Positions 1 through 64,000 of a stretch of DNA of 64,000 nt are shown one piece after another; the stretch's first letter is position 1, and every line of letters begins with the position of its first letter. The stretch covers positions 1,054,001 through 1,118,000 of the forward strand of contig NZ_CP065217.1 in the NCBI RefSeq assembly GCF_015767675.1, written 5' to 3'. A model generated the notes under the pieces. The model saw only the letters and a program-made list of their open reading frames with translations. It made no database searches and was not told where the DNA came from. Made by a program: the position numbers and the translations under genes. The DNA comes from Vibrio navarrensis. Lineage in GTDB: Bacteria; Pseudomonadota; Gammaproteobacteria; Enterobacterales; Vibrionaceae.

Positions 1-3000
1 CCCCGCAACAGAGCATCAGTGTTGATACACAGACGCCGACGGGCCACAGCGTGACGTTTGGCGATACGTTGTACTCGAATGCGGAGAAAACGGCGGCGTC
101 ATTCAGCTTTAGCAACGCGGAAGCGGGGGCCAACTACAGCTACACCATCAGCAGCTCTAATGGCGGCAGCAACGTGACGGGCACGGGCACGCTTGCCAGC
201 GCCAGTGAGACCCTCAGTGGCATCGACCTGTCCAATCTTAATGACGGCACCCTGACGCTGTCGGTCATCGTCACGGACAGCGCAGGCAACAGCGCCTCGG
301 CGGTGACGGCGAGCAGCACGCTCGACACGGCGGTACCGACGGGCCACAGCGTGACGTTTGGCGATACGCTGTACTCGAATGCGGAGAAAACAGCGGCGTC
401 ATTCAGTTTTGGCAACGCAGAAGCGGGGGCCAACTACAGCTACACCATCAGTAGCAGCAATGGCGGCAGCAACGTAACGGGCACGGGCACGCTCGCCAGC
501 GCCAGTGAGACCCTCAGTGGCATCGACCTGTCCAATCTTAATGACGGCACCCTGACGCTGTCGGTCATCATCACGGACGGCGCGGGCAACAGCGCTTCGG
601 CGGTGACGGCGAGCAGCACGCTCGACACCGCAGCACCAACAGTGACCATCAGTGACGACACAACGGGCACGGCCACGGGCGATGTGCTGTACACCTTTAC
701 CTTCAATGAGAACGTGACGGGCTTTACCGAAGACGACATCACCGTATCCGGTGGAACCAAGGGCACCTTCACGGCCGTCAGTGGCACGGTCTACACCCTA
801 GTGGTGACGCCAACGGCCAACAGCACCAGCAACCTCACGGTGGATGTGGCGGCGAGTGTGGCGACAGACACGGCGGGGAACCCGAACAGCGCGGCGACGC
901 AAAGTGTGCAAGTGGTCGACACGGCGCTGCCAAGCATTGGCATTAGCAGCGACAAATCAGCCCTGAAAGTGGGTGAAACCGCGACGCTGACCTTCACCTT
1001 GTCGGAAAACAGCAATGACTTTGCGGCGGACGACATTACCGTGACCGGCGGCAGCTTGTCGGGCTTTACCGGCAGCGGCACCAGCTACACCGCGACCTTT
1101 ACCCCGACCGCTAATACGACCAGCACGGCGACCATCAACGTGGCGGCGAATACCTTTACCGATGCGGCGGGCAACCACAACACGGCGGCCCCGCAACAGA
1201 ACATCGGTGTCGATACCCAAACGCCGACGGGCCACAGCGTGACGTTTGGTGATACGTTGTACTCGAATGCGGAGAAAACGGCGGCGTCATTCAGCTTTAG
1301 CAACGCGGAAGCGGGGGCCAACTACAGCTACACCATCAGCAGCTCTAATGGCGGCAGCAACGTGACGGGCACGGGCACGCTCGCCAGCGCCAGTGAGACC
1401 CTCAGTGGCATCGACCTGTCCAATCTTAATGACGGCACCCTGACGCTGTCGGTCATCGTCACGGACAGCGCAGGCAACAGCGCCTCGGCGGTGACGGCGA
1501 GCAGCACGCTCGACACGGCGGTACCGACGGGCCACAGCGTGACGTTTGGCGATACGCTGTACTCGAATGCGGAGAAAACGGCGGCGTCATTCAGCTTTAG
1601 CAACGCGGAAGCGGGGGCCAACTACAGCTACACCATCAGCAGCAGCAATGGCGGCGGCAGCGTGACGGGCACGGGCACGCTCACCAGCGCCAGTGAGATC
1701 CTCAGTGGTATCAACTTGTCCAATCTCAATGACGGCACCTTGACGTTGTCGGTCATCGTCACGGACAGCGCGGGCAACAGCGCCTCGGCGGTGACGGCGA
1801 GCAGCACGCTCGACACGGCGGTACCGACGGGCCACAGCGTGACGTTTGGCGATACGCTGTACTCGAATGCGGAGAAAACGGCGGCGTCATTCAGCTTTAG
1901 CAACGCGGAAGCGGGGGCCAACTACAGCTACACCATCAGCAGCTCTAATGGTGGTAGCAGCGTGACGGGCACAGGCACGCTTGCCAGCGCCAGTGAGACC
2001 CTCAGTGGCATCGACCTGTCCAATCTTAATGACGGCACCTTGACGCTGTCGGTCATCGTGACGGACAGCGCAGGCAACAGCGCCTCGGCGGTGACGGCGA
2101 GCAGCACGCTCGACACGGCGGTACCGACGGGCCACAGCGTGGCTTTGAATGACACTACTTATAACGCCTCGGAAGCGAGTTCAGCGAGCTTTACCTTTAG
2201 CGGCGCAGAAAGTGGTTCAGCCTATAATTATGTATTAAGCAGTAATGGCGGTGGCACTGATGTAACAGGTTCAGGCAGTATCAGTACAGCGGATCAGCTC
2301 GTGAGTATTGGTGATATCAGCAGCCTAAATGATGGAACCCTAAGCTTGTCGGTGACTGTCACTGACGATGCGGGTAATGCAGCAGCACCTGTACTAGCTA
2401 CCGCTACACTCGATATCACTCAACCAACAGTGAGTATTAACAGCGACAAGTCGGCGCTCAAAGCTGGCGAAACGGCAACACTCACGTTTACCTTGAGTGA
2501 GTCGTCGAGTGACTTTGCTGAATCGGATGTCACCGTCACTGGCGGCAGTCTTTCTAACTTTGCGGGCAGTGGTAGCAGCTACACGGCTACCTTTACGCCG
2601 GAGATAGACAGTACCAGTGCAGCGACGATTAACGTGCCGGCAGATGTCTTTACCGATGCTGCGGGGAATAGCAATACTGCTGCGTCTCAACTGTCTATGA
2701 GCGTTGATAGCTTAGTGCCGAGTGTGACTATCTCGAGTGATAAATCGGCGCTGAAAGCGGGTGAAACCGCGACGCTTACCTTTACCTTAAGTGAGTCGTC
2801 GAGTGATTTTGCCGAGACGGACATCACAGTCAGTGGCGGTACGTTGTCTGGCTTTTCAGGCAGCGGCATCAGCTACACGGCGACCTTTACACCGGCGGAA
2901 GAGAGTACGGCGAGCGGCACCATTGATGTTGCCACAGGCACATTTACCGATGCCTCTGGTAACAGCAACAGCGCAGCAACACCAATCTCTATCAGTGTCG

Positions 3001-6000
3001 ATACTGTGCTTCCAACCGTTAGTATTACTAGCACCAGCGATGCGCTGAAAGCGGGTGAAACGGCAACGCTTACCTTTACCTTGACTGAATCAGCAACTGA
3101 TTTTGCCGAATCTGATGTGACCGTTGCTGGCGGAACGCTTTCTAACTTTGCGGGCAGTGGCACCAGCTACACGGCCACATTTACACCTGCAGAAGAGAGC
3201 ACTGAGGATGCAACCATTGATGTTGCCGCAGAGAAGTTTAGCGATGCGGCTGGCAACCTCAATACGGCAGCGACTCAGTTGGTGATCTCAGTGGATACGG
3301 CGATCCCGACTGGGCATAGCATCAGCATTGATCAGGAGAGCATTAACAAAACCAACGAACAGGCGATGAGCTTTACCTTCGCAGCAGCTGAAGTGAACGC
3401 GATGTTCACTTATAGCGTGAGCGACGGTACCGCGACCATTGACGGCGCTAGTCAAACCATCACCTCTGAAACTATGCAAGTAACGGGCATTGACGTCACA
3501 AGTTTGCAAGAGGGGACGTTAACAGTCAGCGTGGTGGTCACCGACGCCGCAGGCAATGCGTCTGATGCAGTGACGGATACCGTCACTAAACGTTACGATG
3601 TCGCGCCAACGGTGGTTGATGACAGCTTCTCTACTGAGGAAGATACGGCGAAACAATTTGATCTATTAGCCAACGATTCCGACATTAATGATGACATGGT
3701 CGCTTCTTCTGCAACGGTGAAAACGCAACCAAGTAAAGGTCAGGTGTCGATCAGCAACGGCGTTGTTACCTATACGCCAAACAGCAATGAGACAGGTACC
3801 GACACCTTTACCTATACCGTGAAAGATGCCCTGTTACAGGAGTCTCAAGAAGCGACAGTGACCGTCACTATCAGTGCCATCAATGATGCACCAGTGGCGA
3901 AAGCGTTGACCATCACTACCGACGAAGATACCGCCAGTGCGGCGCTTAGTGTGCGCAGCCAAACGACGGATGTGGAAGATGGCATCCCAACGGGTGATTT
4001 GGCATTGGTGAGCTTGCCTCAAAAAGGACAAGTGACCATTGATCAAACCGCAGGCACTTTTGTCTACACGCCGAATGCGAATGAAAATGGCAGTGACAGC
4101 TTTACTTACACTATCGCCGATAGTGAAGGCAGCGTTTCGCTTGCGGCAACAGTCAGCGTTAATATCGGTTCTGTCAATGACGCACCTGTGGCGGCGGCAG
4201 ACACACTTACCTTTGATGAAGATGTCACCTCGACACTCGATGTTTTAAGTAACGACAGTGATATCGAAGATGGGTCATTCACCGCGAGCAGTATTACCTT
4301 GCTAGATCTTGGTCAAGGCGAGGGGATATATAGTTTCGCTACGGTGAGTGTCAACGCCGATGGCACCTTGAAGATTGTACCAACAGCGAACGTGAATGGT
4401 CAGCATAGCTTTACCTACACGCTGACCGACAGTAGCCAGGCGGTCTCAGCGTCGGCAACCGTCACGCTCAATATTACGCCGGTCAATGATGCCCCCGTAG
4501 CTGTTGATAACAGTGCGCAGCTACTGGAAGAAGGCTCGTTTGAAGTCAACGTATTGGGTAACGATAGCGATGTCGATACGGGAGACCGTTTTGATCTCAC
4601 CAGCGTCAACGTGGTCGATAAGCCAGCTCATGGTAGTGTCAGCGTGACGGCGTCAGGAGCGATTGTCTACCGCCCTGAAGAAAACTACTTTGGCGAAGAC
4701 AGCTTCACCTACACAGTAGCAGACGTAGCAGGTGCGGTTTCTAACGTTGCGACAGTGACCATGACGGTCACACCCGTTAACGATGCACCAATGGCACAAG
4801 CACAGTCACAAACACTGGATGAAGATAAGAGTTTGGTGATCACGCTGGTCGGTTCAGACATTGATAACGATGATGACACTCTGCAGTACGTTATCACTGA
4901 GCAAGTTAGCCATGGTGTGCTAGAACAGTTGACCAACAACAGTTGGCGTTACACACCAGAAGCGAACTTCAATGGCTCCGACTCCTTCTTGTTCAAGGTC
5001 AACGACGGTGATCTGGACTCTACGGAAGTGCGTGTCGATCTGACCGTCAATGCGGTCAACGATATACCCACTGCGACCGATGTCAGCGCGACGGGAGAGG
5101 AAGAAACACCGCTGACCATCACCTTAAATGGTAGCGATGTAGAAGGGTCATCGCTGAGCTATCAAGTCGCCACCGCGCCAGTTAACGGTAGCGTGACCAT
5201 CACCGGTAACCAAGCGGTCTATACGGGTAACAGCAACTTCTTTGGTCAGGACAGTTTCACTTACAGCGTCAGTGACGGTGAACTCACCTCTGAAGCGGCG
5301 TTGGTAACCATTACGGTCAATAACGTTAATGACGCACCTGTGATTAGCGGTAGCCCAGCGACGCAAGTGGATGAAGATAGTGCGTATCAGTTTGTGCCTC
5401 AGGCATCGGATAATGACCCTGCGGATACACTGACCTATTCGATTGCTAACAAACCATCTTGGGCGACATTTGACACGGCCACAGGAGCACTCTCTGGCAC
5501 GCCAAGTAACAGTGATGTGGGTACGAATACGGGTATTGTGATCAGCGTATCCGATGGTAGCGTTTCGGCCTCCTTGCCAGCGTTTGCGATTACCGTGAAT
5601 AACGTTAACGATGCACCGGTTATCTCCGGTTCACCAGCAACGCAAGTGAATGAAGACAGCGCTTATCTGTTCACACCGCAAGTATCGGATGTCGACAGCC
5701 AAGCCTTCACCTTCAGTATTGCCAACAAACCTGCTTGGGCGAGCTTTGATGCAGCGACAGGTACGTTAAGTGGTACGCCATCGAATGATGATGTCGGCAC
5801 CTATACGGGGATTGTTATTACAGTTTCTGATGGCTCAGCGACAGCCACACTCAATACCTTCAGTATTGCGGTGAACAATGTCAACGACACGCCAACCATC
5901 AGTGGTACTCCTGCGCTCACAGTCAACCAAGACAGTGCGTACCGCTTTGCGCCGCAGGCAGGGGATGTGGATAGTAGCAGTTTGAGCTTCTCTATTAGCA

Positions 6001-9000
6001 ACAAACCAAGCTGGGCGAGCTTTAACACTGCAACCGGTGTGCTCAGTGGTACGCCAGCCAACGAACATGTTGGTACCACCGAGAATATCGTTATTACGGT
6101 ATCTGACGGTGAACTCAGCGCGTCTCTCGCAGCGTTTAACCTTACAGTTATTAACGTCAACGATGCGCCAGTGGCGGTCAACGACACCTTTGTCTTCACT
6201 GAAAGCAACGATGGTATCTATCTGCTTGATGTGCTGAGCAATGATAGTGATGTTGACCAAGATACGTTGCAACTGGACTGGGTAAGACCAACCTCAGGAA
6301 CCGCGACGACGGTCGGCAGCCAAATCCAGCTTGTGACGACTGCGATTGGTACCGTGACGGTGCAGTACGGTGTGAAAGATGGTAACGGAGGTAAAGCAAC
6401 CGCGAAAGCGACAGTGACCATTAACAGCGCGAAATTGGATGCGCCAACCATTACCGCGCCAGCCGATGTGGAAGTGAATGCGACCTCACTCTTTACCAAA
6501 GTGGCGTTGGGGACAGCGATCGCCGAAGACAGCACGGGTAAACCATTACCGGTCTCCTTGGTCGACAACAATACCTTCTTCCGTCCTGGAGCCAATACAG
6601 TGTATTGGCGTACCCAAGACTCGCAAGGTAATGTGGCCGAGGCGAGTCAAACCGTGATTGTGCATCCGCTTATTAGCATTTCCAAAGATGCACAAACCAC
6701 TGAAGGTACCAGCCACTCCGTGTCGGTATACCTCAACGGCCCTGCGCCGAGTTACCCAGTTGTGGTGCCTTACACGGTATCGGGGAGCACGGACAGCAGT
6801 GACCATACTCTCGCCTCGGGTGAAGTGGTCATCTCCAGCGGAACAGAAGGCAAGCTTTCGTTTGACATCCTGAATGATGGACAGAGTGAAAGTGCAGAAA
6901 CCTTAGTGATCGACTTGGACAACACGCTCAACCTCGGCAGTAAACGTCGTTATACCTTGACGATTTTTGAAGAGAACGTGGCACCTAAAGTCTCGGTCAA
7001 TGTTTCTCAGGCAGGAGAGCAGCGTAGCAAGATTGATAATAGTTCGGATTTGGTCACCATTACCAGCAGTGTGACCGATGCCAACGCGTCTGACACCCAC
7101 ACCTTTGCATGGAGTAGTAGTAACGATGCGCTCAACCAAGCGATTGTAGGCCAGACAAACAGCGACACACTGACTTTCTTGCCACAAACGCTCAGCTCAG
7201 CAATTTACACTCTGCAACTGACGGTTACTGACAACGGTACACCACCGCTTTCAGTCACCCACAACGTCTATCTTGAAGTGGTTGAGGCACTGGCAGTGCT
7301 TGGCAGTGAAGACAGTGATGGTGACGGCATTCCGGATGACCAAGAAGGCCATGGCGACAGTAATGGTAACGGCATTCCGGATTATCTGGATGCCATCTCC
7401 GACTGTAACGTGATTCAGCAAACGGTAACCGAGAACGACAGTTTCCTCATTGAGGGTCAACCAGGCGTTTGTTTGCGTAAAGGTGTCACCATAGTGGAAA
7501 ACCAGACAGGTGGAGCACGCTTGTTGGATAATGAGCTGACGGTCGACAACGAGGCGGACAACATTGGCGGTATTTTTGACTTTGTGGCGACCAACTTGCC
7601 GCAGCCAGGTCAGAGCTATCAATTGGTTATGCCGCAACGTCTGCCTGTTCCGGCGAATGCCGTTTATCGCAAGTTCCGAGCGAGCGTGGGCTGGGTCGAT
7701 TTTGTTGAAGATGCTGACAACTCGATTGCGTCTACTTCCGGTGAAGCGGGCTACTGTCCACCTCCTGGAGACAGTGCATGGACACCGGGCTTAACTGAAG
7801 GCCACTGGTGTGTGCAACTTACCGTTCAAGACGGTGGACCGAACGATGATGACGGCATGGCAAACGGCAGCGTGGTTGACCCAGGTGGTGTTGCCGCTCG
7901 CGCCAGCAGCAATGCGCTGCCACAAGCAAGCGACGATACTGCAGTGGTCACGCGCAATGGCAGCGTGGTCATTGATGTGCTGAGTAACGACACGGACGCC
8001 GACGGCGACAGCTTGACCTTGTTAGAAGGTGCTTCTGCGGACATCGGCAGTGTCAGCGTGGTAAACAATCAGTTGAGTTACACCACCCAGTCACAGTTTT
8101 ACGGTGTGGCGACCATTACCTATAGCGTGACCGACGGTAAAGGTGGTACGGGTACAGCCAAAGTAACGGTCAACGTACTTAACAATCAAAATCCACGTGC
8201 CGCGGATGATGTGGTTGAAACCAACGACCGCACGCCAGTCACGATTAACGTCCTGTCCAATGACAGTGATGTTGATAATGACGCGTTGACTTTGGTATCA
8301 ATTAATAACCCCGAGCATGGACAGGCCGTGTTGAACGCCGATCAAACGGTGACCTACACGCCGACCTTGGGCTTTGAAGGTACGGATGTTATCACCTATG
8401 TGATTCAAGACAGCCAAGGTCTGCAAGACACTGGCAAGGTGACGGTGACGGTGAAACTAGTGAAAGATGTCGATGTATCAAACAGTTCAGGAGGCCCGTT
8501 AGGCGGTATGGCATTAATGTTACTCACTCTCGCTGGCGCGCTGCGCCGCGTTGGCAAAAAAGGTTGGTTGGCGCTGCTGGCTGCGCTGAGTTTCAATTCT
8601 CAAGCGGCTTGGTATCTCGATGCGCAGATGGGCGTCAGCCATGCCGATGAGCGCAGCGCTGTCAGCATGGCGGATGTGGTCTCAACCGATGATAACGGCT
8701 TCTACCGTTCGGTTGGCTTGGGGTATCAGTTCGATGAAAAGTGGTCAGCGATGCTGCGCTATGTGGATATGGGAGAAGGAAGCGCGACGCTACGTGGCGC
8801 GACCACTTCGCCACAGGAGTACCATCAAAGTGTGGCGAGTGTTTCGCCCATTTTGGCCAGTGGTGTTGGCTTAGAAGTGGGCTATCAATTTTGGCAAAGT
8901 GACGCTTGGCATGCCAAAGTCAATCTCGGTGGCCTATTTTGGAATGCGGACATTGAAAGTACCTATCAAGGTAGCACCATTAAGACTGACATTGACGGCT

Positions 9001-9140
9001 TTAATGGCTATTTAGGTGCTGAAGTGGGGTATGCGCTTTCGGAGACATGGGGGCTCGGCTTGCAGGCTTCACGCTATTTTCTGCGAGAAAACGATGTCGA
9101 TACCATCGCGATACAACTTACATACCGTTGGGCTCAGTAG
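1..9140 (+). CDS. Giant Ig-like/cadherin-like repeat surface protein with C-terminal outer-membrane barrel (5' end outside window)
   Basis: The reading frame (codons from base 3) is open to the left edge, so the N-terminus is missing; over 3,040 residues are present. In order: five near-identical 100-residue Ig-like units (51-640, 1239-2138) interleaved with BapA-type Ig units (640-1238), a diverged copy (2139-2430), three more Ig units of about 97 residues (2430-3297), six cadherin-like repeats with NDAPVA starts (3600-5330), three putative-Ig repeats with SGSPATQ motifs (5330-6165), another cadherin-like unit, an HYR-like unit (6436-6670), a Calx-beta-like unit (6670-6970), a calcium-type [10 protein letters not shown] stretch (7309-7400), a Cys-containing module (7400-7900) and two more cadherin-like units. 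The end holds [13 protein letters not shown] (GlyGly-CTERM-like), then RRVGKK, a signal-like helix ending NSQA, and a 175-residue barrel resembling OmpA-type proteins. A role as a surface adhesin or biofilm matrix protein is inferred. Confidence 0.85.
51..2138 (+). repeat. 300-bp coding tandem repeats (five near-identical units)
   Basis: Units start at 51, 351, 1239, 1539 and 1839, each opening with GTGACGTTTGG and each 300 bp long, in frame. Units 1539 and 1839 differ at only a few bases, synonymous sites included. Two unrelated Ig units (640-1238) split the array into a pair and a triplet, and a diverged copy follows at 2139. The near identity points to recent duplication or gene conversion. 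Assembly collapse and strain-to-strain length variation are likely here. Confidence 0.93.
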
Positions 9141-9172
9141 CAAGATTTAGAGTAAAACGCTACACATCGGAG

Positions 9173-9200
9173 ACCATGCCAACAAAATGGCATGGTTTCT
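9173..9200 (+). terminator. Likely terminator of the giant surface protein gene
   Basis: An 8-bp perfect stem ACCATGCC/GGCATGGT with an 8-nt A-rich loop lies 33 bases after the stop codon and is followed by TTTCT. The U-tract is short, so efficiency is uncertain. It also sits between two convergent genes. Confidence 0.55.
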
Positions 9201-9218
9201 AGAAGGAAAACGTATCGA

Positions 9219-10184
9219 TTAGGGGAGGAACTGGAAAGTTCCTCTTTTTGTTGCTTTGGCGTTAAACAAGGCCTTGTCGGCTTTGGAGATAAAACGTTCT
9301 AAATCATTATGTTCTGTAGTTAACTGGTGGTAAAACTGAATGCCGATGGTGACGGTCAAAATATTGGCAACGCTTGAGTTTGGATTAGGAATGGCAAGTT
9401 TTTTGACCGATGCCAATAAAGCGTGCGCTTTTTCCACACATTCTTGCTGAGAAATGGCAGGGATAAAAACGAGAAACTCATCGCCGCCATAACGAAAACA
9501 GCTACCGCTCTCATGGCTCCATCTTTTTAATGTGTGGCTCACCATTCTTAACGCTTTGTCGCCATTGAGATGGCCAAAGGTATCATTAAGATCTTTAAAA
9601 CAGTCAATATCGACCATAAACAAGGCAGCACTTTGACCGTTGGCAATCGCTTGAGCCAAAAGCGATGGAAGGTAGATCTCCAGTGCGTAGCGATTGTTTA
9701 ATTGCGTTAAATGATCTAAACAAGACAGTGTTTCCAGTGACGCTCTTTGCCGTTTAAGTTCCTGAAGTGCGGTTTTGTATTCGGTAATGTTTCTCACCGA
9801 CCAAAGTACCTTGTCTTCTCCAATGACCGGAATGACAAACGCGCTGAAATATTGCAGCTCACTCGGGCCTGCGACCCCTTTAAAACAAGGCATGTCGTAA
9901 GGGTGTAGCTCATACTCAAGCTCTTGCGGCTTCTGCGTCGCAATCACCTGTTTTATCACATCTAAAAACCATCTTGCTTTGTCTTCAGGCAGAACTTCGA
10001 ACTGATTTAAACCAATCACATAAGATGGATTATGGTGTCGCTTGGTATCCTTGCCGCCCCAAGCTTCAATGTAATATCCGGCTTCACTGATGAGAAAAGT
10101 GGGCTCCGGTAGTGATTCAAAAAAGTGATGGATCACTTTTGGGTTATTCACAATAACGCGCGATAAGATGGATTCATCTACCAT
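9219..10184 (-). CDS. PAS-GGDEF diguanylate cyclase
   Basis: A 321-residue cytosolic protein with no signal peptide or membrane helix. Residues 15-130 look like a PAS sensor, residues 136-152 form a short charged linker helix (EYKTALQELKRQRASL), and residues 155-318 form a GGDEF domain with DIDCFKDLND (metal site, D192) and intact GGDEF at 233-237. It should make cyclic di-GMP from two GTP. The position of the RxxD inhibitory site, five residues before GGDEF, reads HESG, so product inhibition through the canonical I-site is not expected. It is convergent with the giant repeat gene. What the PAS domain senses cannot be told from sequence. Confidence 0.88.
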   Translation of the reverse strand: MVDESILSRVIVNNPKVIHHFFESLPEPTFLISEAGYYIEAWGGKDTKRHHNPSYVIGLNQFEVLPEDKARWFLDVIKQVIATQKPQELEYELHPYDMPCFKGVAGPSELQYFSAFVIPVIGEDKVLWSVRNITEYKTALQELKRQRASLETLSCLDHLTQLNNRYALEIYLPSLLAQAIANGQSAALFMVDIDCFKDLNDTFGHLNGDKALRMVSHTLKRWSHESGSCFRYGGDEFLVFIPAISQQECVEKAHALLASVKKLAIPNPNSSVANILTVTIGIQFYHQLTTEHNDLERFISKADKALFNAKATKRGTFQFLP

Positions 10185-10410
10185 ACTGTGCCCTTACTTC
10201 ACTTTATGATTTAAATACAGCTATTAAGATATAGCTCAATAACACATTGTAGGGTTAATGGTGACGCTGGTTTTATCAACTTCTCCGATTGTCTCAAGGC
10301 TAAGAAGAACGATCTCATCAATTGATAAAATCGTCACATTCGATTTAGTAAATTGAGGAAATTAGACGACACTTAACTTAAGTGCAAAAAACGCTGCAAA
10401 GGAGATGGCG

Positions 10411-10827
10411 ATGAAGTCACTAAAAGTTAAAGACTATATGACCTTACAAGCGGTGACCTTTACGGTCGATATGTCATTGAGCGCTGCGCTGAATAAAGTG
10501 ATGGAAAGCCTGGTGATGGGCGGACCCGTGATCAATGAAAAAGAAGAAGTCATCGGCTTTTTATCTGAACAAGACTTACTCGATAAGTTAGTCAAAGCCA
10601 GCTACTACTGCCAAGACGCACATACGGTCGGTGAATGTATGCATGTCGATGTGCTGTCGGTGTCGCCTGAGATGTCGATTATTGAGCTGGCGGAGATGAT
10701 GAAGGTAGGCAAACCGAAAATGTACCCGGTGGTAGACAAAAACCGCTTGGTTGGTGTGATAACCCGCCGTGATGTGCTTAAAGCGGTCGGAAACAGTCTG
10801 ACTGATTGTTTCAAGCATCCCGTCTAG
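10411..10827 (+). CDS. CBS-domain pair protein
   Basis: A 138-residue protein consisting of two CBS domains (about residues 5-60 and 72-130), which normally bind adenine nucleotides and regulate a partner. No other domain is fused, so the partner is unknown. The ATG at 10411 is preferred over the in-frame ATG at 10405, because AAAGGAG (10397-10403) lies 7 bases before 10411 but directly abuts 10405. A terminator follows the gene, so it appears monocistronic. The neighbouring cyclase is divergent and the metal exporter downstream has its own promoter. Confidence 0.82.
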   Translation: MKSLKVKDYMTLQAVTFTVDMSLSAALNKVMESLVMGGPVINEKEEVIGFLSEQDLLDKLVKASYYCQDAHTVGECMHVDVLSVSPEMSIIELAEMMKVGKPKMYPVVDKNRLVGVITRRDVLKAVGNSLTDCFKHPV

Positions 10828-10856
10828 GTATATAGACAAGATGCGAGCAGATGGTG

Positions 10857-10885
10857 TGGCCTCGGATTAGCGAGGCCATTTTATT
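10857..10885 (+). terminator. Rho-independent terminator after CBS gene
   Basis: Perfect 8-bp stem TGGCCTCG/CGAGGCCA with a 6-nt loop, followed by TTTTATT. It separates the CBS gene from the zntA-like promoter 32 bases further on. Confidence 0.85.
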
Positions 10886-10916
10886 GCGAGCAGCGAAAAG
10901 TCGGCAAAAAAGGGGC

Positions 10917-10948
10917 TTGACCTTAGAGTGAACTCCAAGGTTTATGCT
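10917..10948 (+). promoter_or_regulatory. MerR/ZntR-type promoter and operator of the metal exporter
   Basis: A -35 box TTGACC (10917-10922) and a -10 box TATGCT (10943-10948) are separated by 20 bp, the over-long spacer typical of MerR-family activators. The spacer carries the dyad ACCTTAGAGT-GA-ACTCCAAGGT (10920-10941), matching at 9 of 10 paired positions and closely resembling the known E. coli zntA operator. Zinc-, cadmium- or lead-induced activation by a ZntR homologue is inferred. No zntR gene lies in the window. Confidence 0.88.
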
Positions 10949-10978
10949 TAGGTTGTCATCTTAAAAAAGGAATCGACT

Positions 10979-13294
10979 ATGTGCGCAAAACATACTGCTT
11001 GTCAGTCACAAAAAATATCGGCTATTCGTCCCGCATCAACTTGCTGCCAGAGCGCTAACCTCGCGGCTGCAAAAATCAGCCCAATCAACTCAGCCACGGC
11101 AGATTGCTGCTCCTCTGATGTATGCTCAACCAGTGACCCTGGTGAGGAAAGCGAGCGGCAAAGGCCTCAAACCCCAAGCCTGAACACAGAGCGCCAGCAA
11201 TGGCTCATCTCAGGAATGGATTGCCCCTCCTGTGCGCAAAAACTCGAGAAAGCACTGCGTACAATGGACGGGGTTATTGAAGCAAAAGTGCTGTTTGCCA
11301 CGGAAAAACTGGTGGTCGATTTTGATGAGCGCGTTGCTGCCAGCGATATTGAGCACCTAGCGCAAAAAACCGGCTTTCCTCTTAGCCTGCTCAGCGCAAT
11401 AAAAGTGCGCAATCCCCTCAATGAGTCGGCATCTGGCTGGCGCGCAACATTGAAAAGCAACGCGCATATCTTGACCATTTCCCTTGCCATGATGATAGGC
11501 GCCCTGTTTTCAATCATTGATAGCGATGTTAGCCGTTGGATATTTGTACTCACCTGTTTAGCCGGGCTCTATCCTGTCGCGAGAAAAGCGTGGCGCTTGG
11601 CCTTATCGGGTACCCCATTTGCGATTGAAACCTTGATGAGTGTGGCCGCTCTAGGTGCACTTTATTTAGGTGAAAGCGTTGAAGCGGCAATGGTACTGCT
11701 GCTGTTTTTGATTGGTGAAAAGCTGGAAGCGTATGCATCGTCCCGAGCTCGCAGTGGCGTGCAAGCCTTGATGGCGCTCGTCCCAGAAAACAGCATAAAA
11801 ATCGTCGATGGTGAACGGGTTTCGGTAGCTGCCAGTGAGTTGTTACCGGGAGATGTGGTGGAAATCGCTCCGGGCGATCGTTTGCCAGCCGATGGTAAAT
11901 TGATGAGCGTGATCGCCAGTTTTGATGAAAGCGCGTTGACTGGCGAATCCCTTCCTGTCGAACATCAGGCTGGTGCTAAGTTGATGGCAGGCGTTGTTTC
12001 GCTAGATAAAGTCGTTCGAGTCGAAGTGACGTCTAAGCAAGGAGAGAATGCGATTGATCGTATTTTGCACCTGATCGAACAAGCCGAATCACGTAAAGCA
12101 CCGCTGGAGCGTTTTCTCGATAGATTTAGCCGCTGGTACACACCACTGATGATGTTGGTCTCGCTGGCCGTTATCGTCACACCGCCATTGCTCTTTGCCC
12201 AGCCTTGGGAAACTTGGGTTTATCGCGGTTTAGCCTTGCTGCTGATTGCTTGCCCCTGTGCGTTGGTGATCTCTACGCCAGCGGCGATTACATCCGGGCT
12301 AGCCGCCGCCGCTAAACGAGGTGCCCTGATAAAAGGGGGGGCCGCGCTGGAGTTACTTGGTAAAGTGGACACCATCGCGTTTGATAAAACTGGCACCTTA
12401 ACTCGTGGCAAGCCGCAGGTGACTGACATTGTTGCTGTCGATATCAGTGAAGAGAAACTCCTCACCATGACCAGTGCGATAGAGGTCGGCTCAAATCACC
12501 CGTTGGCAACGGCTTTAGTTGCCAAAGCTAAGGAAGCTGGAGTGACGATTCCTCACGCCCAAGACAAAACGGCGCAGATTGGCGTGGGCGTTTCGGGGTT
12601 GGTAGAGGGGCAGTTAGTGGAAGTGATTGCCTCAGCGAAAGCCAATTTTCCGCTTCCGGACGCGCTCGAAAAAGCGATGCAGACGTTAGAAGCTGAGGGA
12701 AAAACCGTGGCTTTGGTTCGCTATGATCAACAAGTTATGGGTCTGATTGCATGGCAAGATACCTTGCGTGATGACGCTCACCAAGCAATTAATGCGTTGA
12801 AACGCTTAGGTATTTCCTCGCTGATGCTCACCGGAGACAACCCACGTAGCGCAGCAGCGATCGCTGAGCACATCGGTATCGATTTTCAGGCTAACTTGCT
12901 TCCCACAGACAAAGTGCATCACGTTGAGAAGCTGGCGACAAAACAAACGGTGGCAATGGTCGGAGACGGCATCAATGACGCACCGGCGATGAAAGCGGCG
13001 AGTATTGGCATTGCGATGGGCGGCGGAACCGATGTAGCGTTAGAGACAGCCGATGCTGCGCTCACGCACAATCGCTTGGTCGAATTACCAGCGATGATCG
13101 AACTATCGCGCGCCACGCTAAGTAACATTCGACAAAATGTCACCTTGGCTCTGGGGTTGAAAGCGGTGTTTCTGGTAACGAGTTTGCTCGGCATCACTGG
13201 CCTCTGGGTGGCGGTATTGGCAGACAGTGGCGCGACCGCCTTAGTGACGCTTAATGCGTTGAGGCTGCTGCGTTTTCAACCGCAAGAAGAGTGA
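10979..13294 (+). CDS. zntA: Zn/Cd/Pb-exporting P1B-type ATPase
   Basis: This 771-residue ATPase should pump Zn2+, Cd2+ or Pb2+ out of the cytoplasm using ATP. A cysteine-rich N-terminal tail (C2, C8, C22, C23, C43, C44, C49) precedes a heavy-metal-associated domain with GMDCPSC (C82, C85). Further on are the TGES actuator motif, the membrane metal site CPC (425-427), the phosphorylation motif DKTGT (D469), the HP motif in SNHPLA, and the GDGINDAP hinge. A CPC motif combined with a ZntR-type promoter favours zinc/cadmium over copper. The start has AAGG 8 bases upstream. The extra cysteine tail may be an additional metal trap. A terminator follows. Confidence 0.95.
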   Translation: MCAKHTACQSQKISAIRPASTCCQSANLAAAKISPINSATADCCSSDVCSTSDPGEESERQRPQTPSLNTERQQWLISGMDCPSCAQKLEKALRTMDGVIEAKVLFATEKLVVDFDERVAASDIEHLAQKTGFPLSLLSAIKVRNPLNESASGWRATLKSNAHILTISLAMMIGALFSIIDSDVSRWIFVLTCLAGLYPVARKAWRLALSGTPFAIETLMSVAALGALYLGESVEAAMVLLLFLIGEKLEAYASSRARSGVQALMALVPENSIKIVDGERVSVAASELLPGDVVEIAPGDRLPADGKLMSVIASFDESALTGESLPVEHQAGAKLMAGVVSLDKVVRVEVTSKQGENAIDRILHLIEQAESRKAPLERFLDRFSRWYTPLMMLVSLAVIVTPPLLFAQPWETWVYRGLALLLIACPCALVISTPAAITSGLAAAAKRGALIKGGAALELLGKVDTIAFDKTGTLTRGKPQVTDIVAVDISEEKLLTMTSAIEVGSNHPLATALVAKAKEAGVTIPHAQDKTAQIGVGVSGLVEGQLVEVIASAKANFPLPDALEKAMQTLEAEGKTVALVRYDQQVMGLIAWQDTLRDDAHQAINALKRLGISSLMLTGDNPRSAAAIAEHIGIDFQANLLPTDKVHHVEKLATKQTVAMVGDGINDAPAMKAASIGIAMGGGTDVALETADAALTHNRLVELPAMIELSRATLSNIRQNVTLALGLKAVFLVTSLLGITGLWVAVLADSGATALVTLNALRLLRFQPQEE

Positions 13295-13318
13295 TGGTTG
13301 GCGCACGGTAGATGGAGA

Positions 13319-13353
13319 AGATACCTGCTGATACGTGGCAGGTATCTTTGTCT
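13319..13353 (+). terminator. Terminator after zntA
   Basis: A perfect 10-bp stem AGATACCTGC/GCAGGTATCT with a 9-nt loop, followed by TTGTCT, lies 24 bases after the zntA stop. Confidence 0.75.
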
Positions 13354-13441
13354 CAGATTTATGCAAATGGATGATTGATTTGTTGGCTTTTTGTGATGCC
13401 AAACGGTTTTTCCTGAAAATACATAATTGTTACATTAGTCA

Positions 13442-13461
13442 GTTGTGATTTTGATCACTCC
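13442..13461 (+). promoter_or_regulatory. CRP-type binding site upstream of udp
   Basis: TGTGATTTTGATCACT (13444-13459) fits the TGTGA-N6-TCACA consensus with one mismatch and lies about 95 bases before the udp start. E. coli udp is controlled by CRP and CytR, so cAMP-CRP activation here is a reasonable inference. A half-site TTGTGA also lies further upstream near 13391. Confidence 0.7.
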
Positions 13462-13552
13462 ATATTTCACTTCGGTTAAGTAAAGTGCATTCTGTACCCC
13501 ACAATTTCATTTGAGCTTACCTCACAGAGTAAGCCGCAATAAGGAGTGACTT

Positions 13553-14311
13553 ATGTCTCAAGCTGTTTTCCACTTAGGTGTAACCGAAGCCGATCTCAAC
13601 GGTGCGACTCTGGCCATTATTCCGGGCGATCCAGCGCGCGTACAAAAAATCGCTGAAGAGATGGAAAATCCCGTATTTCTAGCCAGCCATCGTGAGTACA
13701 CCCTGTACCGAGCGGAGCTAGACGGAAAATCCGTGGTTGTTTGCTCTACGGGTATCGGTGGTCCATCAACTTCTATTGCAGTTGAAGAGTTAGCTCAACT
13801 TGGCGTACGTACTTTCCTACGCGTTGGTACGACTGGCGCTATCCAGCCACATGTGAATGTTGGCGACATGATTGTGACCACAGGTTCTGTTCGTCTTGAT
13901 GGTGCCAGCTTGCACTTCGCGCCAATGGAGTTTCCAGCCGTTGCCGATTTTGAAGTGGCAACGGCAATGAAAGCCGCCGCTGAAGAGAGTGGCGCAACGG
14001 TACACACAGGTGTAACCGCATCAAGCGATACTTTCTACCCAGGTCAAGAGCGTTACGACACTTTCACCGGACGCGTAGTACGCCGTTTCCAAGGCTCAAT
14101 GAAAGAGTGGCAAGAGATGGGCGTGCTGAACTTTGAAATGGAATCAGCGACTCTATTGACCATGTGTGCGAGCTCAGGCTTACGTGCGGGCTGTGTTGCG
14201 GGCGTGATTATCAACCGCACTCAGAAAGAGATCCCAGATCACGCAACGCTGAAAGAAACTGAAGCGCGTTCAATCAAAGTGGTTGTGGAATCGGCGCGTA
14301 AGATGCTGTAA
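13553..14311 (+). CDS. udp: Uridine phosphorylase
   Basis: A 252-residue enzyme, the normal length for Udp, that splits uridine with phosphate into uracil and ribose-1-phosphate in pyrimidine salvage. Visible family signatures are GDPARV (phosphate-binding loop) near the N-terminus, STGIGGPS, the GTTGAIQ stretch with VGDMIV, and [10 protein letters not shown] for nucleoside/ribose contacts. AAGGAG lies 6 bases before the ATG. It is monocistronic, with a CRP site upstream and a bidirectional terminator downstream shared with the convergent CARF-nuclease gene. Confidence 0.96.
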
Positions 14312-14340
14312 TCCCGCTTTTTACTCGATTGCAGAATAGT

Positions 14341-14377
14341 AAAACCCGGAGTTTTGGCTCCGGGTTTTCTTTTTCCA
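14341..14377. terminator. Bidirectional terminator between udp and the CARF-nuclease gene
   Basis: A perfect 11-bp stem AAAACCCGGAG/CTCCGGGTTTT with a 6-nt loop has T-rich sequence on the udp side and, read from the other strand, U-rich sequence from the leading AAAA. It can serve both convergent genes. Confidence 0.85.
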
Positions 14378-14386
14378 CAGAAAAAA

Positions 14387-15547
14387 TTAAATACCGTCGC
14401 TGCCACCGGCTTGGGCAAACCAGTTGGTGAGATGCAGTTTCAGATCGCGCAGTTCATCTGGCCCAATCAGAGCTAAGCCAAGATCTTCTGCTCGAGTGAT
14501 GTCGTTGTGGCGCAGTGGTCGAAAGCTCACTAACATCGCACGTGCTTGCAACCCGCCCAGCAGATCGCGCAACGATTCCAACTTGTAGAGCGTATCGTCA
14601 CCATCATCACGCATGCCTTTGGTTTTGCACTCAATAATGTGCAATTTATTGTTCACCACCGAGGCTACGTCTAGTTCATTGCGTACTTCACGCTCCCCAA
14701 GCTGTCGGTAAACCTGTACGTTCAGCGAATGGTCTTGAATGGTCGGCATGTCATCTTGGATTTGCTTGACTGTGCTGTGGACTAACGTTTCCAGCCATTC
14801 ACCGTTGGAAAAACGGCGCGCGTCTTCATTGGCAAAGGTGAGTACCCCATTTTCGTAGGTGGCGATATTGGCCTCAACCAAATCTGCCAGCAGCATATTC
14901 AGTTCGCGGTAGCCTTGCTGCTTGTCGGAAAGCTCGACATCAAGCCGCTGCTCTTTGCGACAAGTGGTGGCTAAGTAGTTGAGCGTTGCCAACCCAGGGC
15001 CAAGCTCCAGAGCATTGCTCGCCCAGCGTTCACCAAGCTGGTAGAGCTGCTGATCCAGTTGGGGTGGCAACTCCACCTCGTTAAACTCACCGCGTGCGCC
15101 AAAAATGGTGAGGTAATCTGAAATGGTGATACGGTCCTGAACTTGGGCCTCTTCTCTACCGTCAGGGTAGAGCCAGCAAAGTTTGTCGCTGTTGGGCTCC
15201 ACGACAAAAATCGGCCAATGGTAGGTGCGAAACACTTCATACACCGAAAGCAAACGATGTCGCAGACCACAACTGGCGTTCAATTTCACATCTTCGCCAC
15301 GGCGTTTGAGATCCTCGGCCAGCGATTGGATAGACTGCTTGATGAGGGACGTATCGACCACTGAGGGAATTTCAAAAAACTCGGTCGTGATGCTGCGTTG
15401 GGCGAGGACGGAATGAAGCCTTTGGTACATGTCGTGCTGAGATTCGTCACCGATGAAAATGATGTGTGTACTGACGGTGCGATGATCGAGTAGGGGAGTG
15501 ACCAAGCGTACCGGATCCTGGTCGATAATACCGACGTGAACAGCCAT
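14387..15547 (-). CDS. DUF1887 (VC1899/Card1-type) CARF-HTH-PD-D/ExK nuclease, no CRISPR nearby
   Basis: A 386-residue protein of the DUF1887 family, which includes V. cholerae VC1899 and the CRISPR ancillary nuclease Card1/Can2. Residues 1-145 form the CARF (Rossmann-like) domain, about 150-245 a winged-helix-like linker, and 248-385 a restriction-endonuclease fold with E250/E253, D293 (NELDV) and the E306-C-K308 core of PD-D/ExK (IIECKTK). In Card1, cyclic tetra-adenylate binds the CARF dimer and activates single-strand DNA/RNA cleavage. Here the usual GG(T/S)K-type ligand loop reads NASCGLRHR (90-98), so the ligand may differ. No CRISPR array or cas gene lies in the window. The gene is monocistronic; the metal-site residues look intact. 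Confidence 0.85.
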   Translation of the reverse strand: MAVHVGIIDQDPVRLVTPLLDHRTVSTHIIFIGDESQHDMYQRLHSVLAQRSITTEFFEIPSVVDTSLIKQSIQSLAEDLKRRGEDVKLNASCGLRHRLLSVYEVFRTYHWPIFVVEPNSDKLCWLYPDGREEAQVQDRITISDYLTIFGARGEFNEVELPPQLDQQLYQLGERWASNALELGPGLATLNYLATTCRKEQRLDVELSDKQQGYRELNMLLADLVEANIATYENGVLTFANEDARRFSNGEWLETLVHSTVKQIQDDMPTIQDHSLNVQVYRQLGEREVRNELDVASVVNNKLHIIECKTKGMRDDGDDTLYKLESLRDLLGGLQARAMLVSFRPLRHNDITRAEDLGLALIGPDELRDLKLHLTNWFAQAGGSDGI

Positions 15548-15631
15548 AGAGTTTCCTTTTTATATGGGCTGCACAGAATGAAAGAGAAAAGGAATTGGCA
15601 AGCCCTTGATCTCCATATGTAGACAAGGCTT

Positions 15632-15670
15632 ATAAAAAACAAGGGCAACGCTGTGAAAAGTTGCCCTTAT
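15632..15670 (-). terminator. Terminator of the chemoreceptor gene at 15715
   Basis: A perfect 9-bp stem AAGGGCAAC/GTTGCCCTT (15641-15668). Read on the minus strand it is followed by GTTTTTTATA, a clear U-tract, 45 bases after the stop of the minus-strand chemoreceptor gene. Confidence 0.85.
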
Positions 15671-15714
15671 CGGATTGGAAACGGCTTTGGTGCGATGCGC
15701 TTAGATAAGACGCC

Positions 15715-17706
15715 TTATAGCTTAAAGCGATGCACCAGTTCAGTTTGCTGGTGAGCCAGATTCGACAAACTTTCGCTGGTTTGCGCAATGGTTGCCATCG
15801 CATGGTAGCTGCGATCAGCGATGCTGTTGATGTCCTCAAGGCTGCGCGCGATGTCTGCAGAAGTTTCGCTCTGCTCTGCGGCTGCGTGGGAAATATGCGT
15901 GCTCATCTGGCTGATTTCGATGATAAGTGCTTGGATCTCTTCCATTGAACTGTTGGCTTTGGAGGCTTGATCAACCGACATTTCCATATCGTTCATACAA
16001 CTTTGAATCACTTGACTGGCAGATTGCGAGCTGGATTGTAAGTTACTGATCATCGCTTCAATCTCAGTGGTGGACTGAGTGGTCTTGGAAGCCAGTACGC
16101 GTACTTCATCGGCAACCACGGCAAAACCTCGCCCTTGTTCACCCGCGCGCGCAGCTTCGATAGCGGCGTTGAGTGCCAGTAGGTTAGTTTGCTCTGCAAT
16201 GTTGCGGATCACATCCAAAATCGACCCAATTTGACCGCTCATGCGCTGTAGCTCAGAGACCGCACTAACCGACTCATTGAGGCGCATCTCAAGCTGATTG
16301 ATGGTTGAGATATTGCTACTCATGATGCTACGGCCAGAATCTGACGCGGTTTCGACTTTCTGTACCATCTCCAAAGAGCTTTGCGCATTCTGTGCTACCT
16401 CTTGGACTGAATGAGACATTTCAGTCATTGCCGTGGCAACGCTGGCGGTTTGGCCACGTTGCGCATTGAGCTGAGTTTGCGCCTCAGAAGAGGTCCTCTC
16501 GTTGTTGGCCGCGGTGTCGGTAAGATTTTCCGCTGCGTCATTAAGCTTGACTAGGATGTTGTGCAAGCTATCGGCGAGGGTATTGATATGGCCACTCACA
16601 CGGCTAAACTCGTTGTTGTAGCGGATCTCGATTCGCTGTGTCATGTCGCCATTCGCCAGCCCCTCCAGCGTTGCCAGAATGCGTGTGAGCGGTTCGCGTA
16701 CACTGTGCGCGATATGATAACCCACCGCAGCGGCAAAAATGGTGACCGCAATACCGATGACGATCGCCTTGAGTAAGCCTTGGTCGTAAACTTCCCCCGC
16801 TTCTACTAGAGATTGATTCAAATTGTCGGTGGCGGTGGTGGTGAAGGTTTCTAGCGTGGTCATGGCATTATCAACTTTGACCGCTAGGTTGGCGATGTTG
16901 TTGTACAGCGCCGTTCTTGCGCGCAGGTAACTGGCATGTTGGTCAAGCACCCCGCCTTTTTGCCCGACGTCTTGGGTAAACTGTTCTACCGATTGGTTAA
17001 ACACCTCTTTCAAAGAAGGTAACTGAGTGACCAAACCCCGGTAAGCGTAGTTTAAGTGAGTAACCGCTTTCTTGTTCTTGGTAACTGCTTTTTCCACAAA
17101 CTCAAGGTCTGAGCTTGCTAACGCATCCGAGGTAATCACTTCGGCGTCTTTCAACTTGATGAAATAGCTCTTAGCCATCACTTTGACGGAAATACTGGTT
17201 TGATCATCAACATACTCTTTCATGCCAACGGTCAATTCGGTATGCAGTTTTTGGAAACGACGAGAAGATTTCTGCACTTCAGCTTGGGCAGTGAACATCG
17301 CTTCGTAGTTGTTCATCGCTTCATTAGCTTCTGCAAAATAGCTCTGTTCAGTTTCACGAAGCTGATCAAGTGGCTCGGCAAGAGCAGGATAAATACGGCT
17401 GGCTTGTTCAAGCTCGGCCAATGTTTTGCCAAACTCTTGTTGTGATTGGCCGAACTCTTGGCGCATCTGTGCCATCCGAGCTTGATCTTGTGTGGTCAGA
17501 AAATCTTTGAAGGATTTATCTGCCGACAGAAGCTGGACGCTGGTCTGGTTAGACAGTGAAACTAAAGGTAGAGAGGTGCTTGATACCGTCTCAAAGTTAG
17601 AATGAATTTGATTCATGCCGTTGGTCATGATGGTCACTGTGACTACAAACAGCACAATGATCAACGCGAAACCGGCATACATCCTTTTAATGACTGAGCC
17701 TTGCAT
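15715..17706 (-). CDS. Methyl-accepting chemotaxis protein with long periplasmic domain
   Basis: A 663-residue transmembrane chemoreceptor. A first membrane helix (about 10-30) and a second (about 313-333) enclose a helical periplasmic domain of about 280 residues. A HAMP domain follows (about 333-390), then the cytoplasmic signalling bundle with the conserved hairpin tip [19 protein letters not shown] (about 505-525) that contacts CheA and CheW. The sensor region has no cysteine and no recognisable Cache fold; it looks like a four-helix bundle. The C-terminus (HRFKL) lacks the NWETF-type CheR tether. It is monocistronic, divergent from hinT. The ligand is unknown. Confidence 0.93.
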
Positions 17707-17946
17707 AGGTGAAGCCCTCTCCCAGATAGAAATAAAAAGTGCAAAAAGACGTAAAACGTCTCAAAAAATTAACAAAATTATCATCATTGTAGGCAGTTTG
17801 AATGGAGCATTTTATGACGAGGGCGACAAAAAAAGCTTTATAGGTTGACGTACTGTTGATAATGTTAAGTGAACACTGTTTTTTATTGTGATGGCGCATG
17901 CCTTGACGCATACTAACCGGGCTACACACCACTTAATGGAGTACCT

Positions 17947-18297
17947 ATGGCCGAAGAAACCATCTTTAGCAAAATTATTCGTAAGGAAATACCCGCTGAT
18001 GTACTTTACCAGGATGATCTCGTCACCGCGTTTCGTGACATCAATCCTCGAGCGCCAAGCCACATTTTGATCATTCCGAACAAGCTTATTCCAACCGTGA
18101 ATGACGTTGAAGCCGATGACGAAGCCATGATGGGACGTATGTTCACTGTTGCCAGAAAGCTCGCCAAAGAAGAGGGCATTGCCGAAGATGGCTATCGCAT
18201 AATTGTCAACTGCAATGCGCATGGTGGCCAAGAAGTCTATCATATTCATATGCATTTGGTGGGCGGACGTCCACTTGGTCCCTTGTTGCTCGGATAA
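17947..18297 (+). CDS. hinT: HIT-family purine nucleoside phosphoramidase
   Basis: A 116-residue histidine-triad protein. HinT hydrolyses adenosine and guanosine 5'-phosphoramidates. The catalytic triad HxHxH is at 99-103 (HIHMHLVGG) and N90 precedes it in NCNAHGGQ, as in the family. GGAG lies 5 bases before the ATG. As in E. coli, it heads the block that continues with ycfL, lpoB, thiK and ycfP. A strong palindrome separates it from the lipoprotein gene that follows, so part of its transcript may stop there. Confidence 0.95.
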
Positions 18298-18320
18298 ATG
18301 GTGACTCGGATAGGTTAAGG

Positions 18321-18352
18321 GGCCAGCGAGCGCTCGCTGGCCAAACGTCTTT
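18321..18352 (+). terminator. Palindromic hairpin between hinT and the lipoprotein operon
   Basis: GGCCAGCGAG and its exact complement CTCGCTGGCC (18321-18342) form a perfect, very GC-rich hairpin with almost no loop, followed by AAACGTCTTTT. It is a plausible but imperfect terminator or attenuator within the co-directional cluster. Confidence 0.5.
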
Positions 18353-18375
18353 TATATCTCTATTGGAGCCGAGTT

Positions 18376-19770
18376 TTGACGCGAAAGATAAAGTTTGCCG
18401 CATTGCTCAGTGGTGTACTCGCTTTAGCAGGGTGCGCCAATATGTCCGCCGGCAATCTATTTAGTCATTACAGTGAGCAGAATAAGTCCGTCTATCAGGC
18501 GGTGCAAAGTGGTCACTACTCACAAGCGCAGCAGATGCGATCAGATCTGGTGGCTGGTGAGATGCTCGACAATATGGAGCGTGGCCGTTTGGCATTTTTA
18601 GCCAGTGATTATTCGGCAAGCAAAAGCGCCTTTGAAAAAAGTGATGTGGCCGTGCGGCAATGGCAGGATCAGGCAAAAGTTTCTCTGTCACAAACCGCCA
18701 CCAGCGTAGGCTCATTGGCCGTGAATGACAATCTGAATAATTACACCCCAGCAGATTATGAACTGGGTTTTTTGCATCTTTATCTTGGCTTGAACTATCT
18801 GCAGCAAAATAGTTTAGAAGGGGCCTTGGTCGAAATGCGCAGAGCCAACCAAGTGCAGGAAGCGGCTCGAAAAGCGCGTGAAGACGAGCTTAATGCAGCG
18901 CAGCGAGACATGCAGAAAAACGGCATGGCCACCAATTTAGGCAGCGTATTGGCAAACTATCCTGACGCGGGACAAACGTTGCAAGCAGTGCAAAATGGCT
19001 ATCTGTTTTTCCTCTCAGGGCTGCTTTATGAAGCGTCACGCGATCTCAATGGGGCGTATGTGGACTACCGCCGCGCATTGGCAGTGATGCCAGACAATCG
19101 CGAAGTGATTGAGCGAACCATAGCCGTCGCCAAAAAGTTGGCGATGCGCGAAGACCTTCGCCAACTAGAGAAGCGCTACGGTGAGCACGATTTAACACTA
19201 GGTAGCGAAGAAGGGCGTATTATCGTCATAGAGGAACAAGGCGTGGTTGAAGCGTTGCAAGGATGGCGCATTGATCTGCCCGTTTACGATTCTCGTGGCG
19301 TGGGTGCGCTGTACTCATTGGCGCTACCCTACTATGCCAAACAAAGTCGTGCGTCATTCTCACCGCTGAGATTAAATCAGCAGGCGTTGACGACGCACTC
19401 CTTGGCGGATGTGAACCAAATGGCGAGATACGATCTCGGTGAGCGTTTACCGTCGATGGTGATTCGTCAGGCGTTGCGTGTGGTTGCCAAAGATCAACTG
19501 CGCAAAGAAGCGGCCAAAGGAGACGATGTGGGTAATCTGCTCTTCAATGTCTGGAATGCGTTAACAGAGCAGCCTGATACTCGCAGTTGGCAGACACTAC
19601 CTGCGACAATCAACACGGCCAGTGCGGTGGTGAAGGCTGGAAAACAGGTGATGACGTCTACCAATCAAGATTATGTGTTTAACGTGCCAGCAGGGCAAAC
19701 CACTTTGGTCTGGCTCTCTCGTCAAGGGGACAACCAGACTATCTGGCACAAACAATTAGGGAGATTGTAA
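18376..19770 (+). CDS. COG3014-type lipoprotein upstream of ycfL-lpoB
   Basis: A 464-residue predicted outer-membrane lipoprotein. A signal peptide ends in the lipobox LAGC with C20 as the lipidated residue. The start is TTG at 18376: GGAG lies 7 bases upstream and the next methionine falls after the lipobox, so a later start would lose export. Residues 30-290 are helical with TPR-like character (for example DLNGAYVDYRRALAVMPDN). The gene overlaps ycfL (TAA/ATG share a base), so translation is probably coupled to YcfL and LpoB. It resembles the COG3014 lipoprotein next to lpoB in other vibrios. Its function is unknown; an envelope role with LpoB is inferred from context only. Confidence 0.8.
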   Translation: MTRKIKFAALLSGVLALAGCANMSAGNLFSHYSEQNKSVYQAVQSGHYSQAQQMRSDLVAGEMLDNMERGRLAFLASDYSASKSAFEKSDVAVRQWQDQAKVSLSQTATSVGSLAVNDNLNNYTPADYELGFLHLYLGLNYLQQNSLEGALVEMRRANQVQEAARKAREDELNAAQRDMQKNGMATNLGSVLANYPDAGQTLQAVQNGYLFFLSGLLYEASRDLNGAYVDYRRALAVMPDNREVIERTIAVAKKLAMREDLRQLEKRYGEHDLTLGSEEGRIIVIEEQGVVEALQGWRIDLPVYDSRGVGALYSLALPYYAKQSRASFSPLRLNQQALTTHSLADVNQMARYDLGERLPSMVIRQALRVVAKDQLRKEAAKGDDVGNLLFNVWNALTEQPDTRSWQTLPATINTASAVVKAGKQVMTSTNQDYVFNVPAGQTTLVWLSRQGDNQTIWHKQLGRL

Positions 19771-20159
19771 TGAAAGTTTGGCTCATTCAGGCACTGGTAT
19801 TATTGGCTTTGGCTGGCTGTGCAGAAAATACCGCAGGCATGCGTGTTGATGGGGAAACACAGCATGTGTTCTTTCATGACAACGTATTGGGTAATCGTCT
19901 GTTGATCGACGATATCTCGACGGTACCCGCTGACGATCGAGTTCGTGGTGTGGTGCGTTTGACCAGTAATTACAAAGGCGACCAGTCGATCTTGTACCGT
20001 TTTTCTTGGTATGACGCGAATGGTTTGGAAGTGAACAGCAAACCCGGACCTTGGCGTCAAGCGATCGTCAGGGGATTTGAGTCGATTACCCTATCGGAAG
20101 TGACGGTTAATCCGAATGGTACTCAATACCGAGTGCAGATTCGTGCAAATAATGATTAA
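19770..20159 (+). CDS. ycfL: YcfL-family lipoprotein
   Basis: A 129-residue small lipoprotein with signal peptide and lipobox LAGC (C17), followed by a compact beta-rich domain of the YcfL (DUF1425) family. The ATG overlaps the stop of the upstream lipoprotein gene (TAATG), implying translational coupling. It lies between that gene and lpoB, as ycfL does in E. coli. The molecular function is not established. Confidence 0.85.
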   Translation: MKVWLIQALVLLALAGCAENTAGMRVDGETQHVFFHDNVLGNRLLIDDISTVPADDRVRGVVRLTSNYKGDQSILYRFSWYDANGLEVNSKPGPWRQAIVRGFESITLSEVTVNPNGTQYRVQIRANND

Positions 20160-20183
20160 AACTCAAGAGTGTGAGGACTAAAA

Positions 20184-20774
20184 ATGAACAAAGGTGTGGT
20201 TGCCCTGTTGGGGCTGGCAGTAGTTTTAGGTGGTTGTTCTAACAAGGTTTCTTATGGAGACGCACAGGCGACTGAAACGACAACGATTGATTTTGGCTCG
20301 ACCGATCTGCAAACCATCGCGGGGCAGATGATCGATAGTATGATGATGTCAGGCTCAGTGGCCGCGATCACTCGTGATCAGCGTCCGATAGTCTTTGTTG
20401 AACGAATCAAAAACAAAACCAGCGAACATATTGATACAGAATCCATCACCGACACCATTTCGACCAAGATGTTGAACTCTGGGAAATTCCGCTTTGTGGA
20501 TATGGACCGTGTTGAAGCGGTGCGAGAGCAGTTGAACTTCCAAAACAATGACGACTTGGTGAACCAATCAACCGCAATTCAGTTCGGTAAGATGGTGGGT
20601 GCGCAATACATGCTGTATGGCAATTTGTCGAGCATCGTCAAAAATGACGGCAGCGACAAAGATGTCTACTACAAAATGACCATGCGCTTGATGGATCTGG
20701 AAACGGGCCTGATCGAATGGGCGGATGAAACTGAAATCCGCAAACAGCAGTCTAAACGTTTACTTGGACTGTAA
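20184..20774 (+). CDS. lpoB: Penicillin-binding protein activator LpoB
   Basis: A 196-residue outer-membrane lipoprotein with lipobox LGGC (C18). LpoB reaches through the peptidoglycan to stimulate the glycosyltransferase and transpeptidase activities of PBP1B. After a short disordered linker (residues 20-50) comes the conserved fold, with VERIKNKTSEHIDTE and FVDMDRVEAVREQL. The linker is shorter than in E. coli LpoB, as in other vibrios. GAGGA lies 8 bases before the ATG. CsiV, the PBP1A activator of vibrios, is encoded 6 kb away at 26072, so both class A PBP activators are in this window. Confidence 0.92.
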   Translation: MNKGVVALLGLAVVLGGCSNKVSYGDAQATETTTIDFGSTDLQTIAGQMIDSMMMSGSVAAITRDQRPIVFVERIKNKTSEHIDTESITDTISTKMLNSGKFRFVDMDRVEAVREQLNFQNNDDLVNQSTAIQFGKMVGAQYMLYGNLSSIVKNDGSDKDVYYKMTMRLMDLETGLIEWADETEIRKQQSKRLLGL

Positions 20775-20792
20775 GCGCATGTGAGGCGAAAT

Positions 20793-21686
20793 ATGGCGTG
20801 GTTTTCTTGGCAGCAAGCCAAACAACTTGATCCCAGTTTGAAGGCGGTAGCGGAGTTTTTTGTACCCGCTCCCGCACAAGTTCAAACGGTGACGGGAGGG
20901 TTAACCAATCGTTGTTGGAAAATCCTTGATGCCAATGGAAAAGCGTATGTTTGGAGGCCTGCCAGCAAAGTCTGTCAGGCTTTTTCTATTTCTCGTTACA
21001 GCGAATATCAGATTCTGGCGGCAATAGCACCATTAAAAATCGGACCCAAGCCGATTTTGGTCAACGAGCAGGGCTTGTTGGTCGAATGGCTGGAAGGCGT
21101 GACCATGCGCGGCGCGGCCTCTATCGATACCTTACTGAAAACCTGCATTAAGATTCACGAATTTGATACGCATGGTTTACCGCTTGCGCCGTTTAGTTAC
21201 ACCGCGAGGGTGGATCACTACTGGATGCAGCTTGACGGTCACTACTTGGGGAGTGAATTTGAGAATTTGTATCAACAATGGCGTATGGCTCCTTCCATTG
21301 AGCCTTTGCCCGTCGCCCTTTGTCATTTTGACTTAGGGGACTATAACTTAGTTAAAGGTCCGGATGGGGTGAAAGCGATTGACTGGGAATATGCCGCTTT
21401 GGCTGATCCTAGGTTGGATGTCGCGTTGGTGATTCAAGTTGCCGGGGAAAACGTGTTTGAGTCGGTATGTCGTTACTGCCAGTTGAGAGAGATAGACGAC
21501 ATCGATTTGTGGCTTGATGGTGTGAAAGCGTGGCAGCCGCGTTTAACCATGATGGCGATGCTGTGGTACCTACTTGCCGACAAGCTTTGGGGTGGTGAAG
21601 AATATTTGCTCAGTGCCAAGCAAATGCTGCATACATTATGTCACGAGGATCACTGTTTACAGCCTCAACCCGGTTTACCACTTTAA
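20793..21686 (+). CDS. thiK: Thiamine kinase / APH-family phosphotransferase
   Basis: A 297-residue cytoplasmic kinase of the choline/aminoglycoside kinase fold. In the YcfN/ThiK subfamily it phosphorylates salvaged thiamine. The catalytic loop CHFDLGDYN (177-185) and the metal motif IDWEYA (196-201) are intact. The ATG at 20793 is chosen over a GTG at 20781, because TGAGG (20782-20786) lies 6 bases before it and overlaps the GTG. It sits in the lpoB-thiK order known from E. coli. nagZ, which follows thiK in E. coli, is absent here. A lysophospholipid or choline substrate cannot be excluded by sequence. Confidence 0.8.
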   Translation: MAWFSWQQAKQLDPSLKAVAEFFVPAPAQVQTVTGGLTNRCWKILDANGKAYVWRPASKVCQAFSISRYSEYQILAAIAPLKIGPKPILVNEQGLLVEWLEGVTMRGAASIDTLLKTCIKIHEFDTHGLPLAPFSYTARVDHYWMQLDGHYLGSEFENLYQQWRMAPSIEPLPVALCHFDLGDYNLVKGPDGVKAIDWEYAALADPRLDVALVIQVAGENVFESVCRYCQLREIDDIDLWLDGVKAWQPRLTMMAMLWYLLADKLWGGEEYLLSAKQMLHTLCHEDHCLQPQPGLPL

Positions 21687-21744
21687 ACCCCTGCTAATCG
21701 TGGTAGATTTATGGCGATACCCAAGCTTAAAGTGAGAGGGAACT

Positions 21745-22287
21745 ATGATTATCTATCTTCATGGCTATGATTCAACCAGCCCTGGAAATCACGAAAAAGT
21801 GTTGCAATTGCAGTTTATTGACCCCGATGTACGTTTTGTTAATTACAGTACCTTACATCCGAAGCATGATATGCAGCATTTATTAAAAGAAGTGCATAAA
21901 GCCATTGAACAGTCTGAGGATCCCGAGCCGATTATTTGTGGTGTCGGTCTGGGTGGCTACTGGTCCGAACGCATTGGCTTTTTGTGTGGCATCAAACAGG
22001 TGATTTTCAATCCGAATCTTCACCCGGAAAACAACATGCAAGGGCGTATTGATCGCCCTGAAGAGTACGAAGATATTGCAACAAAATGTGTCGAAAAGTT
22101 CCGCATGAAAAATCAAGGTCGTTGTTTAGTGATCCTGTCGCGCAACGACGAAGTGCATGACAACAATCTAACGGCAGAAGCGTTGCAAGACTACTACTCC
22201 ATCATTTGGGACGAGAAAGAGAGTCACAAATTCAAAAAGATTTCTCAGCATCTGCAAGCGATGAAAGCATTTAAAGAAGCGCTATAG
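21745..22287 (+). CDS. ycfP: YcfP (UPF0227) alpha/beta-hydrolase-like protein
   Basis: A 180-residue protein of the YcfP/UPF0227 family with an esterase-like fold: [10 protein letters not shown] near the N-terminus and GVGLGGYW at the nucleophile elbow. The elbow serine is replaced by leucine (GxGLGG instead of GxSxGG), which is normal for this family and argues against ordinary esterase activity. GAGGG precedes the ATG. It follows thiK and precedes ndh as in enterics. A terminator lies 54 bases downstream. The function remains unknown. Confidence 0.88.
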
Positions 22288-22340
22288 CGACCTCGTGTAC
22301 CATCACAATGGATATTCTTGCAATAGAATATCAAACACCA

Positions 22341-22368
22341 TCAGCCCCTTTTGGGGCTGAGCTTTTAT
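22341..22368 (+). terminator. Terminator after ycfP
   Basis: Perfect 8-bp stem TCAGCCCC/GGGGCTGA with a TTTT loop, followed by GCTTTTA. Confidence 0.8.
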
Positions 22369-22780
22369 AAGTGCAACTCATTTGATGATTGTTGAAAGAT
22401 AATCGACCACTAAGCGGTCTCATCCTATTGTCTCTGCTCCTTTTTTAGCGTTACACGCCGAAGGATTATTCTGGTGTTAGCGCTCACAACAATGGATTTT
22501 TGTTGCGGTAAGGGGCTAGCGCTATATAATGTCACGCTATAAAATAATTTGATAAATATCAAAAAAAATTGAGAGCGAGAGTTTAACTTGCCCGATATGT
22601 GTGCTGTTTCAAATATTGTGCTGCACTTTGATTCTTAACGTAACAGAACGCCCTTTGATAACCCGTGACCCAGTGTCACACATAACAAGATTTATCCGTT
22701 GGATGCGCTTCGCTGAAATCATTAATCGGCTGAACGCGGTCGGGCGGACCCCATTTTTTATTTTGTAGAGGATTATCACT
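22369..22780 (+). promoter_or_regulatory. ndh leader region: sigma-70 promoter and long 5' untranslated region
   Basis: No protein gene is supported in this 412-base stretch. TTGCGG (22503-22508), a 16-bp spacer and a perfect TATAAT (22525-22530) make a good sigma-70 promoter with a start near 22537, leaving a leader of about 240 bases before the GTG of ndh. The FNR box lies just inside the transcript. I see no known riboswitch in the leader. Confidence 0.6.
22549..22562 (+). promoter_or_regulatory. Perfect FNR box upstream of ndh
   Basis: TTGATAAATATCAA is an exact match to the FNR consensus TTGAT-N4-ATCAA. It lies about 12-25 bases downstream of the predicted start point of the TATAAT promoter, a position suited to repression. 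E. coli ndh is repressed by FNR without oxygen, so the same logic is inferred here. Confidence 0.85.
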
Positions 22781-24070
22781 GTGACACGAATTATCGTTGT
22801 TGGCGGCGGTGCTGGCGGCCTTGAACTGGCCACTAAACTGGGCCGCACATTGGGTCGTAAAAAACGCGCCCAAATTACCCTAGTCGATCGTAAATCAAGC
22901 CATTTATGGAAACCCTTGTTGCACGAAGTGGCAACGGGATCGCTGGATGAAGGCGTGGATGCGCTCAGTTACCGTGCGCACGCGAAAAACCACAGCTTCG
23001 ATTTTCAGCTAGGCAGCCTGTGTGGCATCGATCGTCAACGCAAAGTGATTACACTGAGTGAGCTGACCGATGAACATGGTGAGCTGCTACTGCCAGGTCG
23101 CGAACTGGAGTACGACATTCTTGTGCTGGCAATCGGTTCAACGTCTAACGATTTCAATACTCCTGGGGTAAAAGAGCACTGTATCTTCCTCGACAGCCCG
23201 GAGCAGGCACACCGTTTTCGCACGGAAATGAACAACCAGTTCCTCAAACTGCACGCGAAAAATGGTCAGGGAACTGTCGATATCGCGATTGTGGGTGCCG
23301 GCGCAACCGGTGTTGAACTCTCCGCAGAGCTGCATAATGCGCTTAAAGAGCTGCGCACTTACGGATTTGGTGACCTAGATTCGAGTAAGCTCAATGTCAA
23401 CTTAGTGGAAGCGGGTGAGCGCATTTTGCCTGCGTTGCCGCCACGCATCTCTTCGGCTGCGCATCATGAACTGGTGAAGCTTGGCGTGAATGTTCGCACT
23501 GCGACTATGGTGACCAAAGCTGAAGCCGATGGCTTAACTACCAAAGATGGCGAGAAGATCTCAGCGCAAATCATGGTTTGGGCGGCCGGAATTAAAGCCC
23601 CTGATTTCATGAAAGAGATTGCGGGTTTGGAAACTAACCGTATCAATCAGCTGGTGGTGAAGAACACATTACAAACCACTCGCGATGACGACATTTTTGT
23701 TATCGGTGATTTGGCGCAATGCACGCAGCATGATGGCAAATTTGTACCGCCTCGCGCTCAAGCCGCGCACCAAATGGCGAGTCACGCGTTTAGCAACATC
23801 GTTGCCAAACTCAACGGACGTGAGTTGAAGGACTATGTGTACAAAGATCATGGTTCGCTGGTTTCATTGAGCCGTTTCTCGACGGTAGGTAGCCTGATGG
23901 GTAACCTCACCAAAGGCTCAATGATGGTGGAAGGGCGCATTGCGCGCGTGGTGTATATTTCGCTTTATCGCATGCACCAAATGGCGCTGCATGGTGTGTT
24001 CAAAACCGGTCTGATGATGCTAGTGGGGCGGATCAACCGCGTGCTTCGTCCAAACCTCAAGCTGCACTAA
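22781..24070 (+). CDS. ndh: Type II NADH:quinone oxidoreductase
   Basis: A 429-residue non-proton-pumping flavoprotein that passes electrons from NADH to ubiquinone at the inner membrane. It has an N-terminal FAD site GGGAGG (8-13), a second nucleotide site [13 protein letters not shown] near residue 170 for NADH, an FAD-binding FVIGDLAQC motif, and an amphipathic C-terminal region for membrane attachment. The GTG start at 22781 is supported by AGAGG about 10 bases upstream and by the FAD motif directly after it. It is preceded by an FNR box and followed by a terminator, so it is monocistronic and probably repressed without oxygen. Confidence 0.95.
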
Positions 24071-24090
24071 TTCATCGCATGAACGTAAAG

Positions 24091-24118
24091 CCGGAGCATT
24101 TTCGCTCCGGTTTTTTTC
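24091..24118 (+). terminator. Terminator after ndh
   Basis: A 7-bp stem CCGGAGC/GCTCCGG with a 6-nt loop and a run of seven T. Confidence 0.9.
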
Positions 24119-24310
24119 GGCAGTACACTAAGGTACAGCAAAGCTCTCTGGTGCACTTAATCAGCTCAGACATATTGCTCGTCTAGAGATCTCTAGTCAG
24201 GTTTTCGTCCAGTAGAAGGTATATCCCCAAAAACGTTCCGTATTTGTCAGCGGCCTGCTTGGTTATAATGCGTGCCCAATTTCCCTGTGTCGTCATTAAA
24301 AGGTCATACC

Positions 24311-25294
24311 ATGAGTCAATATGTTGTCTGTGCGCTCTACAAGTTTGTTGAGCTCAACCATTACCAAGAGCTAAGAGCGCCGCTGCTGGCACTGATGGAA
24401 GAGAACCACATTCGCGGCACATTACTGCTGGCGCAAGAAGGCATTAACGGCACAGTCGCTTCTTCGCGCCAAGGGATTGATGCGCTGTTGGCGTGGCTAG
24501 ACAGCGAGCCAAGTTTAAAAGGTACGGTGTATAAAGAGTCTTTTGCCTCTGAGCAGCCGTTTAACCGCACTAAGGTCAAACTCAAGAAAGAGATTGTGAC
24601 CATGGGCGTTGAAGGCATCGATCCGCGTCATGTGGTAGGCACTTACGTCAAACCGCAAGATTGGAACCAGCTCATCTCCGATCCGGAAGTATTGGTGGTG
24701 GATACGCGCAATGATTACGAAGTACAGCTCGGTACGTTTAAAAACGCGCTCAACCCGAAAACCGAGACGTTCCGCGAGTTTCCACACTATGTGAAGGAAA
24801 ACCTTGATCCGCAAAAGCATAAGAAAGTTGCCATGTTCTGTACTGGCGGGATCCGCTGCGAAAAATCCACGGCCTATTTGAAAGAGCAAGGGTTTGACGA
24901 GGTGTATCACCTTGAAGGCGGCATCTTGAAATACCTTGAAGAAGTGCCGCAAGAGCAAAGCCTGTGGCAAGGCGATTGCTATGTGTTTGACGGACGAGTA
25001 GCGGTCGGACATGGCTTGTCTGAGAGTGACTATCAAGTCTGTAATGCTTGTCGTCTACCGATTACCGAGGACGACAAACAGAGCGAGCAGTATGAACAAG
25101 GGGTCAGTTGTCCGCGCTGTTTTGGGACGCACACAGAAGAGCAATTAGCGCGTTTTCGTGAGCGTGAGAAGCAAGTTCAATTGGCGAAACTGCGCGGTGA
25201 ATGCCACATTGGTGAAGAGAGCGCACAGGTGATTGAAGCTCGTCGAGCGGAAAAACTGGCGCGCAAAGCCGCGCAGCGTAACCAGAAAGGCTAA
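24311..25294 (+). CDS. trhO: tRNA uridine(34) hydroxylase TrhO (rhodanese family)
   Basis: A 327-residue enzyme of the YceA/TrhO family, which hydroxylates U34 of tRNAs using oxygen on the path to 5-methoxy- or 5-carboxymethoxy-uridine. An N-terminal acylphosphatase-like domain (1-95) is followed by a rhodanese domain with the loop CTGGIRCEK (C177-K185) and a C-terminal zinc-finger-like part (CNACRLP and CPRCFG). The start is placed at the ATG of [12 protein letters not shown] (24311), with AAAGG upstream; an extended in-frame reading from 24272 has no ribosome site and does not match the family. The gene stands alone. Confidence 0.93.
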
Positions 25295-25339
25295 CCCTGT
25301 GGGCAATAAAAAGGCTGATTTAGCCAATAAACGCTAACC

Positions 25340-25373
25340 AACACAAAGGAGCGCCATGGTGCTCCTTTGTGTT
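25340..25373. terminator. Long hairpin between trhO and the convergent acetyltransferase gene
   Basis: A perfect 13-bp stem AACACAAAGGAGC/GCTCCTTTGTGTT (25340-25373) with an 8-nt loop. The flanking T-tracts are weak on both strands. Its position between convergent genes suggests bidirectional termination. Confidence 0.65.
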
Positions 25374-25402
25374 ATTTCACATTAAATGACGGCGATAAAC
25401 GA

Positions 25403-25951
25403 CTAGATCAGATCACTGGGAATTAACGAATAGACCACACCGTCTCTTGGTTCGCCGTGAAAAAGGAAACGATGGCGAGCGATCGATTCTCGTTTGGCAT
25501 GACAGCGTTCAATCAGTTTTTGACTGGCAAGGTTTGCAGGATCGCAGACAATTTCAATACGGCTCACCTGCAACTTGGCAAAGCAGAACTCGACTAAAGC
25601 GGTGATCGCCTCTCTCGCGTTTCCTTGACGCTGATACTTATCCGCAATCCAATAACCAATGCTGACCATATTATAGGTGTGATAAAGCTCATTAATCGCC
25701 ACCATTCCGAGTAATTGCCCATTCTCGCGATGAAAAATGCCAAAGCCGTACCCATCGGCTTTTACCCAGTTTAGGCGGGTGGTCAGCAAGAACTGCTGCG
25801 CCTCTGTGAGAGTGAAATCGGCATGGCACCAATCGACCCATTGATGTAGCGATGGCGAAGTGCGAATGAGCTTTGCCAAAGGTTCGGCTTCATTGGCGTT
25901 GATGAGGCGCAGGCAAAGGTGTGACGTAATGATTTGAAAATCTGGGCTCAT
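25403..25951 (-). CDS. RimJ/RimL-type GNAT N-acetyltransferase
   Basis: A 182-residue acetyl-CoA-dependent acetyltransferase of the RimJ/RimL branch, whose members acetylate N-termini of ribosomal proteins or other amines. The acetyl-CoA loop is seen in YQRQGNAREAI, preceded by IGYWI, with the late SQKLIERCHAKRES motif that is common in the subfamily. The ATG at 25951 is preferred over a TTG at 25966: AGAGG lies 5 bases before the ATG and falls inside the longer reading. It is convergent with trhO and lies downstream of the csiV terminator. The substrate is not determinable from sequence. Confidence 0.85.
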   Translation of the reverse strand: MSPDFQIITSHLCLRLINANEAEPLAKLIRTSPSLHQWVDWCHADFTLTEAQQFLLTTRLNWVKADGYGFGIFHRENGQLLGMVAINELYHTYNMVSIGYWIADKYQRQGNAREAITALVEFCFAKLQVSRIEIVCDPANLASQKLIERCHAKRESIARHRFLFHGEPRDGVVYSLIPSDLI

Positions 25952-26024
25952 GTTGACCTCTTTCAACGTTCGTTGATTTCGCTCCCCAGAACAGGCAAAA
26001 GTCTTGTTGTGGCGTTTGGGAGAA

Positions 26025-26052
26025 TAAACAAAAGCCCTCGTTTGAGGGCTTT
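26025..26052 (-). terminator. Terminator of the plzB-mfd-csiV operon
   Basis: Perfect 9-bp stem AAAGCCCTC/GAGGGCTTT with a GTTT loop; read on the minus strand it ends in CTTTTGTTTATT. It lies about 20 bases after the csiV stop. Confidence 0.85.
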
Positions 26053-26071
26053 GAATAGACGTAAATCGGTT

Positions 26072-26842
26072 TTACTCCACGCGGCGAACTTGAATCACGA
26101 TGCCCAGTAACGGATGGTCTAGGTAGTGGGTTTCACCACTGCGCATACGGCGTTTTTGATCCATGCGGTAGCTTTTGAGGAACTGTTCTACTTGTACCGT
26201 GGGAGAGACTTGCGCCAAGTTCCCTAGTTGTACATTGCCATCCACTTGGCCAAGCTGTTCGATGTTTTCATCCAGTGGGCTGGATTCCAGCTTCACTTCA
26301 CGTACGCTAGGCGCTTTGAGATCTAAGGTGCTTTCAACGAACAGATAGTGCTGCACATAAACTTGCAAAGTACCGTCAAGTTCGTACAACGGGTTGTCGA
26401 TACGCACTTCGGTAATGCCATCGGCAACGACCTGCTCTGGCTCGGCCTGCTTTTCACTGCCGTCAGGATTAAACTGCGCAGAGTAATCCTTACCACCTAA
26501 AATGCGAAAAATGGGCGCCGAGTTTCTGCCTTTGTCATCTTGTCGCCAAGCCGTGTGCAGCAACACGGTGAATCCTGCATGTCTGTCGAGCGTCTCTTTT
26601 TGCGAACGCAATTGGTACTGCTCATAAGGCAACATCTGTACGCCCTTAGCTTCACGATAAGCGGCGTCCTGAAACTCATGTGCTTGCGCTTTATTGATCT
26701 CCGGCAGTTGGTTTGGCCAGGATTCATTAGTCTGCTGGGCATCGAGGTTACGTTTGAAAATGATAACCTCGATATCAAATTGTCTCTGCGCCCATGAAGG
26801 GAGTGACACACAAAGAAGGAGCAGAGGGATCAAGAATCTCAT
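26072..26842 (-). CDS. csiV: Peptidoglycan-binding PBP1A activator CsiV
   Basis: A 256-residue secreted protein with a clear signal peptide (MRFLIPLLLLCVSLPSWA, cleaved after residue 18), beginning with the family-typical RQFDIEVIIFKR. In V. cholerae CsiV binds peptidoglycan and is needed, with LpoA, for PBP1A function and cell-wall integrity. The C-terminus (HPLLGIVIQVRRVE) matches the conserved DUF2803 ending. The start lies 7 bases after the mfd stop, so it is cotranscribed with mfd. A terminator follows. Its coupling to a DNA repair gene has no obvious functional reason. Confidence 0.88.
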   Translation of the reverse strand: MRFLIPLLLLCVSLPSWAQRQFDIEVIIFKRNLDAQQTNESWPNQLPEINKAQAHEFQDAAYREAKGVQMLPYEQYQLRSQKETLDRHAGFTVLLHTAWRQDDKGRNSAPIFRILGGKDYSAQFNPDGSEKQAEPEQVVADGITEVRIDNPLYELDGTLQVYVQHYLFVESTLDLKAPSVREVKLESSPLDENIEQLGQVDGNVQLGNLAQVSPTVQVEQFLKSYRMDQKRRMRSGETHYLDHPLLGIVIQVRRVE

Positions 26843-26849
26843 CGGATAA

Positions 26850-29800
26850 CTAGCTCACTGGTAATAAATTCTGATTAAACTCGTTCAGTAAATCGCGAAT
26901 AAACTGAACACGTTGGCGTCGGTCGGTCAATGGTACGCTAAACTTGAACTTAGTTGGACCTTCCATTGCAAATTTTTTCGGCTGCGACTGCAATAGTCTG
27001 ACCAAATACGCGGGGTTTATGTCAGCGTTGGGATAAAATTCGATAAACCCGCCTTTATCATGCGCTTCGATCTTTTTCACTTTGATGTTGGCGGCAAGAA
27101 TCTTTAACTCGGCGATGGCCAACAGATTCTTCGCCGCGTCGGGCAGCAAACCAAAACGGTCGATCAATTCCACTTTGAGCTCGTTGAGTTCCTCTTCGCC
27201 TACCACGCTAGCAATGCGTTTATACATCGACAAACGACTGTTGACGTCGGGGATGTAATCATCCGGGAGCAGGGCGGGTATGCGGATCTCGACTTCGGTT
27301 TGCTCACGTAAAAGCTCATCCAGTGACGGTTCTTTGCCTTCTTTCAAGGCTTGAACCGCTTGCTCAAGCATCTCCATGTAAAGTGAGAAACCGACCGATT
27401 GGATCTGACCGCTCTGTTCTTCGCCGAGAAGCTCACCTGCGCCGCGGATTTCAAGATCGTGGGTAGCCAGTGTAAAACCCGCACCTAAATCTTCCAGTGA
27501 GGCAATCGCATCAAGACGTTTGATCGCATCTTTGGTCATGGATTTGGGATGCGGTGTGAGCAAGTAAGCGTAAGCTTGGTGGTGCGAGCGACCCACACGG
27601 CCACGTAGCTGATGCAGTTGGGCGAGGCCAAGATTGTCAGCGCGATCCATGATAATGGTGTTGGCGGTGGGGACGTCGATACCCGTTTCGATGATGGTGG
27701 TACACACCAGCAAATTAAAACGTTGATGGTAGAAATCGTTCATCACGCGCTCAAGTTCACGTTCACGCATCTGGCCGTGGGCGACGGTAATTCGCGCCTC
27801 TGGCACCAGCTTGGTCAAATCCGCTGCGACTTTCTCGATGGTTTCCACTTGATTGTGCAGGAAGTAAACCTGACCACCGCGCATGATTTCACGCAGGATC
27901 GCTTCTCGCACGATCGCATCATCGTGCTCGCGCACAAAGGTTTTGATCGACAGACGACGCGCTGGTGGAGTGGCGATGATGGACAAATCGCGCATGCCGC
28001 TCATTGCCATATTGAGTGTGCGCGGGATAGGCGTCGCAGTCAGGGTGAGAATGTCAACATCGGCACGCATCGCTTTGACTTTCTCTTTTTGCCGCACGCC
28101 GAAACGGTGCTCTTCATCGACAATCAGCAGGCCAAGATCGCTAAACTTGAGCTCGGACGAAAGCAGTTTGTGCGTGCCGACTAGAATGTCGACTTTGCCA
28201 CTCGCGACATCCTCAAGGATCTGTTTCTGCTCTTTCGCTGATTTAAAGCGCGACAGCACTTCAACCCGAATCGGAAGATTGGCAAAGCGATCGCGGAAGT
28301 TCTCAAAATGCTGCTGGGCAAGCAAGGTCGTTGGAACGAGTACCGCGACTTGTTTGCTGTTGTCGGTGGCGACAAACGCGGCGCGCATGGCCACTTCGGT
28401 TTTACCAAAGCCCACATCACCGCACACCAGACGGTCCATCGCTTTGGCTTGGCACATGTCTGATAACACCGCGTTGATTGCCGTCGTTTGATCGTCCGTT
28501 TCCTCAAAAGGAAAACCGGATTTAAAACTGGCGTACTGGCCACGATCTAACGCAAATTTATAGCCCGGCTTGAGCTCGCGCTTGGCATAGACATCCAGCA
28601 ACTCTGCCGCAACATCGCGCACTTTTTCCGCCGCTTTGCGCCGCGCTTTGGTCCAAGCTTCGCCGCCAAGTTTGTGCAGCGGAGCGCTCTCTTCCGCACC
28701 GCCAGAGTAACGGCTGATGAGGTTTAGCGACGCCACTGGAACGTACAATTTCGCCTCGTTTTGATACTCCAACATCATGTATTCGGCTTTGATGCCGCCC
28801 GCTTCGAGCGTCTCTAAACCGATATAGCGGCCGATACCGTGATCAATGTGCACCACAGGTTGGCCCGGTTTGAGCTCGGCAAGATGACGGATAACGGTAT
28901 CGCTGTTGACGTTACGCTTATCTTTTTTGCGCCGTTGGATGACGCGATCGCCAAGCAGATCGCTTTCGCAGACAAAAGCAAAGCCGCGCTCGGGGTGAAT
29001 AAAGCCGCGTTCAGTGGCGCCGATCACCAAAGTAAAGCGGTTTTCCTGTTGCAACGCTTCATCCAAGCTAGCCGACATCGTCGGACGAAGTTTTATCCCT
29101 TGCAACAGCTCGGTTAAGGCTTCGCGTCGTCCTTCGGACTCCACGGAAAAGACAATTTTTCCGTTAAAGCTTTCGCTAAATTGGCGCAGTTGTGCCAGCG
29201 GCTCTTTGCTGTTTTGTTGCACGGCCAGTTCAGGCAGTGCTTGCAGAGGCAGATTGCAACGGCCAGCTTTCTCTTCAATGGCTGCGACAGAGAGGCACGT
29301 TTGAGCGAATGGCTTGATGCGAGCGTAAAGCTCATCCTTCTTTAGCCACAGTTGCGCTGGCGGCAAGAGGGGGCGCAGCGGGTCGACTTTTTTCTGTTCG
29401 TAGCGGTAATCGACATCACTGAGAAACTGATCCATCGCCAGATCGATGTCGCCGACCGTGATGAAGTGGGAATCGCTAGCGACGTAGTCAAACAAGGTTT
29501 CGGTTTGTTCAAAAAACAGCGGTTGCCAATATTCTATGCCAGCCGGCCAAGTCCCTTTGCTCACTTGCATGTAAACCGATTCTGGTTCACGGCGCGCATC
29601 AAACTGGCTACGCCAGCGAATACGGAAATCTTCAATCGCCGCTTCAGTGGTGGGGAACTCGTGAGCGGGTAACAGGCGAATTTCCTGTACGGCGTCGGTA
29701 GAGCGCTGATTCTCTGGATCGAAGGTGCGAATAGTGTCGATTTCGTCATCAAAGAAATCTATCCGATAGGGGTCATGACTGCCCATTGGATAGAGGTCCA

Positions 29801-30314
29801 AAATGGAACCTCGGCTAGCGTACTCTCCCGGGCCAAATACTTGATCGACGTGGCGATAGCCGGAATTGTCTAATTGCAGGCGAAGTTTTTCCAGTGAATA
29901 GCGATCACCCACTTTGACCATCAAGGTATGTTGCAGCAGGAAATCGCGCGGTGACTGACGCTGAAGTAAGGTGCTGACGGGAACAATGGTGATGCCGTTG
30001 GTTTGCCCCGGCAGTTGGAATAAGGTCGCGATGCGTTCAGAAATAATATCTTGGTGTGGCGAGAAATTGTCGTACGGCAGCGTCTCCCAATCGGGGAACA
30101 CTGTCACCGACTCACGGTAAAACTGTTCGACTTCTGCTTGCAGTTTCAACGCGCTTTGTGGGTCGGGTACCACTAAAACCGTGTGGCTAGTGGCTGCTTT
30201 TGCCAGTTCAGCGATGGAGAGTGCGAGCGATGCGCCCGGTAAGCAGCCAATATGTTTTTTGTCGCCTGCACCGTTTGCGCCGCAGACCGATAAGATAGGT
30301 TGGACAGTTTTCAT
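26850..30314 (-). CDS. mfd: Transcription-repair coupling factor
   Basis: A 1154-residue ATP-dependent translocase that removes RNA polymerase stalled at DNA damage and recruits UvrA. The N-terminal third is UvrB-like (with FSPHQDIISER and the DPYRIDFFDDEIDT stretch); the RNA-polymerase interaction domain follows (about 480-545, HIDHGIGRY); then the RecG-like motor with Walker A GDVGFGKTE (about 635-643), DEEH box (about 734), TATPIPRTL and LRGRVGRSHH. The length is normal for Mfd. It is second in a tight operon: the upstream plzB-like gene ends 6 bases before it and csiV starts 7 bases after it. Confidence 0.98.
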   Translation of the reverse strand: MKTVQPILSVCGANGAGDKKHIGCLPGASLALSIAELAKAATSHTVLVVPDPQSALKLQAEVEQFYRESVTVFPDWETLPYDNFSPHQDIISERIATLFQLPGQTNGITIVPVSTLLQRQSPRDFLLQHTLMVKVGDRYSLEKLRLQLDNSGYRHVDQVFGPGEYASRGSILDLYPMGSHDPYRIDFFDDEIDTIRTFDPENQRSTDAVQEIRLLPAHEFPTTEAAIEDFRIRWRSQFDARREPESVYMQVSKGTWPAGIEYWQPLFFEQTETLFDYVASDSHFITVGDIDLAMDQFLSDVDYRYEQKKVDPLRPLLPPAQLWLKKDELYARIKPFAQTCLSVAAIEEKAGRCNLPLQALPELAVQQNSKEPLAQLRQFSESFNGKIVFSVESEGRREALTELLQGIKLRPTMSASLDEALQQENRFTLVIGATERGFIHPERGFAFVCESDLLGDRVIQRRKKDKRNVNSDTVIRHLAELKPGQPVVHIDHGIGRYIGLETLEAGGIKAEYMMLEYQNEAKLYVPVASLNLISRYSGGAEESAPLHKLGGEAWTKARRKAAEKVRDVAAELLDVYAKRELKPGYKFALDRGQYASFKSGFPFEETDDQTTAINAVLSDMCQAKAMDRLVCGDVGFGKTEVAMRAAFVATDNSKQVAVLVPTTLLAQQHFENFRDRFANLPIRVEVLSRFKSAKEQKQILEDVASGKVDILVGTHKLLSSELKFSDLGLLIVDEEHRFGVRQKEKVKAMRADVDILTLTATPIPRTLNMAMSGMRDLSIIATPPARRLSIKTFVREHDDAIVREAILREIMRGGQVYFLHNQVETIEKVAADLTKLVPEARITVAHGQMRERELERVMNDFYHQRFNLLVCTTIIETGIDVPTANTIIMDRADNLGLAQLHQLRGRVGRSHHQAYAYLLTPHPKSMTKDAIKRLDAIASLEDLGAGFTLATHDLEIRGAGELLGEEQSGQIQSVGFSLYMEMLEQAVQALKEGKEPSLDELLREQTEVEIRIPALLPDDYIPDVNSRLSMYKRIASVVGEEELNELKVELIDRFGLLPDAAKNLLAIAELKILAANIKVKKIEAHDKGGFIEFYPNADINPAYLVRLLQSQPKKFAMEGPTKFKFSVPLTDRRQRVQFIRDLLNEFNQNLLPVS

Positions 30315-30320
30315 TGTGGG

Positions 30321-30890
30321 TTATTTTGAATCTCTTTCCAGGGTTCGCTGACGAAGTATTTTTTGCTGCTGATGGAGTGCCGCTTTGATCAAAAGGTCTT
30401 GATCAGAATCACGCAGCAACTGGTACTTAATGGTGATTTCGAACTGCTGTTCGTGCGCCTCACAGGCGGTCACTTGCGCGTAACAATAAATCGCCGCCGC
30501 TGGGCTCTCGAGAAACAGTTTCACCCGCGCGAGTTGCCCGATTGGTACTGTTTGCGCGCAGAGATAACTTACTTGGCTAGCGCCAAAGCGAGTAGTTTTA
30601 AAGCGCAGTTTAGGGTCATCTTGCTGGGAGAGCATGAAACTGAGCAGCAAATTGAGTTTGGAATTTTGCGCATCGAGCAAACCGATCACGCTTTTGAAAT
30701 CGCTATTTTTCAGCTCATGGCGTGCATGGTCCGCCATTTGATCGAGTTGGCTAAATTCGCTGGCGACGATAAACGGGGTCGGGATTTCTGCCAAAAATGT
30801 CTCTTCCGAAGGCAAAGTTGATGACGTAGGCAGCAGCTCGACGTTAACCGCGAGGGTCGAATGGACGGTAAAAAACTCTTGATCTGTCAT
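30321..30890 (-). CDS. PilZ-like protein (PlzB-type), first gene of the mfd operon
   Basis: A 189-residue cytoplasmic protein that I relate to the PilZ family from its fold-like beta pattern in the C-terminal half and from its position next to mfd, where V. cholerae has plzB. PilZ domains normally bind cyclic di-GMP through RxxxR and (D/N)xSxxG. Neither is seen: the expected turn reads RFGASQVSYL. It may therefore not bind cyclic di-GMP. Residues 40-95 are helical (FSQLDQMADHARHELK). It lies 6 bases upstream of mfd and is probably cotranscribed with it. The family call is moderate and no function can be given. Confidence 0.65.
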   Translation of the reverse strand: MTDQEFFTVHSTLAVNVELLPTSSTLPSEETFLAEIPTPFIVASEFSQLDQMADHARHELKNSDFKSVIGLLDAQNSKLNLLLSFMLSQQDDPKLRFKTTRFGASQVSYLCAQTVPIGQLARVKLFLESPAAAIYCYAQVTACEAHEQQFEITIKYQLLRDSDQDLLIKAALHQQQKILRQRTLERDSK

Positions 30891-31127
30891 GCTGTTGTTC
30901 CTTATTCGTCATCTTGAATTGGCAAGATGAATCTTCAAGTGATTGATTATCGCTAACTTCGCTTAGTTATCAAGCTCTGTTCTGCATCAATTGGCCCACA
31001 TCCCAGCTTCACTCATCACTAAATTGGCAAAATTACGGTGAATTCTTCGTGGCTTACTCAATTTTAGCTATATTCGTGCCATCTTTCTGGTTAGAGTAAC
31101 CAGTTGGATTGATTATCGGTTTTTACA

Positions 31128-32333
31128 ATGTTTTATCCAGTATCGCTATTTGTCGGGCTGAGGTATCTGCGCGGGCGTTCCGGTGACAGATTCAGTCGCT
31201 TCGTCTCTTATATGTCGACTGCGGGCATCACCATCGGCGTGATGGCGCTGGTCACGGTACTCTCGGTGATGAACGGTTTTGAAGCGCAGCTTAAAGAGCG
31301 CATCCTAGGGGTGTTGCCGCAAGCGGTTGTCTCTTATCAAGACGAAACGCCTTGGCAAGCCAATGCGCCCGAATTTGTCCGTCAGCTTTCACCCTCGCGC
31401 ACCCCAGTACCGATTGTGCGCGGCGAAGCCGTGATTCAAAGCGCAGCGCAGCTTTCGGTGGGTTATTTGATTGGCATTGATTCAAGCTTTGACGATCCTA
31501 TCGCCGAACATTTAATCGCAGGCTCCGTCGCGAACTTGCATGCTGGTGAATATCAGGTGTTCCTTGGCCATACGCTGGCAAGAAATCTCAACGTATCAAT
31601 GGGCGATAAAGTGCGCCTTATGGTGACCAGCGCCAGCCAGTTCACCCCATTGGGGCGCATTCCAAGCCAGCGCAATTTTACCGTTGCAGGCATGTTTAAC
31701 ACCGGTTCGGATATTGATGGCCAGTTGATGGTGACGCACATCAACGATGCCGCCAAACTGCTTCGATTGAGTAAGCAAACCATTTCTGGATGGCGGCTAT
31801 TTTTTGACGATCCGTTTGAAGTGACGCAAGTGGCTAAGCAAAACCTGCCTGAGGGCTGGCAGTGGAGCGACTGGCGTGAGCAGCGCGGGGAGCTGTTTCA
31901 AGCGGTGAAAATGGAAAAGAACATGATGGGCCTGATGCTTGGGCTGATTGTTGGCGTCGCGGCGTTTAACATTATTTCGGCGCTGATCATGGTGGTGATG
32001 GAAAAGCAAGCTGAAGTGGCGATTTTGAAGACTCAAGGTATGAGCCAGCGCCACATCATGACGATTTTCATGGTGCAGGGGGCGAGCAGTGGCGTGATTG
32101 GCGCGCTGGTGGGCGGTGGCGCGGGTGTCTTACTGTCGTTTAATCTCAATAGCTTACTAAATGCCGCCGGCGTGGCGCTGTTCACCTTCGGTGGCAGCCT
32201 GCCTGTCGTGATCCAGCCATGGCAAATCTTCTGGGTGATTTTATTGGCGATACTACTTAGTCTAGTGGCTACTCTCTATCCATCCTACCGCGCATCGTCT
32301 GTTAAACCTGCTGAGGCTCTTCGCTATGAATAA
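31128..32333 (+). CDS. lolC: Lipoprotein-releasing ABC transporter permease LolC
   Basis: A 401-residue inner-membrane protein with one N-terminal and three C-terminal helices flanking a large periplasmic domain. LolC with LolE and LolD extracts outer-membrane lipoproteins from the inner membrane and hands them to LolA. Visible signatures are [20 protein letters not shown] at the N-terminus and, near the C-terminus, [20 protein letters not shown] and [18 protein letters not shown]. It overlaps lolD by 8 bases, so the two are translationally coupled. The ribosome site before the ATG is weak. It heads the lolCDE operon. Confidence 0.93.
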
Positions 32334-33021
32334 GTTGTTAAAGTGTCATCACGTGAGCAAAACCTATCAGGAAGGTGAACTCACTACCGAAGTACTTAAA
32401 GGCGTAAGCTTTGAGATGGATAAAAGTGAGTTAGTGGCGATTGTTGGTACCTCTGGGTCAGGTAAAAGTACCTTGCTGCACATCCTCGGCGCTTTGGATG
32501 ACGCCAGCGAGGGCGAGGTAGAATTTCTTAATTACCGCTTGTGTACCCTCAGCAGTAATAAGCAAGCGAAGCTGCGTAACCAGCATCTCGGTTTTATCTA
32601 TCAATTCCATCATCTATTGGCGGATTTCTCGGCACTGGAAAATGTGGCGATGCCTTTGTTAATTGCCGGCGTGCCATTGGCTCAAGCTAAGCAAGAAGCG
32701 CAGCAACTCTTGGAAAAAGTCGGCCTGAAACATCGCATGGTTCACCGCCCATCAGAACTGTCTGGCGGTGAGCGCCAACGTGTGGCGATTGCGCGCGCTC
32801 TAGTCAATAAGCCGGAACTGGTTTTGGCCGACGAGCCGACAGGCAATCTTGACCATAAGACGGCACTGCAAATTTACGATCTGATGCGTGAGTTAAATCG
32901 TGAGTCGGGCACCGCGTTTTTGGTGGTGACGCACGACAATGAGTTGGCGGCGAAAATGGATCGGCAGATGACGATGCAAGATGGACTGCTGACTAACTCA
33001 ACCGAAAGTGAGATGAAGTGA
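32326..33021 (+). CDS. lolD: Lipoprotein-releasing ABC transporter ATPase LolD
   Basis: A 231-residue ATP-binding subunit that powers lipoprotein release by LolCE. It has Walker [10 protein letters not shown] (41-49), signature [15 protein letters not shown], Walker [13 protein letters not shown] and the H-loop VVTHD. It overlaps lolC by 8 bases and its TGA shares a base with the ATG of lolE. Confidence 0.95.
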
Positions 33022-34265
33022 TGTTTTCTTCTTTGGCACTGATGATCGGCCGCCGTTTTAGTAAAGCCAAGCAGCGCAATAAAATGGTGTCGTTTATCTC
33101 TCTCTCATCCACAATTGGCATTGCCGTTGGTGTAGCGGTGATCATCATCGGTCTATCGGCAATGAATGGCTTTGAGCGTGAGTTGCAGTCACGCGTGTTG
33201 TCGGTTATTCCTCACGCAGAGCTCGAAGGCGTGCGTGGCCCGATTGCCGACTGGCGCAAAGTGATCTCACAGGTCACAGCGCACCCCAACGTTTTGGCCG
33301 CCGCGCCGTATGTGAAATTCACGGGTTTGGTCGAGCGCGGCGATCAGCTCAAAGCGATCGAAGTGCGTGCGGTAGAGCCAGACTATGAACAAGCGGTGTC
33401 CAGCATGGCGCAGTTTATCGATGCCGCCGCGTGGCAGGCATTTACGCCGGGCAAAAATCAAGTGATTTTGGGGCGCGGTGTCGCGAACGAGATCGACGCC
33501 AAGGTCGGTGACTATGTCACTCTTTTAATTCCGCAAGTGGGCAATACCAGCAAAGTACAGGCACCAAAGCGGGTTCGCGTACAGGTGGTCGGTTTTCTTA
33601 CGCTCAATGGTCAAATTGATCACAATGTTGCCTTAGTACCCCTGGCCGACGGTCAGCAATACACGGCGTTAGGTGATGGAGTGACGGGCATCGCACTGCG
33701 TACTAATGACGTGCTGAATGCGCAAAGTATCGTGCGTGATGTCGGGCAGAAGATCGACATTTATGTCTATTTACGCAGTTGGAAGCAGAAATTTGGCTTT
33801 CTATACCGCGATATTCAACTGGTGCGCACCATTATGTATCTAGTGATGGTACTGGTGATTGGCGTCGCCTGTTTTAATATCGTCTCCACCTTAATGATGT
33901 CGGTCAAAGACCGCGCTGCAGAAATTGCCATTTTGCGCACCATGGGCGCCTCAGATCGCTTAGTGAGGCGTATCTTTGTTTGGCAAGGCGTTTTCTCAGG
34001 TGTGCTTGGCAGCGTGATAGGCAGTGTTCTCGGGGTGTTGGTGGCGTTAAACCTCACCACCTTAATCAAAGGGCTGGAAAGTTTGCTCGGCCATCAATTT
34101 TTATCGGGTGACATCTATTTTGTCGATTTTCTACCGACACAATTGCGCTATGAAGATGTGCTGATTGTTTCAGTTACCGCGATAGTATTGAGTATTCTTG
34201 CCACTTGGTATCCCGCACTCAGAGCCGCCAAACTCCAACCTGCTGCGGTGTTGAGTAGCAAATAA
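33021..34265 (+). CDS. lolE: Lipoprotein-releasing ABC transporter permease LolE
   Basis: A 414-residue permease paralogous to LolC, with the same one-plus-three helix layout and a periplasmic domain that first captures the lipoprotein. Motifs include GLSAMNGFERELQSRVLSVI at the N-terminus and ACFNIVSTLMMSVKDRAAEI before the last helices. The ATG at 33021 overlaps the lolD stop (TGATG) and is preferred to the GTG three bases earlier. A strong terminator follows, closing the lolCDE operon. Confidence 0.94.
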   Translation: MFSSLALMIGRRFSKAKQRNKMVSFISLSSTIGIAVGVAVIIIGLSAMNGFERELQSRVLSVIPHAELEGVRGPIADWRKVISQVTAHPNVLAAAPYVKFTGLVERGDQLKAIEVRAVEPDYEQAVSSMAQFIDAAAWQAFTPGKNQVILGRGVANEIDAKVGDYVTLLIPQVGNTSKVQAPKRVRVQVVGFLTLNGQIDHNVALVPLADGQQYTALGDGVTGIALRTNDVLNAQSIVRDVGQKIDIYVYLRSWKQKFGFLYRDIQLVRTIMYLVMVLVIGVACFNIVSTLMMSVKDRAAEIAILRTMGASDRLVRRIFVWQGVFSGVLGSVIGSVLGVLVALNLTTLIKGLESLLGHQFLSGDIYFVDFLPTQLRYEDVLIVSVTAIVLSILATWYPALRAAKLQPAAVLSSK

Positions 34266-34290
34266 TATTCTGATCCAGGATGCTAAAACG

Positions 34291-34321
34291 ACAAAAGGAC
34301 CGCTTGGTCCTTTTGTTTTTA
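34291..34321 (+). terminator. Terminator after lolE
   Basis: Perfect 11-bp stem ACAAAAGGACC/GGTCCTTTTGT with a 4-nt loop and TTTTT tail. Confidence 0.92.
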
Positions 34322-34406
34322 GTGCTTTCATTACATCCGTTTTCATTCACTCAGTGCGATAAATCGAAACTTACGCCACTGCTTGCCAACACTTCAGCAT
34401 CTTACG

Positions 34407-34916
34407 TTATCTTGCTTGACGCTTCTGCCAACTTCTCACGACAGAGTAACGCCACAAACCGCGAATACCAAAGTAGCCGACAATCGACGAAACCACGCCG
34501 CAGATGGTGCACCCGAGTAAGAATGGAGGGCCAATGGTGCTCATTTGTTCAAGGATGAAGTCCCAAGAAAGCTCGAAATGAAAAGGTTGTGGCGGAACAT
34601 TCATCACGAAAGCGCCGAGTTTGTAAGCGAAGTAAAACAGCACAGGCATGGTGATCGGATTACTTACCCAAACCAGTGCCACTGAAAGCGGCAAATTGAC
34701 ACCAAGCAAAACCGCTAAACCCGCTGACATAATCATTTGGCTTGGCAAAGGAACAAAAGCCATAAACAGGCCAACAGCAAAAGCACCTGCCGCAGAACGG
34801 CGATTTAGGCACCACAAATTGGGGTTGTATAAAACGTTACCAAACACTTTCAATGCTTTTTGACGTTTTATCAGCTCATGGTCTGGCATGAAGCGTTTGA
34901 TCAGCTTTCTTGGCAT
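34407..34916 (-). CDS. DUF2062 membrane protein
   Basis: A 169-residue protein of the DUF2062 family. A basic N-terminus (RQKALKVFGNVLYNPNLWCLNRRS) is followed by the conserved FAVGLFMAFVPLPSQM helix, NPITMPVLFYFAYKLG and a last hydrophobic segment (PFLLGCTICGVVSSIVGY). The role of this family is unknown. Its start lies only 8 bases from the divergent comEC start, so its promoter must sit inside comEC. No clear ribosome site precedes the ATG; an internal start cannot be excluded. Confidence 0.8.
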   Translation of the reverse strand: MPRKLIKRFMPDHELIKRQKALKVFGNVLYNPNLWCLNRRSAAGAFAVGLFMAFVPLPSQMIMSAGLAVLLGVNLPLSVALVWVSNPITMPVLFYFAYKLGAFVMNVPPQPFHFELSWDFILEQMSTIGPPFLLGCTICGVVSSIVGYFGIRGLWRYSVVRSWQKRQAR

Positions 34917-34924
34917 AGGACAAC

Positions 34925-37180
34925 ATGACTCTCTTAGGTAACAATTGGTTCTTGGCTTCGTTCTCAGCGACCCTTATCTCGGCGAATTATTGGCCGATCA
35001 TGCCTTCCTGGCGGTGGTTATTGCTAATCGTGATTGCCATCTTATTAATTATGAGACTGAAAAGGTGGCGGAGCTCACTCGGTATTGGCTTGGCGCTTGT
35101 GGTTGCGATTTGTTCGGGAAATCTAATCCAGCGGAAAGCGGACACCCTGTTTCAGGCAGGGGGGAATATTATCATAAATGGGCAAGTTGACAGCCCCTTT
35201 AAACAAATAAGTCACGGCTATGAAGGTATTATTTATATTACGCACATTAATGGTCAACCTCTGCGATTTTTTGATCGGCCAAGAATTCGCCTGATTGCGC
35301 CAATTTTGCTCACTCAGAATGATGTCTTTGCAGGCTGGGTAAACATCAAACCCATTTATGGACTGTTGAACCAAGCTGGATTTGATAGTGAAACGTTCGC
35401 TCTCAGCCAACAAGTCTTAGCCAGAGCGACACTCGATCCACAGCATTCGTGGCGGGTTACTTCGGCCTACTCGGTAAGGCTGGCGCTGATTGAAAAAGTC
35501 TCCCTGCAATTGGCGGAGGCATCGCACTCAGCTTTGCTGATGGCACTCAGTTTTGGCGTGCGTGACCAGATCGAAGCTGAACAGTGGCAGCAGCTCAAAC
35601 AGAGCGGATTGATTCATCTTCTTTCGATCTCTGGTCTACATATTGGTATGGCGTTTGGATGTGGCTATTGGCTCGGACATTGGATGCGGGCAGGGCAAAG
35701 ACCGCTTCTTTTCGTGCCGACCATGCTCGGTTTGGTGTTTGCTTGGGCTTATGCTTGGTTGGCCGGCTTTACCCTACCGACTCAGCGAGCGCTGATTTTT
35801 TGTCTCTTGATGGCATCGTTTTCGCTGATGAACTGGCAGATAAGTCGTTGGAGTACCTTACTTTGGGTGCTGGCATGCTGTCTGGTGTTATCGCCTTTTT
35901 CCCCGCTATCTTCCAGTTTCTGGCTATCTTTTCTCGCCGTCGGTGCCGTTTTTCTCACCATCAACCGAGGCCATTTTCATGCATCATGGCGAAAAAGAGT
36001 AACAAACCTGCTACTCACGCAAGCCTTGTTACTACTCTTTCTCGCGCCAGTGACTGGGCACTTCTTTTCCGGTTTTAGCTTTGCAGCGCTGATATACAAC
36101 TTAGTGTTTATCCCGTGGTTTACGCTGGCGGTGGTTCCTTTGGTGTTGGCTGGTTTGTTGTTTTCGGCCTTGTCTTTGTCAAGCGTCGCCACGCTCATTT
36201 GGCAACTGGCAGATTGGTCTTTACAACCGCTCAGCATGCTATTGCCTTATGCACGTCACGGCTGGTGGCCACTCACCGACGGGCAGATCGCCGTGATTAC
36301 CCTTTTGGCTCTGCTGATCCTGTACGGACGCCTGTTTACGCCCAGTTTTGCGTTGACTGTATTTGGGATAAGCATTGCGATGACGATAGGTTATCGCCAG
36401 CAGGGTGAGGTCCGTATTGATCTATTGGATGTCGGCCATGGTTTGGCGGTATTGATTGAGAAAAATGATCACTTGCTGCTTTATGATACTGGCAAAGGTT
36501 GGTTTGACGGCAGTATTGCTCAGCAGGTCATTGAACCGGTGATGCTTAAACGGGGGCATCGCGGCTTGGACGGTTTAATTCTTAGCCACCTAGACAATGA
36601 CCACGCTGGAGGGAAAGCGTATGTCGAGGCCATGCTATCTCCGAAATGGCGCATGAGCAGTTCGCAGCAAGAGCACTATTTACCCTGTCTTCGCGGTGAG
36701 CAGCATGAATGGCAAGGGATGAAGCTTGAAGTACTGTGGCCACCGAAACTGGTTAAACGGGCCTATAACCCTCACTCGTGCGTAATTCGGCTCAGCGATT
36801 GGGAAAATCAGTTTTCAATCTTACTCACGGGGGACATTGATGCCGTTGCCGAGTGGATCTTGGCTCGAGAGCCTGAAAAGGTGCGAAGCGATATTATGTT
36901 GGTTCCGCATCATGGCAGTTTAACCTCGTCCTCACCCGATTTTGTCGCTGCCGTAACGCCGCAGTTGGCGTTGGCTTCTCTTGCTAAAGGCAACCAGTGG
37001 GGCATGCCGAGAAAAGAGGTGTTACGCACTTATCAGCAACACGAGGTACGCTGGTTAGATACCGGAGAAGAAGGGCAGATTACCGTTTTGGTTCACCAAG
37101 GTCGTTGGTCAGTAAAAACGCTGCGTAGCAATAGTTTGCAGCCTTGGTATAGGCAGATGCTACGGAACCAAGTAGAATGA
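34925..37180 (+). CDS. comEC: DNA uptake channel ComEC/Rec2
   Basis: A 751-residue inner-membrane protein that carries incoming single-stranded DNA into the cytoplasm during natural transformation. N-terminal helices and an OB-like soluble domain lead to the competence domain with about ten membrane helices ([14 protein letters not shown], then about 200-480). The C-terminal third is a metallo-beta-lactamase-like domain: [10 protein letters not shown], the metal-site motif [16 protein letters not shown] and PHHGS. The metal ligands look intact, which fits a nuclease role. AGGA lies close before the ATG. Downstream msbA begins about 30 bases after the stop, as in other Vibrio and enteric genomes. 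Confidence 0.95.
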
Positions 37181-37211
37181 CCGCTTGATTAAAGAAAAGA
37201 ATCTCTTATCT

Positions 37212-38963
37212 ATGTCTATTACAGCAGATGAATCAACTTGGCGCACTTTTAAGCGTCTGTGGACTTTTATCCGTCTTTATAAATCTGGATTAGCCGTTGC
37301 CGTCGTTGCACTGGTGATTAATGCCGTTTCTGATACCTACATGGTTTCTTTGCTCAAACCGCTTCTTGATGAAGGGTTTGGCAGTGCCGAATCAGACTTC
37401 CTTCGTACCTTGCCATTGATTATTTTCGCCATGATGTTCATTCGTGGTGTCAGCAGTTTTATCTCTGCGTATTGCTTGAGTTGGGTCTCTGGGAACGTGG
37501 TGATGCAAATCCGTCGCATGGTATTTAACCACTATATGCAAATGCCGGTCTCGTTTTTCGACCGTGAGAAATCGGGTAGTCTGCTGTCACGCATTACTTA
37601 CGATTCAGAGCAAGTCTCTGCTGCAACCAGTCAGGCCTTGGTGAGCATCGTGCGCGAGGGAGCCAGCATTATTGGCTTGTTAGTACTGATGTTCTACAAC
37701 AGCTGGCAGCTTTCTCTGGTGTTGATTTTAGTTGCCCCTGTTGTGGCATGGGGGATCGGCGTGGTGTCTAAGCGCTTTCGTAAGATCTCCAAAAATATGC
37801 AAACCATTATGGGCGTTGTTACCAGCGCAGCGGAACAGATGCTCAAAGGGCATAAAGTGGTGCTGAGTTATGGTGGTCAGGATGTAGAAAAGCAGCGCTT
37901 TGATAAAGTCAGCAACCAAATGCGTCAGCAGAGCATGAAGCTCGTCACGGCGCAAGCGGCCGCTAACCCGATCATTCAGATGATTGCATCGGTTGCCATT
38001 GTTGTGGTGCTTTATTTGGCGAGCGTTGACTCAATAAAAGAGCAACTGACGCCCGGGACTTTCACCGTGGTTTTCTCTGCGATGTTTGGTCTCATGCGCC
38101 CGTTAAAAGCGCTGACAAGTGTCACTTCGCAGTTCCAACGTGGTATGGCCGCGGCGCAGACGCTGTTTGCGTTGGTGGATATTGAACCGGAGAAAAACCA
38201 CGGGACTCATACGGTAGAGCGTGCCGAAGGGGTAGTAGCGGTAAAAGATATCTCGTTTACTTATCAAGGCACGGAAAAACCGGCGCTGCAGCACGTCTCT
38301 TTTGATATACCGAAAGGCAAAACGGTGGCGTTGGTGGGCCGTTCTGGTTCAGGCAAAAGTACCATAGCGAATCTGTTCACCCGTTTTTACGATGTCGACG
38401 AAGGCGCAATCGAGCTGGATGGCGTTGATATTCGTGACTACGAACTGAAAAATTTACGTACTCACTTTGCTCTAGTATCACAAAATGTTCACCTGTTTAA
38501 CGATACCTTGGCGAACAATATTGCCTATGCCGCGGAAGATAAGTATACCCGCGCGGATATTGAACGTGCGGCTGAATTGGCTCATGCGATGGAGTTTATC
38601 TCCAAAATGGAGCATGGGCTAGATACAGTTATCGGTGAAAATGGCGCCAGCTTGTCTGGGGGGCAGCGTCAACGGGTTGCGATCGCTCGGGCATTGCTGC
38701 GAGATGCGCCAGTACTGATCCTCGATGAAGCGACTTCTGCTTTGGATACCGAATCGGAAAGGGCAATTCAATCCGCATTAGATGAGTTACAAAAAGACAA
38801 AACCGTCTTGGTCATTGCGCACCGTCTGTCAACCATTGAACAAGCAGACCAAATCTTAGTGGTCGATGACGGAACCATTATCGAACGAGGCTCGCACGCT
38901 GAGCTGATCGCCAAAGATGGCGCTTATGCCCAGTTGCATAAGATTCAGTTTGGTGACTCCTAG
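37212..38963 (+). CDS. msbA: Lipid A flippase MsbA
   Basis: A 583-residue ABC exporter that flips core-lipid A across the inner membrane with ATP. Six membrane helices occupy residues 20-320, and the nucleotide-binding domain has Walker [10 protein letters not shown] (376-384), signature [15 protein letters not shown] and Walker [13 protein letters not shown]. The ATG at 37212 gives the usual MsbA length; an in-frame TTG at 37185 would add nine residues and has no better ribosome site. Its TAG overlaps the GTG of lpxK, so the flippase and the lipid A 4'-kinase are coupled. Confidence 0.97.
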
Positions 38964-39970
38964 TGGTCGAAAAAATTTGGTTTGAGAACCATCCGATCAA
39001 ATATCTATTGTGGCCGCTGTTGTGGCCACTCTCTTTGCTGTTTGGTGTTATCAGCCGTTGTAAGAAACAGGCCTATCTGCACGGCAAAAGGGCTGCCTAT
39101 AGAGCACCCGTGCCAGTCGTCGTCGTGGGCAATATTACGGCTGGCGGCAATGGTAAGACTCCAGTGGTGGTTTGGCTGGTGGAAGCGTTGCAGCAACAGG
39201 GTTTCAAACCCGGTGTTGTTTCACGCGGCTATGGCGCCAAAGCGCCAAGCTATCCCTTGCTCGTCGATGAAACGACTTTAACTGCACATTGTGGTGACGA
39301 ACCCAAGCTGATTTTCCAACGCACTGGTGCTCCTGTGGCGGTTGACCCCAATCGCCCTCAGGCAGTAAAAGCGCTTCTAAGCCAAGAGGTGGATGTCATT
39401 ATCACCGATGATGGCTTGCAACATTATGCCTTACAGCGTGACGTTGAAATCGTCGTGGTTGATGGGCTCCGACGCTTTGGCTCAAAGCAGTTGATTCCAC
39501 TTGGCCCACTACGCGAACCCGTTTCACGCCTACTTAGTGTCGATTTTGTCATCACCAATGGTGGCAAGCCCCATCCAGGTGAAATTGGCATGACGTTGGT
39601 GCCGGGAAAAGCCATTAACTTGCTTACAGGAGAGCAGGTAGAAGTGCAATCGCTCGCCGCTCTGGTCGCTTTTGCTGGCATTGGTCATCCGCCGCGTTTT
39701 TTTGTCACGTTAGAGCAGTTAGGCGCTAAATTGGTGGCTATCCAAGAGTTTGCTGATCACCAAGATTTTGAGCATAAAGCGTTGGATAAACTGGTTATTC
39801 AGGGTGAAAACGTCATAATGACAGAAAAAGATGCGGTCAAGTGCCGCCAATTTGCCCAGAAGAATTGGTGGTATTTACCGGTATCGGCGCAGTTTGATTT
39901 GCACAAAGAACAACAGATTTTACAAAGAATAACAGAGGTTATAAGAAAGTATGGATCACCGTCTGCTTGA
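38963..39970 (+). CDS. lpxK: Tetraacyldisaccharide 4'-kinase
   Basis: A 335-residue inner-membrane-associated kinase that phosphorylates the 4' position of the lipid A disaccharide. An N-terminal hydrophobic helix ([18 protein letters not shown]) anchors it, followed by the P-loop variant [26 protein letters not shown] and DFVITNGG. The GTG start shares its G with the last base of the msbA stop. The end overlaps the first 20 bases of ycaR. Confidence 0.96.
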
Positions 39971-40130
39971 GATTGTTGCGTGCCCAGTATGCAAAGGAAA
40001 ATTAACATTCGATAAAGATAATCAGGAGTTGATCTGTAAGCTCGATCGTCTCGCCTACCCAATTAAAGAGGGCATTCCTGTATTACTTGAGCCAGAGGCT
40101 CGCAGTATGGCCATGGACGAGGGGCGCTAA
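39951..40130 (+). CDS. ycaR: YcaR/Trm112-like small protein (UPF0434)
   Basis: A 59-residue protein starting [18 protein letters not shown] and ending SMAMDEGR, with a CPVC zinc-knuckle-like pair and the family motif [10 protein letters not shown]. It overlaps lpxK by 20 bases and its TAA overlaps the kdsB ATG (TAATG), so lpxK-ycaR-kdsB is one translationally coupled unit, as in E. coli. Trm112-like proteins act as activating partners of methyltransferases; whether YcaR does so is unknown. Confidence 0.95.
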
Positions 40131-40888
40131 TGTCATTCACGGTTGTTATTCCTGCTCGTTACCAGTCTAGTCGTCTGCCGGGCAAGCCACTGGCGGATAT
40201 TGCCGGTAAACCAATGGTTCAGTGGGTTTACGAACAAGCGATCCAAGCAGGTGCGCAAGATGTGATTATTGCGACCGACGATGAGCGTGTTGCTGATGCC
40301 GTTGCTGCTTTCGGTGGTAAAGTTTGCATGACGTCACCGAATCATGAATCGGGTACAGAGCGTCTTGCGGAAGTGGTGAAAAGCATGGGGATTGCCGATG
40401 ATCACATTATTGTGAATGTGCAGGGTGACGAGCCGCTGATTCCACCAGCGATCATTCGTCAAGTGGCGGATAATTTAGCCGCGAGCACTGCGCCTATGGC
40501 GACTCTTGGCGTGGCGATAACCAACGAAGAGGAAGTGTTCAATCCCAATGCGGTGAAGGTCGTAACAGACAAAGAAGGCTATGCGCTTTATTTTAGTCGC
40601 GCAACCATTCCTTGGGATCGCGATGCGTATGCGCGCGGTGAAAAACTGTCGCCTCAAGCATTGATGCGTCACATTGGCATCTACGCTTACCGCGCAGGTT
40701 TTATCAATACCTACGTTAACTGGCAACCAAGTTCATTGGAAAAGATCGAGTGCCTTGAGCAACTTCGCGTGCTCTGGTACGGCGAAAAAATTCATGTTGC
40801 ACTGGCAAAAGAAGCGCCACCTGCGGGCGTGGATACCCCCGCGGATCTTGAACTTGTAAGGCATATTGTTAGCCAAGCAAACAAGTAA
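40130..40888 (+). CDS. kdsB: CMP-KDO synthetase
   Basis: A 252-residue cytidylyltransferase that activates KDO with CTP for addition to lipid A. The N-terminal nucleotide loop [15 protein letters not shown], the VQGDEPLI motif and the [12 protein letters not shown] region are typical. The length is normal. It is the last gene of the comEC-msbA-lpxK-ycaR-kdsB series and is followed by a strong terminator. Confidence 0.97.
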
Positions 40889-40893
40889 AATCA

Positions 40894-40930
40894 AAAAAGC
40901 CTAATGTGCATTACGTTAGGCTTTTTGTTA
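40894..40930 (+). terminator. Terminator after kdsB
   Basis: AAAAAGCCTAA pairs with TTAGGCTTTTT around a loop of about 11 nt, and the second arm supplies the T-tract. Confidence 0.9.
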
Positions 40931-41000
40931 TGGTCGTCGCTCTTTTGGCTATGCTAAGTGGAAAGGAAACAGGAAGTGTCGCAACAAGTAGAGCATTTGC

Positions 41001-41789
41001 ATGCACCCACTTAGAATCAAACGCCCATCTCGTCATGCTTTGGTCATCGCACTTAGCATGTTTGCTTTACTCAATGTGACGAGCTTTGTGTCAGCTCTCG
41101 GCGTCGAAGATCAAATTGACGTATTCACCGAATCGGCTTATTTCTGCATCTTACTTTACATCCGTATCGCACTTTCACCATCGATTTGTGATTACAAACT
41201 GATCGTTTGGGGCGTCAATCTGGTTCTCGCTGTCGCGATGTACGATACCTTGACTGAAGTCCGAATTCTGGCTGACTGGAGTCACGATTATGCGTTGCTA
41301 GACAACGTAATCGAGCAAGGTGGTATGTTCATCGCGGTTTCCTTGATCGCACTGGGAATTGCCAGGGCCATGCGTGCCAAAGATTATGAGATAGTACGAG
41401 ATGAACTGACTGGGCTTTACAATCGACGCTATTTGGATAGTTTTAGCGATGAAGATCTCTCCTTGATTTATATCGATCTTAATGGCTTAAAAGAGATTAA
41501 CGATACTCAAGGCCATGCTAAAGGTGATGAACTGATCGTCCGTTTTGCCAATAAATTGTCGCATGTGGTTGAAGAAGATGAATTTGCTTTTCGGGTGGGA
41601 GGCGACGAATTTATTCTTTTGCTCGACCCGCAAAGAGTTGACCAAGTGATGAATCATCTCCAGGCACTGGCTTTCGCGGCAAAAATCGCCTTCTCTTTTG
41701 GTATTTCGTACGTAAATGAAGGCAACATTAGTCAGCGAGTTCGTTTAGCCGATGAGCGCATGTATCAAATGAAACGTAACCTTGATTGA
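41001..41789 (+). CDS. Membrane-bound GGDEF diguanylate cyclase (short)
   Basis: A 262-residue protein with three or four N-terminal membrane helices (about 12-33, 45-60, 66-82, 107-123) and a compact GGDEF domain (130-260). The metal motif DLNGLKEIND and the active site GGDEF (200-204) are intact, so it should make cyclic di-GMP. The I-site position reads EEDE, so there is no canonical RxxD product inhibition. The domain is somewhat shorter than usual between the DxLTGLYNRR start and the metal motif. AGTAGAG lies 7 bases before the ATG and an in-frame stop lies just upstream. It is monocistronic. Confidence 0.87.
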   Translation: MHPLRIKRPSRHALVIALSMFALLNVTSFVSALGVEDQIDVFTESAYFCILLYIRIALSPSICDYKLIVWGVNLVLAVAMYDTLTEVRILADWSHDYALLDNVIEQGGMFIAVSLIALGIARAMRAKDYEIVRDELTGLYNRRYLDSFSDEDLSLIYIDLNGLKEINDTQGHAKGDELIVRFANKLSHVVEEDEFAFRVGGDEFILLLDPQRVDQVMNHLQALAFAAKIAFSFGISYVNEGNISQRVRLADERMYQMKRNLD

Positions 41790-41816
41790 CAGACACGAGT
41801 GACGCTGGGGGAAAAT

Positions 41817-41843
41817 AACACCCGCCCCAACATAGCGGGTGTT
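41817..41843 (-). terminator. Terminator of the prkA-yeaH-spoVR operon
   Basis: Perfect 9-bp stem AACACCCGC/GCGGGTGTT with a 9-nt loop; on the minus strand it is followed by ATTTTC. It may also serve the convergent GGDEF gene. Confidence 0.7.
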
Positions 41844-41877
41844 AAGTAGATTACTGATCGCACCGTGCCCCTTGTGC

Positions 41878-43392
41878 CTATTCTTTGGCGGGACACGTGG
41901 CCAGAACTTCGCGATGCCCGGACTCTTTTACTTCTTCCAAAATGACTTCAAATCCCCAAATTCGGTATAAGTGTTTTAGCACTTCTTCATAGCTTTTATC
42001 CAGCGGGATCCGATTGTGCGGCACATATTGCAGTGTCAGCGAACGGTCACCACGCACATCGACATTGAAGACCTGAATGTTGGGCTCTAGGTTCGACAGA
42101 TTATACTGTGCGGCCAAGGCTTCTCTGATTTTTCGATATCCGCTATCGTCATGAATCGCATTCACCTCAATAAAGTTTTTACGGTCGTCATCTTGAATAG
42201 CAAACAGTTTAAAATCGCGGATGATTTTAGGCGACAAGTATTGGCTGATAAAACTCTCGTCTTTAAAGTTATGCATTGCAAAATGAACGGCGTCTAGCCA
42301 GTTGCTGCCAGCGAGTTCCGGGAACCACTCACGGTCTTCATCGGTGGGTTCTTCACAGATACGTTTGATGTCTCTGAACATGGCAAACCCGAGTGCATAC
42401 GGATTGATTCCACTGAAATATGGGCTGTTATAGGGGGGTTGAGCGACCACACTGGTATGACTGTGCAAAAATTCCAGAATGAATTTATCGGACACTAGCC
42501 CCTCGTCGTAAAGATGATTCAAAATCGTGTAGTGCCAGAAAGTTGCCCAGCCTTCGTTCATCACTTGAGTCTGTTTTTGCGGATAAAAGTATTGGCTGAT
42601 TTTTCTCACGATACGCACGATTTCACGCTGCCACGGCTCAAGCAATGGCGCATGCTTTTCAATAAAGTAGAGGATGTTTTCCTGCGGCTCACTGGGGAAT
42701 CGAATCTGATTGCGCTCTTCTTTGGCTTTTGCTTTCGGCACAGTGCGCCACAGTTCATTGACCTGTGATTGCAAGTACGCTTCACGTTCTTCTTGGCGGG
42801 CTTTCTCTTCGTTGATCGAAATCTTCTCTGGCCGTTTGTAACGATCAACGCCAAAATTCATCAGGGCATGGCAGGAATCGAGCAGTTTTTCCACTTCGGT
42901 TTCACCATACTTGATTTCGCACTCAGCAATGTAATTTTTGGCAAAGAGTAAGTAGTCGATGATAGAACTGGCGTCGGTCCAGGTTTGAAATAGATAATTG
43001 CCCTTAAAGAAGGAGTTATGCCCATAACAAGCGTGCGCCATGACCAAGGCCTGCATGGTGACGGTGTTCTCTTCCATCAAGTAGGCGATGCAAGGGTTGG
43101 AGTTGATCACAATCTCATAGGCTAAGCCCATTTGTCCGTGTTTGTAATTTTGCTCAGTTTGAATAAACTTTTTACCAAACGACCAGTGGTTGTAGTTTAT
43201 CGGCATACCGATGCTTGAATAAGCATCCATCATTTGCTCTGAGGTGATCACCTCGATCTGGTTAGGGTAAGTGTCCAGACGATAGTGCTCTGCAACCCGC
43301 TTTATCTCTTGATGGTATTTATCCAGCAGTTCGAAAGTCCAGTCAGGGCCATCTGGTAAGGTTTTACGCTTTTGCTTAGTTTTGGTTGTCAT
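41878..43392 (-). CDS. ycgB: SpoVR/YcgB family protein
   Basis: A 504-residue cytoplasmic protein of the SpoVR family. Motifs typical of the family are PDWTFELLDKYHQEI at the N-terminus, MNEGWATFWHYTI (a His/Glu-containing helix reminiscent of metallopeptidases) and GINPYALGFAMFRDI. Family members occur with PrkA and YeaH in stationary-phase and stress programmes; the biochemical role is unknown. AGGAGG lies 7 bases before the ATG, and the gene begins 11 bases after yeaH, so the three form one operon. Confidence 0.93.
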   Translation of the reverse strand: MTTKTKQKRKTLPDGPDWTFELLDKYHQEIKRVAEHYRLDTYPNQIEVITSEQMMDAYSSIGMPINYNHWSFGKKFIQTEQNYKHGQMGLAYEIVINSNPCIAYLMEENTVTMQALVMAHACYGHNSFFKGNYLFQTWTDASSIIDYLLFAKNYIAECEIKYGETEVEKLLDSCHALMNFGVDRYKRPEKISINEEKARQEEREAYLQSQVNELWRTVPKAKAKEERNQIRFPSEPQENILYFIEKHAPLLEPWQREIVRIVRKISQYFYPQKQTQVMNEGWATFWHYTILNHLYDEGLVSDKFILEFLHSHTSVVAQPPYNSPYFSGINPYALGFAMFRDIKRICEEPTDEDREWFPELAGSNWLDAVHFAMHNFKDESFISQYLSPKIIRDFKLFAIQDDDRKNFIEVNAIHDDSGYRKIREALAAQYNLSNLEPNIQVFNVDVRGDRSLTLQYVPHNRIPLDKSYEEVLKHLYRIWGFEVILEEVKESGHREVLATCPAKE

Positions 43393-43403
43393 GCGCAGTC
43401 CTC

Positions 43404-44675
43404 CTATGCAGTCTCTTTCTGGAACAGCTCTCTAAATACCGGGAAGATATCTTCTACTGAGCGGATATTCTTCATCGCAAAGTTGTTGAAGCTTTCTTCT
43501 AATTTTTCATATTCGTGCCAAAGAGTTTGGTGAGAACGACGTGTAATCTCAATATAAGCGTAGTACTGGCAGTTAGGCAGTAACTTGTTGGTTAACAGTT
43601 CACGACAGCGTGGAGAGTCGTCCGCCCAGTTATCGCCGTCTGAAGCTTGTGCCGCGTAAACGTTCCATTCCCCAACGGGATAGCGTTGCTTAACAATGTC
43701 ATCCATCAACTTGAGAGCACTGGAAACAATGGTCCCTCCAGTCTCCTGAGAGTAGAAAAACTCATGCTCATCCACCTCTTTGGCCTGTGTGTGGTGACGA
43801 ATAAAGACCACTTCAACATTCTCATAAGTGCGAGTTAAGAACAGATAAAGCAGTACATAAAAGCGCTTTGCGATGTCCTTAGTCGCTTGATCCATTGAGC
43901 CTGAAACGTCCATCAGACAGAACATGACGGCCTGGCTCGATGGCACGGGTTTTTTCTCATAATTCTTAAAACGCAGATCAAAGGTGTCAATAAAAGGGAC
44001 CGCATCGATGCGCTTTCGCAACTCTTCAATTTCTTGTTTAATGCGCATCTCTTCCAGTTTTTGCGCCGGTTCCCTATTTTGGATGCGTTCTAGTTCCTCT
44101 TCCAATTCTTGCATTAGGCGCTTTTTGCCAGCGGTCATCGCGGTGCGACGAGCTAAAGACTGTTGCAGAGAACGAACAACAGAGATGTTGGATGGAATGC
44201 CAGCAGTTTGAAAACCTGCTCGGTGCTTTTTCCATTCGGTGATTTTATTGACTTGGTTTTTCTTCAGGTTGGGCAGCGCCAGATCTTCAAACAGAATGTC
44301 GAGATACTCGTCTTTTGAGATCTGAAAGACGAAATCATCTTGCCCCTCACCGTCCGCGCTTGCGTCGCCTTCACCAGAACCGCCACCGCCTTGCCCACCT
44401 TTGGGGCGTTCGATCTTATCGCCAGTGATAAACTGGTCGTTTCCGGGGTGTACACGCTCGCGTAATCCGCCTTTCCCCTGATGAAAAATAGGTTCCTTGA
44501 TATCTTTGTGCGGAATGGCAACATCTTCACCGGTCTCGGTATTGGTGATCGAGCGGCGATTTACTGCATCCGCAACAGACTCTTTGATTTGCTCTTTGTA
44601 GCGTCTCAAGAAGCGCTGTCTGTTGACAGCGCTCTTATTCTTGCCATTGAGCCTCCGGTCGATAAATTGCGCCAT
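43404..44675 (-). CDS. yeaH: YeaH/DUF444 von Willebrand factor A-like protein
   Basis: A 423-residue protein. The N-terminus [12 protein letters not shown] and the basic helix after it are conserved in YeaH; a glycine-rich segment ([20 protein letters not shown]) follows; the C-terminal half carries a vWA-like domain with the metal-site motif MDVSGSMD. The start at 44675 has GAGGGG about 7 bases upstream and matches YeaH length; an upstream in-frame extension has no ribosome site. It lies between prkA and spoVR. A scaffold or chaperone role for a kinase complex is often proposed but not shown. Confidence 0.92.
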
Positions 44676-44722
44676 GAAATTCCCCTCTTCATGTTCCACA
44701 AGACCTAACTCATTTCTCAAGG

Positions 44723-46657
44723 TTAGGACGATTTACGTACACGCAGGTACCACTCGGAAAGCAGGCGTACTTGTTTCTCGGTGTAGCCTTTTTCCATCAT
44801 ACGAGCTACGAAGTCATCGTGTTTCTTCTGATCGTCAGAAGAGGTTTTCGCGTTGAAAGAGATAACCGGAAGCAGATCTTCTGTGTTGGAGAACATTTTC
44901 TTCTCGATGACGGTGCGCAGTTTTTCGTAGCTGGTCCAAACCGGATTTTGCCCATTGTTATTTGCTCGGGCACGCAGCACAAAGTTCACAATCTCATTGC
45001 GGAAATCTTTCGGATTGGAAATGCCCGCGGTTTTCTCGATTTTTTCCAACTCGCCATTCAGAGCAGAGCGGTCGAATAACTGGCCAGTTTCCGGATCACG
45101 GTACTCTTGATCTTGAATCCAGAAATCGGCGTAGGTGACGTAACGATCAAAGATATTCTGGCCATATTCAGAGTAAGACTCGAGGTAGGCAGTTTGAATT
45201 TCTTTGCCAATGAACTCCACGTAGCGCGGTACGAGGTAGCCTTTGAGAAACTCTAGGTAGCGATCAGCCGTATCTTGTGGGAACTGCTCCCGTTCGACTT
45301 GCTGCTCAATCACATAGAAGAGATGAACAGGGTTTGCCGCCACTTCGGTATGGTCAAAGTTAAACACACGCGAGAGGATCTTAAAGGCGAAACGGGTTGA
45401 AAGGCCTTTCATCCCTTCGTCGACACCAGCGTAGTCACGATATTCTTGATAACTCTTCGCTTTTGGATCGGTATCTTTTAAGGTTTCACCGTCATAGACG
45501 CGCATTTTTGAGTAAATCGACGAGTTTTCTGGCTCTTTCAGACGAGAAAGAATACTGAATTGGGCCAGTAAATCGAGCGTGCTTGGTGAACAAGGTGCTT
45601 TGGAAAGTTCTGAGTGCTCAAGGAGTTTCTGGTAGATTTTGACTTCTTCTGAAACACGCAAACAGTAAGGGACTTTGACGATATAAACCCGATCGAGGAA
45701 TGCTTCGTTGTTTTTGTTGTTTCTAAAGGTTTGCCATTCCGATTCGTTTGAGTGGGCGAGAATCATGCCATCAAATGGAATCGCTGACAGCCCTTCAGTG
45801 CCGTTAAAGTTCCCTTCTTGGGTCGCGGTCAAAAGTGGATGCAGCACTTTGATAGGTGCTTTAAACATCTCGACGAACTCCATCAAACCCTGGTTCGCTT
45901 TACACAACGCACCTGAGTAGCTGTAAGCATCCGGATCGTCTTGCGAATAATGTTCAAGACGACGAATATCGACTTTACCAACCAAAGAGGAAATGTCTTG
46001 GTTGTTCTCATCGCCCGGTTCGGTTTTGGCAATGCCAATTTGGTCGAGAATGGAAGGACGCACTTTCAGCACTTTAAATTTGCTGATATCCCCCCCGAAT
46101 TCGTGCAAGCGTTTTGCCGCCCAAGGCGACATGATGGAGCGTAAGTAGCGTTTTTCAATGCCATACTCCTGCTGTAGGATATCGCCGTCTTCATTGACAT
46201 CAAACAAACAGAAAGGATGGTCGTTGACCGGGCTACGTTGCCCGTTTGCGCTCAAGACGTAAATGGGCATTTGCTGCATCAAGGCCTTGAGTTTTTCCGC
46301 CAGTGAAGATTTACCACCGCCGACCGGACCGAGCAAATAGAGGATCTGTTTGCGTTCTTCTAACCCTTGCGCAGCGTGTTTTAGGTAAGAGACGATCTGC
46401 TCGATCGCGTCTTCCATGCCATAAAAATCTTTAAACGTTTTGTAGCGTGAGATGACACGGTTAGAAAATAGTCTGCTGAGGCGAGGATGATGTGAAGTGT
46501 CGATCAGCTCTGGCTCTCCAATCGCCATAAGAAGTCGTTCTGCTGCATTTGCATAGGCACTTTTGTCATCTTTGCACAGCGCAAGGAAGTCTTGTATCGA
46601 CATCTCTTCGTCTTTTGCTGCTTCATAGCGAGCTTGATAGTGGTCAAAAATACTCAT
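44723..46657 (-). CDS. prkA: PrkA/YeaG serine protein kinase
   Basis: A 644-residue AAA+-type protein of the PrkA family. The Walker A motif GPVGGGKSS (about residues 110-118) and the long C-terminal kinase-like region with [14 protein letters not shown] are present. PrkA homologues phosphorylate serine and act in nitrogen and stationary-phase responses in enterics; an ATP-dependent protease activity has also been proposed for some. AAGGGG precedes the ATG. It is the first gene of the operon with yeaH and spoVR; I found no convincing sigma-54 promoter in front of it, unlike E. coli yeaG. Confidence 0.93.
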
Positions 46658-47059
46658 GTCACATTCCCCTTCTTATTCAGTCTGCTGACGAACGTTGGCA
46701 AATATCGTCCCTTCTCAAGGATAAGCCTAGACCGCGATTTGCAATTTTGCTTAACAATTATGTGTTTATTTAAAAAAATACTTGTTGAGATGCGGGGTTG
46801 ATCGCCTCTTTCCATGGCGCTCAAATAGATTGAATTCAGGAATAATATGTCTTTCTCTATGTGGCATTTGTGGTGAAAATGAGTTTAATATGAAGAGCAA
46901 TTTAATATGAAGAGCAATTTAGTATGAAGAGCAAAAAGCGACGTTTTAAGCCAACTAGAATAGAGAGGAAATGTTTCTTGATGGTAAAGGCAAAGGAAAG
47001 TGGCTAAAGAAACAAGGCCGGCCTATTCGCCAGCCTTGGAGGAAACGGTTTGAGTTCGC
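46658..47059. other. 402-base gene-free region between prkA and yfbU
   Basis: The region is AT-rich, has no supported reading frame, and must hold the prkA promoter on the minus strand. A short direct repeat array lies at 46884-46934. I see no RNA gene. The GGCCGG(C)CTA...GCCAGCC stretch near 47018-47035 gives a weak hairpin that may terminate yfbU transcription. Confidence 0.5.
46884..46934 (+). repeat. Three 17-bp direct repeats
   Basis: TTTAATATGAAGAGCAA occurs at 46884-46900 and 46901-46917, and with one change (TTTAGTATG...) at 46918-46934. The copies are exactly adjacent. Each contains an ATGAAGAGC that could look like a start codon, but no long frame follows. Confidence 0.9.
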
Positions 47060-47560
47060 TTATGCACTGAAGATTTGGCGCAGCTCCGTGGCAGACAGAT
47101 GGTACTGGCGAGGACATTTTTTCCAGCTCGCCAGCATTCGGCGGTATTTTTCCAACATCGGCATTTGACTGTTGAAATGGTGGTCTGCTTTATCAAATTG
47201 AGGATACAAGCCTTCGGAGTCGACTAAGAAACGCACGTAGTGGACCAATTGAGCTTCTGAAGCGATGTCGAAACCTAGGAACTGTAGTCGACGCTGATCC
47301 ACCTCTGCACGTTCGCTATCAGAGAGCATTTTGTTGGATTCCTGCATGGCGTGATACATCTCCATAATGTCGATCACTTCTTTGCAGTGTGATTCCGAAA
47401 TACAGCCAAAATCTTTGTTTAACTCGCGCATTTGTAGCTCATAACCGCGTTCAATAATGGTTTTTAAACGTTGGTATTTTGCCGCATTGGTTGGGTCGAG
47501 CTGTGACATGAGTTTGTACTGATTTGATAGGATCAAACGCTGTGTGTTTGACATTTCCAT
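47060..47560 (-). CDS. yfbU: YfbU family protein (UPF0304)
   Basis: A 166-residue protein starting [18 protein letters not shown] and containing [15 protein letters not shown] and the near-terminal [16 protein letters not shown], all conserved in E. coli YfbU (164 residues). It is helical throughout and has no catalytic motif that I recognise. GAGG lies 5 bases before the ATG. It is transcribed alone, between the CbiM-like gene and prkA. Confidence 0.93.
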
Positions 47561-47683
47561 GGTGACCTCACTGAAGATAATTTTATTGTGTTGTTGCAGT
47601 TAGGTTAGCGGAACATCACACGATGAAACATGATCTCAATACAGATTTAATTCGAAAAGTACAAATTATGTTTGTCGATTTGT

Positions 47684-48352
47684 TCAGTGTTTGTGGTAAT
47701 GGTTGAAAATGTAATCATGGTCGGAGAAGACCCTTAACCACTCAGGCTTGAACACACAAAGTACGGCAAGTGACATGCCATTTAGCAAGGCTTCTGGAAA
47801 GGCGAGCAGAGGGACCAAAATGAAATAGTTGTCCCAAATGGTTTGCCAATCATAATGACCAGACCAAAGGTGGTAGAGCGCGTTAACCATCAAATGCAAG
47901 CTGCCAGTGATAGCCGCATTGAGAAAACCAGCGATAAAAATAAAGACAAAGATATTGCGTGGCAGGTAGTGGTAACTTAGGCAAAAAATCAGATAAGAAA
48001 TGGTGATAGGAAACAGCACTGACAGCGTTAGGTATTCGGGAATGGCTGAAAGTGGCATGTCACTGGTTAAGGCTAGCCCGAAGGTGACAGGTAGACAAAT
48101 CAGAAAAGCCATTCGCCAACCGAACATCATGGTCAGAGTGGTGAGAGCGAGAAAATGAACCTGCAGCCCATCTTTGATCCCAGCTTGTGTGCGCCAGAGC
48201 AAAAACAGGATAAAAATAACGGCAAAAGTGAGATGTTGAAAACTCTTTTCATTGAGCAGCTTAGGCAAAACAACGCGCTTGAAATCTGCCCAGCAGAAAC
48301 GCCAGCCAATCAAAATCGTTAGGCCTGAGCAGAAAAGAGTGAATACATCCAT
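47684..48352 (-). CDS. CbiM-like energy-coupling-factor membrane protein
   Basis: A 222-residue membrane protein with six or seven helices (FAVIFILFLLW, FLALTTLTMMFGWRMAFLIC, IFVFIFIAGFLNAAITGS, and others) resembling the COG3235/CbiM group of predicted ECF substrate-binding components. HFLALTTLTMMFGW includes the His/Thr-rich turn found in the family. No ATPase or EcfT subunit lies beside it, so it would have to use a shared module or work alone. It begins 37 bases after pflA on the same strand and may be cotranscribed. Substrate (cobalt, nickel or other) is not known. Confidence 0.75.
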   Translation of the reverse strand: MDVFTLFCSGLTILIGWRFCWADFKRVVLPKLLNEKSFQHLTFAVIFILFLLWRTQAGIKDGLQVHFLALTTLTMMFGWRMAFLICLPVTFGLALTSDMPLSAIPEYLTLSVLFPITISYLIFCLSYHYLPRNIFVFIFIAGFLNAAITGSLHLMVNALYHLWSGHYDWQTIWDNYFILVPLLAFPEALLNGMSLAVLCVFKPEWLRVFSDHDYIFNHYHKH

Positions 48353-48389
48353 GTACTAAAATCCGTGAGAAAGGAATGTCTGTGCGGCG

Positions 48390-49130
48390 TTAGTATTTAA
48401 CGTTGCTGTGGTATTGAGACAAAATGGCCACCATCGCATCCATCGTCTCTTTCGGCGGTGGATTGACCCCTTCCAGAGGATAATCTTGTCCCATCGCTTC
48501 CCATTTGTGCGCGCCGAGTTTGTGGTAGGGCAATAGCTCTACTTTCTCAATATTGTCCATGTCTTTGATAAAGGCACCAAGCATGTGTGCGGCTTCAGGA
48601 TCATCGGTATACCCGGGTACGATAACGTAACGGATCCAAGTCTTTTGGCCGATTTTGTGCAGGTAGCGGGCGAAATCCAGCGTGCGTTTGTTCGATACGC
48701 CGATGAAATCGTGGTGAATTTCATCTTTCATGTGTTTAATGTCCAACATCACCAAATCGGTGGCGTCCAGCACCTCATCAATAACTTCCGTATGTTTGCG
48801 CACATAACCGTTGGTATCTAAGCAAGTGTGAATACCTTCCGCTTTAGCCGCACGGAAAAAGTCGCGCACAAACTCAGGTTGCAACATGGCTTCGCCACCT
48901 GAACAAGTAATGCCACCGCCAGAAGCGTTCATAAAATGTCGGTAGGATTTTGCCTCGCGGATGATCTCTTCCACAGAGACTTCTTTACCAATGTGAGTGT
49001 CCCATGTGTCACGGTTGTGGCAATACTTACAGCGCATTAAACAACCTTGCATAAAGACAATAAAGCGAATACCAGGGCCGTCTACGGTACCGCAGGATTC
49101 AAATGAGTGAATACGACCAGTTGTTGACAT
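48390..49130 (-). CDS. pflA: Pyruvate formate-lyase activating enzyme
   Basis: A 246-residue radical-SAM enzyme that places the glycyl radical on PflB. The 4Fe-4S motif CLMRCKYC gives C30, C34 and C37, and [17 protein letters not shown] and the DLVMLDIKH stretch fit the family. Its target pflB lies 3.2 kb further on the same strand, separated by a chemoreceptor gene and lpxR, so the two are not in one operon as they are in E. coli. Confidence 0.96.
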
Positions 49131-49215
49131 GAGTTGCTCTCAATTCTTACCAAATTCTGGCTGTCATTTTATTACAAAAACTAGGGTTAAAACAGTCTTA
49201 GTCGGGAAGTGCGCA

Positions 49216-49231
49216 TGGCAGCAAATTTGCT
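49216..49231 (+). promoter_or_regulatory. Probable sigma-54 promoter of the chemoreceptor gene
   Basis: TGGCAGCAAATTTGCT has the -24 GG (49217-49218) and -12 GC (49229-49230) at exactly the sigma-54 spacing, matching TGGCAC-N5-TTGCT except at two positions. It lies 96 bases before the start of the chemoreceptor gene. Many Vibrio motility genes use sigma-54. Confidence 0.6.
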
Positions 49232-49326
49232 TCATGAAGATGACAGTTTGCGGAATTGTTATTATGTTATAAAAGTAACCGCTTTTGGGTGTAAAAATAA
49301 ACAACTATGCTGTAGGGATGTAAACC

Positions 49327-51207
49327 ATGAATACGCTTGCGCTTTCTCAAAAACACAAGATTCTGTCGTTTTTGAGTGTACTTATTTTGGGATTTGTTGC
49401 TCTTGCTTTTTACACGTCCAAACAACTTGGCTCAATGACGGAACAGTATGCGAAAAGCAGTCTAGTTTCCGAGGGGGCCAGACAAATCGCCAAAACTCAG
49501 GTTGAACTGCTTTTGTTGTCGGGGAAACTGCGTCAAATGAGCTTAAGTCAGGTGGCTGAAATCCGCGCGGATGTACAGGCGCTGAATAAAAATGTTCAAG
49601 GTGCGAGCGATACGCTCAGTCAATTTGCACTGAATTCACAAGCCGGCTCGATGAAAACGGCGATTCAAGAGTTTGAGCAATCGCTGACCCCTTGGTTGGA
49701 ACTACGCTCTGAAGTTGGTTTTTCCGTCGATGAAGGCAAACTTGGGCGAATGAAAGAGTTAGCTAAAATCATTGAAGCAAAAATCGCGGAAACGGGGATG
49801 GTGACCATCAACTCGGATTTTCAAGAGATGATTAAGACTCAGCAGAATTACTTGTTGCAAGCAAATGAACAAAACTTAAAGCTGTTTAACCGCTCTATGG
49901 CTATGTTTGTCAATGTTTCTAACAGCTACGGTATGTTGGACTTGTATGAGAAAGAGATAAACGAGTTCAAAACCACTTTTGCAAGAGTCAGTGAACTGTT
50001 GCAGCAACTAAGCTCGATTGAGCAGCAACTTGCGTCCACTCAGCAGGCCTCTTTACAGCAGATCCAACAAGCGTCTGAAACGTTAAGTGGCATGGCATCC
50101 GAGTATCAAAAGAGAGCCGCTAACTATTCTGACAGCACCAAATGGTCGGTGTTGATTGCGTCCGGCGCATTGGCTCTGTTGACCGTCCTTATTTTTGTTA
50201 ACTTAAGTGCATCTTTGACAAAAGCACTCGATAGAATTAGCCAGATGATCCAAGCGATTGCGCAAGGCGATTTGTCTCGACGTTTGGAAACTAGCCAAAA
50301 CAGCCAAGATGAATTTAACCTGCTCTCTCAGGCGGTGAACAAAAGCTGTGAGAATTTGGGTGAACTGGTTTCTGGCGTACAGCAGAGCAGTTTATCTCTT
50401 GCCAATTACGCGGGCGAACTGAGAACTGGTTTGGATAATCTTGTTCGCCATCAAGCGGACATCATGGGACAAACGCAGTTGATCGCCTCTGCTACCGAGG
50501 AAGTCAGCGTTACAACTAGCGAAGTTTCCAGCTCGCTCGAATTTGTTTCTGAGATCAGTAAAGCCTCAAACCAAGCGGCGGAAGAAGGCGGAAAAGTGAT
50601 TGCAGAAGCGATCGGTTCTCTTGAGCAGGTGGCAGACATTCTGCACTCTGCCTCTGGACACATTACCCAGCTTGAAGAAGCTTCGGCGAAAATAGATTCT
50701 GTGATGGATATCATCAATGGCATTGCAGAGCAAACGAATCTGTTGGCGCTCAATGCCGCGATTGAAGCTGCTCGCGCTGGTGAGCAAGGGAGAGGTTTTG
50801 CGGTGGTGGCTGATGAGGTACGAAGCCTTGCGGTAAGAACCGTTGATGCCGTCAGCGAAATTTCGGGCACGATTGAGACGATGAAAAACGAAAGTGCTGA
50901 GGTTATTCAGTACATCAGCAACTCAGGCAAAACCATAGAGAAAGGGCAGCAGAAAGGACACGAAGCGATCAACGCGCTCAAACACATCACCGACAAAGCC
51001 GATGAGGCCAGCCAGCAAACCGAAGTGATCTTTAGTTCGATGAAAGAGCTGGCGACGACCAGTCAATCCATGGCCGATAGCATGACCCAAATCTCCCATG
51101 CGATGCGAGAGCTGGAGACCAATAACCAAGAGTTGCGGGAAGTGAGTAAACTGGTTGACAGCCACTCCCGCACACTTAGTAACGAATGCCAGAATTTTAA
51201 AATTTGA
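49327..51207 (+). CDS. Methyl-accepting chemotaxis protein
   Basis: A 626-residue chemoreceptor. Membrane helices at about 12-30 and 271-295 enclose a helical periplasmic sensor; a HAMP domain (about 295-350) and a signalling bundle with [19 protein letters not shown] (from about 468) follow. The sensor domain is helix-rich, without Cache or 4HB signature that I can name. The C-terminus (NECQNFKI) has no CheR tether pentapeptide. It is divergent from pflA and preceded by a likely sigma-54 promoter. Confidence 0.93.
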
Positions 51208-51209
51208 GC

Positions 51210-52190
51210 TTAGAAAAAGGCGTACATAGAAAGTGCGCCATTTCCATAGATGGTGTGAGGCGACTCCATGTAGTCTGGTGTTTTCACTGCCAATGTGAAG
51301 CTAAAACCCAAGGTGCGATTGTACATGGCGATCCCCGCAACCGCAGTGCTTTGCCAGGGTTGTAGTGTGACATCGAACGCTTCACTTGGCTCCGGAATGC
51401 CTGAACGCTCACCCTCAATACTCAGATCATTGAAACGGTATCGACCAGTAATACCAGAGAAGAGAAACCAGCCAGACGAGGTGTTGCCCATCATGCCGGC
51501 GTTAAATGGCCGCTCCACACTGATGTCGGCCGCTCCCATAGACTGGCTGAGCTCCGAGCCATAACGGAACATTATCCCCGCAGAGAGATCACTGCGAAAG
51601 TTGCTGGCGTTCACCTCAACTAGATTAGAGATTTCCCACTCTTTGCTGTCCTGAAGTGGTTCACGCAGTAAGTTATCGAAACGTTTATAACCAACCCCGA
51701 CAGTAAACTGATTATCGACTTGATACTCCCATCCTTTGGGTTCAGTCGAGCCGGTAATGCTATGCACTAGGCGCTGCGCTTTTTCCGATAAAGCGTGCTC
51801 GCCTGTGGTTCCAAGCGTTAGGTTATAGCGAACAGATTGCTGCGGATTCAGACTGAGGTAATTGATTTCGGTATGAAAAAAACCAGCGTAGGGGCGATCA
51901 TTGGCGATCGGCTCTGTGGCACCAATGTCTGATGGCGTCCACATTTTGTGGCCGATTAACCACTCAAATTTATCAATTGAACTAGCATACTTCTCCGACA
52001 TACTCATCCAAGCATACTGACTCTCGCGGCTTAACGCTGGTGTGGTATAGGAGAGAAAGAGGCCATTGGTATAGTCTTGATCGACGCCGAAAATGCCATC
52101 GTTGTCGAGACTAAACGAGAAAGTGGAGTTGACGGAAGCGAGAGCCGTTGGAGAGAGTAGTCCAAGCGCAAGGTAAGTAAGTAATTTCAT
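51210..52190 (-). CDS. lpxR: Lipid A 3'-O-deacylase LpxR
   Basis: A 326-residue outer-membrane beta-barrel enzyme that removes the 3'-acyloxyacyl chain of lipid A and dampens TLR4 recognition. Signal peptide MKLLTYLALGLLSPTALA is followed by the family motifs DNDG (29-32), DYTNG (39-43), NDRPYAG (97-103) and the helix LVHS with catalytic H143; the terminal residue is Phe, as in most barrels. The active-site set looks complete. The start at 52190 supplies the signal peptide; a longer in-frame reading (52319) would cross the pflB terminator. It is convergent with the chemoreceptor gene. Confidence 0.9.
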   Translation of the reverse strand: MKLLTYLALGLLSPTALASVNSTFSFSLDNDGIFGVDQDYTNGLFLSYTTPALSRESQYAWMSMSEKYASSIDKFEWLIGHKMWTPSDIGATEPIANDRPYAGFFHTEINYLSLNPQQSVRYNLTLGTTGEHALSEKAQRLVHSITGSTEPKGWEYQVDNQFTVGVGYKRFDNLLREPLQDSKEWEISNLVEVNASNFRSDLSAGIMFRYGSELSQSMGAADISVERPFNAGMMGNTSSGWFLFSGITGRYRFNDLSIEGERSGIPEPSEAFDVTLQPWQSTAVAGIAMYNRTLGFSFTLAVKTPDYMESPHTIYGNGALSMYAFF

Positions 52191-52271
52191 AATGTCACAA
52201 CAGTTTTTCGCCTCATAATACTGCAATATCCAGCTATCTCCCAGAGTTAGCTTGCCTGTTGGTAGAATTCG

Positions 52272-52310
52272 TAACCAAAAACAAAAAGCCGGCGCATAGT
52301 GCGCCGGCTT
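52272..52310 (-). terminator. Terminator of pflB
   Basis: Perfect 10-bp stem AAGCCGGCGC/GCGCCGGCTT with a 5-nt loop; the minus-strand tail is TTTTTGTTTTTGG. It separates pflB from lpxR. Confidence 0.92.
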
Positions 52311-52328
52311 GGATGTCACATTGAAATC

Positions 52329-54605
52329 TTATAGAGATTCAGTGAAAGTACGAGCGATAACGTCTTGCTGCTGTTCCGCAGTCAGAGAGTTAAAGCGAAC
52401 TGCGTATCCAGATACACGGATAGTTAGCTGAGGGTACTTCTCTGGGTGCTTCACTGCATCAAGCAGAGTGTCACGGTTTAGAACGTTAACGTTCAGGTGT
52501 TGACCACCCTCGATGCCTGCTTCGTGATGGAAGTAACCATCCATCAGACCAGCCAGGTTAGCACGCTGTGAGTTCTCATCTTTACCCAGTGCATTTGGCA
52601 CGATAGAGAAGGTATAAGAAATACCATCTTTCGCGTGAGCAAATGGCAGTTTACCGACTGAAGTCAGAGATGCGACCGCACCTTTTTCGTCACGACCGTG
52701 CATTGGGTTTGCACCTGGTGCAAATGGAGCACCTGCACGACGACCGTCTGGCGTGTTACCTGTCTTCTTACCGTATACCACGTTTGATGTGATAGTTAGG
52801 ATAGACTGAGTAGGAACAGCATCACGGTAAGTCTTAAGCTTACGGATCTTGTTCATGAACACTTCAACAAGTTCACAAGCGATGTCATCAACGCGAGCAT
52901 CGTTGTTACCAAATTTAGGGTAATCACCTTCGATTTCGAAGTCGATTGCTACGCCATCTTCGTCACGGATTGGTTTCACTTTCGCGTACTTGATTGCAGA
53001 AAGTGAGTCAGCTGCGATAGAGAGACCTGCGATACCACATGCCATTGTACGGTATACGTCACGGTCGTGTAGTGCCATTAGTGCAGACTCGTAGCTGTAC
53101 TTGTCGTGCATGAAGTGGATTGCGTTTAGTGCAGCAACGTACTGCTTAGCTAGCCAATCCATGAAGTGGTCTAGGCTGCTCCACACTTCGTCGAAGTCTA
53201 GTACTTCTGAAGTGATCTTAGGCATTACTGGGCCAACTTGCATTTTCAGCTTCTCATCAACACCACCGTTGATTGCGTAAAGCATCGTTTTCGCTAGGTT
53301 AGCACGAGCACCAAAGAACTGCATTTGTTTACCAACAACCATTGGAGATACACAACATGCGATGGCGTAGTCGTCAGACTTCATGTCTGGACGCATTAAG
53401 TCGTCGTTTTCGTACTGGATTGAAGAAGTATCGATAGATACCTTCGCACAGAACTTCTTGAAGCCTTCAGGTAGCTGCTCAGACCAAAGAACCGTGATGT
53501 TTGGCTCTGGAGAAGGACCCATAGTGTATAGAGAGTTGAGGAAACGGAAGTTTGAACGCGTTACTAGCGTACGACCGTCAAGACCCATACCACCCATAGA
53601 TTCTGTTGCCCAGATTGGGTCACCAGAGAATAGATCATCGTACTCAGGAGTACGTAGGAAACGAACCATACGCAGCTTCATAACGAAGTGGTCGATCATT
53701 TCTTGTGCTTCATCTTCAGTGATCTTGCCTGCTTTCATGTCGCGCTCAATGTACACGTCTAAGAAAGTAGAAGTACGACCTAGAGACATCGCCGCGCCGT
53801 TTTGAGACTTAACTGCCGCTAGGTAGCCAAAGTAAGTCCACTGGATCGCTTCTTGCGCGGTTTCTGCTGGGCGAGAAATATCGTAACCGTATTTCGCTGC
53901 CATTTTTTTCATTTGGCCTAGAGCACGGTGTTGCTCAGCGATCTCTTCACGAAGCTGCATGGTCATTTGCAGATCTTCGCCATTTTCGAATTTTCCTTGC
54001 AGAGAAGTAAACTGAGCCAGTTTGTCCTTCATTAGGAAGTCGATACCGTATAGGGCAACACGACGGTAGTCACCGATGATACGACCACGGCCGTAAGCAT
54101 CTGGAAGACCAGTCAGAACACCAGACTTACGACAAGCTAGGATATCTGGAGTGTAGATATCGAACACGCCAGCGTTGTGCGTTTTGCGGTATTCTGTGTA
54201 GATTTTAGAGATTTGAGGATCGAGTTCACGGCCGTAAACTTTACAAGAACCTTCAACCATGCGGATACCACCGTTAGGGATGATCGCACGTTTCAGAGGA
54301 GCGTCAGTTTGTAGACCAACGATCTTTTCAATATCTTTGTTGATGTAGCCTGCATCGTGAGCAGTGATGGTAGAGATAAGAGAAGTGTCGAAGTCAACAG
54401 GAGCGTGTGTTGAGTTTTCCTGTCTGATGCCTTCCATTACCTTGTCCCAAAGCGCTTTAGTCGCTTCAGTACCTTCAGAAACTAGGAAAGATTCGTCGCC
54501 TTCGTACGGAGTGTAGTTCTTCTGAATGAAATCACGAACGTTTACTTCGTTTTGCCACTCACCTGCCGCAAAACCTTCCCAAGCTTTAGCAAATTGCTCT
54601 GCCAT
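52329..54605 (-). CDS. pflB: Pyruvate formate-lyase
   Basis: A 758-residue glycyl-radical enzyme that splits pyruvate with CoA into acetyl-CoA and formate under anaerobic conditions. The catalytic cysteine pair is C417-C418 in AIACCVSPM and the radical glycine is G733 in RVSGYAVRF. Length and ends match E. coli PflB. AGGTAGG precedes the ATG. Unlike E. coli there is no focA directly upstream; instead a DUF3360-like transporter gene with its own terminator lies there. The leader has an FNR-like box and a long perfect inverted repeat. Confidence 0.98.
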
Positions 54606-54701
54606 GACATACCTACCTTTTTAGTAGAAAAAACACGTACTGCTGTGACTGTTGAGCCAGCCATCCTCTTGTAGAAGAGGCCCAGTACACTCTTATTAAT
54701 A

Positions 54702-54748
54702 ACAATATCTATCGGTTTTTGAGTTCGCTAGAAAACGATAGATATTGT
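54702..54748. repeat. Perfect 13-bp inverted repeat in pflB leader
   Basis: ACAATATCTATCG (54702-54714) and its exact complement CGATAGATATTGT (54736-54748) flank a 21-base spacer, 97-143 bases upstream of the pflB ATG. It lacks a T-tract. It may be an operator or an mRNA leader stem-loop. A smaller hairpin, CCTCTT/AAGAGG, lies closer to the gene at 54665-54680. Confidence 0.85.
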
Positions 54749-54812
54749 CACTGTTTTTGTTGGGTATCTTGATGACTTGGCTTTAGGTTAAGCTAAAAAA
54801 TTTTTGCAAACC

Positions 54813-54826
54813 TTAAACTAAATCAA
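54813..54826 (-). promoter_or_regulatory. FNR-like box upstream of pflB
   Basis: The plus-strand sequence TTAAACTAAATCAA reads as TTGAT-N4-TTTAA on the minus strand, a perfect left half and 3 of 5 in the other (8 of 10 overall). It is 208-221 bases before the pflB start. pflB is FNR-activated in E. coli. Confidence 0.45.
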
Positions 54827-54853
54827 TAAATACTCAAAAAACTCAATAAAATT

Positions 54854-54876
54854 TGGGTGGTGACCAGCACCACCCA
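54854..54876 (-). terminator. Terminator of the DUF3360-like gene
   Basis: Perfect 9-bp stem TGGGTGGTG/CACCACCCA with a 5-nt loop; on the minus strand it is followed by AATTTTATT. It separates the transporter gene from pflB. Confidence 0.82.
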
Positions 54877-54891
54877 CACTTTATTTTAATC

Positions 54892-56439
54892 TTACAGCCA
54901 AGCTTTGATGCCATACTGGCTTTCTAGCATACCCACTGCAAGCATAGCAACCAGACAGATAATCAGTACGCCTCCAGGGATCACGACTTTGTCAACAAAA
55001 GAGAGTTTAGACGCACGCTTTTTGTCACCAATCAGGCCATTGTTGTCCAGAAGCATAGTCAACGCCCAAGCCAGCACAGGGTTAACCACCGCAGAACCGA
55101 AGATACAGATACCCGCAGCTTGTGAATCTTTGGTGTCTCTCACCATCTGCATACCTGCTTCAAGCAGCGGTAGGAACACACCCACGAGAAGTGCGCAGCG
55201 CATCACAGGTGGCCATACTGCAACGTCCATTGGGAATCCAAGAACGGCGATAGTCATAACCAAAGTACCCAGGATGATCGCGCCGGCAGGGATTGGACGT
55301 TTTGCAATCGCTGCTGGAATCATGTACGTCCCCCAAGACGAAGTGATGTTGCCGCCGCCCAGTGCAGTACCAACCATCTGGCGGATAGAACACATGGTCA
55401 TGGTGTCGTCCACATCCATCAGTACTTTTTCTGTCTTCTTAGGATAGTTCAATTCTTGGAAAATACGGTGGCCAAGGAAATCTGGAGACCACATCGCTAC
55501 CGCTAGAATCGCAAATGGCAGAGAAGCAATAAAGTGCTGCAGATTTGGCAAGCCAAGTTGCCAGCCAGTCTCAGTGCTACCCCACCAGTAAATTGGGTTT
55601 AGGTTAGGTAGGCCCATCTGGGTTTCAAACTTCAGATCAAAACCCGCGCCTAGCGCAAGTGCAATCACCAAGCCAGTCAACGCGCAGACAGGAATGGCTA
55701 ACCAACGTAGGTTGAGTTTAGCGAGCAGCGCGTAGATAACGATGTTAATGCCAAGTACTACCAAGCCAATGTAACCTAGGCTACCCGCCGCAATGTCTGC
55801 GGATTGCAAGCCGACGGCCCATTCTTGGATTGATGTGATTTGGCTCATGGTTCCGGTGAAACCGAGGAAGATCAACAAACCGCCAGCGGTGCCTTCCGAA
55901 GTGAGATTGACCAGCTTAGAACCGCCTTTGAAGTAGCTCAGAAGCAGACCAAAAACGCCGAGTAACAATGCCAATGCAAGAGGGTGCGCACCGGCAAGAG
56001 CAATCGCGCCGATAAGAGGAATCATTGGGCCGTGGTTACCGGCTAGGTTGGCTCGCGGATTGACAAAGCCAGAAGCGATCACACAGAAGAACAGGGCAGG
56101 GAACAACATTTCTACACGAGCAACTTCGATAGCGAATTCTTTACCTAAGTTGATGTGATCCCAAGCTTGAGTTAGGCCATCAGCCCAAGACATCATCACC
56201 GCTGAGTACATCGCGATGATGCCGATAGTGCCTGCGAGTGCTGGAACAAGGTCTTCAAGTTCAAAACGGAAGTCACGACCAGGAAGGTTTAGACCGAAGC
56301 GACGTGGCTTCATGATCTGCAGTTCGTGGTCTAGATAGTCTGAGCGGCTGGCAAATTCAGACGCGGGACGATGAAGCTCTTGATAGCTCTTTGTCTCGAT
56401 ATCTGAATCAGAGTGCACTTTATTCACTGCGTCTGACAT
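54892..56439 (-). CDS. DUF3360-like multi-spanning membrane protein upstream of pflB
   Basis: A 515-residue inner-membrane protein with about twelve hydrophobic segments between residues 65 and 505, after a polar N-terminus (about 55 residues). It resembles the uncharacterised DUF3360 family of vibrios and relatives. Segments such as GFVNPRANLAGNHGPMIPLI and SEGTAGGLLIFLGFTG recall the SulP/nucleobase-ascorbate transporter fold, but I cannot name a substrate. GAGGA precedes the ATG. It has its own terminator, lies directly upstream of pflB on the same strand (287 bases apart) where enterics carry focA, and has an FNR-type box upstream. Confidence 0.7.
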   Translation of the reverse strand: MSDAVNKVHSDSDIETKSYQELHRPASEFASRSDYLDHELQIMKPRRFGLNLPGRDFRFELEDLVPALAGTIGIIAMYSAVMMSWADGLTQAWDHINLGKEFAIEVARVEMLFPALFFCVIASGFVNPRANLAGNHGPMIPLIGAIALAGAHPLALALLLGVFGLLLSYFKGGSKLVNLTSEGTAGGLLIFLGFTGTMSQITSIQEWAVGLQSADIAAGSLGYIGLVVLGINIVIYALLAKLNLRWLAIPVCALTGLVIALALGAGFDLKFETQMGLPNLNPIYWWGSTETGWQLGLPNLQHFIASLPFAILAVAMWSPDFLGHRIFQELNYPKKTEKVLMDVDDTMTMCSIRQMVGTALGGGNITSSWGTYMIPAAIAKRPIPAGAIILGTLVMTIAVLGFPMDVAVWPPVMRCALLVGVFLPLLEAGMQMVRDTKDSQAAGICIFGSAVVNPVLAWALTMLLDNNGLIGDKKRASKLSFVDKVVIPGGVLIICLVAMLAVGMLESQYGIKAWL

Positions 56440-56896
56440 AGATTCCTCATATATTTAAAAAGTTAGTAATTCTTTCTCAATTCCACACGCCGGCTTTTTT
56501 GCAGGCCGTTTATGCTAGCTATTATTCACTTAATTGTTGCACGAGTACTACGTGCCTAAGCATAGCTAAGTTTTTAATCAATGATGGCTTGAAAGCAGCC
56601 TCATCTTTGCCGCGAGTCTAACAAGTTAACCCTTTAGGATGATTGATTTAGATCACTGAAAGAATTGATGTGAAAGAAAACTACGGAAAGTATCTCAGTT
56701 GCGAAAAAACCATGCTTTTTATATGTAATTTGCTTTCATAAGTTACGTTTTTTAGAAAATTTGAAACAAATATGCATCAAGGTGAGCTTGTTTGTTCACA
56801 AATCAGACATTGAAGTGCAAGAAGTTGGCGCTAATTTTGCTATTGTTCGTTGAGTGACGTTTAATTGGCGAAACTTTGCCGTATCAGGAAGAGAAT
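56440..56896. other. 457-base divergent intergenic region between the DUF3360-like gene and the polyglycine lipoprotein gene
   Basis: No reading frame or RNA gene is supported. It is AT-rich and must hold both promoters. A small inverted repeat GCACG/CGTGC lies at 56539-56555. The strongest regulatory match is the FNR-type box listed separately. No riboswitch was recognised. Confidence 0.6.
56643..56656. promoter_or_regulatory. FNR/CRP-like site between divergent genes
   Basis: TTGATTTAGATCAC matches the FNR consensus TTGAT-N4-ATCAA at 9 of 10 positions. It lies about 204 bases from the DUF3360-like start on the minus strand and 240 bases from the lipoprotein start on the plus strand, so the target is uncertain. 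Confidence 0.6.
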
Positions 56897-58375
56897 ATGA
56901 AGAATCTAAAACTATTGCCGCTTGTAGCGATGATCTCTGGCGTATTGGTTGGCTGCGGCGGTGGAGGCGGTGGAGGCGGTGGCGGTGGTACACCAGTCGC
57001 TACGTATACTTGGCAAGTTGTTGATGTTTACAAAGAAGAACGTTCAAAAGTCTTAACTGGATGTGCAATATTTGCCAATATGAGCGACGGTAGTGGAGAT
57101 GTCATTGCGTCGCGCGTCGCAAATAGGGACTATCGTATTCTTTTTCACAACTCAGATGGTTCGGTTGTGATAGACAAGACTATTGAAGGGGCAGACCTTC
57201 CCTCATCAGGAATTATTACGTTTAAAGAAAGCGATGTTCCTGACGGAGGTTATGTTGCGTTAGAAGAGCTCGATGGACGATCGATAGGACAACGGGATAG
57301 CTATATGTTTGGTGTCCACAAGAGCCTACTCCAAAATATGACGTTAGCGATTAGTTCGCCTCAAACAAATAATAGCTGTTACAAAGGTGAGCAAGAGCCG
57401 AAAGATTCAACGAAGAATGACGCAGTTATCGCTGTTACAGCAAACGGAAATCCAGCTTTCTTTATGACAAGCTCGTCAGAGTCTAATACTAAAGGTGGTA
57501 CTCAGCCTGTAGGTCTTTCTGTTCATTCAGGAATTCCATCAGTAGAGAAGAAATTGGTTACTGCGTTTTCACAGTACTCAAACAGTGAAGCCAATAATCT
57601 AACGCAATATGCGATTGTGCCTGTCAACGCGGTATATGACGTGACCAATCCCCCAACCAATCCACCTGTTTCCATTCTAAGTGACAACCACATAGTCTCA
57701 ACTGGCTTTACAGCGACAGATCTGAATCTTAGCAACAGCGGTGTAGAAGTTGTTTTGAGCGGGGGTGTTTACCAATGGCAACCCCTTTTTGATTCTAGTA
57801 TTACGTATTCTATAGCTAAATCTGAAGTGGACTTGTCTAGCTGGAGCTTTCGTCTCAACGGAACCACGCCTGATATCAGTGGAAGTTGGATATATACGGC
57901 ACAAAAAGTGGCTGATGGTAATGACGTCAATATTTCATATCCTAACGTTCACGATTTTTCTACGACGACGATCGGAGCATGTGGAAACAGTTATTGTGTC
58001 AATTCAGTAGGTTATTCCCCTTCTGACTTCCAAGTCCAGAGAACTGCTATTCGTTCAAAGACTGATGCTGATAGAGACTTTTTCCAAACAGTTTATTCAA
58101 TACCATCGCGGTCTCAGGTGATCTTAAAGAGTCCTAGTGAGCAAATAGTGCCAAAAGCGACGGATAGAGTTGAAATCCAAGTTGTAGATTCTAATGCGTC
58201 TCTGCGCGATAAAGCTAAGTTTACGATGGCTTTAGGGATGAACCTGCAAAACTTAGGAACAGACACAACTTTCAAAGATTTCAACGGTGTTGTCATGTTA
58301 CCTAGTGAGCAACTTAAATATAAGAAGCTGATGATGAGCCAAAACTACCAAGCCTTATCAAACAAAGTAAATTAA
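56897..58375 (+). CDS. Lipoprotein with polyglycine tract, function unknown
   Basis: A 492-residue predicted lipoprotein: signal peptide MKNLKLLPLVAMISGVLVGC with lipidated C20, followed at once by eleven glycines (G21-G31), then a Ser/Asn/Thr-rich mature part rich in beta strands, with three more cysteines. I do not recognise a domain. AGGAAG precedes the ATG at 56897; an upstream in-frame start at 56876 would spoil the signal peptide. The glycine tract is encoded by GGN codons in a 9-bp pattern (GGCGGTGGA) that could vary in number. Base composition is more AT-rich than in its neighbours, suggesting it is accessory DNA. A terminator follows. Confidence 0.8.
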   Translation: MKNLKLLPLVAMISGVLVGCGGGGGGGGGGGTPVATYTWQVVDVYKEERSKVLTGCAIFANMSDGSGDVIASRVANRDYRILFHNSDGSVVIDKTIEGADLPSSGIITFKESDVPDGGYVALEELDGRSIGQRDSYMFGVHKSLLQNMTLAISSPQTNNSCYKGEQEPKDSTKNDAVIAVTANGNPAFFMTSSSESNTKGGTQPVGLSVHSGIPSVEKKLVTAFSQYSNSEANNLTQYAIVPVNAVYDVTNPPTNPPVSILSDNHIVSTGFTATDLNLSNSGVEVVLSGGVYQWQPLFDSSITYSIAKSEVDLSSWSFRLNGTTPDISGSWIYTAQKVADGNDVNISYPNVHDFSTTTIGACGNSYCVNSVGYSPSDFQVQRTAIRSKTDADRDFFQTVYSIPSRSQVILKSPSEQIVPKATDRVEIQVVDSNASLRDKAKFTMALGMNLQNLGTDTTFKDFNGVVMLPSEQLKYKKLMMSQNYQALSNKVN

Positions 58376-58416
58376 GTGCATTTGTTGCACTAGTTAACGA
58401 AAATCAAACACAAACT

Positions 58417-58442
58417 AGCCTCCATCTCGGAGGCTTTTTTTA
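58417..58442 (+). terminator. Terminator after polyglycine lipoprotein gene
   Basis: Perfect 7-bp stem AGCCTCC/GGAGGCT with loop ATCTC and a run of seven T. Confidence 0.92.
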
Positions 58443-58627
58443 CTCTCTATGCAGGCTAAAAAGAATAATTTGCTAAATGGTGAATAAAAATACATTATTC
58501 ATTTCTATTTATTCGAATTTTTCAGGTTAATAAATTGTTGCAGGTAAATTGATAGAATGCTAGCTTGTAACTCAATAAGAGGGCGGAATGCCCCGGCAGT
58601 GACAAAAAATACAGGGAGTAGAAGCGC

Positions 58628-59398
58628 ATGCAAGATGTACCAGCGCTGGACATTAAACAACTGCACAAAACGTTTGGTCAGAACGAAGTGCTCAAGGGTA
58701 TTTCACTTTCTGCGCATAAAGGGGATGTCATTTCTATCATCGGCTCTTCCGGTTCCGGTAAGAGTACTTTTCTAAGATGCATTAATTTGCTTGAAACGCC
58801 AACCGCAGGGGAGATTTGGGTTAACGGCGAATTGATCCAGATGAAAAACAACCGTGCAGGCGAATCTGTCCCAGCCAATGAGAAACAAGTGCAACGTATC
58901 CGTTCACGTTTAGCCATGGTTTTTCAAGGGTTCAATTTATGGTCACACATGACAGTGCTGGAAAATGTGATTGAAGCGCCTGTGCATGTGCTTGGTGTGC
59001 CAAAAGCGCAGGCGATAGAAAATGCAGAAATACTGCTGAAGAAAGTCGGCCTGTATGAACGCAAAGATTACTACCCGGGGCATTTGTCTGGTGGTCAACA
59101 GCAGCGTGCCGCGATTGCTCGCGCTCTAGCGGTGGAACCAGAAGTGATGCTGTTTGATGAACCGACTTCCGCGCTCGACCCAGAACTGGTCGGCGAAGTA
59201 TTAGGGGTAATGCGAGATTTGGCCGCGGAAGGGCGAACCATGCTCGTCGTGACGCACGAGATGGCGTTTGCTCGTGATGTGTCAAACCACGTGATGTTCC
59301 TTCATCAAGGGCTGGTGGAAGAACAGGGGAACCCAGCTAAACTGTTTACAAACCCAGATTCAGAACGGTTAAAACAGTTTATCTCGTCAATTTATTAA
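58628..59398 (+). CDS. hisP: Basic amino acid ABC transporter ATPase (HisP/ArtP-like)
   Basis: A 256-residue ATP-binding subunit. It has Walker A GSSGSGKST (39-47), a Q-loop VFQGFNLWSHMTVLENV, signature LSGGQQQRAAIARAL and Walker B VMLFDEPTSALDPELVGE, all typical of polar amino acid importers; the length and sequence fit HisP better than ArtP. It is the first gene of a four-gene operon with a binding protein and two permeases. Whether arginine, lysine, histidine or ornithine is imported cannot be told from this subunit. The spacing to the next gene is taken up by a large heptamer array. Confidence 0.9.
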   Translation: MQDVPALDIKQLHKTFGQNEVLKGISLSAHKGDVISIIGSSGSGKSTFLRCINLLETPTAGEIWVNGELIQMKNNRAGESVPANEKQVQRIRSRLAMVFQGFNLWSHMTVLENVIEAPVHVLGVPKAQAIENAEILLKKVGLYERKDYYPGHLSGGQQQRAAIARALAVEPEVMLFDEPTSALDPELVGEVLGVMRDLAAEGRTMLVVTHEMAFARDVSNHVMFLHQGLVEEQGNPAKLFTNPDSERLKQFISSIY

Positions 59399-59438
59399 AG
59401 GTTTTGCTTGCTAATTGAAGCAAGAAAGATAGTGGTTG

Positions 59439-59578
59439 CTAGAACCTAGAACCTAGAACCTAGAACCTAGAACCTAGAACCTAGAACCTAGAACCTAGAA
59501 CCTAGAACCTAGAACCTAGAACCTAGAACCTAGAACCTAGAACCTAGAACCTAGAACCTAGAACCTAGAACCTAGAAC
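59439..59578 (+). repeat. (CTAGAAC)20 heptanucleotide tandem repeat
   Basis: Twenty perfect copies of the 7-base unit CTAGAAC fill 59439-59578, followed by a broken copy (CTAAAC). They occupy most of the 228 bases between the ATPase gene and the binding-protein gene. Each unit contains CTAG and therefore a TAG on both strands; because 7 is not a multiple of 3, stops fall in all six frames. It is not a CRISPR array, since there are no spacers. Confidence 0.97.
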
Positions 59579-59626
59579 CTAAACACAACATCGCAACATA
59601 AAGAAAACAATCACAGGAGTATGGAT

Positions 59627-60397
59627 ATGAAAAAGTGGTTACTCGCAGCAACTTTGGCCGCGACAGCGGTATCGGGTATCGCACAAGCGAAGGATTGGAA
59701 AACCGTGCGTTTCGGTATTGAAGGGGCTTATCCTCCGTTTAGCTGGACAGAAGCCGATGGTTCTCTGAAGGGGTTTGACGTGGATATGGCAAATGCGCTG
59801 TGTAAAGAGATGCAGGTGGAGTGCAAAATTGTTCCGCAAGATTGGGATGGAATTATTCCTTCGCTGCTTGCTCGTAAATATGACGCGATTATTGCGGCGA
59901 TGTCGATTACCGAAGAGCGTAAAAAGAAAGTCGATTTCACCGGCAAGTATGCGCAAATTCCCAACAAGTTTATTGCCAAAAAAGGTGCAGGTTTAGATTT
60001 CGCTAGCCTAGACGGGGTGAAAATTGGCGTGCAACGCGCAACCACTCACGACAAATACCTCACTGATAATTACGGCAGTAAAGTGGATATCGTCCGTTAC
60101 GGTTCATTCGATGAGGCGTATCTGGATCTGGCCAATGGCCGTGTAGCGGCGGTACTGGGTGACGCGTCGGCACTTGAAGAAGGTGTGCTGAACAAACCGG
60201 GCGGTGACGCTTATGAGTTTGTCGGCCCGTCGCTGACAGATCCAAAATGGTTTGGTGAAGGTATGGGCATCGCTGTACGTAAACAAGACAAAGATCTCAC
60301 TAAGAAACTAGACGCCGCTATCGTCTCTCTGCGTGAGAAAGGTGTTTATCAGCAAATTGCAGCCAAGTACTTCAAGTACGATGTTTATGGTAACTAA
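59627..60397 (+). CDS. hisJ: Periplasmic basic amino acid-binding protein (HisJ/ArgT-like)
   Basis: A 256-residue periplasmic binding protein that delivers an amino acid to the permease pair. Signal peptide MKKWLLAATLAATAVSGIAQA is followed by RFGIEGAYPPFSW, DGIIPSLLARKYDAIIAAMS and ITEERKKKVDFT, all typical of the lysine/arginine/ornithine and histidine family. AGGAG lies 7 bases before the ATG at 59627; the ATG at 59621 is too close to it. It follows the heptamer array and is followed by a hairpin, which probably protects its mRNA so that it is made in excess over the permeases. Confidence 0.88.
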   Translation: MKKWLLAATLAATAVSGIAQAKDWKTVRFGIEGAYPPFSWTEADGSLKGFDVDMANALCKEMQVECKIVPQDWDGIIPSLLARKYDAIIAAMSITEERKKKVDFTGKYAQIPNKFIAKKGAGLDFASLDGVKIGVQRATTHDKYLTDNYGSKVDIVRYGSFDEAYLDLANGRVAAVLGDASALEEGVLNKPGGDAYEFVGPSLTDPKWFGEGMGIAVRKQDKDLTKKLDAAIVSLREKGVYQQIAAKYFKYDVYGN

Positions 60398-60419
60398 TAC
60401 CAGCCGATAACACTGCTCC

Positions 60420-60458
60420 CTGATTGCCGGTTCGTTCCTGGATGTACCCGGCAATCAG
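60420..60458 (+). other. Long stem-loop between binding-protein and permease genes
   Basis: CTGATTGCCGG (60420-60430) pairs perfectly with CCGGCAATCAG (60448-60458) around a 17-base loop. No U-tract follows, so it is more likely an mRNA-stabilising or processing hairpin within the operon than a terminator. Confidence 0.75.
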
Positions 60459-60490
60459 GACTCTGGATTCTAGGGATTAGGAACTCACCT

Positions 60491-61231
60491 ATGCTGGATT
60501 TACAAGGATATGAAGCCTCAATTCTAAAAGGGGCGCTGCTCACTATTGAAGTGGCACTACTCTCCGTGCTCTTAGCGATGATACTTGGCATGCTAGGTGC
60601 CTTGGCGAAAATGGCCCCGTATCGCTGGGCAAGAGCAATCGCGACACTCTACACCACCATCATTCGCGGTATTCCCGATCTGGTTCTGATGATGTTGATC
60701 TTCTTCGGTGGACAGATCTTTCTCAATAATTCCCTTTACGCCATCAACGAATGGCTCAATGGCTGGTTTGCCTCCAGCGATCCGAACCACGAATGGGTCT
60801 CCTACGTCCCTGATTACTTAGATGTCAGCCCGTTTATTGCGGGTGTGCTAACCATTGGATTTATTTTTGGCGCCTACATGGCCGAGACATTTCGCGGTGC
60901 CATCATGGCGGTGGATAAAGGTGAGCTCGAAGCCGCCAAAGCCTACGGCATGAGCGCAACCTTGGCATTTCGCCGCATCTTGTTGCCACAAATGATCCGT
61001 CACGCACTGCCCGGTTTTGGCAATAACTGGCTGGTGTTGCTAAAAACCACCGCTCTGGTGTCGATTATCGGTTTGGAAGACATGGTGCGCATGAGCTCTC
61101 TCGCCGCGGGATCAACAAAGATGCCGTTTACTTTCTACATGGCGGTGGCGATTATTTTCTTGTTCTTTACCAGTGTTTCAACCGGATTGTTGAAAATTGT
61201 CGAACGTAAATTCAGCATTCATGCGAGGTAG
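60491..61231 (+). CDS. hisQ: Amino acid ABC transporter permease (HisQ-like)
   Basis: A 246-residue inner-membrane permease with about five helices. The EAA loop LEAAKAYGMSATLAFRRILLPQ (contact with the ATPase) and the segment IIRGIPDLVLMMLIFFGGQI are typical of HisQ. A polar insertion (about residues 80-110) with several Trp/Tyr residues is longer than in E. coli HisQ. AGGAA lies before the ATG. The next gene starts 3 bases after its stop. Confidence 0.88.
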   Translation: MLDLQGYEASILKGALLTIEVALLSVLLAMILGMLGALAKMAPYRWARAIATLYTTIIRGIPDLVLMMLIFFGGQIFLNNSLYAINEWLNGWFASSDPNHEWVSYVPDYLDVSPFIAGVLTIGFIFGAYMAETFRGAIMAVDKGELEAAKAYGMSATLAFRRILLPQMIRHALPGFGNNWLVLLKTTALVSIIGLEDMVRMSSLAAGSTKMPFTFYMAVAIIFLFFTSVSTGLLKIVERKFSIHAR

Positions 61232-61234
61232 AAT

Positions 61235-61912
61235 ATGGATTTCTCTTTAATCGTAGACAGTTTTCCCGTTTATCTTGAGGGGCTGTGGAACACCGTGTGG
61301 CTGGTTTCTCTCTCGCTGGTGATTGGCTTGAGCTTGGCTATCCCACTTGCGGTGGCAAGAAACAGCCATAACCCATTGTTGCGCTTGCCAACTTGGGGTT
61401 ATATCTACTTTTTCCGCGGTACACCGCTCTTGGTGCAGCTTTACTTGATCTACTACGGAATGGATCAGTTTTTCCCAGTCAAAGGGACGTTGTGGGAATA
61501 CGCTTGGTTCTGTGCACTGGTCGCCTTTGTGCTCAACACCTCGGCTTATACCGCCGAGATCATTCGCGGTGCGATCAACGGCTTGCCGAAAGGCGAAGTC
61601 GAAGCGGCAAAGGCGTATGGCATGAGCACATGGAAAACCTATCGTCGAGTGATTCTACCGAGTGCTTTGCGACGCGCACTACCGGCTTACAGCAACGAAG
61701 TGATTTTCATGCTGCATGGCAGTGCCGTGGCGGGGATCGTCACCATCATGGATTTGACTGGCGCGGCGCGTCTGGTCAACTCGCGCTATTATGCGCCGTT
61801 TGAGTCGTTTTTGACCGCAGGCTTTTTCTACATGATGCTGACGTTTTGTATTTTGTGGTGTTTTAAAAATGCCGAAAAACGCTTTTTGGCCTATTTACGG
61901 CCATTGAGTTAA
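61235..61912 (+). CDS. hisM: Amino acid ABC transporter permease (HisM-like)
   Basis: A 225-residue permease pairing with the HisQ-like subunit. It has the FRGTPLLVQLYLIYYGMD segment and the EAA loop GEVEAAKAYGMSTWKTYRRV followed by LPAYSNEVIFML, as in HisM. It starts 3 bases after the upstream stop and completes the operon. A hairpin AAACGGC/GCCGTTT follows at 61921-61944. Confidence 0.9.
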   Translation: MDFSLIVDSFPVYLEGLWNTVWLVSLSLVIGLSLAIPLAVARNSHNPLLRLPTWGYIYFFRGTPLLVQLYLIYYGMDQFFPVKGTLWEYAWFCALVAFVLNTSAYTAEIIRGAINGLPKGEVEAAKAYGMSTWKTYRRVILPSALRRALPAYSNEVIFMLHGSAVAGIVTIMDLTGAARLVNSRYYAPFESFLTAGFFYMMLTFCILWCFKNAEKRFLAYLRPLS

Positions 61913-61920
61913 GAGTTTGA

Positions 61921-61950
61921 AAACGGCGCTTGTAAGTGCCGTTTATTTAT
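61921..61950 (+). terminator. Terminator of the amino acid transporter operon
   Basis: Stem AAACGGC/GCCGTTT (7 bp) with a 10-base loop, followed by ATTTATT. Confidence 0.7.
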
Positions 61951-62103
61951 TCTGGTTACACTGGCCCTAAACATCGGGCCTTGGTCAGAGACTATTTGGT
62001 TACCTCAAATACGTGATACTGCACCAACGAGTTTGCCAACCGATGATCAATGTTGATGGCACGACAGCTTGGCCACGCTAGTGCTCAATAGAAAGAGAAG
62101 CAA

Positions 62104-62132
62104 GAGGGAGCCGTTGGGCTCCCTCGTTGTTA
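62104..62132. terminator. Hairpin between hisM-like and xthA genes
   Basis: Perfect 9-bp stem GAGGGAGCC/GGCTCCCTC with a GTTG loop; T-rich sequence (GTTGTTATT) follows on the plus side. It lies 22 bases after the xthA stop on the minus strand. Confidence 0.65.
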
Positions 62133-62146
62133 TTCATCACTTGGAA

Positions 62147-62953
62147 TCAGTTAAACACCGCCCAAATTGGCGCATGATCTGACGGTTTATCGATACCGCG
62201 CAGCTCATAGTCGACATCCGATTCCACACAACTGCTGGCGAGGGAAGGCGTTGCTAAGATCACGTCGATACGCAGACCGCGATTATCATCAAATCCGCGT
62301 GAGCGATAGTCGAACCAAGAGAACTTGTCGTTGACAGCTGGGTGAAGTCGACGGAATGTGTCTTCCAATCCCCAATCGAGCAAGGTTTTTAGCCATTCGC
62401 GCTCTTCTGGTTGGAAAGAGCACTTGCCTGTTTTTAGCCAGCGCTTGCGGTTAACTTCACCGATGCCGATGTCAGCGTCAATCGGACTGATGTTGATATC
62501 CCCCATAACGATCAGTTTTTCGTCGGTATTGTGGTGGGCGTTTAAGTAGCCCATGAGATCTTGATAAAACTGGCGTTTGTAAGGAAATTTAGTCTCGTGT
62601 TCAACGTTGTCCCCTTGCGGAAAGTAACCGTTGAGAATGGTGACTTTTTCGCCATTTTCATGCAAAAAAGTGCCGATAATCATACGCTTTTGGTGATCAT
62701 CATTGTCCGTTGGAAAGCCTTTTTGCACCGACAGCGGTTCTTGTTTACACAGCAGAGCCACACCGTAGTGCGCTTTCTGTCCATGAAAATAGACTTTGTA
62801 GCCCATGGCCTCAATATCGGCGACCGGGAAGGCTTCGTCGTGTACCTTAATCTCTTGCAGACCGATGACATCGGGCTGGTGTTTATCGATAAGGGCTTGC
62901 AGTTGATGGAGGCGGGCACGCAAGCCATTGATATTAAAGCTGACTACTTTCAT
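62147..62953 (-). CDS. xthA: Exonuclease III
   Basis: A 268-residue AP endonuclease and 3'-5' exonuclease, exactly the E. coli length. Catalytic residues are in place: E34 in GLQEIK, the LNGYFPQG tyrosine (Y109 region), GDINISPID (D151/N153 region) and the C-terminal SDHAPIW with the general-base histidine. It starts at [13 protein letters not shown] with AGGAACAAC before the ATG; a longer in-frame reading from 63064 lacks a ribosome site and family match. Confidence 0.96.
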
Positions 62954-63164
62954 TGTTGTTCCTGATTCGCTTGTTTTATCTGATGTTACCACTGATACTT
63001 TCGACATCAAGTCATGTGTCGGTTTGAACGCCACTTTTCTCTGTCGCTCCCTTACGGGACACAATTGTGTAACAAATGTAATTGATATTGAGGTCGGTTA
63101 TGCTTTAATGAAACCGAAATAAACCATTTCCTTCCCTCCATTGTTTGCGAATAAGGATGTAGTA

Positions 63165-64000
63165 TGCGAACTCTTTCTGTGCAGTGGAAAATTACCCTGC
63201 TGTCCGGTGTCTGCTTGTTGCTCACCTCTCTCTCTTTAATCGGCCTTTCGGTCTATAACGCGATTACCAATCAGCAAGTGCTCAAAGCGCAAAGCAGTTT
63301 ATCGGTGAGTGAAAAATCGGAGCAATTGGTTCAAACCCGTGCACTACTCAATGCCACCGAGGTGTCGGAATACCTCACGGAATCTCTATACCGCGCTGAG
63401 ATGCTGGCGGCGAACGCCCTCTTTTATAAGACCAACACCGAAGAAAATTTTGGAGAAAGTGAAGCGCTGCGTACCGCGTTAGATGAAATGGTGCGTAAAT
63501 CAGTCATCAATTTTAAAACCATGCAAGGCGCGTATTTGGTTTTCAAACCTAACATGCTTGATGGTGAAGATGCGAACTACGTCAATGCTGAGTACGTCGG
63601 TTCCAATGAAAAAGGGCAGTTTGCTCCTTATTGGAAGCTTGCCGCGAATGGTGAGAATGTGTTGGCCAATGTTCTGTCAGAGAAGGTGCTCAGCGCCGAT
63701 GAAAACAGTGAGCGCTTTTTGTGTCCACTCAATTCTGATGCACCATGTATCACCTCGCCAAGAATGGAAAGCTCACAAGAAGGGAACTTCCTTACCACCT
63801 CCATTTCGGTGCCGATTCTTCTGGATGGAACATCGATTGGTTTTATGGGCATTGATGTTCGTTTAGATCCTCTGCAACAAATCGCCAATGACTCTGACGC
63901 CAGTCTGTTTGGTGGAGCAGGACGCGTGAGCATGGTAAGTTTGGATGGCACCTTGCTCGCCAGTGATGATGCCGACAAGCCAGTCGGACAGCCATTTTCC
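63165..64000 (+). CDS. dCache-type methyl-accepting chemotaxis protein (3' end outside window)
   Basis: An open frame of at least 278 codons runs off the right edge. It begins MRTLSVQWKITLLSGVCLLL with a membrane helix (about 8-32), then a large periplasmic region with LESLYRAEM-type helices, FKTMQGAYLVFKPNM and the conserved VPILLDGTSIGFMGIDVRLD, which is typical of the double-Cache sensor of amino acid chemoreceptors in vibrios. HAMP and signalling parts lie beyond the window. AAGGAT precedes the ATG. The ligand is not determinable here. Confidence 0.88.

Follow-up and report, generated by a model that had tools for sequence, protein, structure and literature searches.

An adhesin reading frame of Vibrio navarrensis that continues through an internal GlyGly signal and a second signal peptide into an outer-membrane barrel: a probable two-protein precursor

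The GlyGly-CTERM sorting signals that have been described sit at the extreme C-terminus of the protein (PMC3237569). The locus considered here raises the question of what is made from a gene in which a motif of this kind is placed internally, behind a giant repeat protein and ahead of an outer-membrane barrel. It lies in a 64,000-nucleotide stretch of the V. navarrensis genome, the whole of which is referred to below as the window. A sequence-only reading had suggested that the product is a polyprotein cut twice, yielding a surface adhesin and a separate barrel (perhaps its anchor or secretion pore), with an internal translation start as a second possibility. In our assessment, the gene probably encodes a two-protein precursor that would be cut by rhombosortase after the glycine pair and by signal peptidase after SQA, so that the adhesin becomes anchored and the barrel is released as its partner.

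One frame from repeats to barrel

Translation of the window confirms that a single open reading frame (51–9140, + strand) leads from the repeats through the GlyGly motif, RRVGKK, and NSQA into the barrel, uninterrupted to the stop codon at 9138–9140. The full frame comprises 5590 codons, reaching upstream beyond the window start. The first ATG lies near G000:C1:1046413 and, if translation begins there, the protein has ∼5575 residues; the N-terminus of this full-length protein, judged by eye, resembles a long Sec-type signal. Profile searches of the window's part of the frame identified Big_9, Big_12, cadherin-like, and He_PIG repeats. At the junction, NSSGGPLGG (8481–8507) is followed by a hydrophobic stretch, RRVGKK (8544–8561), a second hydrophobic stretch, NSQA (8595–8606), and AWYL from 8607 on. 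The features are as follows:

51..7565, + strand: giant Ig-like/cadherin-like repeat (adhesin) region, 3′ part; the gene starts ∼7.6 kb upstream of the window
7566..7895, + strand: choice-of-anchor U domain (NF041766), residues 2506–2615 of the window frame (41.6 bits, cut-off 32)
8184..8450, + strand: final tandem-95/Big_9 repeat ahead of the junction (PF17963, residues 2712–2800)
8484..8543, + strand: internal GlyGly signal, SSGG plus hydrophobic helix 1 (conserved Gly pair; modelled helix 6–24)
8489..8510, + strand: AGGAGG plus ATG, putative internal initiation site (from the sequence)
8544..8561, + strand: basic loop RRVGKK, predicted to be cytoplasmic (from the sequence)
8562..8606, + strand: second signal peptide, h-region plus NSQA (conserved −1 Ala; modelled helix 26–36)
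8607..9137, + strand: eight-stranded OmpA/AcfA-like outer-membrane barrel (PF13505, AlphaFold2, Foldseek)

By analogy with VesB, as described in PMC11389362, rhombosortase is expected to cut after the second glycine, between 8495 and 8496, and signal peptidase I is expected to cut between 8606 and 8607. The proposal that NSQA/AW resembles a signal peptidase site holds up well, given a basic n-region, an h-region, small residues at −3 and −1, and an alanine at −1 that is aligned among relatives.

In the barrel region, PF13505 scores 44.1 bits (cut-off 28.7), with the match starting within the second signal peptide. An AlphaFold2 model (34 aligned sequences as input; mean pLDDT 85.3, pTM 0.73) places helices at 6–24 and 26–36, followed by eight long strands and some short pieces, and the top PDB match found by Foldseek is Escherichia coli OmpA (9fzd_A, TM-score 0.81 on the target). 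Both the PF13505 gathering score and the eight strands class the domain as a small OmpA-like barrel. It falls well below the threshold of the AcfA family (NF033908, 35.9 bits vs. a cut-off of 100). PF03797 was not among the matches listed for the window, and matched weakly in four of the 34 rows of alignment A3 (see below). Eight-stranded OmpA-type barrels lack a wide pore, so the suggestion that the barrel serves as a secretion pore is unlikely, judging from the model and the Foldseek match. By eye, some barrel partners in relatives, both fused (L010/L067) and encoded by a separate gene (L011, L126), carry an OmpA-type C-terminal domain.

Relatives of the junction, fused and unfused

With the last 250 residues as query, we obtained 58 long homologues. 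The junction is present in all of them, and in 57 the reading frame is kept through the whole barrel; the other one (P0057) leaves the frame inside the barrel. Because this search admitted proteins of 0.55–1.75 times the query length, separate small barrels could not show in it. Named sources are V. navarrensis, V. cidicii, V. alginolyticus, V. diabolicus, V. antiquarius, V. parahaemolyticus, other Vibrio, and Photobacterium. A search starting from the most distant match, P0058, gave 23 proteins (P0058 included), each spanning its entire C-terminal region, with Colwellia and Cognaticolwellia among the sources.

Genomes were searched with two alignments, A2 (13 rows) against 329 Vibrionaceae genomes and 394 genomes of the order, and A3 (34 rows) against 369 genomes of the class. 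The fused layout occurs in at least 39 of the 329 Vibrionaceae genomes (a further copy, in G278, is broken), in at least 35 of the 394 genomes of the order, representing 11 families, and in at least nine of the 368 other genomes of the class sample (G765, G819, G760, G816, G995, G856, G963, G854, and G748). These counts are lower bounds because the matches from the genome searches were read only in part: The reading covered the loci delivered by the searches and two sets of 20 additional stretches, and, for the class sample, 19 loci in addition to the window's own. Many of the weak matches are frames of ∼350–400 codons, OmpA-like in those that were read. We found no description of the fused layout in the literature searched, the scope of which did not extend to subscription papers and preprints. 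Within that literature the layout is undescribed, and it is both real and recurrent.

There is some variation among the fused loci. In two Vibrio genomes (G141 and G098), an upstream stop leaves open frames of 569 and 642 codons, respectively, with the junctions intact. One locus has GTGS instead of GG (L168 in G854). In G748 (L166), the second signal is separated from the barrel by an Ig-like segment, a placement that fits a separate second product. This locus, along with L154 and L159, was at first taken for an uncut repeat–barrel fusion that has no hairpin, an idea that was dropped when longer sequence was inspected: In L166, GG, a helix, RR, and a second signal precede the Ig-like segment, L154 (G789) stands as a protein by itself, with what looks by eye like an N-terminal signal, and L159 (G1046) is ambiguous.

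In A3, which consists of the window and 33 loci hand-picked from automatically located junctions (28%–96% identity to the window), four junction columns are conserved at 90% or more: the two glycines (G4 and G5, their conservation being slightly favored because the rows were picked from located junctions), the −1 alanine of the predicted signal peptidase site (A42), and W44, the second residue after that site, where the barrel starts. A literal GG occurs in 73 of 76 fused loci. Five of the 76 junctions were not located automatically; two of these show GG (L104 and L105, by eye), one reads SSSGSLGG (L111), and two read GKGGAGSMSES (L132 and L133). The junction register of four others (L106, L116, L117, and L134) was set by hand. 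The loop between the helices has at least two K or R residues in all 76 fused loci (D or E occurs in seven), a basic character that predicts the topology expected for out-in-out threading. It should be noted that the definition of the loop, which starts at the first K, R, or H, in part ensures its net-positive charge in all 76. A permissive count of small-x-Ala motifs (75 of 76) was discarded as worthless, given that shuffled windows average 71 and windows 60 residues downstream give 64; some of the automatic picks are also too early (e.g., L069 and L100). What speaks for the candidate signal peptidase cut site is the alanine at −1 in the alignment.

Upstream of the junction, pN/pS is 0.16, as it is in the barrel; between these it amounts to 0.29 for GG and helix 1 and to 0.21 for the loop and helix 2 (29 sequences in ten groups of close relatives). 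The whole frame is thus translated and constrained.

Homologues that lack the fusion, for which a search had been recommended alongside one for fused homologues, were found as well. In ten loci, the upstream part and the barrel are encoded by two neighboring, mostly overlapping genes (an ATGA overlap in five, overlaps of 7 nt and 8 nt in one each, a 1-nt gap in one, and longer gaps in two). The upstream protein ends in a C-terminal tail of the GlyGly type, and the downstream frame opens with a signal-peptide-like stretch. Two of the ten are counted as pairs even though the barrel's start codon is ambiguous (L012 in G114) or its signal-like stretch has no basic residues (L112). The class sample contains four further pairs (G843, G868, G959, and G697). 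In a tree comprising 69 barrels, of which 53 are fused, 10 are paired, and six are single (scored as unfused), the fused state changes 11 times, at least seven of these changes being forced by well-supported branches; leaving out the singles gives eight changes. Several rows of this tree are on long branches, and its bootstrap is not fully settled. Well-supported sister couples of a fused and a paired locus are L079/L091, L128/L126, and L100/L112. Across fused and paired relatives, the choice-of-anchor U domain was detected in 61 of 68 C-terminal regions (E-value up to 0.01), which suggests that this type of adhesin and the barrel are lasting partners. That the barrel anchors the choice-of-anchor-U adhesin is our guess.

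The GlyGly motif and rhombosortase

The junction has the Gly-rich motif with GG, the helix, and the basic cluster of a GlyGly-CTERM signal. It does not have the extreme C-terminal location, as the motif lies 217 codons before the stop codon. The junction signal would work like GlyGly-CTERM, yet it is none by the strict C-terminal definition. Within the same genome there are 11 matches to the GlyGly-CTERM model (TIGR03501). Nine of them (L028, L029, L030, L031, L033, L034, L035, L037, and L038) end 20–28 residues before a stop codon, eight of these being above the cut-off, another (L032) falls in a 109-codon frame and looks like chance, and the remaining one is the junction motif itself. Against the cut-off of 15.5, the junction motif reaches 15.2 bits when the genome is scanned, 13.5 bits as a 73-residue piece, and 8.6 bits as a 219-residue piece; on its own, it is thus sub-threshold. 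Among ten hand-picked homologous junctions, six pass the cut-off, three score 14.2–15.4, and one has no match. When scanned with the barrel attached, 12 of the 34 A3 rows match at an E-value up to 10. The window's site also has a proline at P1′, and in VesB a proline at this position gave 14% activity (PMC11389362). Because of the sub-threshold motif and this proline, the site may be a poor rhombosortase substrate in this strain, if VesB is a guide.

Rhombosortase itself is present in the genome (TIGR03902, 158.7 bits, cut-off 84), as is a type II secretin (531.5 bits). In the sample of the order, 232 of 394 genomes have rhombosortase above the cut-off, comprising 33 of the 35 with the fusion versus 199 of the 359 others (Fisher's exact test, P = 2.3 × 10⁻⁶, uncorrected for kinship). 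In each of those 33, the best rhombosortase E-value is 2 × 10⁻³⁴ or lower. The two fused genomes with no rhombosortase above the cut-off are draft assemblies estimated at 99% (G426) and 80% (G484) completeness; G426 has five GlyGly matches above the cut-off, two of which are internal ones. In the class sample, all nine fused genomes have the enzyme. In one of these (G995), a rhombosortase frame is directly downstream from the fused gene on the same strand, and a second rhombosortase is encoded elsewhere in the genome. No rhombosortase gene was found beside other fused loci in the flanks examined (mostly 1.5 kb). In most genomes with a single target, the rhombosortase gene adjoins that target (PMC3237569).

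Processing of the product and comparison with known systems

Given conserved candidate cut sites, a basic loop, two-gene relatives, and rhombosortase in nearly all carriers, a polyprotein cut twice, as originally proposed, is the best-supported reading of the sequence data. We infer both cuts, the lipid attachment, and the partnership. The putative N-terminal Sec signal would start export and the repeat region would enter the periplasm, until the GlyGly helix halts transfer with the GG side out and the basic loop in. Helix 2 would act as a signal peptide that restarts export, now of the barrel. Signal peptidase I would cleave behind NSQA, freeing the barrel to insert in the outer membrane, and rhombosortase would cleave behind GG, so that, as with VesB, the adhesin could receive a lipid-type anchor and follow the type II route. 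For VesB, a modification of +197 Da is reported (PMC6219818). A hairpin of ∼37 residues would be discarded. GlyGly and rhombosortase suffice for membrane association, and crossing of the outer membrane needs a further signal (PMC13393428). Adhesin and barrel would be produced one to one, and the barrel would most likely act as the adhesin's partner in the envelope or as its anchor.

Among the alternatives, the one that survives best is internal initiation, in which an ATG within the GlyGly helix (8508 or 8517) yields the barrel separately and the fused chain is a by-product or second output. The AGGAGG (8489–8494) and the in-frame ATG at 8508 that had prompted this idea are both present, 13 bases apart, and there is a broader signal of the same kind: A Shine-Dalgarno-like sequence plus ATG occurs in 14 of 50 junctions versus 5.6–5.7 expected from synonymous resampling, and a Shine-Dalgarno-like sequence alone occurs at the glycine codons of 21 of 50 versus 12.6 expected. 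Canonical C-terminal tails show no such excess of the Shine-Dalgarno-like sequence alone (four of 20 vs. 3.2; 20 of the 24 tails tried could be located). In the groups of close relatives of the fused frame, pS is lower in the GG/helix-1 block (0.35 vs. 0.41–0.43). When relatives are thinned to 29 rows with <45% identity, the excess becomes weak, at seven versus 3.6 for the sequence plus ATG (reached by 57 of 2000 draws) and 10 versus 6.5 for the Shine-Dalgarno-like sequence alone (177 of 2000 draws). Moreover, 14 of 71 junctions have no in-frame ATG near the motif, and internal initiation leaves the open frame and two intact helices across many lineages unaccounted for. We therefore consider it improbable as the main route; internal starts may yield an extra output, but the precursor reading does not need them.

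More doubtful still is one uncut chain in which the barrel is a covalent, autotransporter-like C-terminal anchor of the adhesin and the hairpin a mere linker. The domain order (passenger, then C-terminal barrel), the continuous frame, and one fused locus that has a single hydrophobic stretch and lacks a proper second helix (L131, G426:C95) would fit this arrangement. Against it speak the two helices with their basic loop, the conservation of both expected cut sites, the ten two-gene relatives, and the eight strands of the barrel, as autotransporter translocators have 12. Furthermore, strand 1 begins at the second residue past the cut site, so an uncut chain would probably tie the barrel to the inner membrane, an argument that comes from the window's model and applies less directly to other members with longer linkers.

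The reading that gene decay or an assembly error merged two adjacent genes, for which the separate-gene relatives and a few damaged copies (P0057 and G278) could be cited, is refuted by the recurrence of this fusion across many species and families (and its presence in the window's own three-contig assembly) and by purifying selection through the junction. The sequence-only reading had named separate-gene homologues, together with an assembly error at the junction, as what would overturn it; separate genes do exist, and the junction is no assembly error.

Returning to the two-protein precursor, it is likely that this is a general bacterial polyprotein cassette, in which an internal rhombosortase signal and an internal signal peptide let one mRNA and one chain deliver a giant lipid-anchored adhesin and its outer-membrane partner at 1:1, which has repeatedly arisen or been undone beside overlapping gene pairs, and in which rhombosortase needs no free C-terminus. 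Polyproteins are rare in bacteria. If true, rhombosortase would be extended from C-terminal tails to internal sites, the loci would constitute a natural, repeated experiment in exchanging overlapping genes for a processed fusion, and an OmpA-type barrel would be a specific partner for giant choice-of-anchor-U adhesins. Databases name such a product as one “Ig-like domain-containing” or “tandem-95 repeat” protein, and because of this the second protein, the barrel, has been overlooked.

Several known systems share parts of this arrangement. Type V autotransporters also have a passenger followed by a C-terminal barrel in one frame, but the model here has eight strands rather than the 12 of their C-terminal translocator, a hairpin with two expected cut sites intervenes, and in relatives the barrel is a separate gene. 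AcfA/OmpA-type barrels (PF13505, PF01389, NF033908) share the fold, the position of the signal peptide, and profile matches; they are usually made from separate genes, whereas here a giant adhesin carries the barrel as its tail, and the barrel falls below the NF033908 cut-off. Two protein families, compared here by model name, are outer-membrane proteins tied to sorting systems: TIGR04219 (“OMP_w_GlyGly”), which matches four of the 34 A3 rows only weakly (E-value up to 10, best 0.0095), and the sortase-associated, OmpA-like PdsO (TIGR03789), which matches three of the 68 C-terminal regions, these three matching many OmpA C-terminal-domain families alike. A precedent for a bacterial polyprotein cut by signal peptidase is FbcH of Bradyrhizobium (cytochrome b/c1), in which two membrane proteins made in one chain are separated at an internal signal sequence; unlike the junction here, FbcH is cut once and its first product has no sorting signal. 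There is also a likeness to GlyGly-CTERM/rhombosortase systems such as that of VesB, as far as these are described in PMC3237569, PMC6219818, PMC11389362, and PMC13393428, with which the locus shares the Gly-rich motif, helix, and basic cluster, as well as a rhombosortase in the genome; the N-terminus here looks by eye like the export signal of such proteins. The adjoining enzyme gene in G995 resembles the single-target GlyGly-CTERM genomes (PMC3237569). What sets the present locus apart is that the signal is internal and that a second signal peptide, with a further exported protein behind it, comes immediately afterwards.

Shine-Dalgarno-like sequences and a further GlyGly-CTERM match

At window 8489-8510 and at the homologous junctions of relatives, Shine-Dalgarno-like sequences are built from the glycine codons of the GlyGly motif, and these are commoner than under synonymous resampling. 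The excess shrinks once the relatives are thinned, and no such excess was found at the glycine codons of canonical C-terminal tails (n=20). The window also holds the following match to the GlyGly-CTERM model (TIGR03501):

Window 36127-36189 (G000:C1:1090127): it scores 16.5 bits and lies 93 residues ahead of the stop of a frame 109 codons long.

This match looks like a chance one.

Unusual relatives of the fused gene

One relative (L131, G426:C95) is a 545-codon frame in which the GlyGly motif and one helix are followed almost at once by the barrel, the second hydrophobic stretch being absent between helix and barrel. Another fused GlyGly-barrel gene (L156, G995:C47) is 691 codons long, with a rhombosortase frame immediately 3' of it. 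At a third locus (L161, G868:C76), the parts form a two-gene pair, and the tail of the first protein contains Cys (GGGGGGC) and appears, by eye, MYXO-CTERM-like; this genome nonetheless carries a rhombosortase above cut-off.

Repeats within the adhesin gene

At window 51-2135, recurring reverse-strand ORFs indicate near-identical repeats of ~300 bases in the adhesin gene, and this is likely a site of length variation. In Vibrio alginolyticus, one report (PMC8521149) describes rtx1, a tandem-95 repeat gene that may differ from the adhesin-barrel gene considered here, and in which 4/8 phage-resistant mutants carried large-fragment mutations.
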